The position numbers and the translations under genes are program-made. 41,738 nt of DNA from Nitrospirota bacterium (lineage in GTDB: Bacteria; Nitrospirota; Thermodesulfovibrionia; UBA6902; JAJYJJ01): positions 1 through 41,738 of the forward strand of contig JAJYJJ010000018.1 in NCBI GenBank assembly GCA_021789595.1, given 5' to 3'. The notes beneath the pieces are model-generated. The model saw only the letters and a program-made list of their open reading frames with translations, was not told where the DNA came from and did no database searches. Shown here piece after piece: positions 1 to 41,738 of this stretch. Within the stretch, counting starts at the first letter, position 1. Each line of letters opens with the position of its first letter.

Positions 1-175
1 GAATGAGCTTGCAGGGGAATCTCTTTATAACCTCTATAGAGTTATCCGATGAACAATCATCAACAACTACAACCTCAAAATTTCCATACCTTGAGGAAAA
101 TACAGCCTCGAGGCATTTCCCTATGGTTGAGCCTCCATTGTAGTTTGGAATAATAACTGAAATGCACTTATCCAT
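1..175 (-). CDS. Glycosyltransferase family 2, N-terminal fragment
   Basis: The first 58 residues of a GT-A fold glycosyltransferase are present; the rest lies beyond the left edge of the window. Residues 7-14 read VIIPNYNG, the nucleotide-binding first strand and loop of family GT2. Residues 35-46 read VVVVDDCSSDNS, containing the DD pair that starts the sugar-nucleotide site. GT2 enzymes transfer a sugar from a nucleotide sugar to a lipid, polysaccharide or protein acceptor at the cytoplasmic face of the membrane; the acceptor cannot be told from this fragment. The start is the ATG whose complement is at 173-175. The gene diverges from the DsrE-like gene at 328. The family call is firm from the two motifs; the substrate is unknown. 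Confidence 0.8.
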   Translation of the reverse strand, partial: MDKCISVIIPNYNGGSTIGKCLEAVFSSRYGNFEVVVVDDCSSDNSIEVIKRFPCKLI

Positions 176-228
176 ATTACTATTATGAAATAAAAGGGGG
201 CTTATATTCCATATGGTTCTTTTATTTC

Positions 229-257
229 TTGACTAAAAACCATTTTTGTGATAAAAA
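229..257 (+). promoter_or_regulatory. Predicted sigma70 promoter for the DsrE-like gene
   Basis: TTGACT at 229-234 and TAAAAA at 252-257 are separated by 17 bases, about 70 bases upstream of the ATG at 328. The -35 matches consensus at five of six positions; the -10 is weaker. A GGAGGGG ribosome binding site precedes the gene. Confidence 0.4.
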
Positions 258-327
258 TATGCATTATCTAAACAGAAATTTAGCGGTAGGCTTTTAAAAA
301 ATAAACGCAGTAAAATCGGAGGGGAAA

Positions 328-597
328 ATGGCAAAGAAGATTGCAGTGCTCGTCAGGGATAGACGACAGGAGGCATTGAGGATGGCTGTTGGGCTCACGC
401 TTGCGGATGATGAGGTGAATGTGTTTATCATGGATGAGAAATTGGAACCAGACGAAGAAATGGCCCTCAATCTGGAGACATTAGGGGATCTCGACTGTAA
501 GATATTTTCCAATAATCCTGAGAACAAATTCGAACGGATGACCACGGAGGAAATTGCCAGGGCTTTGCCTAACTATGATGTTGTGATTCCATATTAA
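328..597 (+). CDS. Small DsrE/DsrF-like protein
   Basis: An 89-residue cytoplasmic protein with no signal peptide. It opens with a beta strand, KKIAVLVRD, then an amphipathic helix RQEALRMAVGLTLAD and a second strand VNVFIMDEKL. This strand-helix-strand start is typical of small DsrE/YchN-fold proteins, which take part in sulfur-relay or related redox chemistry. There is a single Cys in LDCKIF near residue 53, not in the position of the catalytic DsrE cysteine as far as can be judged, so an active sulfur-carrier role is not shown. The RBS GGAGGGG lies 3-9 bases before the ATG. The next gene downstream is a rhodanese, which fits a sulfur theme but is separated by a 234-base gap with a repeat. 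Fold assignment is moderate, function unknown. Confidence 0.55.
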   Translation: MAKKIAVLVRDRRQEALRMAVGLTLADDEVNVFIMDEKLEPDEEMALNLETLGDLDCKIFSNNPENKFERMTTEEIARALPNYDVVIPY

Positions 598-610
598 TAT
601 ATATATTTTT

Positions 611-671
611 GTCATTGCGGCTTGTCCGCAATCTTTCTGGAGAAGAAAGATTCCCGGCAAGCGGGAATGAC
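611..671. repeat. Imperfect palindromic repeat (REP-like)
   Basis: The segment starts gtcattgcgg and ends gcgggaatgac. Its two arms of about 28 bases can pair with several mismatches around a short loop. The gtcattgcgg end resembles the ends of the larger element at 14884-14988, so both probably belong to one dispersed palindromic family. It lies between the DsrE-like gene and the rhodanese and could also act as a weak terminator, though no clear T tract follows. Confidence 0.55.
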
Positions 672-831
672 ACTATGTGGCTTTACTAATGGTCTTATTA
701 TTAAGTGTTCTCTGCTGATGCGCGTTAAGGCAGGCTGCCCAGGTAAGGAGGCGATGTTGATGTTTTAATCTAATGGTTATCCATGGTAGAATTAGGAGGC
801 TTAGAAAACTTTAAAAGGAGGTAATGTAATC

Positions 832-1797
832 ATGTGGAGAGGAAAAAAGAATATCTTTAGTGTTTTAATTGCTGCTCTATTCTTTTTTGGGAGTGTATTT
901 GCAGCCTATGCAGCAGAACTGGTTGTGGATACAAAATTTGTGACTGAAAAAGAAGGCAAGTCAGGATGGGTAATCCTGGATGTAAGGGATGCGAAGGAGT
1001 ATCATGAAGGACATATACCCGGAGCAGTAAACCTGGGCGGTATGGGAGCCAAGGTCCTGCGAGACGCCACTTCAAGGGCATATACAATAGTCCCCAAAAT
1101 CGAAAAGATTTTAGGTGGTGTTGGTATAAGTAATAATGAGCACATAATCCTGTACGGCAAGGCGCATGAGACTTACGAAAACACAGTGCCCTTCTGGATA
1201 CTGGAATACCTTGGTTGCAATAGCTCTAACTTGAAGTGCACAGTGAGTTACTACGATGGGGGTTTCGAGAGATGGGTGGCAGATGGAGGCAAGTCAGAGA
1301 CCAAGGAAACTAAACTTCCTGCTGCTGCATTCAAAGCCCATGTGGTCCCAGCCAGGTTAGCTACATCGGCTGAAGTGCTCAAGGTGGTTGAGGGGAAAGA
1401 GCATGCTGTAATAATAGATGCAAGGACACCTGCCGAGTTCGAGGGTACTGATATAAGGGCATTGAGGGGCGGACATTTGAAGGGCGCAATAAACATACCT
1501 GTACAGAAGAGTTTCGATCCTAAGACCTACAGGATGCTCCCGCTCAGTGAGCAGGCAGCAATTTACAAAAATGTCCCTAAGAACGAGAGGGTAATCGTCC
1601 ACTGCCAGACAGGGACAAGGTCTACCTGGACATATCTTGTGCTCCGACAGCTTGGATACCATAATATTGCCAACTGGGACGATTCATGGCAGGTCTGGGG
1701 CAGCAATGTTAAGTATCCCGTGGAGGATGAGCAGTGGTATAACTTTGTGAAGATCAATAATACCATCAAGGCTGTAGAGAAGTTAGAAAAGAAGTAG
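832..1797 (+). CDS. Secreted two-domain rhodanese (sulfurtransferase-like)
   Basis: A 321-residue exported protein. Residues 1-28 form a signal peptide (basic start, hydrophobic core, AYAA end). The N-terminal rhodanese domain, about 32-155, keeps the ILDVRDAKEYHEGHIPGA segment but reads YGKAHET where the active loop should be, so it has no catalytic Cys. The C-terminal domain, about 172-300, has IIDARTPAEF and an intact loop CQTGTRS with Cys258. This inactive/active tandem is the usual arrangement in thiosulfate sulfurtransferases, which move sulfane sulfur from thiosulfate to a thiophilic acceptor. Location should be periplasmic. The AAAGGAGGT ribosome site at 814-822 supports the ATG at 832. 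It is followed by two further secreted proteins on the same strand. Donor and acceptor are not deducible. Confidence 0.88.
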   Translation: MWRGKKNIFSVLIAALFFFGSVFAAYAAELVVDTKFVTEKEGKSGWVILDVRDAKEYHEGHIPGAVNLGGMGAKVLRDATSRAYTIVPKIEKILGGVGISNNEHIILYGKAHETYENTVPFWILEYLGCNSSNLKCTVSYYDGGFERWVADGGKSETKETKLPAAAFKAHVVPARLATSAEVLKVVEGKEHAVIIDARTPAEFEGTDIRALRGGHLKGAINIPVQKSFDPKTYRMLPLSEQAAIYKNVPKNERVIVHCQTGTRSTWTYLVLRQLGYHNIANWDDSWQVWGSNVKYPVEDEQWYNFVKINNTIKAVEKLEKK

Positions 1798-1859
1798 CAG
1801 GGGATGTTAAACTCCTGATTCTTGTATAATTATATTTTAAAGGAAAGGAGGTGAATCCG

Positions 1860-2246
1860 ATGAGAAAGTATCTAATAGGTATCCTGACAGTTTTAGTAGC
1901 AATCTCCTTTGTAGCCGGGGCATTCGCTGCTGAGAAGAAGGCGGCAAAAGCAATGATGATGACACACATAGGTATTGTTACTGCTGTTGACGCCGCTGCC
2001 AATACTGTAACCATCAAGAGCGGGAAGAAGGAGTATGTTGTCAACATAACCCCCGAGACACCGATCATGATGGGCAAGGCAAAAAAGACCATTGAGGATG
2101 TGAAGGTTGGCGATAAGGTCAGATGTAAGCACGAGATGAAGGATGGAAAGAACATCTGCAAGGGACTTACAATACTTAAGGCAGCAGTAAAAGGAGAGAA
2201 GAAGGAAGGAGCAAAAAAGCCGGCAAAACCTGCTCCTGGCTATTAG
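1860..2246 (+). CDS. Small secreted DUF5666-like protein
   Basis: A 128-residue protein with a signal peptide ending at GAFAA. The mature part has a short beta-rich core, about residues 34-110: IGIVTAVDAAANTVTIKSG, then YVVNITPETPIMM and VKVGDKVRC. This strand pattern, with a V..VD...NTVTI start and a VGDKV end, is typical of the DUF5666/YgdI-like small barrel in periplasmic proteins. The C-terminus is Lys/Ala/Pro-rich (KKEGAKKPAKPAPGY), probably disordered. Start choice: an upstream in-frame GTG at 1851 is part of the AAAGGAGGTG ribosome site, so ATG 1860 is preferred. It follows the rhodanese by 60 bases and is followed by a hairpin at 2273. Exact function unknown. Confidence 0.65.
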   Translation: MRKYLIGILTVLVAISFVAGAFAAEKKAAKAMMMTHIGIVTAVDAAANTVTIKSGKKEYVVNITPETPIMMGKAKKTIEDVKVGDKVRCKHEMKDGKNICKGLTILKAAVKGEKKEGAKKPAKPAPGY

Positions 2247-2272
2247 TGCAATCAGTTGATCATTAAAATAAT

Positions 2273-2291
2273 GGGCCCCTCAATGGGGCCC
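2273..2291 (+). terminator. GC-rich hairpin between genes, no T tract
   Basis: A perfect 7-bp stem, gggcccc/ggggccc with loop tcaat, follows the DUF5666-like gene by 26 bases. The downstream bases on the + strand are taaaaaagg, not a T run, so simple intrinsic termination on this strand is doubtful. It may instead stabilise or separate transcripts. Confidence 0.4.
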
Positions 2292-2319
2292 TAAAAAAGG
2301 AAGTTAGGGGAGGAGTTAG

Positions 2320-3351
2320 ATGAAAAAAGGATTTGTAGTATTGATAGCTGTTTTGGCTATCGCAGTAGCAGGCTACTTCTTAGCCTTGGGGACAGGCAGC
2401 GTTGAGGCTATGGAGAAACTCAATGGCATAGCCTACATATCAGGTCATGGGGGCCACCTTGCAATCCTGAACCTCGCAACCATGAAGTCGCCAACCGATG
2501 TTGAAAAGGACAGGATAGTAATCACAGAGGCAGGTTCTGAGATGGAAGGGGTTATCGCAGGCATGAATTTTGAGAAGGCCAAAAAGGCAGGCGGAAGCCA
2601 CGGCGCAGCACTGCTGCCTGATGAGAAGCTCGCAGTTGGTCTGCTCGATGGCGATGTTGTGGTCTATGACCTCAAGACAGGCAAAAAGACAAAGCCCATG
2701 AAGGTCGGTGAGAAGTTCTGCGGCGCTAATGTCGGCCCTGATGGTAATGTCTACTTTGAGGATATGGCTAATGGAGATGTCTATGCATGGGACCCCAAGG
2801 AGATGAAGCCTGTTGACAAGATACCTGTTGGAAAGGCTGTATGCGGAATCGCCTGGACGCACGATGACAAAAAGGCATATGTCTCTGATATGGTTCAGGG
2901 CGTTGTCTATATCCTTGACTGGAAGACAAAGAAGACCATAAAGGTAATAAAGAATGTAGGGACATTTATCCACCAGCTCAAGATGACCCCGGACGGCAAG
3001 CAGGTATGGGTAGCGGCAGCAAACGAGTTTGACCCTGGATTAAAGCCGCCTACGCACCCATCACAGTTGATTGTAATCAGCACAGCAACAGACAAGATTA
3101 TAAAGAGGATTACCCTTCCAAAGGAGAGATTCGCACATGATATGGCCTTCAGCCCTGATGGAAAGACAGTCCTTGTCACAGCAAGGACATACGGCAATGA
3201 CAGCGTTGTTATGGTCATGGATACAAAGACAGACAAGATAGAGAAGACCGTATCTGTATGCTATTCATGCCATGGTGCAAATGGCATTAAGGTCTCGATA
3301 GACAAGGGTTCGCCGCTTCTCTGCGGGATAGTTGTTGACTGGAAAAAATAA
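2320..3351 (+). CDS. Membrane-anchored or secreted beta-propeller with C-terminal CxxCH
   Basis: A 343-residue protein with an N-terminal signal peptide or anchor (residues 5-27). The rest is a YVTN/WD40-like propeller: repeated strands such as LLDGDVVVYDLKTGKK, MANGDVYAWDPKEM, MVQGVVYILDWKTKK and VVMVMDTKTDK, with spaced PDGK turns. Near the end, Cys314-Tyr-Ser-Cys317-His318 makes a CxxCH c-type heme motif, followed by only 25 residues. Propellers of this kind occur in heme d1-linked proteins (NirF, NirN, NirS), where a propeller binds a tetrapyrrole. Here the fused motif suggests one covalent heme c and electron transfer in the periplasm. A GGGGAGGAG ribosome site precedes the ATG. NosL follows. 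The propeller is clear; heme attachment is inferred from the motif alone. Confidence 0.72.
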   Translation: MKKGFVVLIAVLAIAVAGYFLALGTGSVEAMEKLNGIAYISGHGGHLAILNLATMKSPTDVEKDRIVITEAGSEMEGVIAGMNFEKAKKAGGSHGAALLPDEKLAVGLLDGDVVVYDLKTGKKTKPMKVGEKFCGANVGPDGNVYFEDMANGDVYAWDPKEMKPVDKIPVGKAVCGIAWTHDDKKAYVSDMVQGVVYILDWKTKKTIKVIKNVGTFIHQLKMTPDGKQVWVAAANEFDPGLKPPTHPSQLIVISTATDKIIKRITLPKERFAHDMAFSPDGKTVLVTARTYGNDSVVMVMDTKTDKIEKTVSVCYSCHGANGIKVSIDKGSPLLCGIVVDWKK

Positions 3352-3425
3352 ACAAACAGAACAGATGACCCTACTCGAGGCCACTGGAACCTCCAGGGGC
3401 CTTAAATCTATTTCAGGAGGCCATT

Positions 3426-3884
3426 ATGCTGAGGCTGAAGGGCTTATTTCTTTTATTGCTGTCATGCCCCATGTTTTTTCTGCTGCCTTTAACCCAGGCC
3501 GGGGCCCAGGGCCCTGTTGATATCAAAAAAGGAGCCGCCTGTGCAGAATGCGGCATGGAGGTAGAGGACATGCGCTTTGCAGCGGAGGTGATCTACAAAA
3601 ATGGCAGGGTCGCCTTCATATGCTCGCCCGGCGACCTATTCAATTATTATGACAGCGAGGATAAATCCAGGATTGCAGCAGTGTATGTGAAGGATTTTTC
3701 TACAAAAAGATGGGTAGAGGCGGATAAGGCATATTATCTCTATGGAGGTGATGTAAAGGGCCCGATGGATTATGGTATAATAGCCTTTAAGGACATGGCC
3801 TCTGCTAAGGCCTTTATGAAGCAGCATAAGGCAAAGGGGATGCTGACCTTCCAAGAGGTCCTGAACAAGAAGATATATAAATAG
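3426..3884 (+). CDS. nosL: NosL-family copper-binding protein
   Basis: A 152-residue exported protein. The signal peptide covers about residues 1-27; the region SCPM at 13-16 resembles a lipobox only weakly. The mature protein begins with Cys39-Ala-Glu-Cys42-Gly-Met44 (CAECGM), the conserved metal-binding signature of NosL. Later segments AEVIYKNGRVAFICSPGDLF and VKGPMDYGIIAFKDMASAKAF are typical of the family. NosL binds Cu(I) and helps metallate nitrous oxide reductase in denitrifiers; related proteins occur in clusters without nosZ, as here. It is the first gene of a packed run with DUF4418, an ABC permease, a TPR lipoprotein and an ATPase. CAGGAGG lies 7 bases before the ATG. A 15-bp tandem duplication straddles the stop codon. 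Family assignment is strong; whether the client is NosZ is not shown. Confidence 0.85.
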   Translation: MLRLKGLFLLLLSCPMFFLLPLTQAGAQGPVDIKKGAACAECGMEVEDMRFAAEVIYKNGRVAFICSPGDLFNYYDSEDKSRIAAVYVKDFSTKRWVEADKAYYLYGGDVKGPMDYGIIAFKDMASAKAFMKQHKAKGMLTFQEVLNKKIYK

Positions 3885-3897
3885 AAGATATATAAAT
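3868..3897 (+). repeat. 15-bp perfect tandem duplication across the nosL stop
   Basis: The unit agaagatatataaat occurs twice back to back at 3868-3882 and 3883-3897. The first copy encodes the last NosL residues and supplies part of the TAG stop; the second copy fills the short gap before the ATG at 3900. As a result the DUF4418 gene has no visible ribosome binding site of its own. Confidence 0.8.
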
Positions 3898-3899
3898 AA

Positions 3900-4310
3900 A
3901 TGTCTAAATTTTTTGGCGTGATAGATTCCCTGATAGGGGTCCTTATTGTCATTATCCCAAGATATGTATTTCCCTCCTGCGAATATATCAGGCAGGTGTC
4001 CTCGCCGATGAAATGCTCCTATACGCGGAGGGCAGAGCTTGCCATAGGCATCGTTATAACAATTGGAGGGATAACGATGTTTTTCTCGAAGAGCAGGGAG
4101 GCTGTCAGGGCCGTCAGCATCATACTCATCGGCCTTGGCCTTATGACCATCCTCATACCATCATACCTTATTGGCGTATGTGCATCCCCAGAGATGCCCT
4201 GCCATTACGGGATGCTCCCATCGCTGAACCTTCTCGGCGGACTGCTTATAATCATGTCTTTGATATCCCTGTTTAGTTCAAAAGGGGCAGAACGAATTGA
4301 AAAGGCTTAA
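3900..4310 (+). CDS. DUF4418 membrane protein
   Basis: A 136-residue integral membrane protein with about four hydrophobic segments (residues 6-20, 47-61, 69-90, 107-127). It has the DUF4418 layout: conserved Cys in FPSCEY, MKCSYTRRAELAIG, VCASPEMPCHYG and a final helix. The Cys and Met residues (MKC, CASPEMPCHYG) could bind a soft metal such as copper. DUF4418 genes are commonly found next to NosL and MacB-like ABC transporters, as here. Its 3' end overlaps the TTG start of the permease by 14 bases, so translation is probably coupled. Function is not known experimentally to my knowledge; a role with NosL in copper or envelope homeostasis is inferred from context. Confidence 0.8.
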   Translation: MSKFFGVIDSLIGVLIVIIPRYVFPSCEYIRQVSSPMKCSYTRRAELAIGIVITIGGITMFFSKSREAVRAVSIILIGLGLMTILIPSYLIGVCASPEMPCHYGMLPSLNLLGGLLIIMSLISLFSSKGAERIEKA

Positions 4311-5502
4311 TCTGTTTTCCTTTGCCATGAAAAACCTCAGGCGGAGGTTTGTCAGGACTGTCCTTTTGGTCCTCGGCGTTGTCGTTGTCTCAGGCACATT
4401 GTTTTCTGCAACTATAGTTATGCAGAGCATCCAGAACAGCCTGAGGATCGGCACATACCGCCTCGGCGCAGATGTGCTTGTTGTGCCTGAAAAATACGAG
4501 GCCTCTGCAAGGAATGCACTGCTTGCAGGAGAGCCAACGAGCTTCTACATGAAAAAGGATGCGCTGGACAAGGTCAGGGCAGTCGATGGGGTAAAGAATG
4601 TATCGGCGCAGGTCTTTATACAGCCGGCAAGCTTTTCATGCTGCTATTCAGCAAATGTATTCATTGTGGGTTTCGACCCCAGGACAGACTTTACCATAAA
4701 GCCGTGGCTTGAGGAGAGCATCAAGACCATTCCTGAAGGCAATGAGATTGTAACAGGCAGAGAGATCCCTGTAAAGGTAGGCGACTACATACCGTTTTAT
4801 GGGACAGAGTTCAAGGTTGTTGGAACCCTTGAGGGTACAGGCATGAAGTTTTTTGATAACACGGTCTTTATGCCCCTTGAAACAGCATACAGGATGGCAG
4901 AGCAGTCCAGGAAAAAGGCCCGGCAGGTCCTTAACATAAGCAGCGATGATATATCCGCTGTCCTGGTTCAGGTAAAATCTGATATTACGCCTGACCGGGT
5001 GGCCATCAGGATAGAGCATGATATCCCAGGGGTAAAGGCCATCGTATCAGACCAGGTAATATCCACGGTCAGGCAGCAGATGTTTGTCCTTCTAAGGAGT
5101 ATATTCCTTATTGTAGGAGTTGCCTGGATAATGGCGCTCCTGATGATAGCCGTCGTCTTTTCCATGATCGTAAATGAAAGGCAGAGGGAGATAGGGCTGA
5201 TGAGGGCTATGGGCGCAAAGAAGTCAGGCATATTCCGCCTGATAATGTCAGAAGCCATACTGCTGTCAGGCCTCGGCGGCATCCTCGGGGTTACTGTTGG
5301 CGGCATCCTCGTCTATAGTTTCAAGAACCTGTTGATTGCATCCCTCAAGATGCCGTATCTCTGGCCATCCAGCTTCAAGATAGCTGTCCTTGTGCTGGGC
5401 TGTATCGTCCTGTCTATCATCACAGGGGCAATCGCTGCCTTATACCCTGCCTATTCTGTGAGCAAGATGGAGCCTTATGACGCAATCAGGAAAGGCGAAT
5501 AG
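4297..5502 (+). CDS. MacB/FtsX-family ABC transporter permease
   Basis: A 401-residue permease with four membrane spans in the MacB/LolC layout. The first helix is at about 19-41. A large extracytoplasmic MacB-like core domain follows (about 45-255), then three helices (about 265-290, 315-340 and 360-385). The coupling segment ERQREIGLMRAMGAKKSG and the ending ALYPAYSVSKMEPYDAIRK are hallmarks of the FtsX domain. Such permeases drive extracytoplasmic work, such as lipoprotein release or export, by mechanotransmission rather than classical transport. The TTG start at 4297 is chosen because AAAGGGG lies about 10 bases upstream; the next in-frame ATG at 4327 has no ribosome site. The partner ATPase is at 6150. 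Family assignment is certain, substrate unknown. Confidence 0.9.
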   Translation: MKRLNLFSFAMKNLRRRFVRTVLLVLGVVVVSGTLFSATIVMQSIQNSLRIGTYRLGADVLVVPEKYEASARNALLAGEPTSFYMKKDALDKVRAVDGVKNVSAQVFIQPASFSCCYSANVFIVGFDPRTDFTIKPWLEESIKTIPEGNEIVTGREIPVKVGDYIPFYGTEFKVVGTLEGTGMKFFDNTVFMPLETAYRMAEQSRKKARQVLNISSDDISAVLVQVKSDITPDRVAIRIEHDIPGVKAIVSDQVISTVRQQMFVLLRSIFLIVGVAWIMALLMIAVVFSMIVNERQREIGLMRAMGAKKSGIFRLIMSEAILLSGLGGILGVTVGGILVYSFKNLLIASLKMPYLWPSSFKIAVLVLGCIVLSIITGAIAALYPAYSVSKMEPYDAIRKGE

Positions 5503-5508
5503 AATAGG

Positions 5509-6153
5509 ATGAAATACAACCTGAGACTTGTATTGAATATACACCTTCTGGCAATACTGGTTTTAATTGCACTGCTGCCTGTTTCGTGTAAAAAGGGAGA
5601 GGCCCCTGAAAAGCAGTCTGTGCAGAATGTAAATCCATGGACAACCGAGTCTGTCTACAATGAGGTTGAGCAGAAGCTCAAGGAAAAACCCGACGACCCG
5701 GATCTATGGTACCATCTCGCAGACCTCCAGGAGCGGGATGGACAATATAAAGAGGCCATTGAGTCGTATAAAAAGGCAGTGCAGCTAAAGCCTGATATGG
5801 GATATGCCTATTTTAAGATAGGCACCGCCTATAACCATCTCGACCAGCCAGCGGATGCGGTGGCAGCCTTTAAAAAGGCGATAAGATATATGCCCAATTT
5901 TGCGGTGGCTTACAACAACCTGGCTGTGGCATATGCTAAACTCGGTAAAAAAACTGAAGAGATAAGGGCTCTCAAAAAGGCTATACGGTTGAGGCCGGAT
6001 TACGCTACTGCCAGGTTCAACCTGGCAGTAGCGTATCTGAAGGCAGGGGATAAGAAGGCTGCAATGGCTGAATACAGGTCTCTTAAAAAGATTGACGAGG
6101 GCATTGCCGATGACCTGATGAAAGAGATCAAAAAAGGCGAGGGAGGATCATGA
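5509..6153 (+). CDS. TPR-repeat lipoprotein
   Basis: A 214-residue lipoprotein. The signal sequence ends in the lipobox PVSC with Cys27 as the predicted lipidated residue; the following Lys-Lys favours no inner-membrane Asp retention signal. Residues about 65-200 form at least four tetratricopeptide repeats, for example AIESYKKAVQLKPDMGYAYF, AVAAFKKAIRYMPNFAVAYN and IRALKKAIRLRPDYATARFN. TPR arrays are protein-protein scaffolds. The gene starts 6 bases after the permease stop and its own stop overlaps the ATPase start as ATGA, so all three are almost certainly co-transcribed. No MacA-like membrane-fusion protein is encoded, so this lipoprotein may take the periplasmic partner role; that is inference. 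Confidence 0.85.
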   Translation: MKYNLRLVLNIHLLAILVLIALLPVSCKKGEAPEKQSVQNVNPWTTESVYNEVEQKLKEKPDDPDLWYHLADLQERDGQYKEAIESYKKAVQLKPDMGYAYFKIGTAYNHLDQPADAVAAFKKAIRYMPNFAVAYNNLAVAYAKLGKKTEEIRALKKAIRLRPDYATARFNLAVAYLKAGDKKAAMAEYRSLKKIDEGIADDLMKEIKKGEGGS

Positions 6154-6815
6154 TAGAGGTTAGAAATCTTACAAAGACATACAATATAGAAGGGCAGGTT
6201 ATAACAGCGGTAGACAATGTGACCCTCGATGTCAGCGAGGGCGAGTTTGTCTCCATCGTGGGCCATTCAGGAAGTGGCAAGACCACCTTGTTGAGCCTCC
6301 TTGGAGGCCTGACAAGGCCTGATTCGGGAACAGTGGTGATGGACGGCGTCAACCTCTGGGATATAGACGACAACAGGCTCTCAGAGTTCAGGAACAAAAA
6401 GATAAACTTCATCTTCCAGTTTGCAAGCCTCATACCCACCCTTACTGTCAAGGAGAATGTCTGTCTGCCTTCTGTCTTCGGACAATACAATGCCGGGGTT
6501 GATGAATATGCGGTCAGATTATTGGAGATGGTGGGGCTTTCTGACAAGATAAACTCTTACCCCTCCCAGCTTTCAGGCGGGCAGCAGAGGAGGGTTGCCA
6601 TTGCGAGGGCATTTATAAACACTCCGAAGGTAATCCTTGCAGATGAGCCCACAGGAGACCTCGATGAGGAGACAGAGAAGGAGATAATCTCCATATTCAA
6701 CAGGATGAACGCAGATGATAAGGTAACATTTATCATTGTCACCCACAACACAGAGCTTGCAGGACAGGCAAAGAGACAGTTGAGAATGAGCAACGGGGTA
6801 TTAAAGGAGGTTTAA
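6150..6815 (+). CDS. LolD/MacB-type ABC transporter ATPase
   Basis: A 221-residue ATP-binding subunit. Walker [10 protein letters not shown] is at residues 38-46, the Q-loop Gln at 90, the ABC signature LSGGQQRRV at 141-149, and Walker [13 protein letters not shown] at 161-172. The H-loop reads [10 protein letters not shown]. It is of usual length for a LolD-type subunit, and the DEPTGDLD form is typical of the LolD/MacB/FtsE subfamily. It powers the permease at 4297. Its ATG overlaps the stop of the TPR lipoprotein gene by four bases. The gene is convergent with the UDP-glucose dehydrogenase gene and overlaps it by 4 bases, with no terminator between them. Confidence 0.93.
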
Positions 6816-8110
6816 CGGCCTATCGAGTAATACTTAAACCCCAGCTCCTTCATCCTGGCCGGTTCATATATATTTCTCAGGTCAAAAAAGAATGGACTTT
6901 TTAAAGACCTCTTTATCCTCTGCAAATCGAGATTCCTCAACTGATTCCACTCTGTAACAATAACAAGGGCATCCGCCCCCTTGACCGCATCATAGGCGTC
7001 CTTACAGTAATCCACCTCTGGAAGCAGAGCCTTTGCATCCTCCATTGAAGCGGGGTCCCATGCCTTACACCTTGCCCCTTCCCTGATAAGGCCGTTTATG
7101 ATGGCAATGGACGGCGCCTCCCGGATGTCATTGGTGTTTGGTTTAAAGGAAAGCCCGAGTATTGCAATCGTCTTTCCCTTTACTCCGCCTATTGCGCCTT
7201 TTATCTTCTCTATCATCCTCAATCTCTGTGCCTCATTGACCTCTGCCGAGGCCTGCACTATCTTCATGTCAACGCCCTTTTCCTTTGCAATCTGTATAAG
7301 GGCAAGGGTATCCTTTGGAAAACATGAGCCTCCATAGCCAGGGCCTGGATGCAGGAACTTGGAGCCTATCCTCTGGTCAAGGCCCATGCCCTTTGCAACC
7401 ATATGGACATCCGCGCCGACTGCCTCGCAGAGGTTCGCTATCTCGTTTATAAAGGATACCTTTGTTGCGAGGAATGCATTTGACGCATACTTTATCAACT
7501 CTGCCGTCTCTATATTTGTAATGACAAACGGCGTCTCTATGAGATAAAGCGGTCTGTAGATGTCCTTCATTATCGCAACAGCCTGCTGGCTCTTTGCACC
7601 TATCACGACCCTGTTCGGCCTCATGAAATCATCTATCGCAGCGCCTTCCCTTAAGAATTCAGGGTTTGAGACTATGTCAAAGTCAACCTGTTCTTTACGC
7701 CTCTTTGAGATAATATCCCTTATCCTCTTTCCTGTGCCGACAGGCACAGTGCTTTTCATGGCAATGACCTTGTAGCCGTCTATGTGCCGGGCGATCTCTC
7801 CTGCAACCTCTTCAACATACTTGAGGTCAGCAGAGCCGTCTCCCCTCGGCGGTGTGCCGACGGCTATGAAGATTACAAGGGAGGATTCAACCGCATCCGA
7901 GACCCTTGTTGTAAATTCAATTCGTCCCTGTTTGATGTTTCTTTCAAGAAGCTCCTCTATTCCAGGCTCATAAAAAGGCACCCGTCCCTTTTTCAGCAGC
8001 CTTATCTTCCTTTCGTCCCTGTCAACGCAGGTTACATTTACCCCGAACTCAGCAAAACATGCGCCTGTAACAAGCCCCACATAACCTGTTCCTATAATCC
8101 CTATATGCAT
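6812..8110 (-). CDS. ugd: UDP-glucose 6-dehydrogenase
   Basis: A 432-residue cytosolic enzyme that oxidises UDP-glucose to UDP-glucuronate with two NAD+. The Rossmann motif GTGYVGLVTGACFAE is at residues 7-21. The central domain carries NPEFLREG (149-156) and the helical linker ETAELIKYASNAFLA. The catalytic Cys263 lies in GGSCFPKDT. The C-terminal UDP-binding domain contains ILGLSFKPNTNDIREAPS. All expected parts and the usual length are present. UDP-glucuronate feeds surface polysaccharide or lipid A modification. It lies downstream of DUF3108 and heptosyltransferase genes on the same strand, which fits an envelope-sugar operon. UDP-N-acetyl-mannosamine dehydrogenase is a related alternative, but the overall sequence resembles TuaD/Ugd. 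Confidence 0.92.
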   Translation of the reverse strand: MHIGIIGTGYVGLVTGACFAEFGVNVTCVDRDERKIRLLKKGRVPFYEPGIEELLERNIKQGRIEFTTRVSDAVESSLVIFIAVGTPPRGDGSADLKYVEEVAGEIARHIDGYKVIAMKSTVPVGTGKRIRDIISKRRKEQVDFDIVSNPEFLREGAAIDDFMRPNRVVIGAKSQQAVAIMKDIYRPLYLIETPFVITNIETAELIKYASNAFLATKVSFINEIANLCEAVGADVHMVAKGMGLDQRIGSKFLHPGPGYGGSCFPKDTLALIQIAKEKGVDMKIVQASAEVNEAQRLRMIEKIKGAIGGVKGKTIAILGLSFKPNTNDIREAPSIAIINGLIREGARCKAWDPASMEDAKALLPEVDYCKDAYDAVKGADALVIVTEWNQLRNLDLQRIKRSLKSPFFFDLRNIYEPARMKELGFKYYSIGR

Positions 8111-8132
8111 TTATTCCTCCCGAAAATCCCCC

Positions 8133-8888
8133 TTAGAAATCCCCGCCGACAAGCGTTGCTGTAACATAGCCTACCACAACCTTTGTCTGCATCTTTACCG
8201 GAAGCCTGCGGCTGTCATCCGTAAGCCAGATATACACATCGCCCTTTCGCTGGAAAAAACCCTCTGCTGATTGTAAAAGCGGTTTGACAACTATCGTATC
8301 AAACTGCCCTGCAGCAGTGGAGAGCCTCTCTTTCCTGAGCACCTGAACCTCTACCTTCCACACCTTCTTTGTATCAAACATCTCTATGTATGTCGGCCTG
8401 CCTATCTCAAGAGGCTCGGTCCTCAGCTTATAAAAGCCTGACAGCGGATCCAATACATCCCGGGGCACATCATGCTCCTCCTTCTGTCCGTTGAGGTGGT
8501 TGTAGAATATCGCCTTTCCCCTGTCCTGCTTAAAGACCACTTCCTTATTGCTCCTGTATCTGCCTTCCCTCTGTCTTATCCTGTAGTTTGATGCGCGGTT
8601 ATCTATCATAATGCTCTCTGCAAAATCCTCAACCGTGTAAAATACAGATACCCATTTTGCAGAATGCGCTGTTGATACTATATATCTTTTATCTCCGTCC
8701 TGTGTGAATTCAAGGGATGCTGTCCCTGCATTTATGCCTGTCCATGTAAGGTCATAGAGGAATTTCTCTGAACGGTTCACGGTCAACGATTCCCGTTTCC
8801 CATTTCCAGTTTCCCCGTTCCCGGATGCTGCTGTGAGGGAAAAGACAACAAGCAATAAAATGATTAATTTCCATCCCCTATGATTCAT
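8133..8888 (-). CDS. DUF3108 secreted protein
   Basis: A 251-residue exported protein with a signal peptide ending near residue 22. After a short Gly/Asn/Arg-rich stretch (23-40), the DUF3108 domain begins with EKFLYDLTWTGINAGTASLE, the typical opening strands of this beta-rich family. Features such as DPLSGFYKLRT, VEVQVLRKERLSTAAGQF and WLTDDSRRLPVKMQTKV are also characteristic. DUF3108 proteins are periplasmic or envelope proteins of unknown function, often beside LPS or outer-membrane genes. Here the neighbours are a heptosyltransferase 2 bases upstream and Ugd downstream. The stretch at residues 23-40 is encoded by a repetitive gggaaacgggaa-like DNA run (8772-8823), which may be an in-frame repeat insertion. 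Confidence 0.82.
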   Translation of the reverse strand: MNHRGWKLIILLLVVFSLTAASGNGETGNGKRESLTVNRSEKFLYDLTWTGINAGTASLEFTQDGDKRYIVSTAHSAKWVSVFYTVEDFAESIMIDNRASNYRIRQREGRYRSNKEVVFKQDRGKAIFYNHLNGQKEEHDVPRDVLDPLSGFYKLRTEPLEIGRPTYIEMFDTKKVWKVEVQVLRKERLSTAAGQFDTIVVKPLLQSAEGFFQRKGDVYIWLTDDSRRLPVKMQTKVVVGYVTATLVGGDF

Positions 8889-8890
8889 CC

Positions 8891-9922
8891 CTATAAATCC
8901 TCTATCCTTCTGACCTCGGACAATACCCTTTCAACCGTTATCCCCTTCATGCAGTCAAGTTTAACACATTTCTTTTTAAAACATGGAGAACAATCTATAT
9001 CAGATCTTATGGCGATATGGCCTCTGCCGTATGGCCCTGTCCTTTGAGGTGATGTCGGCCCGAATATCGCAATTACAGGGACGCCGAGCGCCGCCGCTAT
9101 ATGCATGGCTCCTGAATCATTGCTTACAACGAACTTAGCGTGCCTCATAATCCCGATAAGCTGCCTGATATCGGTCTTGCCTGCAAGAGAGATTGCATTT
9201 CCCTTTGACAGTCCCACAATCCTTTCAGATGCAGGCTCATCTGCCTTACTGCCGACAACGATTGTCTTTAAGGGAAGATGGGATGCAAGCCTGCCGAATG
9301 ATTCAGCATCCCACCTCTTTGTCTGCCACCTTCCGCCCGGCGCTATGACGGCATATTCCCTGAGCTCATCCTTTATCCATCTGATATCCTCGATGTCGCT
9401 GTCCTTTATTAAGGGCATCGGAAAGATGATGTTTGATATATCGCATCCAACTGCCTCGGCGATCCTCAGATACCTGTCAACAGCGTGCATGTCCTTGCCG
9501 GTTTCTACCCTGTGGGTATAAAAGAATCTGCCTCCTTCCCTTGCATCCTTAAAGCCTATCCTTAATGCCGAGGAGCTTGCCATTGTCAGCAGCCCGCTTC
9601 TGAGCAGGCCCTGAAGGTCTATTGCCATGTCATATCCCTCATTCCTGAGGTCGCTGAATATGCCCTTGAATTCCCTTAATGTGGCTGTGAGCCGTGAGAT
9701 GTCCTTCCACTGCTCCTTGTTTATTATCCACAGCCTGTCTATCATTGGATGTCCATCGAGCAGCCCTTCAAGCCCTTTTGCAATGACCCAGTGTATCCTG
9801 GCTTTGGGGAAGCCTTCCTTGAGCGAATTTAAAAACGGCAGGCTGTGCACAACATCACCGAGGGAGCTCGGCTTGATGACGAGTATCTTTTTTGGCGGTT
9901 TGGTCAGCCTGATTGTTTCCAT
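8891..9922 (-). CDS. LPS heptosyltransferase, glycosyltransferase family 9
   Basis: A 343-residue GT-B enzyme of family GT9. The N-terminal domain opens with ILVIKPSSLGDVVHSLPFL, the acceptor-side signature of heptosyltransferases. The C-terminal donor domain contains YAVIAPGGRWQTKRW and the ADP-heptose-binding segment FVVSNDSGAMHIAAALG followed by VIAIFGPTSPQRTGPYG. These enzymes add L-glycero-D-manno-heptose to Kdo2-lipid A or to inner core heptose on the cytoplasmic face of the inner membrane. Together with Ugd it shows an LPS-bearing outer membrane. WaaC (HepI) and WaaF (HepII) cannot be separated with confidence by eye; the SSLGDVVHSLP motif leans to the HepI type. On the minus strand a TATAAT-like box lies just upstream of the ATG, with no clear -35. 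Confidence 0.88.
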   Translation of the reverse strand: METIRLTKPPKKILVIKPSSLGDVVHSLPFLNSLKEGFPKARIHWVIAKGLEGLLDGHPMIDRLWIINKEQWKDISRLTATLREFKGIFSDLRNEGYDMAIDLQGLLRSGLLTMASSSALRIGFKDAREGGRFFYTHRVETGKDMHAVDRYLRIAEAVGCDISNIIFPMPLIKDSDIEDIRWIKDELREYAVIAPGGRWQTKRWDAESFGRLASHLPLKTIVVGSKADEPASERIVGLSKGNAISLAGKTDIRQLIGIMRHAKFVVSNDSGAMHIAAALGVPVIAIFGPTSPQRTGPYGRGHIAIRSDIDCSPCFKKKCVKLDCMKGITVERVLSEVRRIEDL

Positions 9923-10024
9923 CGGCTACTATTATAACATTGTGTTTTGGATTTGATTCATTAAATTCCCCCCTTTGACCCCTCTGTATCCCCCCTTACT
10001 AAGGGGGGAATTAAAGGGGGGTTT

Positions 10025-10123
10025 GAGGGGGGATTTTTGAAAGAATAAAATCATTCATAAAATCTCCCTTAATCCCTCTTTGCCAAAGAGGGAAATTATT
10101 TTTTTACCTGCTTTTTTGTCGCA
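10025..10123 (+). repeat. 99-bp direct repeat, left copy, upstream of hicBA
   Basis: This segment is identical, base for base, to 10631-10729, and the pair brackets the hicBA module. It contains a perfect hairpin, ccctctttg/caaagaggg at 10074-10092, followed by a T-rich stretch, so each copy can act as a terminator on the + strand. Similarity extends loosely outward into C-run/G-run stretches on the left (9961-10024), where another hairpin, ccccccttactaagggggg, sits at 9990-10008. The remaining 68 bases up to hicB are non-coding and hold a TATAAT at 10174-10179; the TTGACA at 10145-10150 is 23 bases away, too far for a standard promoter. Confidence 0.9.
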
Positions 10124-10191
10124 CATGCGGGCCTGACATAATCCTTGACAAAAGCCCTTTTTTATGGGAACCTTATAATTGAGGTGAGAGG

Positions 10192-10392
10192 ATGAAATAC
10201 AGAGTTATTATAGAGCCAGCCGAAGAAGGCGGATTCACTGCATATGTCCCTGCATTGAGGGGCTGTGTCTCAGAAGGAGAGACCGAAGAAGAAACTCTTC
10301 AGAATATAAAAGAAGCAATAACAGATTATCTTGCAGTGCTTGAGGAAATAACCGCTGGTAAAAAGACATATGAAGTTGAGGTCACTGCTTAA
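10192..10392 (+). CDS. hicB: HicB-family antitoxin
   Basis: A 66-residue protein with the single-domain HicB fold: KYRVIIEPAEEGGFTAYVPA, then LRGCVSEGETEEETLQNIKE and a terminal helix. The L.GC.S.G.T.EEA.. pattern is diagnostic of the family. No C-terminal DNA-binding domain is present; this is a short form. HicB neutralises the HicA mRNA interferase and usually represses its own operon. The gene is directly followed by hicA with no gap, in the hicB-hicA order. GAGGTGAGAGG precedes the ATG. The pair sits exactly between two 99-bp direct repeats, suggesting it moves or was duplicated as a block. Confidence 0.88.
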   Translation: MKYRVIIEPAEEGGFTAYVPALRGCVSEGETEEETLQNIKEAITDYLAVLEEITAGKKTYEVEVTA

Positions 10393-10605
10393 TTGGGAGA
10401 GGTTCCTTCAGTCAACCATAAACGGGTTGTAAGGGCATTGGAAAGAAGGGATTTCAAAATAGTGAGGCAAGGCAAACATATAACTATGACAGACGGCCAT
10501 CACATAGTCGTAATACCAAGAAATAACCCGATAAAGAGGAAGACACTCTTAAATATTCTCGATGGCGCTGGATTGACGGTTGAGGAGTTTAAGGAACTTC
10601 TTTAA
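10393..10605 (+). CDS. hicA: HicA-family toxin (mRNA interferase)
   Basis: A 70-residue protein of the HicA/YcfA family, a small dsRBD-like fold that cleaves mRNA. The N-terminal helix VNHKRVVRALERRDFKIVRQ is followed by GKHITM, where His29 is the expected catalytic residue, then HIVVIPRNNPIKRKTLLNIL and a final helix VEEFKELL. All family parts are present, so the toxin looks intact. The start is TTG at 10393, directly after the hicB stop; there is no in-frame ATG early enough to keep the first helix. Translation is probably coupled to hicB. A 99-bp repeat with a terminator-like hairpin begins 25 bases after the stop. Confidence 0.85.
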   Translation: MGEVPSVNHKRVVRALERRDFKIVRQGKHITMTDGHHIVVIPRNNPIKRKTLLNILDGAGLTVEEFKELL

Positions 10606-10630
10606 TTCCCCCCTTTGAAAAAGGGGGGTT

Positions 10631-10729
10631 GAGGGGGGATTTTTGAAAGAATAAAATCATTCATAAAATCTCCCTTAATCCCTCTTTGCCAAAGAGGGAA
10701 ATTATTTTTTTACCTGCTTTTTTGTCGCA
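10631..10729 (+). repeat. 99-bp direct repeat, right copy, downstream of hicBA
   Basis: Perfect copy of 10025-10123, offset by 606 bases. It contains the same ccctctttg/caaagaggg hairpin (10680-10698) followed by a T-rich run, a plausible terminator for hicBA. Confidence 0.9.
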
Positions 10730-10764
10730 GACCCTATCGTGAATCGTGAAGCGTGGCAGCATAT

Positions 10765-10793
10765 TTGACAACCTCCAATGTTTTTGCTATGCT
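10765..10793 (+). promoter_or_regulatory. Predicted promoter of coiled-coil gene, cassette type A
   Basis: TTGACA at 10765-10770, a 17-base spacer ending in TTTTTGC, and TATGCT at 10788-10793 form a strong sigma70 promoter with an extended -10 (TGC before the -10). GGAGGTG at 10802-10808 leads into ATG 10813. The block from TTGACA to ATG recurs almost unchanged at 18588-18638. Confidence 0.7.
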
Positions 10794-10812
10794 GATGCTG
10801 TGGAGGTGAAGG

Positions 10813-11256
10813 ATGCCATCTTTGGAGATTGAAGAGAAGGTTGCAAGGCTTGAGGGCAGGCTCGATGAGCACTCAAAATTCTTTGAGTCTATAAGCGTAA
10901 AGCTTACCCTGCTTGAAGAAAGGGGCGATAGAAACAGGGAGGAGATTGAAAAGAGGATAATCAGCCTTGAGAACAAGCTTGACGACAGGATAGACTCTTT
11001 GAGGGCAGAGCTCGGTAGCAGGATAGATGCAGTTGATAGGAAGCTCGATAGCAAGATAGATTCTGTAAATAGCAGGATAGATTCTGTAAATAGCAAGATA
11101 GATTCTGTAAATAGCAGGATAGATTCTGTAAGGGCGGGGCTTGATGCAAAGATAGATTCTGTGAGGGCAGAGCTTAGCAGAAACTTCAGGTGGATAGTCG
11201 GCATCCAGATTACAACATGGATAACGATACTCCTCGCTATCCTGTTTAAACGCTAA
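10813..11256 (+). CDS. Coiled-coil protein with C-terminal membrane anchor (KID repeats)
   Basis: A 147-residue protein. Residues 1-120 are almost entirely coiled coil with Leu/Ile/Val at heptad positions. In the middle is a heptad array, KIDSVNS/RIDSVNS, repeated with little change and encoded by 21-bp DNA units (11051-11134). Residues about 124-145 (WIVGIQITTWITILLAILF) form one membrane helix, ending in KR, so the coiled coil should sit on one face of the membrane with a very short tail. Two other genes in this island, at 14591 and 15162, have the same design and a similar anchor. The KID-repeat plus C-terminal anchor layout recalls Borrelia Bdr proteins, but I claim only analogy. The RBS GGAGGTG supports the ATG. 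Function unknown. Confidence 0.8.
   Translation: MPSLEIEEKVARLEGRLDEHSKFFESISVKLTLLEERGDRNREEIEKRIISLENKLDDRIDSLRAELGSRIDAVDRKLDSKIDSVNSRIDSVNSKIDSVNSRIDSVRAGLDAKIDSVRAELSRNFRWIVGIQITTWITILLAILFKR
11051..11134 (+). repeat. 21-bp in-frame tandem repeat, four copies
   Basis: Four consecutive 21-base units beginning gcaagatagattctg or gcaggatagattctg lie at 11051, 11072, 11093 and 11114; each encodes one coiled-coil heptad. Copies differ at one or two bases, except the last, whose end diverges. Adding or losing a unit keeps the frame and the heptad register. Confidence 0.92.
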
Positions 11257-11407
11257 AAAATTTATATCTTTTTCTCTTGACAAAGCTGTTTTTTTCTGAT
11301 AGTTTTTAAGGCGTATTATGGATACTGCATGGACAACAATAAGAATCGGGCCGGGATATGTATTAAAGGAGGGGATGAAAAGATTTTTTAATACATGCAT
11401 TTTCCCC

Positions 11408-11436
11408 TTGACAAATTCTCCTGATTTAGATATAAA
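11408..11436 (+). promoter_or_regulatory. Strong predicted sigma70 promoter upstream of the large lipoprotein
   Basis: TTGACA (11408-11413) and TATAAA (11431-11436) are separated by exactly 17 bases. Transcription from about 11443 would cover the 44-codon small ORF and then the large lipoprotein, giving a leader of roughly 210 bases before ATG 11654. The stretch between the coiled-coil stop (11256) and this promoter holds nothing else convincing. Confidence 0.6.
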
Positions 11437-11502
11437 TAGTCCAATGAGTTGCCATGAAGGTATGTATATGCCATATGACAGCATTTATGGAGGGTATTAA
11501 GA

Positions 11503-11637
11503 TTGGGCAGGTCTTACATAATTTTATCTAATCTTAAAAACGGAAGGGAGGTGGTTGGTACTCTCTCAAAAGGTTTTCTCAGCGGTGTAAGGCAGGGCAT
11601 CAGCCTTGCAAAAAATGCAGCTCGTAATCTTTCTTAG
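11503..11637 (+). CDS. Possible 44-residue small protein in the lipoprotein leader
   Basis: A short reading frame with a TTG start, preceded by GGAGGG at 11490-11495, and a TAG stop at 11635-11637. The protein is basic and amphipathic. It begins GRSYIILSNLKNGREVV and ends with a Gly- and Ala-rich helix-like stretch, GFLSGVRQGISLAKNAARNL. It lies between the promoter at 11408 and the ribosome site of the large lipoprotein, so it would be the first gene of that transcript. No family is recognised. The evidence is only a ribosome site, correct spacing and a protein-like composition; it could be a leader peptide, an unannotated small protein or chance. An alternative frame, ATG 11375, overlaps the promoter and is less likely. 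Confidence 0.35.
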   Translation: MGRSYIILSNLKNGREVVGTLSKGFLSGVRQGISLAKNAARNLS

Positions 11638-11653
11638 AAAAGGAGGTCTTAAA

Positions 11654-14464
11654 ATGAAGTTAAGCAAGAAAAAAGGAATTGCATATAGCCTGCTAATCGG
11701 CCTAATACTTATTTCCTCACTGGCCTTAGTAGGCTGCGGCGGAGGAGGCGGAGGCGGGACTTCCACACCGACACCGACGCCAACACCTACACCTACACCT
11801 ACAATGCCACCAGGCACATATACAATATCTGCCAATGGCGGCACAGGCTCATCAACTGGAGGCGCTGGAGGGAATGGTGGTGAATTTTACGTCTCAGGTG
11901 CAACAATTGCCCAGGTATTAAGGACAGGAGTGGCAAGTGCATCATTCACAACACCGAGCGTAACTGCGCCAGCAGTAACATCAGGGGCAGGGCCATATCC
12001 AAAGAACATCACACTTTCAGCAGACTTCTCAGCCGACCTTGCAGACACTACCGCATGGGGAGTGTGGGCAGATGGAGTCAAGGCTTATGGAGCGGGGGTA
12101 TATCAGGTAAGGGCATCAGCCCCGAATGACAACATGCCAGCAACAGGCCTTGTAATAGCAGACAATCAAACAGCAGTGATAAACCTTAATATAGTCAATA
12201 CCAATAATGGAAATGCTCCAGGCAGTGTCTATATAATCATGGGTAGTAACACCTATGTAGCCCATGGCGGGAGCGCTACATACAACCTTGTTCCCTATGA
12301 TATAATCCTTGGCAATAACTCAAAGCTCGTTATCAACTACCCATCAGGCGGCGCAAGCACAGGATTAAGCGTAAACATCATATGCAGGCAGCTTGTGATG
12401 GGCTCAGGCTCAAGCATAGTTGCACAGGCAGGAGGAGCAAGTGTTGACGGCGTTAACCTCTATATATATACAGGTGAATCACCCACAGCCGTAGGCGGAA
12501 GCTTCCCGAACGGTCCATCATATAACTCAGGCCAGATACAGTCCATCAATACATCAGGCCTTAATGCAACAGGCAATGGCGGATTGGGCGGGTTTATTGG
12601 CATCTCCACCCAATTTGTTAACTACACAGGCGGCTGGACATACACATGGGTAGACCACAGCCTCGGTATCACAGGCGGGACACTCGACACACACGGCGGA
12701 AGCTCAACATCAGCAGGCAATGGCGGCTATGGCGGAGGGGTAGATATAATGGTCTCTGCTGAGGCCTTAACAGGAAGCACCATATACAATGCAGCAGCCA
12801 TAAACACCAATGGAGGCAATGGCGCAGGCGCAGCAGGCTTTGGCGGTAATGGCGGAGTGGTATATATCCGTGGCAGAGATATCTCATCGCCTACAAACCA
12901 CAATAACCACATCCAGACCGTATTCAACTCAGGGGCAATAACAGCAAATGGCGGTAATGGCGCTGGCACAGGCAATGGCGGATATGCAAGTAGTGTATAC
13001 TTCTACCAGAATAATCACAATGCACTTCAGACCATTAACACTGGCAGCATAACAGCAAACGGAGGCAATGGTGGCACTGGTGGCACTGTTGGCGGTGATG
13101 CTGGCTATATCGACATATACGATTCTGAAAACACCTATAACACAGGTGCACTCACAGCCAATGGCGGAGCATCCTCAGCAAACAGCACATGGGGCGGCGG
13201 CCGTGGGTATATCGACTTAGAAGCCTACTATACAATATCCTATCGCGGCCAGCCAGGAAACCTCTATAACTCAGGAGCCTTGACAACAAAAGGCGGCGAT
13301 TCCACAGGCACCAATGCCACAGGCGGGATGCCATATATGATTTATCTGTATGCCGAGGGCTCCTCAACAGCAGGCGGACAGATCTATAACACAGGAAACC
13401 TCACCCAGCAGGGCGGCAATGCAACAGTAGGCACAGGCGGCACAGGCGGCTATGCAGGACAGGAAGGCTGGTTTGACATCTACATGTATGCTGACAACAA
13501 CATCTTTAATACAGGAAACCTCACCCTGCAGGGCGGCAATGGCTCGCTGAATGGCGGAGCTGGCTATGACTACTACTGGCCCTGGTCCGGTTATGGTATC
13601 TACATCTACGCCTATTCGGGTGTTGCCAACATCTCAGGCAACCTCTCAGCCAACGGCGGAAACGGCACAACAGGCAATGGCGGATATGGCGGACCAATTG
13701 ATGTCTACGCGCCCAAGGTAACCCTGTTTGGCTATGACCATGCAAACATCAATGGCGGCTCTGCAGCGCCAGGCGGTTATGGAGGAAACTATATTATATC
13801 CTCCAGCCAACTCACCTGGAATGAGGCGGATGTCAATGTCAATGGCGGAAACGACCCTGCTGGAAACGGCGGCGACGGCGGCTATGTTTCCCTCTGGTCA
13901 GATGTAAAGGTCGTGAACAAAGGCGCCATCACAGGCAATGGAGGAAATGGCAAGGCCAATGGCGGATATGGAGCGGGTGTGCGTATAAACTCAAATGACA
14001 GGGCAGAGAACTATGGCAACATAACAGCCAATGGCGGTGTAGCCTCTGATATAGCAGCAGGCATGGGAGGCAATGGCGGCTATGTGGCAGTTGGCGATTA
14101 TTATGACCCAAAAACAGCGACAAACACAGGGGTAATCAATGTGCTTGGAGGCTATGGCCCGCTGTTTGGCGGACTTGGCGGAGAATTCCTGATGCATGCT
14201 GTAACAAGCGTAACAGAGTCAGCCAATGCAAGCGCAAACGGTGGCAACGCATCCATGACCAATGGCAGAGGCGGCGAAGGCGGAGTAATAGACCTCGACA
14301 CATCCTCAGCCACAACAAAGGTTTCAAGCAATGGTGTAACCGTCACACTCAGCGTGCCAGGCGGTGTAGCCTATATGAACGGGCCGTTAGGGTTCATCTA
14401 CATAGACGGGACAGATGTAACACCGAAAACAGGGATACTGACAACAGTATTGCCGATGCCGTAA
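11654..14464 (+). CDS. Large Gly/Asn-rich repeat lipoprotein, likely surface beta-solenoid
   Basis: A 936-residue lipoprotein. The signal sequence ends in LVGC with Cys28 as the lipidation site, followed by a poly-Gly run and a Thr-Pro linker (about 36-48). From about residue 250 to 900 it consists of irregular repeats of 30-50 residues built on NGGNG...GNGGYGG followed by a short beta strand such as VYIRGRD, IDIYDSE or IYIYAYSG, often introduced by YNTGALT or INTNGG. This pattern predicts a right-handed beta-solenoid with Asn/Gly turns. AAAAGGAGG 7 bases before ATG 11654 decides the start; an upstream in-frame ATG at 11606 has none. No known enzyme motif is seen. An adhesin, matrix or surface-layer role is plausible from composition and lipidation only. 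The last 22 coding bases and following DNA are copied at 16801. Confidence 0.82.
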   Translation: MKLSKKKGIAYSLLIGLILISSLALVGCGGGGGGGTSTPTPTPTPTPTPTMPPGTYTISANGGTGSSTGGAGGNGGEFYVSGATIAQVLRTGVASASFTTPSVTAPAVTSGAGPYPKNITLSADFSADLADTTAWGVWADGVKAYGAGVYQVRASAPNDNMPATGLVIADNQTAVINLNIVNTNNGNAPGSVYIIMGSNTYVAHGGSATYNLVPYDIILGNNSKLVINYPSGGASTGLSVNIICRQLVMGSGSSIVAQAGGASVDGVNLYIYTGESPTAVGGSFPNGPSYNSGQIQSINTSGLNATGNGGLGGFIGISTQFVNYTGGWTYTWVDHSLGITGGTLDTHGGSSTSAGNGGYGGGVDIMVSAEALTGSTIYNAAAINTNGGNGAGAAGFGGNGGVVYIRGRDISSPTNHNNHIQTVFNSGAITANGGNGAGTGNGGYASSVYFYQNNHNALQTINTGSITANGGNGGTGGTVGGDAGYIDIYDSENTYNTGALTANGGASSANSTWGGGRGYIDLEAYYTISYRGQPGNLYNSGALTTKGGDSTGTNATGGMPYMIYLYAEGSSTAGGQIYNTGNLTQQGGNATVGTGGTGGYAGQEGWFDIYMYADNNIFNTGNLTLQGGNGSLNGGAGYDYYWPWSGYGIYIYAYSGVANISGNLSANGGNGTTGNGGYGGPIDVYAPKVTLFGYDHANINGGSAAPGGYGGNYIISSSQLTWNEADVNVNGGNDPAGNGGDGGYVSLWSDVKVVNKGAITGNGGNGKANGGYGAGVRINSNDRAENYGNITANGGVASDIAAGMGGNGGYVAVGDYYDPKTATNTGVINVLGGYGPLFGGLGGEFLMHAVTSVTESANASANGGNASMTNGRGGEGGVIDLDTSSATTKVSSNGVTVTLSVPGGVAYMNGPLGFIYIDGTDVTPKTGILTTVLPMP

Positions 14465-14489
14465 CGGCATAAACAGGAAGGACTGGATA

Positions 14490-14520
14490 GAGGCGGGGCG
14501 AATGCCCCGCCTCTTTTTTT
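14490..14520 (+). terminator. Cassette terminator T1
   Basis: Perfect 10-bp stem gaggcggggc/gccccgcctc with loop gaat, followed by seven T. It ends the large lipoprotein gene. Its flank ggactggata and the stem recur nearly unchanged at 15007, 15504, 16884 and 17812. Confidence 0.93.
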
Positions 14521-14522
14521 AT

Positions 14523-14551
14523 TTGCAATTTAAGGCATTCTCTGCTAAACT
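14523..14551 (+). promoter_or_regulatory. Predicted promoter, cassette type B, copy 1
   Basis: TTGCAA (14523-14528), a 17-base spacer ending TCTCTGC, and TAAACT (14546-14551). The TGC before the -10 is an extended -10 motif. It begins two bases after the T tract of terminator T1. An identical 29-base promoter is at 15538-15566 and a variant at 18654-18682. Confidence 0.62.
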
Positions 14552-14590
14552 TATCTTGAGATTTCCAATCTGACAACAAAGGAGTTTCTA

Positions 14591-14869
14591 ATGCAGGTAG
14601 CAGAAATAGAACTCTATGAGATTCTAAAAGAAAAGATTGGCGACAAAGAAGCCAGGACTTTGGTTGAATATATCGAAACTAAAGTTGAGAAGAAACTTGA
14701 AGAGAAGAAGGATATCCTGGCAACTAAAGAAGACCTTGCAAATCTAAAGACAGAACTTATGGTTCAGATAGAAAAAACGCGGTCAGACATTATCAAATGG
14801 ATGTTTCTTTTCTGGATCGGTCAGTTAGCCTCATTAATAGCCATCCTGCAAATCTTTTTCAAGAGATAA
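14591..14869 (+). CDS. Coiled-coil protein with C-terminal membrane anchor (DUF1640-like)
   Basis: A 92-residue protein. Residues 1-15 form an amphipathic start (VAEIELYEILKEKIG). Residues 16-68 are a charged coiled coil: EARTLVEYIETKVEKKLEEK, DILATKEDLANLKTELM. Residues about 69-90 (MFLFWIGQLASLIAILQIFF) are one membrane helix ending in KR. The LATKEDLANLKTEL segment followed by an anchor is typical of small DUF1640/CCDC90-like coiled-coil proteins of bacteria. It belongs with the genes at 10813 and 15162 by architecture, though the sequences differ. AAAGGAG precedes the ATG, and promoter B copy 1 lies 40 bases upstream. Downstream is a palindromic element and then terminator T2. Function unknown; membrane-bound oligomerisation is the only safe inference. 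Confidence 0.8.
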   Translation: MQVAEIELYEILKEKIGDKEARTLVEYIETKVEKKLEEKKDILATKEDLANLKTELMVQIEKTRSDIIKWMFLFWIGQLASLIAILQIFFKR

Positions 14870-14883
14870 TCACATAATATCAC

Positions 14884-14988
14884 TTGTCATTGCGAGGGAC
14901 GAAGTCCCGAAGCAATCTCATTCGTTCGGGGCAGGCTCCGCAATCCCAAAGGATGAGATTGCCGCGCCCTTCGGGCTCGCAATGACAA
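14884..14988. repeat. 105-bp palindromic element (REP/MITE-like)
   Basis: The ends ttgtcattgcgag (14884-14896) and ctcgcaatgacaa (14976-14988) are perfect 13-bp inverted repeats, and inner segments gcaatctcat/atgagattgc also pair. The element can fold into a long hairpin. It carries no gene. Its terminal tcattgcgag motif matches a widespread class of dispersed palindromes. It sits between the coiled-coil gene and terminator T2, as if inserted into the cassette. Confidence 0.85.
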
Positions 14989-15006
14989 TGTAACAGGGAC
15001 TGGATA

Positions 15007-15037
15007 GAGGCGGGGCGAATGCCCCGCCTCTTTTTTT
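15007..15037 (+). terminator. Cassette terminator T2
   Basis: Stem gaggcggggc/gccccgcctc, loop gaat, seven T, preceded by gggactggata. Identical to T1 over at least 35 bases. It terminates the 14591 gene. Confidence 0.92.
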
Positions 15038-15077
15038 ATGGCTTTTTTCCTTCCTTTGTCTTTAAAGGATTTTTTGT

Positions 15078-15106
15078 TTGCATTTCGTAATAGATTTTGC
15101 TATTCT
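15078..15106 (+). promoter_or_regulatory. Predicted promoter, cassette type B variant
   Basis: TTGCAT (15078-15083), 17-base spacer ending TTTTGC, TATTCT (15101-15106). Same spacing and same TGC extended -10 as the other coiled-coil promoters, but a diverged spacer. Confidence 0.55.
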
Positions 15107-15161
15107 ACATCTAAAGGAAAATAGCCGAGGCATCCTGCCTCGTACCAATTCTGGAGGTTAA

Positions 15162-15476
15162 GTGCCTGCAACATTAGAAGAGAGAGTAGCATATCTCGAG
15201 GGCAAGGTAGAGGAACACTCTGAGGTATGGAGGGATATAAAAGACCATATCATCCACATGGAACAGAAGTTTGAGCAGAGGTTCATCAGTCTTGAGCAGC
15301 GTATTAACAACTTCGAGGAGAAGGTCGATAGGCGTTTTGAGGCAATCGATAGGCGTTTTGAGGGTATTGACAGGCGGATAGATGCCCTTGACCAGAAGTT
15401 CTCAAGATATTTCCTCTGGATTATTGGTGTTCAGGTAACGATCTTTCTTGCAATAATAGCAACACTTTTAAAGTGA
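15162..15476 (+). CDS. Coiled-coil protein with C-terminal membrane anchor (DRRFE repeats)
   Basis: A 104-residue protein. It opens TLEERVAYLEGKVEEHSEVW, close to the opening of the 10813 protein (EEKVARLEGRLDEHSKFF), so the two are true paralogues. A heptad array follows: DRRFEAI DRRFEGI DRRIDAL, encoded by 21-bp DNA units at 15327-15389. The C-terminal membrane helix (YFLWIIGVQVTIFLAIIATLL) matches the WIVGIQIT anchor of the 10813 protein. The start is GTG at 15162 with GGAGG 8 bases upstream; no closer ATG exists. Promoter lies about 55 bases upstream and terminator T3 directly follows. Function unknown; probably a membrane-anchored oligomer. Confidence 0.8.
   Translation: MPATLEERVAYLEGKVEEHSEVWRDIKDHIIHMEQKFEQRFISLEQRINNFEEKVDRRFEAIDRRFEGIDRRIDALDQKFSRYFLWIIGVQVTIFLAIIATLLK
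15327..15389 (+). repeat. 21-bp in-frame heptad repeats
   Basis: Units starting gataggcgttttgag at 15327 and 15348 are near identical; a third, diverged unit starts at 15369. As in the 10813 gene, each unit is one heptad of the coiled coil. Confidence 0.85.
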
Positions 15477-15503
15477 AGCCCTGAACAGAACAAGGATTGG
15501 ATA

Positions 15504-15535
15504 GAGGCGGGGCGAATGCCCCGCCTTCTTTTTTT
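15504..15535 (+). terminator. Cassette terminator T3
   Basis: Same gaggcggggc-gaat-gccccgcct stem as T1 with a single base change at the foot (cttc), then a T run. Preceded by aaggattggata. It follows the 15162 gene by 27 bases. Confidence 0.9.
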
Positions 15536-15537
15536 AT

Positions 15538-15566
15538 TTGCAATTTAAGGCATTCTCTGCTAAACT
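15538..15566 (+). promoter_or_regulatory. Predicted promoter, cassette type B, copy 2
   Basis: TTGCAA (15538-15543), 17-base spacer, TAAACT (15561-15566), identical to 14523-14551 across the whole promoter. As in copy 1, it begins two bases after the T tract of the preceding terminator. Confidence 0.62.
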
Positions 15567-15602
15567 TATCCTGAGATTCCTGAAAGGTAACAAGGAGGCA
15601 TG

Positions 15603-15857
15603 ATGGGGGTATATGAAGAGGTAAAGCAGGCATTGCAGGATATTGTTGCTCCAGAGCTTAAAGCGATTCAGGTTGAGATTAAACGCCTTGATGAGAAGAT
15701 CGACTCAGGGTTTTTAAGGCTTGATGAGAAGATCGACTCCCTTAAATCTGAAGTCACCTCTGAGATTAAACGCCTTGATGAGAAGATTGATATTGCTATC
15801 CAGATAAGGGAGAGGCTTGCTTCTCTGGAGGCTCGTGTAGCCGCTATGGGAAGATGA
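15603..15857 (+). CDS. Small soluble coiled-coil protein
   Basis: An 84-residue, highly charged coiled coil with no membrane anchor. The unit EIKRLDEKID occurs at two places (about residues 21-30 and 50-59) and a variant, RLDEKIDS, lies between; the repeated DNA is near identical. It ends RERLASLEARVAAMGR. It resembles the repeat part of its neighbours at 10813 and 15162 (KID/RLDEKID heptads) but lacks the C-terminal helix, so it may be a shortened relative. Two adjacent ATG codons (15600, 15603) follow AAGGAGG; the second has better spacing. Promoter B copy 2 is upstream and hairpin T4 is 10 bases after the stop. Function unknown. Confidence 0.7.
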   Translation: MGVYEEVKQALQDIVAPELKAIQVEIKRLDEKIDSGFLRLDEKIDSLKSEVTSEIKRLDEKIDIAIQIRERLASLEARVAAMGR

Positions 15858-15867
15858 AGGCACTAAA

Positions 15868-15894
15868 AAGGCGGGGTTAACCCCGCCTTTTTTT
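15868..15894 (+). terminator. Cassette terminator T4 (variant)
   Basis: Stem aaggcgggg/ccccgcctt around ttaa, then a T run. It shares the ggcgggg stem with T1-T3 but has a different loop and lacks the ggattggata flank. Confidence 0.88.
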
Positions 15895-15930
15895 ATGGCT
15901 GCTATTACATAAAAAATCATCTCCCAACCC

Positions 15931-15959
15931 TTGACAACTCCTCTGTATTAACCTATGAT
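15931..15959 (+). promoter_or_regulatory. Predicted promoter giving a leaderless mntA transcript
   Basis: TTGACA (15931-15936) and TATGAT (15954-15959), spacer 17. Only six bases separate the -10 from ATG 15966, so transcription should start at or next to the A of the ATG. No ribosome binding site is present, which fits leaderless translation. Confidence 0.62.
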
Positions 15960-15965
15960 AGTTCT

Positions 15966-16367
15966 ATGAAAGAAAGAGAAATCAAAAGCTTCTGCGAGGA
16001 AAATAACATTGAGCTGCTTGTCCTTTTTGGTTCCTGTGCCTCAGGAGGGATGCATCCTGCAAGGGATATTGATGTGGCTGTCAAATCCGGACAGAAAGCA
16101 GAGATTTCAAAGCTCGAATTGATTTATCAGCTCGGTGATTTTTTAGATGGTAAGGATCTCGACCTTGTTATCCTCACGCCTGATACTGATCCCTTGCTCC
16201 TATATGAGATTTTTTCTCGCGGAAGACCTATCTATGAAAAGAATCCAGGCATTTTTGATGCAGAGAGATTAAGGGCATGGAAGCTTTACCTCGATACAGA
16301 AAGGGTACGGATGATGCAGAAAAAATATCTGAAGGAATTTATAGAGAAGGTTTCTAATGTCACCTGA
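15966..16367 (+). CDS. mntA: MntA-like nucleotidyltransferase antitoxin
   Basis: A 133-residue minimal nucleotidyltransferase. The motif GSCASGG (22-28) with the ARDIDVAV segment supplies Gly22-Ser23 and the catalytic acids Asp34 and Asp36; a third acid is in DLDLVIL (Asp66). All are intact. In the characterised HepT/MntA system this enzyme transfers AMP to a tyrosine of the HEPN toxin and silences it. The C-terminal third is helical and charged. The gene overlaps the HEPN gene by 11 bases. There is no ribosome site; a promoter just upstream predicts a leaderless start. The module fills exactly one inter-terminator interval (T4 to T5). Confidence 0.88.
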   Translation: MKEREIKSFCEENNIELLVLFGSCASGGMHPARDIDVAVKSGQKAEISKLELIYQLGDFLDGKDLDLVILTPDTDPLLLYEIFSRGRPIYEKNPGIFDAERLRAWKLYLDTERVRMMQKKYLKEFIEKVSNVT

Positions 16368-16749
16368 TGTTATCAGGAAAAAACTTGTATCGATGACAAC
16401 CTATTTGAATGACCTGCTGCCATATAAAGACATCTCTTTCGATGAATTCACGAAGAAACACTATGAGATAGAACGATTACTTGAACTGCTCGTGATGACT
16501 GCCAGCGATATAGTATTCCACCTAATTTCAGCAGGGGGAGAACCTGTACCAACTTCATATAAGGCAGCTTTTTTGAGGGCAGGCGAGACAGGTATAATCA
16601 GTGAGGCGTTAAGCAAAAATCTTGCCCTCGGAGCAGGGCTGAGGAATATACTTATCCACGAATATGAGGAGATAGACTATAGCCTTGTGCATAAAAGTAT
16701 CCCTATAGCTATCAGGGATTTTACTGCCTTCATTAAAGAACTCTCATAG
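16357..16749 (+). CDS. hepT: HepT-like HEPN toxin (DUF86)
   Basis: A 130-residue all-helical HEPN protein of the DUF86/HepT type. The catalytic motif is Arg96-Asn-Ile-Leu-Ile-His101-Glu-Tyr103 (RX4HXY), complete, so ribonuclease activity should be possible. In the Shewanella HepT/MntA pair the tyrosine of this motif is the AMPylation site; Tyr103 corresponds. The start ATG lies inside the end of mntA, so translation is coupled. The order is antitoxin first. Downstream are a 34-bp copied segment and two hairpins, ending at T5. Confidence 0.88.
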   Translation: MSPDVIRKKLVSMTTYLNDLLPYKDISFDEFTKKHYEIERLLELLVMTASDIVFHLISAGGEPVPTSYKAAFLRAGETGIISEALSKNLALGAGLRNILIHEYEEIDYSLVHKSIPIAIRDFTAFIKELS

Positions 16750-16800
16750 TTCCATAATTAGAGCCAGGAAAAAAGGGATCTCTTCATTGTTCACTTAACA

Positions 16801-16834
16801 AACAGTATTGCCGATGCCGTAATGGCATAAACAG
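16801..16834 (+). repeat. 34-bp copy of the large lipoprotein gene's 3' end
   Basis: This matches 14443-14476 with one mismatch (taatgg for taacgg). At 14443 the first 22 bases are the last codons and stop of the large lipoprotein gene. Here the same sequence sits in non-coding DNA after hepT, not attached to any such gene, and is followed after a short stretch by the same kind of terminator. It looks like a scar of duplication or gene replacement. Confidence 0.85.
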
Positions 16835-16844
16835 ATAAATGTAG

Positions 16845-16869
16845 TAGGGGCGGGGTTACCCCGCCCCTA
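16845..16869 (+). terminator. GC hairpin upstream of T5
   Basis: Perfect 11-bp stem taggggcgggg/ccccgccccta with a three-base loop. No T run follows directly, but terminator T5 starts 15 bases later, so the two form a tandem. Confidence 0.6.
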
Positions 16870-16883
16870 TAGGGATTGGATAG

Positions 16884-16911
16884 AGGCGGGGCGAATGCCC
16901 CGCCTTTTTTT
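16884..16911 (+). terminator. Cassette terminator T5
   Basis: aggcggggc-gaat-gccccgcct stem followed by a T run, preceded by agggattggatag. The T tract is on the + strand, so it serves mntA-hepT, not the minus-strand genes to its right. Confidence 0.9.
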
Positions 16912-16913
16912 GG

Positions 16914-17213
16914 TTACCAGACTTTTCGCAGTGACTTCAGTCCTTTGAGATAATCCTCATATTCCAGATTTGCTTCAATGCCATGCTCCTTGAATATATC
17001 CAGCATCTTCGAGATAGAGACTCCAGCTATCCTTGCAGCCTTTTCGATAGATGCCTCTGATCTTTTATATTTTTCTATGGCGAGCATCACCCTGCCGAGA
17101 TCAACGAGCTCTCTCACTTTCTTGGAAACATCTTCCCGTTCCTCTTCAGCAAGGGCTGAAAGGAAGCGGTAATCTTTATCATTCATTCGAATGCTTAAGG
17201 TTTTTGTCGACAT
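16914..17213 (-). CDS. UPF0175-family antitoxin
   Basis: A 99-residue protein. It begins STKTLSIRMNDKDYRFLSAL, a ribbon-helix-helix-like DNA-binding start, continues EEEREDVSKKVRELVDLGRV, and then has the UPF0175 helix-turn-helix segment ASIEKAARIAGVSISKMLDI followed by FKEHGIEANLEYEDYLKGL. UPF0175 proteins are the usual partners of DUF3368 PIN toxins, as here. GGAGGAGGTG precedes ATG 17213; a GTG further upstream belongs to this ribosome site and is not the start. It begins one base after the toxin stop, so the order is toxin first. No T tract follows the hairpin of T5 on this strand. Confidence 0.82.
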   Translation of the reverse strand: MSTKTLSIRMNDKDYRFLSALAEEEREDVSKKVRELVDLGRVMLAIEKYKRSEASIEKAARIAGVSISKMLDIFKEHGIEANLEYEDYLKGLKSLRKVW

Positions 17214-17214
17214 T

Positions 17215-17718
17215 TTATACACCTCCTCCTATATGTTTCCTTGCGTCTTCGATTATTGCCCTGTTATACCTGGCAACAGACTCAAGTTCCTGCAACTTAA
17301 TAATGGCCTCATCCTTATCGATCAGTTTCTTCTCAAATGCCCTTATCAGAACAGCAATCGCATTTGTAAAATCAATTTTCAATATCTTGCATGCCCTTAT
17401 TGCGTTTCTGTCGTCTGTAGCGACAATAGCGGCTTTTCCCTGTAAGGCAAGCGTTAATACCTCTGCCTCGCCTGCGTCTATAGCAAAATCCTCCATAAGC
17501 TTCCTTACCAGCTTAGTGTTTTTTGCTTTTGAAACAGTAATTTTCTTATCTTTGATCAATTTAACTATCAGGGAAGTCTCCTCTCTCCCTCCTTCTATAC
17601 AGACCTCTGCTCTGACCTTTTCCGGAATCAGAACCATGCCATGAAAGTCTGAAACAAAAAATCCGAGCATATCTATCTTTGCAAGCAGGATCAGCGTTGA
17701 TGCATCGAAAATAACCAT
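17215..17718 (-). CDS. PIN-domain toxin, DUF3368 family
   Basis: A 167-residue PIN-fold ribonuclease. The first acid is Asp5 in MVIFDASTLILLAKID. DAGEAEVLTLAL (81-92) holds the middle acids and IVATDDRNAIRACK (98-111) the third group. All catalytic acids look intact. DUF3368 proteins pair with UPF0175 antitoxins. Start choice: an in-frame ATG 24 bases further upstream (17742) lies within the predicted promoter spacer. ATG 17718 is six bases after the -10 and matches the family's normal beginning, so a leaderless transcript is predicted. The module is on the opposite strand to the other cassettes. Confidence 0.85.
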   Translation of the reverse strand: MVIFDASTLILLAKIDMLGFFVSDFHGMVLIPEKVRAEVCIEGGREETSLIVKLIKDKKITVSKAKNTKLVRKLMEDFAIDAGEAEVLTLALQGKAAIVATDDRNAIRACKILKIDFTNAIAVLIRAFEKKLIDKDEAIIKLQELESVARYNRAIIEDARKHIGGGV

Positions 17719-17724
17719 GTAATA

Positions 17725-17753
17725 ATTGTATGACGTTTGCATGACAATGTCAA
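17725..17753 (-). promoter_or_regulatory. Predicted promoter giving a leaderless PIN-toxin transcript
   Basis: On the minus strand TTGACA (17753-17748), a 17-base spacer and TACAAT (17730-17725) are followed after six bases by ATG 17718. The geometry is the same as at mntA. Confidence 0.6.
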
Positions 17754-17770
17754 GAGATTATAGATCAAAT

Positions 17771-17798
17771 GTAGGGGCAATTCAAGAATTGCCCCTAC
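17771..17798. repeat. Hairpin upstream of T6
   Basis: Perfect 12-bp inverted repeat gtaggggcaatt/aattgcccctac around caag. It lies between the PIN promoter and T6 and parallels the extra hairpin before T5. Confidence 0.75.
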
Positions 17799-17811
17799 AG
17801 GGATTGGATAG

Positions 17812-17839
17812 AGGCGGGGCGAATGCCCCGCCTTTTTTT
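17812..17839 (+). terminator. Cassette terminator T6
   Basis: aggcggggc-gaat-gccccgcct stem plus T run, preceded by agggattggatag, as in T5. There is no + strand gene between T5 and T6; the only genes there are on the minus strand, so T6 has no obvious gene to terminate. Confidence 0.88.
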
Positions 17840-17849
17840 ATGCCAGACA

Positions 17850-17870
17850 CCTGCACCTCGGAGGTGCAGG
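17850..17870. repeat. Perfect 9-bp hairpin cctgcacct/aggtgcagg
   Basis: A short perfect inverted repeat with a three-base centre in the leader region of the DUF433 gene, followed by a spaced TATAAT-like box near 17910. No T run follows, so a terminator role is unlikely. Confidence 0.6.
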
Positions 17871-17955
17871 ATGGGTGTTAAGGGGGAGTTAATTTGTGAT
17901 ATTTTGTGATATAATGAAATTAAATTTCTAAGCGATGTGGACAAAAGGGGGTTTT

Positions 17956-18189
17956 ATGATGGAAAGGATAACCGCAAATCCGACAATCCTGGGTGGAAAG
18001 CCCATTATAAAAGGCACAAGGATATCTGTAGAGTTCGTTCTTGAATTGCTTGCATCAGGTGTTACGGAAGATGAAATTCTCCAGGATTACCAGCATCTAA
18101 CGAAAGAGGATATCCACGCCTGCCTTGAGTATGCTGCCCGTGCATTGAAGAACGAGATAATTGTTGAGATGGAAACTGCTACTGCATGA
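17956..18189 (+). CDS. DUF433-family antitoxin (VapB45-like)
   Basis: A 77-residue protein. It starts ERITANPTILGGKPIIKGTR, the unmistakable DUF433 opening, then ISVEFVLELLASGVTEDEIL and QDYQHLTKEDIHACLEYAA, a helix-turn-helix-like core. DUF433 proteins are antitoxins or regulators paired with DUF5615 PIN-like toxins, and such a gene follows with a four-base ATGA overlap. Two ATG codons (17956, 17959) follow AAAAGGGGG; the frame opens upstream at 17935 but the family begins here. The antitoxin looks intact although its partner is broken. Confidence 0.86.
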   Translation: MMERITANPTILGGKPIIKGTRISVEFVLELLASGVTEDEILQDYQHLTKEDIHACLEYAARALKNEIIVEMETATA

Positions 18190-18443
18190 GATTTGCATCT
18201 CTTAAAATCCTCACAGACGAAAATGTCTCACCTTGTGTTGTATCTTTTCTCAGACAGAAAGGGATAGATGCTATCGATGTAAAAGAGGAAGGATGGCAGG
18301 GTAAGGACGATTAATATCTTTTGGGAAAGGCCTATGAAGACAAAGGATTCGTTCTTACTCATGATTCTGATTTCGGGACATTGGCTATTAATGAAAGGGT
18401 TCCGTGTTGTGGGATAATTTATCTTAGACTCAGAAATCCGTAG
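18186..18443 (+). pseudogene. DUF5615 PIN-like toxin, broken by an in-frame stop and truncated
   Basis: Reading from ATG 18186 gives 42 residues with the family opening ILTDENVSPCVVSFLRQKG and EEGWQGKDD, then a TAA at 18312-18314. The same frame continues after the stop as YLLGKAYEDKGFVLTHDSDF, then GTLAINERVPCCGIIYLRLR, to a TAG at 18441-18443. So the frame is interrupted only by one nonsense codon; the catalytic DSDF acids lie after it. The family normally runs about 25-30 residues beyond the LR motif, and here it ends where a palindromic repeat begins (18450), so the 3' end also appears lost. A stop-codon read error in the assembly is the main alternative for the first defect. Confidence 0.8.
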
Positions 18444-18449
18444 CCATAA

Positions 18450-18531
18450 GATGCTGAACTCGTTTCAGCATCCCTTGAGATTCCGAAACAAGCCTGTCTG
18501 CGTGCGGACGCACAGGCAGGTTCGGAATGAC
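18450..18531. repeat. Pair of palindromic elements abutting the broken toxin gene
   Basis: A 9-bp hairpin gatgctgaa/ttcagcatc (18450-18472) is followed by attccgaa...ttcggaat (18480-18528) enclosing a GC-rich palindrome cctgtctgcg...cgcacaggcagg. Both look like dispersed REP-type elements. A related cctgcgcaagcagacagg stretch occurs between pgk and speD at about 22402-22422. These elements fill part of the 376-base gap between the pseudogene and DUF1015. Confidence 0.7.
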
Positions 18532-18587
18532 ACACTATAGGAATGCATCACGGAATTGGAAATGCTTCCGCACAGGCAATTTGCATG

Positions 18588-18784
18588 TTGACAGCCATCA
18601 ATGTTTTTGCTATGTTGATGCTGTGGAGGTGAAGGATGTGGACAGATTTTTGTTTGCATTTAAGATATATCTCTGCTAAACTTAACAGATACACCGACAA
18701 CAGGAGAGTTTCATGAAGGCAGCGGTAGGGTATATAGTAAAAAAAGTTACATTGGAGCTGCTGCACGATGCACATGCTTGCTGA
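18588..18784 (+). other. Two fused coiled-coil cassette leaders with no intact gene
   Basis: TTGACA (18588-18593), 17 bases, TATGTT (18611-18616) and GGAGGTGAAGGATG (to 18638) copy the leader of the 10813 gene. Sixteen bases later comes TTGCAT (18654-18659), 17 bases, TAAACT (18677-18682), the type B promoter of the 14591 and 15603 genes, then CAGGAGAG and an ATG at 18713. Neither start leads to a coiled-coil protein: the first gives 26 codons, the second 23. The region appears to be the remains of two cassettes whose coding parts were deleted, or a promoter relic driving the DUF1015 gene that follows. Confidence 0.7.
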
Positions 18785-18819
18785 ACTCCGTAAAGGTTGA
18801 GGTGCAGGACGAAGTCAAG

Positions 18820-21113
<2,294 letters not shown>

Positions 21114-21116
21114 TCA

Positions 21117-22361
21117 ATGGCGAAAGGTAATAACATCCACATACCGATCATGGGCATCCTCGATAAACTCACAATAGAGGACTTAGATGTAAAGGACAAA
21201 CGGGTATTCGTAAGGGCTGATTTTAATGTCCCCCTTGATGACAGCCTTAATATCACGGATGACACCCGGATCAGGGCAACACTGCCGACCATAAACTATG
21301 CAATCGACGGAGGTGCAAAGGTAATACTCGGGTCGCATCTTGGAAGGCCGAAGGGAAAGGTTGATCCGAGATACAGCCTTGCTCCTGTTGCAAAGAGGCT
21401 TCAGAGGCTCCTCGGCAAAGAGGTCATATTTGTCCCTGACTGCGTGGGCCCTCTTGTTGATGATGCGGCTAAGAGGATGAAACAGGGCGATGTCATGCTC
21501 CTTGAGAACCTGAGGTTCCATCCAGGGGAGGAAAACAATGATGAGGGCTTTGCAAGGGCCATTGCAGGTCTCGCAGACTATTACATCAATGATGCCTTTG
21601 GCACTGCCCACAGGTCGCACGCCTCTATTGTCGGAATACCAAAATTCCTGCCGTCCGCTGCAGGATTCCTCATGCGCAGGGAGATAGAATACCTCCAGGG
21701 CGTTGTCTGTAATCCTGTCAGGCCTTTTGTCGCAATACTCGGCGGTGCAAAGGTGTCAGGCAAGATTGGAGTCCTTGAGAATCTTCAGAGCAAGGTGGAT
21801 AAGGTTATTGTTGGAGGCGGTATGGCATATACATTCTTTAAGGCAATGGGCTATGAGGTTGGCGATTCCCTTGTAGAGGATGATATGCTTGAGCTTGTAG
21901 AGAGGATAAGGAAAAAGGTTACCGAGAAGAATATAAAATTCTATCTGCCTGTTGATTGTGTTATTGCCCAGAGCCTTGAGCCGGGCGCAGAGACAAAGAT
22001 AGTTCCAACACAGGAGATACCGAGAGGCTGGAGGGCGCTTGATATAGGGCCTGCCTCTGTAAGGCTTTTCTCCGAGGCGCTCAGTAATGCCAAGACAATA
22101 CTCTGGAATGGGCCGATGGGTGTCTTTGAGATAGACGCATTCTCACGGGGTACATTTGCTGTTGCCCATGCTGTAGCAGATGCCTATGCCCTGACCATTG
22201 TTGGAGGCGGAGATACAGACCTTGCTGTCTACAGGGCAGGGGTTTCAGACAGCATATCCTTTATCTCAACAGGCGGCGGAGCGGCATTACAACTCCTGGA
22301 GGGCAAGGAACTGCCTGGGATTGCAGCCCTGAGTGCAAAGGCATCAAAACAGGAAAGATAA
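21117..22361 (+). CDS. pgk: Phosphoglycerate kinase
   Basis: A 414-residue monomeric kinase. It has VFVRADFNVPLDD (about 30-42), HLGRPKGKVDPRYSL, the hinge segment DAFGTAHRSHASIVG, FVAILGGAKVSGKIGVLENL and the nucleotide-binding WNGPMGVFE and VGGGDTDLAVY. It exchanges phosphate between 1,3-bisphosphoglycerate and ADP. The ATG at 21117 adds about 12 residues to the usual N-terminus (KLTIEDLDV normally follows the start closely), but it has AGAGG upstream and a second ATG at 21150 has none. It shares the gap transcript. It ends close to the convergent speD gene. Confidence 0.96.
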   Translation: MAKGNNIHIPIMGILDKLTIEDLDVKDKRVFVRADFNVPLDDSLNITDDTRIRATLPTINYAIDGGAKVILGSHLGRPKGKVDPRYSLAPVAKRLQRLLGKEVIFVPDCVGPLVDDAAKRMKQGDVMLLENLRFHPGEENNDEGFARAIAGLADYYINDAFGTAHRSHASIVGIPKFLPSAAGFLMRREIEYLQGVVCNPVRPFVAILGGAKVSGKIGVLENLQSKVDKVIVGGGMAYTFFKAMGYEVGDSLVEDDMLELVERIRKKVTEKNIKFYLPVDCVIAQSLEPGAETKIVPTQEIPRGWRALDIGPASVRLFSEALSNAKTILWNGPMGVFEIDAFSRGTFAVAHAVADAYALTIVGGGDTDLAVYRAGVSDSISFISTGGGAALQLLEGKELPGIAALSAKASKQER

Positions 22362-22430
22362 TATCGTCAGTCACTGACTCCTCTGCGGCCTGCCTCGGCT
22401 TGCCTGCGCAAGCAGACAGGAAAAGCAAGG

Positions 22431-22853
22431 TCAATGATTTGTAGAAGAAACCTCCTCGAGCTCTTTCGCAGCTACCTTGTGTGGAAGTTTCTCATTGTGT
22501 GCGGCAGATATTATTCCTCTTTTCAGCTCCACAATAGAAGGATTTTTGCTGTCAAACCTTTCTATCAGGTAACTGGCTGCGTCTTCAGGTCTTATCGTAT
22601 CACCGCATGTGAAGATGTCAACGGCTGCATATCCATACTCAGGCCATGTATGGATTGATAGATGGGATTCGGCTATGACCACCATGCCGCTTATCCCGAA
22701 AGGACTAAATTCATGAAATGCAACATCGATTATAGTGGCCCTGGCCTTTATGGCCGCTGTAACCAATGCATCCTGCACTTCCTTTAAATCACGAAGAGTC
22801 TTGGAGTTGCATTCCCTCAACTCCAGTAATAAATGGGTACCTAAAGCATGCAA
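22431..22853 (-). CDS. speD: S-adenosylmethionine decarboxylase proenzyme, class 1B
   Basis: A 140-residue proenzyme that cleaves itself to form a pyruvoyl cofactor and makes decarboxylated SAM for spermidine synthesis. The processing site is Glu62-Ser63 within AESHLSIHTWPEYGYAAVDI; Ser63 becomes the pyruvoyl group. His68 and Cys83 (FTCGD) are the expected processing and catalytic residues and fall at the same numbers as in the Thermotoga enzyme. A purine-rich ribosome site, GGGGGG then AGAGG, lies before the ATG. A promoter is predicted at 22941-22912 on this strand. No speE lies in the window. Confidence 0.94.
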   Translation of the reverse strand: MHALGTHLLLELRECNSKTLRDLKEVQDALVTAAIKARATIIDVAFHEFSPFGISGMVVIAESHLSIHTWPEYGYAAVDIFTCGDTIRPEDAASYLIERFDSKNPSIVELKRGIISAAHNEKLPHKVAAKELEEVSSTNH

Positions 22854-22911
22854 TCCTCTACCCCCCTTCTGAGATAAAATCTTGGGTAACTATCACCCCC
22901 TTTGAATAGAA

Positions 22912-22941
22912 AAAATACAGCAAAACCTATGCGTTTGTCAA
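22912..22941 (-). promoter_or_regulatory. Predicted speD promoter
   Basis: On the minus strand TTGACA (22941-22936), an 18-base spacer containing TTTTGCTG, and TATTTT (22917-22912). The start of transcription would lie about 50 bases before the speD ATG. Confidence 0.5.
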
Positions 22942-22973
22942 GAAAAATTTTATCAGTGCCGATTAAAAATTCT

Positions 22974-23002
22974 TTGACAAATAATTTAGCTTTATGTTTA
23001 AA
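22974..23002 (+). promoter_or_regulatory. Predicted promoter for the small membrane protein and hemL
   Basis: TTGACA (22974-22979), spacer 17, TTTAAA (22997-23002), divergent from the speD promoter. The first gene starts at 23065 after TAAGGAGG. Confidence 0.5.
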
Positions 23003-23064
23003 TATTACGATTTGAATCTTTAGATATCCTAAAAATGAAAATTTGATATGTCTAAGGAGGCATT

Positions 23065-23295
23065 ATGGAAATAACCCTGACGGTCGTAGAACTTGCTGTA
23101 GTATATATAGCCCTGCTTCTGAGTATGGGTATCACAGCGGTAAGCATTGTTAATGATGATATAGAGTTTACTGACGAGCCCACAGTTACAATGGATAAAA
23201 AGGCGTTAAAACGCATTATAATAAAAGGAATGATTTTTTTAGCTTCAATGATAATCTATATCTTTATGATTATACACTTTAAATTTATAGACTGA
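23065..23295 (+). CDS. Small two-helix membrane protein
   Basis: A 76-residue protein with two predicted membrane helices: residues 5-29 (TVVELAVVYIALLLSMGI) and 50-73 (IIIKGMIFLASMIIYIFMII). Between them is an acidic loop, NDDIEFTDEPTVTMDKKALK. AAGGAGG precedes the ATG with good spacing and a promoter lies upstream, so it looks like a real gene. No family is recognised. It is 29 bases upstream of hemL and probably shares its transcript, at the head of the heme and cytochrome block. Confidence 0.7.
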   Translation: MEITLTVVELAVVYIALLLSMGITAVSIVNDDIEFTDEPTVTMDKKALKRIIIKGMIFLASMIIYIFMIIHFKFID

Positions 23296-23324
23296 GATAA
23301 CAGCACCTTCTGAGCGGCATATTA

Positions 23325-24626
23325 ATGGTGATACACAAACCCATAGACCTAACGAGATCAAAATTGCTCTTTAACCGTGCAAGGCGCCTTATACCTGGCG
23401 GAGTAAACAGTCCTGTGAGGGCATTTAAGGCGGTTGGCGGCGTGCCGCCTTTTATAAAAAGGGCAAAGGGCTCAAAACTCTATGATATAGACGGCAATGA
23501 GTATATAGATTATGTCCTCTCATGGGGTCCTATGATACTCGGCCATGCCCATCCAAAGGTTGTATCGGTCTTAAAAAAGGCTGTAGAAAACGGAACAAGC
23601 TACGGTGCACCTACCCCATCTGAGGTTGAGCTGGCCTCTATGATATTAAAGGCATATCCATCCATGGACATGGTCAGGATGGTCAACTCTGGCACAGAGG
23701 CTGCAATGAGTGCAATCAGGGCTGCAAGGGGTTTTACCAGAAGGGATAAGGTAGTAAAGTTCGAGGGATGCTATCATGGGCATGCAGACGGCCTTCTTGT
23801 TAAGGCAGGTTCTGGTGCGTTAACATTTGGCATCCCTGACAGCTCAGGGGTTCCGAAGGACTATGCCAGAAATACAATAACAATCCCCTTTAATGATATT
23901 GGGATATTGAAAAAAACCATAGAAAAGGAGTACAAAAATATTGCCTGCATTATAGTTGAGCCTGTTGTTGGGAATATCGGCTGTGTTCTTCCAAGAAGGG
24001 GTTTTCTTGAGGGTCTTAGAAATCTCACGAATAAATACGATATCATCCTTATCTTTGATGAAGTATTGACAGGTTTCAGAGTGGCTTACGGCGGTGCACA
24101 AAAGGCATTTGGAATAGTGCCTGACATGACCTGTCTTGGCAAGGTAATAGGTGGTGGACTGCCTGTTGGTGCATATGGCGGCAGAAAAGAGATAATGGCG
24201 ATGGTTGCGCCTGAGGGCCCTGTGTATCAGGCAGGCACCCTTTCAGGCAATCCCCTTGCAATGGCAGCAGGTATCGAGACGCTGAAGATACTTTCAAAAA
24301 AGGATACATATAAAATACTCGATGACAAGGCAGAGGCACTGGAAAACGGCCTCAGGGATGCATCTGCCAGGGCCGATGTGAATGTGAGATTTTATCGTGC
24401 AGGAACAATGTTCTGCACCTATTTTACAGATGATGATGTGTTTGATTACGCAACAGCAAAGCGGTCTGATACAAAGAAATTCGCAAGATTCTTCCACGGC
24501 ATGCTGAGAAGGGGAATAAATTTAGCGCCCTCCCAGTTTGAGGCAGGTTTTATCTCCCTTGCACATACACAGAGTGATATTAAAGCTACTGTGAAGGCGG
24601 CTTATGAAGCATTTAAAGAGCTGTGA
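23325..24626 (+). CDS. hemL: Glutamate-1-semialdehyde 2,1-aminomutase
   Basis: A 433-residue PLP enzyme that turns glutamate-1-semialdehyde into 5-aminolevulinate, the tetrapyrrole precursor in the C5 pathway. [19 protein letters not shown] (21-39) is the signature N-terminus. [20 protein letters not shown] (119-138) binds the cofactor phosphate. FDEVLTGFR (244-252) carries the Asp under the PLP ring, and Lys273 in CLGKVIGGG forms the Schiff base. Length is normal. The ribosome site is weak (GAGCGG). It leads directly into a cytochrome operon, with the next start 17 bases after its stop, which ties heme precursor supply to heme demand. Confidence 0.95.
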
Positions 24627-24643
24627 GGTAGGAAGGAGAATAT

Positions 24644-25630
24644 ATGTTTAATCCATTCAGGTGGCTTAAAGAGGGTATACCATTAAAGGGCAAGATTATA
24701 ATCGCTGTGCTTCTGCTGATAATTATGACAGGTGGCGGTATAGTAGCCTTCAAATTCTACAACTTTACACAGAATAATCCAAAATTCTGCGTGAGCTGTC
24801 ATCTGATGAAGCCTGCCTTTACGGCATGGCAGAAGAGTGTGCATAAGGGTGTTAATTGCCACGAATGCCATCATCTGAGTATACCCGAACAGAACAGACT
24901 GCTTATTACCTTTGTCCTTCACAGGCCGGCCTCTGTTCCGCCAAGACACGGTGAGATAATAGTTCCATGGAAGATGTGTATAAAGTGTCACTGGGAGAGG
25001 GATGAGCGTTATCCAAATGCGCCTATGATTAATAACTCCACTCTTCATGCAAAGCATGTCTTTATGGAGCAGATAGATTGCACAAAATGTCACGGCTATA
25101 TTGTCAATAACATGGTCCACAGCTTCCTGCCATCGGCGACTTTCTGTGTGAAATGTCATAAGGGAAAAGAGGTTCATGGTATGGAGGGGCTTGCATGCAT
25201 TAACTGCCATACAGACACGACACCGAACCTTCTGCCAAGCAGAAAGAAATGTCTTTTCTGCCATGGAACCGATAAGGATAGAAGAGCGCTCCTCGCTGAT
25301 AAGACAATCGATGTTAAATTCTTTATGCCAAGCCCCAAGGTTATCGAAAAGGCAAGCAGGATGAGCACATTCCCTGAAAATTCGCCCATGCAGTTTCCAT
25401 GTTACAACTGCCATAACCCGCACAAAAAGGTGAAATTTGACTGGGGTGATTGTATAAGATGTCATAAGAATATTATTAATGTAGGAAAACACAGCCTGCA
25501 TATAAAGACTGTGGGGTTAAGCTGTAAGGACTGCCATAAGGCGCATATATGGAGGGTAACACCTGAGCAGGCGAAAAAGGACTGCGTAAAATGTCATGAA
25601 TATAGAGACCCTAAAAGGTTTCTAAGTTAA
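24644..25630 (+). CDS. NapC/NirT-type membrane multiheme cytochrome c, 11 CxxCH
   Basis: A 328-residue cytochrome. Residues about 17-38 form a membrane anchor. FYNFTQNNPKFCVSCHLM followed by WQKSVHKGVNCHECHH is the NapC/NirT quinol-dehydrogenase start. CxxCH motifs counted in order: CVSCH, CHECH, CIKCH, CTKCH, CVKCH, CINCH, CLFCH, CYNCH, CIRCH, CKDCH, CVKCH, eleven in all. NapC proteins normally have four or five; the extra motifs form a long C-terminal extension. It probably takes electrons from the quinone pool, or delivers them to it, on the periplasmic side. GGAAGGAG precedes the ATG. It is the first respiratory gene after hemL and is followed by the Fe-S, NrfD and Mo subunits. Confidence 0.9.
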   Translation: MFNPFRWLKEGIPLKGKIIIAVLLLIIMTGGGIVAFKFYNFTQNNPKFCVSCHLMKPAFTAWQKSVHKGVNCHECHHLSIPEQNRLLITFVLHRPASVPPRHGEIIVPWKMCIKCHWERDERYPNAPMINNSTLHAKHVFMEQIDCTKCHGYIVNNMVHSFLPSATFCVKCHKGKEVHGMEGLACINCHTDTTPNLLPSRKKCLFCHGTDKDRRALLADKTIDVKFFMPSPKVIEKASRMSTFPENSPMQFPCYNCHNPHKKVKFDWGDCIRCHKNIINVGKHSLHIKTVGLSCKDCHKAHIWRVTPEQAKKDCVKCHEYRDPKRFLS

Positions 25631-25663
25631 TACGGTAAGACACGATTATGAGCAGGAGGTAGT

Positions 25664-26296
25664 ATGGCAAAGGAAGAGGAAAAAAGAAAAATCAGATATG
25701 CAATGCTTGTGGATCTCAGACGGTGTGTTGGCTGCCAGAGCTGCTCTGTGGCCTGCAAGAGTGAGAATGAGGTTCCACTCAGCAAGTTTCGCACATGGGT
25801 AAAGATCATTGAAAAGGGCAGATACCCTGATGTAAGTCGCCAGTTTCTCCCTGCCCTCTGTAATAACTGTGAAAACCCTATCTGTAACAGAAACTGCCCT
25901 GTGCATGCAACATATATAAGGCCAGATGGCATAGTCATGGTAAACATGCACAGATGTATCGGATGCATGTACTGTATGGCTTCTTGTCCTTACGATGTCA
26001 GATATGTAAACCCTTTGAGGAAGATTGTGCAGAAGTGCTTCTGGTGTGCACACAGGGTTGATGCAGGGCTCTTGCCAGCATGTGTTGAGACATGTCTTGG
26101 CAGGGCACTTATATTTGGCGACATAAATGATCCAAACAGCGAGATATCACAGGTTCTGGCCACCAATGCTGTTGTAAGGTTAAAACCAGAACTCGGGACA
26201 GACCCTCATGTCTTTTATATCGCTGCTGATGCTGATGCTATGGACCCAACAAAGGGTATAGATATAGACAAGATAAGGTTTATGGAACCGTACTGA
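25664..26296 (+). CDS. Four-cluster ferredoxin subunit (PsrB/TtrB/NrfC-like)
   Basis: A 210-residue electron-transfer subunit with four Cys groups for [4Fe-4S] clusters. They are CVGCQSCSVACKSEN, CNNCENPICNRNC, CIGCMYCMASCPYDV and CFWCAHRVDAGLLPACVETC. The last two sit before a C-terminal tail without further Cys. This is the standard beta subunit of membrane-bound Mo oxidoreductases, passing electrons between the Mo subunit and the NrfD-type membrane subunit. No Tat signal is present, so it would be exported with the Tat-bearing catalytic subunit. The gene order Fe-S, membrane, Mo subunit is that of ttrBCA and srdBCA; psrABC and phsABC place the Mo subunit first. Confidence 0.92.
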   Translation: MAKEEEKRKIRYAMLVDLRRCVGCQSCSVACKSENEVPLSKFRTWVKIIEKGRYPDVSRQFLPALCNNCENPICNRNCPVHATYIRPDGIVMVNMHRCIGCMYCMASCPYDVRYVNPLRKIVQKCFWCAHRVDAGLLPACVETCLGRALIFGDINDPNSEISQVLATNAVVRLKPELGTDPHVFYIAADADAMDPTKGIDIDKIRFMEPY

Positions 26297-26337
26297 TTAA
26301 AATAATAATTCAATAAAAATTATAAAGGGGAGGCATT

Positions 26338-27276
26338 ATGGATGTTGGAAGTCAGGTAACAGTTCTTTATAATTCGCCGCATCAGATACCGCTTGGTCTT
26401 TTGATAGCCCAATATTTTTATCTTACAGGTCTGAGTGCGGGTTCATTTGTTATCTCTGTTGTAGCCATACTTGGCAGAAAGGTAGAGTATAAGCCGCTCG
26501 GCAAGATAGGCGCTATCCTTGCGCCGTTATGTCTTATCCTTGCTCCGATGAATCTGTTGTCAGATATGGCACAGCCGCTCAGATTCTGGCACTTGATGAC
26601 CTACCTGCCTGGCTATATAAATTTCAAATCCCCAATTACATACGGTGTAATACTCCTCACAGCCTATCCTATATCCGCTACCATCTATGCATACTTTGTT
26701 TTAACAGGCAACATGAAGTGGTCAAAGGTCTTTGCTATCATCGGAATACCCCTGGCCATATCCGTCCATGGCTACACAGGTTTTATACTTGCACTCGGCA
26801 AGGGCAGGGCGCTGTGGAATACAGCGCTTATGCCGACCCTGTTTATAGTTTCTGCAATGGTTTCCGGTATTGCGATGATGATCCTCATAGCAATTGTAAG
26901 GAACATGTTCTTTATGAAGGATAAGACCGTCGAGGAAAGGGAAAAGGATAGGCAGCTTATCCTCGGCCTTGGAAAGTTTCTTGGCGGGGCAATCATCGCC
27001 GACCTGTTTCTCCTGTTTAATGACATACTTGTGCTTCTCACATCCTCTAAAGAGGCATGGGAGACAGCACATCTGCTTTTGTGGGGTAAATTTGCCTTTG
27101 AGTTTATCGGCGTTGAGCTATTCTTTGGAAGTATTATCCCGCTTTTTTTAGTATTTTATCCAAAGACAGCAAAGACCTTCAAGTGGCTTTCCATAGCATC
27201 TGTACTTGTGATGATCGGTATTTATGCAATGCGTTTTACAGTGGTTGTAGGCGGACAGTCTGTGCCTTTACATTAG
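26338..27276 (+). CDS. NrfD/PsrC-family membrane quinol subunit
   Basis: A 312-residue integral membrane protein with eight hydrophobic segments. PHQIPLGLLIAQYFYLTGLS at the start and ISVHGYTGFILALGKGRALW at mid-length are the conserved NrfD parts near the quinone pocket. It has no heme-binding signature. It exchanges electrons between the quinone pool and the Fe-S subunit encoded just upstream. Length is that of PsrC/NrfD (about 310-320). GGGGAGG precedes the ATG. Direction of electron flow cannot be read from sequence. Confidence 0.9.
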   Translation: MDVGSQVTVLYNSPHQIPLGLLIAQYFYLTGLSAGSFVISVVAILGRKVEYKPLGKIGAILAPLCLILAPMNLLSDMAQPLRFWHLMTYLPGYINFKSPITYGVILLTAYPISATIYAYFVLTGNMKWSKVFAIIGIPLAISVHGYTGFILALGKGRALWNTALMPTLFIVSAMVSGIAMMILIAIVRNMFFMKDKTVEEREKDRQLILGLGKFLGGAIIADLFLLFNDILVLLTSSKEAWETAHLLLWGKFAFEFIGVELFFGSIIPLFLVFYPKTAKTFKWLSIASVLVMIGIYAMRFTVVVGGQSVPLH

Positions 27277-27317
27277 ATATTCAAAATTCAAGGAAGAAGT
27301 GAGGTGGGAGGTAATAC

Positions 27318-29627
27318 ATGAAGATAACCAGAAGGGGGCTTCTAAAGATAGGTGCTATCTCTACCTCTGCCATTACTATTGGCAGGGGATTTAATCTCTT
27401 TGCAAATGCCATGGAGTTACTCCCGGGCGGCAAAGAGGTATCGAGGACAACAGGAAAATTTCTTAAGCCTATACCGAGCACATGTTTAAACTGCTATGCA
27501 AGGTGCGGCAACTTCGGTTTTGTGGCCTATGGCGGACTTATAAAAATTGGACCAAACCCTGAGCACCCCAACAGCAGGGGCCGCATGTGTGCAAAGGGTC
27601 AGGCAGGCGTTAATCTTCTTTACGACCCTGATAGGGTAATGCATCCGTTAAAAAGGGTCGGACCAAGGGGCGAAGGGAAGTGGAAGAGAATTACATGGGA
27701 AGAGGCATACATTACAGTTGTTCAAAAGCTGAGACAGTTAAAGGCTGCCGGCAAGGAGGACGAGTTTGTCTTTCAGAGCGACAGAGATATAACTACCCAG
27801 GATATATGCAGGAGATTCTGCTATGCGTATGGAACGCCAAATGCACTTGTAAATCATTCTCCAGGCGGCTGGAACAAGAGGATAGCACAGATGCTTACCT
27901 GGGGCGCGGATTTTGAGATCCCTGATGTCGCCAATACTGAATATATCCTTATCTTCGGCTCAAACCCTTTTGAGGCCCATTACATGCGGACAAGCTTTGT
28001 CCAGAGGATTGTTGAGGCAAGGGGACTGAGGACAGAGGCGAGGCTGGTTAAGCCAAAGGCGAGGCTGATAGTTTTTGATCCGAGACTTACGCAGACCTCT
28101 GGCAGGGCTGATGAATGGCATCCTATAAAACCAGGGACAGACGGTGCAGTCGCCCTTGCTATGGCATCTGTTATCATGAATGAAGGGCTCTACGACAGGG
28201 AATTCATAGGCCGCTGGTGTAACTATCCAGCAGACAAATTGGCCCGGTATCTGAAAAAATTTACACCTGAATGGGCGCAGAAGATTAGCGGCGTTCCTGC
28301 CTCGGATATAAAGCGGATAGCGAAGGAATTTGCAGCCACAAATCCTGCAACGACCGTATCAACCGGCGGTGTAACAAAACACCAGAATAGCGTCTATACA
28401 GAACGATGCGTTGCACTGCTGAATGCCGTCACAGGGAATGTTGATGTAAAGGGCGGCTACTGTTTGCCGAGGTCTTACGAATTCGCTGAACCAGACCCTA
28501 TCCCCCCTGTGCCCCAGCGGAGAAGTGAACTCGCCCATCCAGTAGATTTCCCTCTTGCATCTTACGAGGTTCCTCAGAGGGTTATCCCGATGATAAAGGA
28601 GGGAAGGGCAAAGGTGTCATTCTATATGACATACCAGTATAACCCAGCATATTCACATCCTGAGGGACATGAGATATCACGGATGCTAAAAGACGAGGAT
28701 CTGATCCCATTCCATGTTGTTATAGACTCTGTATATTCAGAGACTGCTGCCCTTGCAGACATGATATTGCCTGCAGCTACCTATACCGAGAGGCTGGAGC
28801 TTGAAAGCCCACCTGCCTTTGATATGATTCCATTTGTTTCGCTGAGACAGCCTTTTATCAATCCCCTCGGCGAATCGGTTGCCATAACAGACTTACTTAT
28901 TGAGCTTGCACACAGGATTGGAGGCGGTATGGAGCGGTATTTTAACTTTGACACAAAGGGCTATCTTGAGCATAGGATTACACATATCGATGGGCTGAAA
29001 AAGGCAGGTGGACTTTCTTATCTCAAAGAAAACGGCTTATGGTACGATAAAGATGCCCAGCCTTCTTTCAGAACATATGAAAAGAAGGGTTTCGACACGC
29101 CCTCAAAGAAGTTCGAGATATATTCCGAAAGGATGGCGAAGTATGGATTTAATCCCCTGCCGACATACGAACCAATACAGCAGCATCTGACCATGAAGGA
29201 GGATGAACTCTTCCTTATAACATATCAGTGGAGCGTCCATACCCACGACAGGACAGCCAACTGCATGTGGCTTTCAGAGATAGTGCATGAAAACCAGGTC
29301 TTTATAAATGCTGAAACTGCAAGGCTCAGGGGTATAGAGGATGGCGATATGGTTGAGGTTATATCAAAGGCAGGCTCTATCAAGACAAAGGCTAGGGTTG
29401 TACAGGGAATACACCCGAATGTAGTAGCCATTGGTGATAGCTGCGGACACTGGGAATATGGGAGAATAGCTCAGGCAAAGGCGTTTGAAAGCGATGTGAC
29501 TACTACAAAACTCCTCTGGTGGACGGAAAAGGGTGTTACTCCAAACCCTATCATCTCAATAATTTCAGACCCGATAGGGGGTGGCGAGGGATGGATGGAT
29601 ACAAAGGTGAGGATAAAGAAGATATGA
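27318..29627 (+). CDS. Tat-exported molybdopterin oxidoreductase, PsrA/PhsA size class
   Basis: A 769-residue catalytic subunit. The twin-arginine signal is TRRGLLKIG at residues 4-12. The N-terminal [4Fe-4S] cluster has Cys in CLNCYARC and RGRMCAKGQAG. The MGD domains follow: YILIFGSNPFEAHYMR, LIVFDPRLTQTSGRADEWHP, IKPGTDGAVALAM, then the C-terminal dinucleotide-binding part with LITYQWSVHTHDRTAN. Length and layout match polysulfide/thiosulfate reductase-type enzymes, but in the segment that usually carries the Mo-ligand Cys the text reads ALVNHSPGGWNKR, with no Cys. The substrate is therefore open: polysulfide, thiosulfate, tetrathionate, arsenate, selenate or another oxyanion. The gene has a following TorD chaperone. 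Confidence 0.88.
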   Translation: MKITRRGLLKIGAISTSAITIGRGFNLFANAMELLPGGKEVSRTTGKFLKPIPSTCLNCYARCGNFGFVAYGGLIKIGPNPEHPNSRGRMCAKGQAGVNLLYDPDRVMHPLKRVGPRGEGKWKRITWEEAYITVVQKLRQLKAAGKEDEFVFQSDRDITTQDICRRFCYAYGTPNALVNHSPGGWNKRIAQMLTWGADFEIPDVANTEYILIFGSNPFEAHYMRTSFVQRIVEARGLRTEARLVKPKARLIVFDPRLTQTSGRADEWHPIKPGTDGAVALAMASVIMNEGLYDREFIGRWCNYPADKLARYLKKFTPEWAQKISGVPASDIKRIAKEFAATNPATTVSTGGVTKHQNSVYTERCVALLNAVTGNVDVKGGYCLPRSYEFAEPDPIPPVPQRRSELAHPVDFPLASYEVPQRVIPMIKEGRAKVSFYMTYQYNPAYSHPEGHEISRMLKDEDLIPFHVVIDSVYSETAALADMILPAATYTERLELESPPAFDMIPFVSLRQPFINPLGESVAITDLLIELAHRIGGGMERYFNFDTKGYLEHRITHIDGLKKAGGLSYLKENGLWYDKDAQPSFRTYEKKGFDTPSKKFEIYSERMAKYGFNPLPTYEPIQQHLTMKEDELFLITYQWSVHTHDRTANCMWLSEIVHENQVFINAETARLRGIEDGDMVEVISKAGSIKTKARVVQGIHPNVVAIGDSCGHWEYGRIAQAKAFESDVTTTKLLWWTEKGVTPNPIISIISDPIGGGEGWMDTKVRIKKI

Positions 29628-30166
29628 TGGAGTCTACGGAAAATACAGCAAGGGCCAGGGCGTATGAGATCCTTGCAGGTTTCTTTAGCAACGAACCTAC
29701 GAGGGAGATGTTCGATTTTCTGAACGAGGCTATATCCTGCAGTATAGAGGATACGATAGAGGGTATAGAGGTTGATTTTGCAACAATGTTTATTGTCCCT
29801 GGCAATGGCCTTCAACCCTTTGAATCTCTTTATAATCGTGCACCAGATGAAGAGCCGTCTCTCTGGGGAAAGGCCACAAAGGATGTGGCAGGCTTCTACA
29901 GGGCTTATGGAGTGCATATCGATGAGTCAACCGGTATCCTGCCTGACCATATCTCTGTAGAGCTGGGTTTTATGGGCCACCTCATTGAAAGAGAGGATAA
30001 CAATGCCCAGCGGCGGTTCTTAGAAGAACACCTTCTTAAATGGATTCCTGAATTCTGTGATAGAGTATATTCTAAAGCCAATACAGATTTCTATAAAGGC
30101 GTATCAAAACTTACAAAGGAATTTATCCTTTCAGAATATGAAGCGATTAAAGGGGAGGCAAGATGA
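29624..30166 (+). CDS. TorD/DmsD-family Mo-enzyme chaperone
   Basis: A 180-residue all-helical protein. ARARAYEILAGFFSNEPTRE opens the family fold. VDFATMFIVPGNGLQPFESL is followed by TGILPDHISVELGFMGHLIE, which carries the diagnostic PDH.s.EL.FM.hL motif. These chaperones bind the Tat signal of one Mo enzyme and help cofactor insertion before export; the client is almost certainly the 27318 protein. The start ATG overlaps the stop of that gene (ATGA), so an upstream extension of the frame from 29519 is not used. The next cytochrome starts in a similar four-base overlap. Confidence 0.87.
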   Translation: MMESTENTARARAYEILAGFFSNEPTREMFDFLNEAISCSIEDTIEGIEVDFATMFIVPGNGLQPFESLYNRAPDEEPSLWGKATKDVAGFYRAYGVHIDESTGILPDHISVELGFMGHLIEREDNNAQRRFLEEHLLKWIPEFCDRVYSKANTDFYKGVSKLTKEFILSEYEAIKGEAR

Positions 30167-31374
30167 TAAGGATTCCAAAGATCAGAATGAAATGGAAATG
30201 GTTGTTAATAATAATCCCTTTCCTGTTATTATTACCAACCGTATTTGTCTTAAGCCTTGAGCACTATACAACATCCAACTACAGGTTCTGTCTCACCTGC
30301 CATTATAAGATGTGGGGCAAGGATTTTCTTGTTACCTCGAAGGTGCATCCTGCAAGCGTTACCTGTCCAGAGTGTCATGCAAAAGAACACAGCATTTTCA
30401 TACCGCCTAAAAACTTCTCAGCGCACCCTGACAGGATTAACCCAAACTGCATAAGATGCCATAAGAATATGCTTGAAAGGAATGATACGAATGGATTTAA
30501 GTTTAATGTAATGCATATAAAGATACCGCACAAATTTCATCTTACAGAGGCTGCAGCGGTATGCACAGACTGCCACTATAACATAAAGCATGACAAAGAA
30601 CTGCCGCAGACCAACAGGCCGAGGATGCAGGCATGCTTTGCCTGCCATGACCAGAAGACCACAAGCTGCCTGAAGTGTCACACAAAGGGAAGCAAGATGC
30701 TTATTAGTCTGCTTCCCAAGGGTAAGGAAATAAGCAAGTCACTGTGTGAAAAGTGTCACGAGGGCTTTGAGCAGAAGGAGATAGACATATACGGTCTTAA
30801 ATTCTATCATACGAAACACCTGTCAATGGGTATTGCATGCAATACATGCCACAACAACGAGATGCAGCATGGGAGTATAACCAAGGACAGGGCAGCATGC
30901 CTCAACTGCCACCATACCCAGAAAAAGGTCGGTTGTGTAAGCTGTCATCCCACCCAGAATGCTATGAGGCAGGGGACTGCATTTAAGGAGGTAAAAGGTC
31001 CTGCTGATAAGATGTATGGGATTGTTGACTGCAATATATGTCATGCAGGCATTGCCAAGGGGCATTCATTGTCTGATGTAAAGAAGGCGTGCTCTCAATG
31101 CCATGAGCCGAACTTCCCTAAGAAGGTTAATGAGATACAATCGAGGATAACAAAGGAGCTGAAGGATGTCACATCGAGGTTGCAGCAGGTTAAGGCCATG
31201 GTAACAGGCAACAAGGAGGCAGAGGCTGAAGTTGATAATGCTGAGAAGGCCATTGCTGCGATAAATGCGGACAAAAGTAAAGGTTTCCATAATAGTCAGT
31301 ATGCCCGGAGGCTTATAGAGTATAGCATTGAGCAATTAAAAAAGGCAGGGGGAAGGTCTTCTAAGAAACGATAG
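30163..31374 (+). CDS. Membrane multiheme cytochrome c, 12 CxxCH, with coiled-coil tail
   Basis: A 403-residue cytochrome. Residues about 9-30 form a membrane anchor, followed by HYTTSNYRFCLTCHYKMW. CxxCH motifs in order: CLTCH, CPECH, CIRCH, CTDCH, CFACH, CLKCH, CEKCH, CNTCH, CLNCH, CVSCH, CNICH, CSQCH, twelve in all. After the last motif (about 311) comes a heme-free helical tail, ITKELKDVTSRLQQVKAMV, with AEAEVDNAEKAIAAINAD further on. It is the last gene of the Mo operon and overlaps the chaperone gene by four bases. With the 24644 protein it gives 23 potential c hemes for one respiratory complex. A strong hairpin terminator follows. Confidence 0.9.
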   Translation: MIRIPKIRMKWKWLLIIIPFLLLLPTVFVLSLEHYTTSNYRFCLTCHYKMWGKDFLVTSKVHPASVTCPECHAKEHSIFIPPKNFSAHPDRINPNCIRCHKNMLERNDTNGFKFNVMHIKIPHKFHLTEAAAVCTDCHYNIKHDKELPQTNRPRMQACFACHDQKTTSCLKCHTKGSKMLISLLPKGKEISKSLCEKCHEGFEQKEIDIYGLKFYHTKHLSMGIACNTCHNNEMQHGSITKDRAACLNCHHTQKKVGCVSCHPTQNAMRQGTAFKEVKGPADKMYGIVDCNICHAGIAKGHSLSDVKKACSQCHEPNFPKKVNEIQSRITKELKDVTSRLQQVKAMVTGNKEAEAEVDNAEKAIAAINADKSKGFHNSQYARRLIEYSIEQLKKAGGRSSKKR

Positions 31375-31408
31375 TGCAGGCTTTAAACTGACCTTTACGA
31401 TAGGACAA

Positions 31409-31439
31409 AACAGGGATGGATTAATAATCCATCCCTGTT
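31409..31439. terminator. Bidirectional terminator between convergent genes
   Basis: Near-perfect 14-bp stem aacagggatggatt/aatccatccctgtt with loop aat. T-rich sequence follows in both directions, so it can end the cytochrome operon (+) and the CopD fusion gene (-). Confidence 0.85.
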
Positions 31440-31471
31440 GATTTTAATATCTGATTTTATCGCCCGAATAG

Positions 31472-32425
31472 CTAATCCCATCTCCAGAGGGCTATTACAA
31501 ATACAATGAGGAATACCAAAACGAGATTCATGTAGGCAAAAAAATAGAATATCCTTTCAGGCAGAGGTCTCGGTATCTTTTGTCCTGCCTCGATTAATCT
31601 TCCAACCTCAGGCATGGACAGTATCCGCTCTTCTCCATGTGGTGCAGTCTTGAGGACATCAGTAAGGTCATGACCTGCGAGGTGTTTCCTTGCATGAGAA
31701 CCATCCTTCCAGAGTTTGCTCTTTGTGACATCGTATATCTTTCCCTTGTATATGATGAATGCAGGTCTTCCTTCTTTGCCGTCAAAACTGTGCAGTTCTT
31801 CCATGGTTAAATCCAGTTTTCCCTTACGGATATCAGCCTCCCATTTTACCCTCAATCTTCTCTTCAGCCTTGGTCCTATAAAGAATGTCACGATAGCCGC
31901 TGTCAGTACCATTATCAGAAACAGAGCGATCTTGACACTAAGGAGTATTCCGAACCGTGTTGTGTATAAAGCCTTCCATGTGGGTATCTTTGCTATAGTA
32001 AGCAGGACGCCTGTAACAGAGAGGACGGCTATAGAGAGCCATCCTAAAAGGAGTTCGCCCTTTGGAAGTCCCCTCGCAGCATATGCTGGCTTTAAGAGGA
32101 TATGGACATAGAGGATTGTTCCAAACCATGCTATTGCTGTTAGTAGATGTATGTAGCCGATAAAGAACCTTACAACCCTCTTTGTTTTTGAGAGCGGCCT
32201 GTATATGCCTTTTATGACAAGCTCCTCCCTGTAGTTCTGCCCTTCCTTTGTGAGTCGGCCTCCGCCTGACGGGTCAATATGGCAGACGCTGCATGTATAC
32301 CCTGTCTGCCTTGCATAATCCACGGTTGCATGGCTGTCTACAGGGATAAATAAGAATAGGATGGCAGTAAGAATTATCCCTCTTATATACCCCATATTAT
32401 CTGGATTTCTTGTGGCAGTAAACAT
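31472..32425 (-). CDS. Fusion of c-heme segment, CopD-like membrane domain and cytochrome b5-like domain
   Basis: A 317-residue membrane protein. After a signal or first helix (about 13-33) comes TCSVCHIDPSGGG with one CxxCH (Cys45, Cys48, His49). Four membrane helices follow (about 85-200), including FIGYIHLLTAIAWFGTILYV, with the His pattern of the CopD family. Residues about 210-270 read FDGKEGRPAFIIYKGKIYDV, then LWKDGSHARKHLAGHDLTDV, a cytochrome b5-like heme domain with candidate axial His. A last membrane helix ends the chain (VFLIVFVIALW). The parts suggest trans-membrane electron transfer through several hemes. Met1 and Met11 are both possible starts; neither has a clear ribosome site. 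It lies downstream of norB on the same strand. Confidence 0.78.
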   Translation of the reverse strand: MFTATRNPDNMGYIRGIILTAILFLFIPVDSHATVDYARQTGYTCSVCHIDPSGGGRLTKEGQNYREELVIKGIYRPLSKTKRVVRFFIGYIHLLTAIAWFGTILYVHILLKPAYAARGLPKGELLLGWLSIAVLSVTGVLLTIAKIPTWKALYTTRFGILLSVKIALFLIMVLTAAIVTFFIGPRLKRRLRVKWEADIRKGKLDLTMEELHSFDGKEGRPAFIIYKGKIYDVTKSKLWKDGSHARKHLAGHDLTDVLKTAPHGEERILSMPEVGRLIEAGQKIPRPLPERIFYFFAYMNLVLVFLIVFVIALWRWD

Positions 32426-32484
32426 AGCTATCCAGGAGTTTAAATGATGTCTTCAATGTGATTCCTTTCATTACGGCGATATAG

Positions 32485-32523
32485 GGTTAAGGAACGAAGG
32501 GGTACCCCCTGAGTTCCTTAACC
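32485..32523. terminator. Long hairpin downstream of norB
   Basis: Perfect 11-bp outer arms ggttaaggaac/gttccttaacc enclose ggggtacccc. On the + strand a T-rich run follows; on the minus strand, the sense strand for norB, none does. It lies 12 bases beyond the norB stop. Confidence 0.6.
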
Positions 32524-32534
32524 GCGTTTTTATT

Positions 32535-33860
32535 TTACACAGCAACCTGTTTTTTCCCAATAGTGAAGAAATTAACTATATACATGAGAGCCCCTATTGC
32601 AAAGCCCCATGCCGACACCCAGAATACGGCAAACCAGAGTTTCATAAAACCCTGTGTTGTAAGATAGTCCATTCCGAGAACCCTCTGGAAGTATGTCTGT
32701 ATGACACCGGCAACAGAAAGTGCAAGGACCATCATGATCATAAAGAAGTTCATTGTCCAGAAGGCCTTCATACCAAGCCTCTGATTGAAAACCTTAAGTC
32801 CCTTTATCTGCGGAAGTGCAAAGTATATCATAGTGAGATTCAGCATGGCATAGGCGCCAAAGAAGGCAAAATGTCCGTGGGCGGCTGTAACCTGTGTCCC
32901 GTGCGTCCACTGGTTTATCTGAGGAAGGGTATGTGCAAAGCCCCATACACCTGCACCAAGGAAATGCATAACCGCACAACCTACAGCCCAGTAAAGTGCG
33001 AGTCTGTTTGTTATCTCAACCTTCCTTTCCTTTACATCACGCAGTGTGTCTATGACCATGAATAATATCGGAACAGGTTCAAGGGCGCTAAATATCCCTC
33101 CAACCCACAGCCAGTAATTGGGCGTGCCAATCCAGTAGTAATGATGTCCTATGCCTGCTATCCCTGTAAACAGAACAAGACCCACCTCTATATAAAGCCA
33201 CTTCTCAACCAAAGCCCTGTCAACCCCTGTAAGTTTAAGGAGCACAAATGCCATGATAGCGCCTGTTACAATTTCCCATGCGCCTTCTACCCACAGGTGT
33301 ATAACCCACCACCAGAAATAGTACTGTGTTGTCAGATTTTTCATGAAGAATATGCCGAAGAGAAACATCACAGCCAGCATGACAAGACCGCCCAAAAGCA
33401 CGCCCTGTATTACTGTCCATTTCTTTGTTTTCATCATTGTCATAAAGATATTAAAGAGGAATATCAGGGCAACAACCACGATGCCAATCTTGAGGATTGT
33501 CGGCTGTTCAAGAAATGGCATACCCCACGACCAGCCTGCGATGTATCCAGCGATGGCAGTGACACCGATTGCTGCAAAGAGATAGAGCTGTAGATTTGCA
33601 AGCCATGGGCTGTATATCTCTGTGTCTGCCTCTTCCGGGACGAGGTAGTATGTCCCTCCCATAAAACCGAAGAGCAGCCAGACAACAAGGAGGTTTATGT
33701 GTATCGCCCTTGAGGTATTAAATGGAAGGATATTTATCAATGGGTCAAAATCCCATACATACTTTGCGCCTGTTATCAGGCCAAAGACGACCTGTAGGCC
33801 AAAGAGAAGGGTGGCCAGGACAAAATATTTATATGCAATCTTCTGAGATTCGTATTTCAT
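32535..33860 (-). CDS. norB: Nitric oxide reductase subunit B (cNOR type)
   Basis: A 441-residue membrane protein of the heme-copper oxidase superfamily with about 12 helices. HLWVEGAWEIVTGAIMAFVL contains the FeB-ligand His and the Glu typical of NorB. GHHYYWIGTPNYWLWVGG supplies two further FeB His, and QVTAAHGHFAFFGAYAMLNL the heme b/b3 His. ALEPVPILF is also family-typical. It reduces two NO to N2O with electrons from NorC. Length fits short-form, cytochrome-dependent NorB rather than quinol-dependent qNor, which is near 760 residues. GGAGGC precedes the ATG. norC is 10 bases upstream. No norD, norQ or norE is seen nearby. Confidence 0.95.
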   Translation of the reverse strand: MKYESQKIAYKYFVLATLLFGLQVVFGLITGAKYVWDFDPLINILPFNTSRAIHINLLVVWLLFGFMGGTYYLVPEEADTEIYSPWLANLQLYLFAAIGVTAIAGYIAGWSWGMPFLEQPTILKIGIVVVALIFLFNIFMTMMKTKKWTVIQGVLLGGLVMLAVMFLFGIFFMKNLTTQYYFWWWVIHLWVEGAWEIVTGAIMAFVLLKLTGVDRALVEKWLYIEVGLVLFTGIAGIGHHYYWIGTPNYWLWVGGIFSALEPVPILFMVIDTLRDVKERKVEITNRLALYWAVGCAVMHFLGAGVWGFAHTLPQINQWTHGTQVTAAHGHFAFFGAYAMLNLTMIYFALPQIKGLKVFNQRLGMKAFWTMNFFMIMMVLALSVAGVIQTYFQRVLGMDYLTTQGFMKLWFAVFWVSAWGFAIGALMYIVNFFTIGKKQVAV

Positions 33861-33870
33861 TTACGCCTCC

Positions 33871-34548
33871 TTATCTTAGCCCAGAAAGATAGTCAACAAG
33901 GTCTTCTCTATCCTTCTCAGGGAGTTTTGCAAAACTCGGCATAATAGAGTTTGGATTATGTGATTTAGGGTCTTTAAGCTGTTCCTCTATCCATTCTCTA
34001 TCCCTCCTGCTTCCCACTTTTGTCAGGTCAGGCCCAACATGTCCTCCAACCCCGCCTATCGAGTGGCATGCAGAGCATCCCTGTGCCCTGTATACAGCCT
34101 CTCCAGGTTTTTCCACAGTCCCTGCTGAAGCTGTAGCCGCCATTGGCTTTGGAGGCCAATTGTTTGTGTCTATTCCATTAACCCAACTGAGGAATGCGAT
34201 GAGATCAGTTATCTCCTGATCTTTAAGATGGAGATTCGGCATCTTCCTGCTTGCAGGCCAGACCGCGCCGGGGTCATTTAGAAACCTTCTCATCCAATCA
34301 GCATCCCTGTAACTCATAACCTTTGTAAGGTCAGGTGCATAGTAACCTCCTATCCCAAGGATTGTGTGACAGTCGTTACAGTTATGCTTCTGCCATACCC
34401 ACTTTCCAGTAGCTACCTGTGCATCCAGTCTATCTGCATGGGTTCTCTGTGGTATCTGTGAGAGAGAATTATAGGTGAGTGCAAGCAGGATAACTGCTGA
34501 AAGAACAGTGCCCCATACGAATATAGCCTTTGCCTGAGCCTTTGTCAT
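33871..34548 (-). CDS. norC: NorC-like membrane cytochrome c with a second heme domain
   Basis: A 225-residue protein. Residues about 8-30 are a membrane anchor. The NorC domain has WVWQKHNCNDCHTILGIGGY with Cys57, Cys60, His61 and a distal Met in MPNLH. Canonical NorC ends near residue 150. Here, after a linker of Pro/Ala/Thr residues (132-150), a second cytochrome c domain follows with QGCSACHSIGGVGGHVGPDL (Cys158, Cys161, His162) and MPSFAKLPEKDREDLVDYL. So it is a diheme form. It should carry electrons to NorB. A strong GGAGGAAG ribosome site precedes the ATG. A perfect FNR/DNR-like palindrome lies about 190 bases upstream. Confidence 0.9.
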   Translation of the reverse strand: MTKAQAKAIFVWGTVLSAVILLALTYNSLSQIPQRTHADRLDAQVATGKWVWQKHNCNDCHTILGIGGYYAPDLTKVMSYRDADWMRRFLNDPGAVWPASRKMPNLHLKDQEITDLIAFLSWVNGIDTNNWPPKPMAATASAGTVEKPGEAVYRAQGCSACHSIGGVGGHVGPDLTKVGSRRDREWIEEQLKDPKSHNPNSIMPSFAKLPEKDREDLVDYLSGLR

Positions 34549-34734
34549 AATCTTCCTCCTTTCTAATGAAAGATAAACATTGTTGTTCTTCCTGCACTTT
34601 CATTAAAGCAATTGCACTTTTATTCCACGCATCCTTTGCTGCATATCACAGCGTCAAAGCAATCTTATCCACCTCCTTTTTATTTGCCTGAGGAGAACGA
34701 TTATTCAACTCTACAACAGGGCATCACCTCTTGG

Positions 34735-34752
34735 TTATGATGTAAATCATAA
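34735..34752. promoter_or_regulatory. Perfect palindrome, FNR/DNR-type operator
   Basis: TTATGATGTAAATCATAA is a perfect inverted repeat with seven-base arms and a four-base centre. The TGAT-N4-ATCA core is the CRP/FNR-superfamily half-site arrangement used by FNR, NnrR and DNR regulators of anaerobic and NO-responsive genes. It lies in the 272-base gap between norC (starts 34548, minus) and the end of the PPOX gene, where norC is the only gene it can drive. Apart from this site and several purine-rich ribosome-site-like stretches, the gap holds nothing recognisable. Confidence 0.65.
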
Positions 34753-34820
34753 TGTCGGGACAAGATGCAGGTATGAAGAGATAAAGAACTATTAGTCTTG
34801 GGGCGGAGGCAGAGTTTGGC

Positions 34821-36026
34821 TCAATGTGAAAGACCGATCGATTCCTTTAGGCGCAAGAACTCCTTCAGCGACCTTATGACACAGTCTTCTATTGCCATGC
34901 CGTCAAAATAATTCCCTGTTAGGAGGAGGCGGCTGCTGGAGATCGATTGCTCGATCGTGCGAACCAGTGTATCATGACCTGTTTTGAGCGAAGGAACAAA
35001 ATTATCTTTTACTACGACGTGTTCGAGCTGCCCCTGCCTCAGTCCAAGCACTTCGGCAATCCGCTTGAGCTTGGCCTCATAATTCATAAGCCGCGGTTTG
35101 AAATGGAAGGTAAAGCCCCGATACTCGTCATGCCTGACCGTATCTCTGGATACGACAGAGTAGAAACTATCCGAAATGGGGATTATCCCTGCAACAGGGG
35201 CTATTGAAACCAAATCTTTTTTTACCGCTATGCCTGCCGATTCGACTGCTTCGACCCTAATCTGTGATAATTTCACCGAGACATCAGGGAAAGGCTCACG
35301 CAGAAGTCCTGCCGCCACCGATGCTGGAGTGGCCAGGGCCAGACAGTCCGCTCCATAAATTATGCCATCTGTAGTGATCTGGAAGAGGCCGTCTCTGAAC
35401 TCCACAGCGAGCACCTCTTTCCCTTTTACAATTTCGATATCTTTTTGTGATGCGATCGAATCAGTGATCATCTGGAGCCCGTTGGTCAGGGTATATTTTT
35501 TTATGATATCTTTTCTCCGGGGTCGCTTTTTAAAGAGCATGTCAGCAGGAAAACGATTTGCCTCTTGTGATATCACGGCACTCATGGCAGGTGCGATGAC
35601 CCGCTCGAAGTTTGTACGACCGACGATTTTGGAATAATACGACTCAATACTCTGCCCCCCTTTTTTAATGGTAAATATATGCGGCACCGAGAGGAGAAAC
35701 TCTAAAAAATCGAGTTGTGAGGAAATGGATTTTATCCGGCTGTCAACAAGCATCTTGAATGGAACTTTTTCACGGCGGATCAGGTGGTCGAGGATCATAC
35801 AGTCCTCTATTATCCCTATTAAATTTCTATAGGAGTTATAGCAGGTATGGGCGCCCAACTCGATCCATAATCCGCCGGCATCCTCAAAACGGTGGGAGTG
35901 CAAAGTGCCACCGACCCTTTCGCTTTTTTCGATCACCAAGGTCTTGAGCCCTTCCCTGGAACAGTAATGGGCCAGACTCAATCCGCTGATGCCAGCCCCT
36001 ATTATGATAATGTCGTATTTGCCCAC
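34821..36026 (-). CDS. Protoporphyrinogen oxidase, FAD-dependent HemY type
   Basis: A 401-residue flavoprotein. YDIIIIGAGISGLSLAHYC is the FAD-binding GxGxxG start, and VIEKSERVGGTLHS the second dinucleotide motif. The C-terminus has LLLTGNYFDGMAIEDCVIRS, the FAD-binding end typical of HemY-type protoporphyrinogen oxidases. It removes six electrons from protoporphyrinogen IX before iron insertion. HemY normally uses oxygen or another acceptor. The position right after hemH supports this over other amine-oxidase-like flavoproteins. Start: the frame opens at an ATG inside hemH (36056), but GTG 36026 has GGGGTGG upstream and lies just past the hemH stop, so it is preferred. Confidence 0.82.
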   Translation of the reverse strand: MGKYDIIIIGAGISGLSLAHYCSREGLKTLVIEKSERVGGTLHSHRFEDAGGLWIELGAHTCYNSYRNLIGIIEDCMILDHLIRREKVPFKMLVDSRIKSISSQLDFLEFLLSVPHIFTIKKGGQSIESYYSKIVGRTNFERVIAPAMSAVISQEANRFPADMLFKKRPRRKDIIKKYTLTNGLQMITDSIASQKDIEIVKGKEVLAVEFRDGLFQITTDGIIYGADCLALATPASVAAGLLREPFPDVSVKLSQIRVEAVESAGIAVKKDLVSIAPVAGIIPISDSFYSVVSRDTVRHDEYRGFTFHFKPRLMNYEAKLKRIAEVLGLRQGQLEHVVVKDNFVPSLKTGHDTLVRTIEQSISSSRLLLTGNYFDGMAIEDCVIRSLKEFLRLKESIGLSH

Positions 36027-36030
36027 TTTA

Positions 36031-37098
36031 TTATATCCACCCCAAATCCTTTGCATTTTTTATCACGATGTCTGATAGCGCTTCTATAAACTTTGGCGAT
36101 GTATTCAGGGATTCTGTGCGTATGAGTTTTATCCCAAGCCTGTCAGCAAGCCCTTTGTATAGTATATCAATCTCATAGAGTGTTTCTATGTGGTCTGAGA
36201 CAAAACTTATTGGTACTATCAGAAGGTTTTTGACGCCTTCTCTGGCAAGTTCTTTGATTTTTTCATCTGTTGATGGTTTAAGCCACCTCACAGGGCCGCT
36301 TCTGCTCTGATAGGAAAGATGCCACTTTACAGGCATTCTCCTTGTTACCTCTTCAATCGTCCCCTGGATATGCTGCACATACGGGTCTCCCGCCTCAACA
36401 ATCCTCATAGGCAGGCTGTGGGCACTGAAAAGGACATGAATATTCAATTCTGAGTTATGGGGGTTAAGTTCTGAGGTAGTTGTGAATGATTCAAGCCCTC
36501 TTTTTATTGCATCAATGAGGACTTCGATATAAAGTGGATGGTTAAACCATGATGGAATGCAGAAGTATTTAATAGGGTATTGTTTTATTACCTCCTGGAA
36601 TCTCATGACAGAAGAGCCTGATGTTGCAAGAGAGTAATGGGGGTATAGACTAATGGCCATCAATCTATTCACTCCGTCTTTATGTATCTGTTCAACAGCA
36701 TCCTCTATCAATGGATGCCAGTATCGCATGCCAACGTAGACCTTAAACCTTGGAGTATTGGAGTGATGGAGAATTGGAGTAATGGTATCGGCTGCTTTGT
36801 TTGCTCCTTTGCTCTTTTCATCCAATACTCCAATACTCCAATTCAACATCTCCTCCAGGGCCTTTGCCTGTGCTGTTGTTATGTCAAGAATCGGGGATTT
36901 CCCGCTTATAAGCCTGTACATCTGTTCTGTCTTCTTGCTCCTGAGTGTGGATATAAGCCATGCAAGCGGCCTCTGCATGAAAGAGGGACCAAGCCTGATT
37001 ATCTGTCTGTCAGAAAAGAGATTATAGAGGAATGGCCTTACAGCCTTAAGCGAATCAGGCCCTCCGAGATTCAGGAGTATGACCCCAATGGTCTTCAT
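36031..37098 (-). CDS. hemH: Ferrochelatase with an in-frame repeat insertion
   Basis: A 355-residue enzyme that inserts ferrous iron into porphyrin. KTIGVILLNLGGPDSLKAV is the family N-terminus, MRYWHPLIEDAVEQI the substrate-side segment, SLYPHYSLATSGS holds a conserved His, and VLFSAHSLPMRIVEAGDPY the second catalytic stretch. Between KALEEML and FKVYVGM (about residues 86-118) lie about 30 extra residues, partly Ser/Asn/Lys-rich, encoded by a DNA palindrome (36750-36841). A second short extra stretch (TTSELNPHNSELN) precedes the SAHSLP motif. The frame is open throughout. Start is ambiguous: ATG 37098 matches the family, while a TTG at 37122 has the better ribosome site (AAGGA). Confidence 0.9.
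   Translation of the reverse strand: MKTIGVILLNLGGPDSLKAVRPFLYNLFSDRQIIRLGPSFMQRPLAWLISTLRSKKTEQMYRLISGKSPILDITTAQAKALEEMLNWSIGVLDEKSKGANKAADTITPILHHSNTPRFKVYVGMRYWHPLIEDAVEQIHKDGVNRLMAISLYPHYSLATSGSSVMRFQEVIKQYPIKYFCIPSWFNHPLYIEVLIDAIKRGLESFTTTSELNPHNSELNIHVLFSAHSLPMRIVEAGDPYVQHIQGTIEEVTRRMPVKWHLSYQSRSGPVRWLKPSTDEKIKELAREGVKNLLIVPISFVSDHIETLYEIDILYKGLADRLGIKLIRTESLNTSPKFIEALSDIVIKNAKDLGWI
36750..36841. repeat. Palindromic element inside the hemH coding region
   Basis: ttggagtattggagt (36750-36764) and its exact reverse complement (36827-36841) are perfect 15-bp inverted repeats, about 62 bases apart; imperfect pairing extends inward. Internal ttggagtaatgg and ccaatactcc units repeat the same theme. 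The element translates in frame as the extra segment of ferrochelatase. Confidence 0.85.
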
Positions 37099-37141
37099 GT
37101 CAGTTTTATCCAGCAATATCAATATGCGTCCTTATTACATA

Positions 37142-38173
37142 CTATTGCTTTCCCCCGTATTTATGCACTGCCTCAACCATTGCTATGGCGCTTTCAACAG
37201 GTGTCTCTGGAAGGATGCCATGGCCGAGGTTAAAGATATGACCCTTTGCAGATTCTCCCTTCAACAGGATATCCTTTACCCTGTCCTCCATCCTCTCCCT
37301 GGGCAAAAAGAGGGCGCAAGGGTCCAGATTTCCCTGGACAGCGACTTTTTTACCGAGCCGTTTTATGGCCTTTTCTATATCAATCCTCCAGTCAATGCCT
37401 ATTACATCGGCTCCGCATTTTTTGACCTCATCGAGCAGACCTGCACATTCGTTGACAAAATATATCACAGGGACGCCTTCCTTCTTGAGTTCAGAGATTG
37501 CCCTCTTTACATGCGGCATGACAAACCCTTTATAGTCCTCCGGTGTCAGTGCGCCTGCCCATGTATCAAAGAGCTGCACTGCCTGGGCGCCTGCGTTTAT
37601 CTGGGCAGAGAGATAGGAAACTACAGTTGTTGTTATCCTGTCCATAAGCATGCTGAAAAGACCTGGATGCTGAAACATCATCTTTTTTGTATGGACAAAG
37701 CTCTTTGAACTGCCGCCCTCAATCATATATGTTGTAAGTGTAAACGGCGCACCTGAAAAGCCTATAAGCGGCACCTTGTTTTCAAGCTCCCTTCTCAGGA
37801 TCCGTATGGTATCTATTACAAAAGGCATTGCGTCCTCTGTGTCAGGTATGACGAGCCTGTCAACACCCGACCTTGTCCTTATCGGCTCGGTGAGAACAGG
37901 TCCTTTCTTGTCCGAGAACTCAAGCCTCATACCCATTGCCTCAACAGGTATGAGGATATCAGAAAACAGTATTGCCGCATCAACGCCAAGAATGTCTACA
38001 GGCTGAAGCGTTACCTTTGCTGCAAGCTCAGGGGTCTTGCACAATGTAAGGAAATCAATCCCGGACCGCACTGCCTGATATTCAGGAAGGTATCTGCCTG
38101 CCTGCCGCATGATCCATACAGGCGTGTATGGCACATCTTCTCCGCGGCATGCCTTAAGAAATGTGTCGTTCAT
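37142..38173 (-). CDS. hemE: Uroporphyrinogen decarboxylase
   Basis: A 343-residue cytosolic enzyme that removes four carboxyl groups from uroporphyrinogen III to give coproporphyrinogen [22 protein letters not shown] is the signature N-terminus with the substrate-binding Arg residues. [17 protein letters not shown] follows, then [20 protein letters not shown], and [13 protein letters not shown] near the end, all in normal order and length. The ATG overlaps the stop of the radical SAM gene (ATGA), and hemH follows 44 bases later, so the operon runs radical SAM, hemE, hemH, PPOX. Confidence 0.95.
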
Positions 38174-39249
38174 TTTAGCACCTTCTTTTTCAGTTTTATT
38201 GGTGTATATCCGCAGAATGGTTCCTCTTCAAGATAATCGCCGTAAACAGAATACGCCCTTGCCCTGCAGCCGCCGCAGACATTTAAATACTCGCAGGAGC
38301 CGCACCTGCCCTTATAGTTTTTGAAATCCCTGAGCTCTCTGAATAACTCAGAATCCTCCCATATATCTTTAAATGACTGCTTGTGGATGTTTCCTGCAGG
38401 CATCGGGAAATAGCTGCATGGCAGAACATTGCCGTCAACATCTATGAGGCATATCAACTGGCCTGCGATGCAGCCCTTTGAACCGCCTGTAGAAAATTTC
38501 AGTGTCCTTCTTTCAAACCTGGCGCCTTCTTCTTTTGACTTCTGCAGGATAATCCTGTAATAATGAGGAGCACATGTCGGCCTCACAAGCATATCCTTTT
38601 CCCCCTTTTCCATCTGGTAGTGCCATTCGAGGATCTCTTCATAGTCTTCCTTTGATATAAGCTCGTTCATTATCTCCTCCCCCCTGCCTGTAGGAACTAT
38701 CATAAACATATACCAGGCAGTAGCGCCAAGTTCCTTTGCGAGCCTGTAGACCTTTGGGATCTCTTCCTGATTGCGCCTTGTAAAGGACGAGTTTATGATG
38801 AACTCGATATTATGTTTTCTGAACAACCTTGCAGCGTTTATTGTCCCGTTGAATGCACCCTCCTGATTCCTGAAATCGTCATGCACCTTATCTGTTGAAC
38901 CATCGAGACTCAGGGATACGATCTTTATGCCTGATTCCTTTATCCTTGAGCATACATCCTCTGTAACAAGCGTCCCGTTGGTGGCAAGACACATCCTCAG
39001 GCCCTTTTTAGTGCCGTATCCTGCAATATCAAAGACATCCGCTCTAATGAGAGGTTCACCGCCTGATAAAACTATAACAGGCTTTGCGTAGCCTGAGATG
39101 TCCTCTATAATTCTGAATGCCTCATCTGTGCCAAAATCCGGATGTCCTTTGACCACCATCTCGGATGAAGAGCGGCAGTGCACGCATTTGAGGTTACATC
39201 TCCTCGTAATTTCCCAGGCTATCCATTTCGGTGCAAATTCCATTGTCAT
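38170..39249 (-). CDS. Radical SAM/SPASM protein, AhbD/NirJ-like, in the heme operon
   Basis: A 359-residue radical SAM enzyme. [18 protein letters not shown] holds the CxxxCxxC cluster (Cys18, Cys22, Cys25). [17 protein letters not shown] is the SAM-binding GGEP motif. The C-terminal SPASM part has [20 protein letters not shown] and [15 protein letters not shown] for auxiliary clusters. AhbD decarboxylates Fe-coproporphyrin III to heme b in the siroheme-based pathway, and NirJ acts in heme d1 synthesis; this protein resembles both by motif layout. In this operon the missing step between HemE and PPOX is coproporphyrinogen oxidation, so it might stand in for HemN. That role is inference. Confidence 0.82.
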
Positions 39250-39306
39250 TTTTATTATGATAAACTACAAAGGCCAAAAACTCAACTACATAGGCGCGGA
39301 AATCCC

Positions 39307-39334
39307 TTGACAAATCACCTAAACCATATATAAT
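39307..39334 (+). promoter_or_regulatory. Predicted promoter of the TPR/barrel operon
   Basis: TTGACA (39307-39312), 16-base spacer, TATAAT (39329-39334). Both hexamers are perfect consensus. It diverges from the radical SAM gene. Confidence 0.65.
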
Positions 39335-39346
39335 TAAAATGAATCT

Positions 39347-39366
39347 CCCCGCAGCAAGCTGCGGGG
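39347..39366. repeat. Hairpin in the 5' leader of the TPR/barrel gene
   Basis: Perfect 9-bp stem ccccgcagc/gctgcgggg around aa, a few bases after the predicted transcription start. No T run follows, so it may stabilise the mRNA or be another dispersed palindrome. Confidence 0.6.
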
Positions 39367-39393
39367 AATTAACAAGTTAAACATGGGGGGAGG

Positions 39394-40695
39394 ATGGGTT
39401 TGAAACATACATTCCTTTTACTGTTACTTATTTCTCTCCTTAATCCATCCATTGTCCTTGCGACTGAAAAAGCCTATGAACAGCACATGGCAAAGGGCAT
39501 ATTAAGCCTTGAGACAAATAATTACTCATCTGCCATAGAGGAATTCAGGGCAGCAATGAAGGAAAAACCAGATGATGAAAAGGCAATACTTTATCTCGGG
39601 ATAGCCCTCAGCCGTTCAGGCAATAAAGATGCGGAGACGACACTAAAGAAGGCCCTCTCAATGAATCCCCAGGAGCCCAGGACGAACCTTGAGCTTGGCA
39701 TCTACTACTATAGCAAATCCCTCTTTGAAGAGGCAAAGGACTATCTTGAAGAAGCTGTAAGGCTTGCGCCGAATACAGAGGTCTCCTCAAAGGCAGAGGA
39801 ATATCTGAAGGCGATAGCAAACAGGGCAGCGTCAAGAAAGCCGTGGATGATAAACATATCAGCAGGCATGCAGTATGACAGCAATGTAGTGCTTGAGGCA
39901 GAAAACGGCCCGCTGCCCCAGGGGATCTCAAGGAAATCGGACTGGAGTGCAGTTTTATACATAAAAGGCCAGTATAACCTTTTGAGGTCAGAGAAAATCA
40001 ATAGTTCAATAAGCTATTCATTATACCAGAGCCTGCACAGCAAACTCTCAGACTTCAACATAACCCAGAACCTTATCACACTAAATGCATCCTACAAGAT
40101 TCTGCCAACACTAAACCTTGCAGGCCGATACTCCTTTGAATACCTCCTGGTAGGAGGGCATGACTATGACTATGCACACACACTTACGCCCTCTCTGATC
40201 ATCTCAGAGGGCAGAGGTTTTTCCACAGTCATAGAATATCAATACAGAAAAGAGCGCTTCATGGACACAGCGCTTTTCACAGACAACTCAGACAGGACAG
40301 GTTCAAACAACCTCATAGGGATAACCCAGAACATACCTGTAACCACATCTATCATCGCAAGGATTGGCTATTCGTATGATAAGGATTCAACGAGGCAGGA
40401 CTACTGGGACTACAAGGGGGATAAAGGCTTCATAGGCATAAAACTGAACATGCCATACAGGATACTGCTTGACCTCTATGGCGAATACTACAGAAAGGAC
40501 TACAAAGGTGTTAATCCCATCTCAGGGACAGAGAGGAAGGATACAATCCATACCTATTCAGCATCCCTTACCAGGGCGCTGACAGACAGATACAGCATAA
40601 CCATTGGTGAGTGTTATATAAGAAACAACTCAAACATAGGCCTGTATGACTACAGGAGGGCAATAACGAGCCTTTTCCTGAATGCGAGGTTTTAG
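39394..40695 (+). CDS. TPR protein with outer-membrane barrel
   Basis: A 433-residue exported protein. The signal peptide ends near VLATEKA (about residue 24). Residues about 25-150 contain tetratricopeptide repeats (YSSAIEEFRAAMKEKPDDEK, AETTLKKALSMNPQEPRTNL). From 152 on, beta strands alternate (AGMQYDSNVVLEA, YNLLRSEKINSSISYSLYQS, FSTVIEYQYRKERF) and the chain ends in LFLNARF, with the terminal Phe expected for a BamA-inserted barrel. The layout is that of Slam-like or porin-like proteins that assemble or export surface proteins. Start: ATG 39394 abuts the ribosome site; TTG at 39400 has better spacing and starts LKHTFLLLLL. A FecR protein and a lipoprotein follow closely. Confidence 0.8.
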   Translation: MGLKHTFLLLLLISLLNPSIVLATEKAYEQHMAKGILSLETNNYSSAIEEFRAAMKEKPDDEKAILYLGIALSRSGNKDAETTLKKALSMNPQEPRTNLELGIYYYSKSLFEEAKDYLEEAVRLAPNTEVSSKAEEYLKAIANRAASRKPWMINISAGMQYDSNVVLEAENGPLPQGISRKSDWSAVLYIKGQYNLLRSEKINSSISYSLYQSLHSKLSDFNITQNLITLNASYKILPTLNLAGRYSFEYLLVGGHDYDYAHTLTPSLIISEGRGFSTVIEYQYRKERFMDTALFTDNSDRTGSNNLIGITQNIPVTTSIIARIGYSYDKDSTRQDYWDYKGDKGFIGIKLNMPYRILLDLYGEYYRKDYKGVNPISGTERKDTIHTYSASLTRALTDRYSITIGECYIRNNSNIGLYDYRRAITSLFLNARF

Positions 40696-40698
40696 GCG

Positions 40699-41463
40699 AT
40701 GAAGATCAAATATACTGCAATAATCAGCATCCTGTTTCTCATTGGATTCACAGGCATTGCCTATGCACAGGATGTAGGAAGCATGATAGCAATCCGTGGG
40801 AAGGCAATTATCGAAAGGGATAACAAGGCGATAGAGGCAAAGATAAAGGACAGGATAGAACTTAAAGATACGATAGAGACAAAACAGAGATCAAAGGCAA
40901 AGATGCTGTTTATAGACGACAGCGTTCTAACACTCGGGGAGAAATCAAAGGTGGTCATAAAGGAATTTGTATACAGCAAAGGCAGGGGAAGCTCAATCTT
41001 CAACCTCCTTGATGGAAAGATGAGGTCTATAGTTGGAAAGACAGGGTTTCAGGTAGAAACGCCGACTGCGGTTGCGGCAGCCAGGGGGACGGTAATACTG
41101 TTTCATGTAGGAGTAATGGATGGCAGGAAGTTTACAACCATCATATGTCTTGAAGGGATGGTTGATGTAAGAAATATAGACCCAAAGGTAATGGGGAGCG
41201 TGACCCTTAAACCTGGACAGATGACCATAGTATGGGAAGGCGAGCCACCAACACAACCTGAACCTGCGACTGGGGATTTGACTGATAGACTTTTAAGGGA
41301 TACAGATACCGGCTTTTATGAGCTATCTATACCAGGGCCGATGCAGATAGGGGTTGGCCAAGGTTGGATGGAGATAGAGCCACCTATAGGCACACCGCCA
41401 ATAGAGCAGCAGCCAGGGGCGAATACAACGCCTGTAACCATACATCCAGTATTTCCACAGTAG
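40699..41463 (+). CDS. Secreted FecR-domain protein
   Basis: A 254-residue protein with a signal peptide ending at AYAQ (about residue 24). Residues 28-190 form a FecR-like domain: IAIRGKAIIERDNKAI, MLFIDDSVLTLGEKSKVVI, then VETPTAVAAARGTVILFHVG, the characteristic V.TPTAVAAVRGT motif, and LKPGQMTIVWEGE. The C-terminus is Pro/Thr-rich. Unlike true FecR there is no inner-membrane anti-sigma part, so this is the free periplasmic form often found next to surface proteins. It starts 3 bases after the barrel gene stop, and a lipoprotein gene follows directly. Confidence 0.88.
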   Translation: MKIKYTAIISILFLIGFTGIAYAQDVGSMIAIRGKAIIERDNKAIEAKIKDRIELKDTIETKQRSKAKMLFIDDSVLTLGEKSKVVIKEFVYSKGRGSSIFNLLDGKMRSIVGKTGFQVETPTAVAAARGTVILFHVGVMDGRKFTTIICLEGMVDVRNIDPKVMGSVTLKPGQMTIVWEGEPPTQPEPATGDLTDRLLRDTDTGFYELSIPGPMQIGVGQGWMEIEPPIGTPPIEQQPGANTTPVTIHPVFPQ

Positions 41464-41472
41464 GTGATGAAT

Positions 41473-41738
41473 ATGAAGAGATTTGGCATAGCATTAATCC
41501 TTATATCCTTTGCGATAGCAATGGGAAGCTGCGGAGGCGGTAACAGCAACGGCACATATCAGGGGACATCGAGAGTAATCATAACCCTAAGCGACAGCCA
41601 TTTTGCAAAGATTGAGATAAATAAGGATACCCTTTTTGCATCCGTAAAACACCTTCTAAAAGAATGGATGCGTGTCAGGGAGGCATCTGCAATACCATCA
41701 AACATTGTCAATATACAATACACGGTATCAGGCACAGG
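41473..41738 (+). CDS. Lipoprotein, N-terminal fragment
   Basis: The first 88 residues of a lipoprotein that continues beyond the window. The signal peptide ends GSCGGG with the lipidated Cys near residue 20. The mature part starts NSNGTYQGTSRVIITLSDSH and continues with FAKIEINKDTLFASVKHLLK, with no family recognised. The Cys-Gly-Gly-Gly start resembles the large repeat lipoprotein at 11654, but the rest does not. ATG 41473 follows AGGTG; ATG 41467 is an alternative. It is the third gene of the TPR-barrel/FecR set, so it may be the surface client of that machinery. Confidence 0.75.
   Translation, partial: MKRFGIALILISFAIAMGSCGGGNSNGTYQGTSRVIITLSDSHFAKIEINKDTLFASVKHLLKEWMRVREASAIPSNIVNIQYTVSGT

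Follow-up and report, generated by a model that had tools for sequence, protein, structure and literature searches.

How did a palindrome come to lie in frame within the gene for a conserved enzyme, and is its presence there a single event? The question is raised by hemH (ferrochelatase; 36034..37122, minus strand) in the window, by which we mean the whole 41,738-nt stretch of Nitrospirota DNA that was analysed. The element (36750..36841, assigned to neither strand) is built of two arms of tandem octamers, (WTGGAGTR)n and (YACTCCAW)n, around a short spacer (36786..36818) that contains a short octamer repeat of its own (TTTGCTCC). Its left perfect inverted end, TTGGAGTATTGGAGT on the plus strand (36750..36764), is prolonged by tandem octamers to 36785, and its right one, TTGGAGTATTGGAGT on the minus strand (36827..36841), belongs to tandem octamers spanning 36819-36841. 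These are the only exact matches to TTGGAGTATTGGAGT in the window, where seven matches are found with up to three mismatches allowed vs. 1.5 ± 1.3 expected. The inverted repeat reaches 36-nt arms at 75% complementarity, and the element, as single-stranded DNA, has a folding energy of –20.8 kcal/mol (z = –5.7), which none of 200 shuffles equalled. With exact matches at both ends and this fold, the original prediction of a 92-base palindrome with perfect 15-bp inverted ends is borne out. In Rfam the element stayed below gathering score, its sole match being mir-577 (23.7 bits vs. a gathering score of 100).

That the element lies inside hemH and leaves the frame open was confirmed by the 363-codon minus-strand ORF, which has no internal stop and matches TIGR00109 at 323.8 bits in a profile search; the element occupies approximately residues 94-125. 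The coding-strand peptide of the loop, NWSIGVLDEKSKGANKAADTITPILHHSNTPR, is flanked by ALEEML and FKVYVG. This loop measures 32 residues in the window's genome, 3-13 in genomes of the class without Y1 transposases, and approximately 9 in human ferrochelatase (2qd3); the net gain is therefore about 20-28 residues. The original prediction had put the gain at about 30 residues over a usually short link; the short link does hold for distant ferrochelatases, but the net figure is lower and the loop ranges from 3 to 39 residues across close relatives, often with other repeats. A second variable loop of hemH (36446..36490, minus strand; peptide SFTTTSELNPHNSELNIHV) resembles a degraded repeat by eye, and some relatives carry repeat-like inserts of other kinds there, again by eye. 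Elsewhere in the window, a period-7 array of the same class (TTCCCGT, 4.9 copies, 8790-8823) is read in frame in the early part of a minus-strand gene of 251 codons (8133-8888), apparently directly after a signal peptide.

Further elements were present in the window's own genome (2.23 Mb; G000 hereafter), some of them within genes. The core TGGAGTNNTGGAGT occurs there at seven loci, and a reversed control sequence at none; five of the seven are in frame in conserved genes, namely hemH, queC (TIGR00364), tgt (TIGR00430, with the profile match split at the insert), a cbiG-cbiH fusion and an hpnI-like glycosyltransferase gene. Of the other two, one overlaps the end of a gene judged by eye to be endonuclease-V-like, and the second lies ahead of a response-regulator gene. 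The G000 queC shares 73% identity with its counterpart in a Nitrospirae MAG, which points to Nitrospirota as the lineage. A relative, G003, has approximately 18 loci with the core, four of them in frame, in genes that we named by eye from translations as hisC-like, pheT-like, cbiE-cbiT-like and lpxK-like. Insertion phase is uninformative in such cases because the 8-mer array passes through all three frames. Also in G003 (L074-L091), several intergenic TGGAGT palindromes are nested in ACAGAG/CTCTGTG repeats beside GCTATAAT, forming composite elements, and in the queC of G019 (L243) a TGGAGT-family arm (CTCCATCACTCCATC) occupies the second variable loop, not the queC loop used in G000.

We surveyed 59 genomes of the class for the hemH loop and for single loops of queC and tgt, chosen because G000 has elements there, and found each loop to be either short or filled, the filled ones with palindromes and 7/8-bp tandem arrays that are unrelated in sequence. 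Among 30 hemH orthologues there were 23 tandem arrays, where codon shuffling gave 0.25; almost all have a period of 7 or 8 and sit in three loops, one of which is the site of the window's element. The corresponding numbers were 46 vs. 0.0 for queC (nearly all in two loops) and 21 vs. 0.3 for tgt (nearly all in one loop). Inverted-repeat z exceeded 3 in 62% of loops of at least 15 residues, vs. 5% of control segments from the same genes. Repeat units vary between genomes, even inside one genus; families in the class include TGGAGTNN, GTCACTC/GAGTTAC and AGTTGAGA/TCTCAACT. Periods 7 and 8 also dominate the tandem repeats of approximately 400 kb of sequence from the class, and shuffled sequence has hardly any; this sample was taken around repeats or hemH, which biases density upward and leaves the choice of period unbiased. 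The hemH site is thus a hot spot and not a lone insertion: the picture of a single insertion into a fixed short link has to be given up, sister genomes having filled the same loop independently with unrelated repeat families. The idea that the segment might be an old protein feature, encoded by unrelated DNA in other ferrochelatases, received a divided answer, in that distant homologues lack the segment and in close ones the loop is occupied by another insert. A non-tandem family shows the same behaviour in Tgt, where CCCCTTT..AAAGGGG palindromes (L271, L278-L281, L284) fill the same loop in six genomes, with peptides resembling PPLPPFxKGG..PPLxKGxxGG.

Repeat families recur across unlinked loops of one genome. 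Measured by the longest common word, words of at least 11 bases were common to 8 of 62 such pairs, vs. 2.5% of between-genome pairs (P = 2e–4) and 3 of 310 control segments; an earlier threshold (13 of 62) was dropped, as control segments passed it too. The TGGAGT family occupies all three loops (hemH, queC and tgt) in G000, and the AGTTGAGA/TCTCAACT family all three in G004. Such families common to unlinked loops favour copying between loci, against purely local repeat growth. Neither 7 nor 8 is divisible by three, so that an array encodes the same cyclic peptide in whichever frame it falls, and its coding-strand arm can remain free of stops. By eye, the upstream arm of several loops appears to depart from the complement of the downstream arm at points that would otherwise give a stop, as with GAGTTAC vs. 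GAGTGAC in the queC genes of G003 and G007.

The TGGAGT palindrome is not confined to this class. Among the matches listed, it was found in full in genomes of Deltaproteobacteria, Verrucomicrobia, Kiritimatiellota, KSB1, Bacteroidales, Caldithrix, Pirellulales and Nitrospirae, and in the other phyla it is mostly intergenic: of the 102 matches listed, some of which overlap, 8 fall in long frames, vs. 59% of random positions. In one Deltaproteobacteria MAG, nine copies could be aligned through arms and spacer, with unrelated flanks. Across 79 copies there was no target site duplication of 3-5 nt (0 of 79) and no preference in element length modulo 3; of their 158 ends, few had a GTAG/CGTC tag within 12 nt (GTAG 2, CTAC 0, CGTC 1, GACG 6). 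Given the intergenic location elsewhere and the lack of a modulo-3 preference, placement in frame is best read as the outcome of selection and not as a property of the element. Four copies in the CAKZYZ01 MAG (L125, L132, L147 and L155) have a common spacer and share at least part of their flanks, constituting a longer homologous unit that bears the palindrome.

Loop filling was associated with one gene family, the Y1/HUH transposases (PF01797), which were counted in 61 genomes, mostly MAG-like and partly incomplete, so that the counts, which include fragments, are rough. G000 has eight matches; five Y1 proteins scanned from G000 and G003 had as their best match NF047646, REP-associated tyrosine transposase (RAYT), at 68-82 bits vs. 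a cut-off of 80. Palindromic loops numbered 0 of 33 in Y1-free genomes and 42 of 116 in Y1-bearing genomes, and filling correlated with Y1 gene count per genome (Spearman 0.565). With phylogenetic contrasts, an approximate test for which the tree was built from masked cores, Y1 count was correlated with filling (r = 0.404, P = 0.0014) and with loop length (0.44, P = 0.0003), while filling was uncorrelated with DDE_Tnp_1 count (r = 0.04) or genome size (r = 0.02). The loops are empty despite several Y1 genes in G013, G033, G046 and G051, and TGGAGT copy number does not track Y1 count, G004 having 17 Y1 genes and no copies. At 12 Y1 loci examined in G000 and G003 we found neither a TGGAGT element nor a comparable 7/8-mer palindrome. 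Upstream of two Y1 transposase genes in G000 (L217, L221) there are long GC-rich palindromes of unrelated sequence, REPtron- or TIRtron-like.

Several known systems invite comparison. The palindromic elements of Rickettsia and Wolbachia (RPEs) are dispersed sequences of approximately 100-150 bp, some of them in frame in unrelated conserved genes where the protein gains a surplus segment, and the mechanism of their spread is not established (PMC10969869, PMC2229807). The likeness lies in the in-frame palindrome in conserved protein genes, with five such copies in G000; the differences, with RPEs compared by description, are that the arms here are tandem 7/8-mers, that many families alternate in the same loops, and that the class belongs to Nitrospirota, with the TGGAGT family extending to several phyla and mainly intergenic there. 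The Rickettsia analogy is apt in the sense of "works like". The original prediction of a Rickettsia-like process in an unrelated lineage is upheld as regards the in-frame palindrome, in a conserved enzyme and four more genes. In-frame intragenic palindromes outside Rickettsia had also been recorded before (PMC3733652). Intragenic REPs are known in Opitutus, Xanthomonas and Thioalkalivibrio (PMC3733652), and different REPs are reported at about the same recB site in two Xanthomonas species (Di Nocera 2013, PMC3733652).

These GTAG/CGTC REPs are palindromes of many bacteria, some intragenic, and are linked to Y1/HUH transposases (PMC3733652). Like their hosts, the genomes studied here have RAYT genes; unlike them, the present elements have no GTAG/CGTC end tag (79 copies), have longer, tandem-unit arms, and were absent around the RAYT genes examined. 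We therefore did not assign them to the GTAG/CGTC REPs, with which they share the RAYT gene in the genome and not the end tag or the flanking RAYT. TAACTGA heptamer direct repeats occur in Beggiatoaceae, cyanobacteria and Bacteroidetes, mostly in intergenic positions upstream of start codons (PMC4679880), and likewise form short tandem 7-mer arrays across distant phyla; however, they are direct arrays of one unit, whereas those described here are often paired inverted arrays of many units in coding loops. MITEs resemble our elements in being small and non-autonomous with inverted ends, sometimes making in-frame gene fusions, but membership was rejected, with no target site duplication (0 of 79) and no parent insertion sequence found. 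A literature search that covered few subscription-journal papers found no description of these sequences; the element sequence matched only an iteron example from a geminivirus and one unconnected paper, both taken as chance.

We consider it probable, at roughly 60%, that REP/RPE-like selfish hairpins persist in tolerant loops, possibly moved by HUH transposases. The 92-bp element would be a non-autonomous, dispersed palindromic repeat with tandem-octamer arms, within a broad class of hairpins made from 7- or 8-bp tandem units, of which this bacterial class has many sequence families. New copies would enter at many places in the form of single-stranded hairpins and duplicate no target sequence; in genes, the only ones to survive would be those that preserve the frame, introduce no stop into it and lie in a tolerant loop exposed to solvent. 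Old copies would decay and others replace them. The correlation with gene content suggests that RAYTs may drive or enable the insertions. For the enzyme the effect is likely near neutral, an added surface loop, probably disordered. More tentative, and in our judgement falling somewhat short of an even chance, is the stronger proposal that a RAYT-dependent superfamily of 7/8-mer-armed hairpins keeps inserting and turning over in the same tolerant enzyme loops class-wide, so that how long a protein loop is, and what sequence it has, would be a side effect of the transposases a genome contains.

Dispersal might instead take another route, such as hairpin capture in break repair or a non-RAYT transposase, with shared lifestyle behind the Y1 correlation. 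The bare surroundings of the examined Y1 genes, the untagged ends and the missing target duplication are all in keeping with this; nonetheless we think it rather unlikely, as the correlation persists once phylogeny is allowed for by contrasts, as neither DDE transposases nor genome size shows one, and as a missing duplication is predicted by HUH transposition too, being expected in IS200/IS605. Somewhat less likely still is growth in situ, in which replication slippage and template switching would build arrays and snap-back palindromes locally with no mobile element. Heptamer arrays, according to work cited in PMC4679880, are in most bacterial genomes the commonest of the long simple repeats (5-11 nt), for which slippage has been suggested as the cause; units are highly diverse between genomes, and arms are homogenised separately, the tgt left unit being TGGAGCAT and the right TGGAGTGC. 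Against this, a given unit turns up in several unlinked genes of a genome, the TGGAGT palindrome is found in different phyla at sites, and between flanks, that bear no relation to one another, and slippage makes no prediction of a RAYT correlation.

Two further explanations fare worse than either of these. The insert is kept in frame in conserved enzymes, as it would be if it were a functional, selected interaction or regulatory loop encoded by a repeat by chance; we regard this as very improbable, since neither length nor sequence is conserved even in one genus, unrelated families alternate in the same loop, and the same families recur in unrelated enzymes. That the mostly MAG-like source genomes have produced an assembly artefact, or chance the pattern, is scarcely credible with the frame open throughout, the pattern recurring in three genes and across dozens of independently assembled genomes, and almost none of it in shuffles.

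Under the preferred reading of selfish hairpins in tolerant loops, the repeats form a large and apparently undescribed set that fills the same enzyme loops across a bacterial class, mostly where REP-associated (Y1/HUH) transposase genes are present. This suggests that coding palindromes, far from being a curiosity of Rickettsia and Wolbachia, can also be frequent in a different class of bacteria. Repeat families with no relation to one another are shown to end up in the same loops of proteins. RAYTs thereby offer a gene-content correlate for an old question, that of their role and of the spread of REP-like repeats, and the many host genes, together with sister genomes whose loops are empty, make it directly testable.
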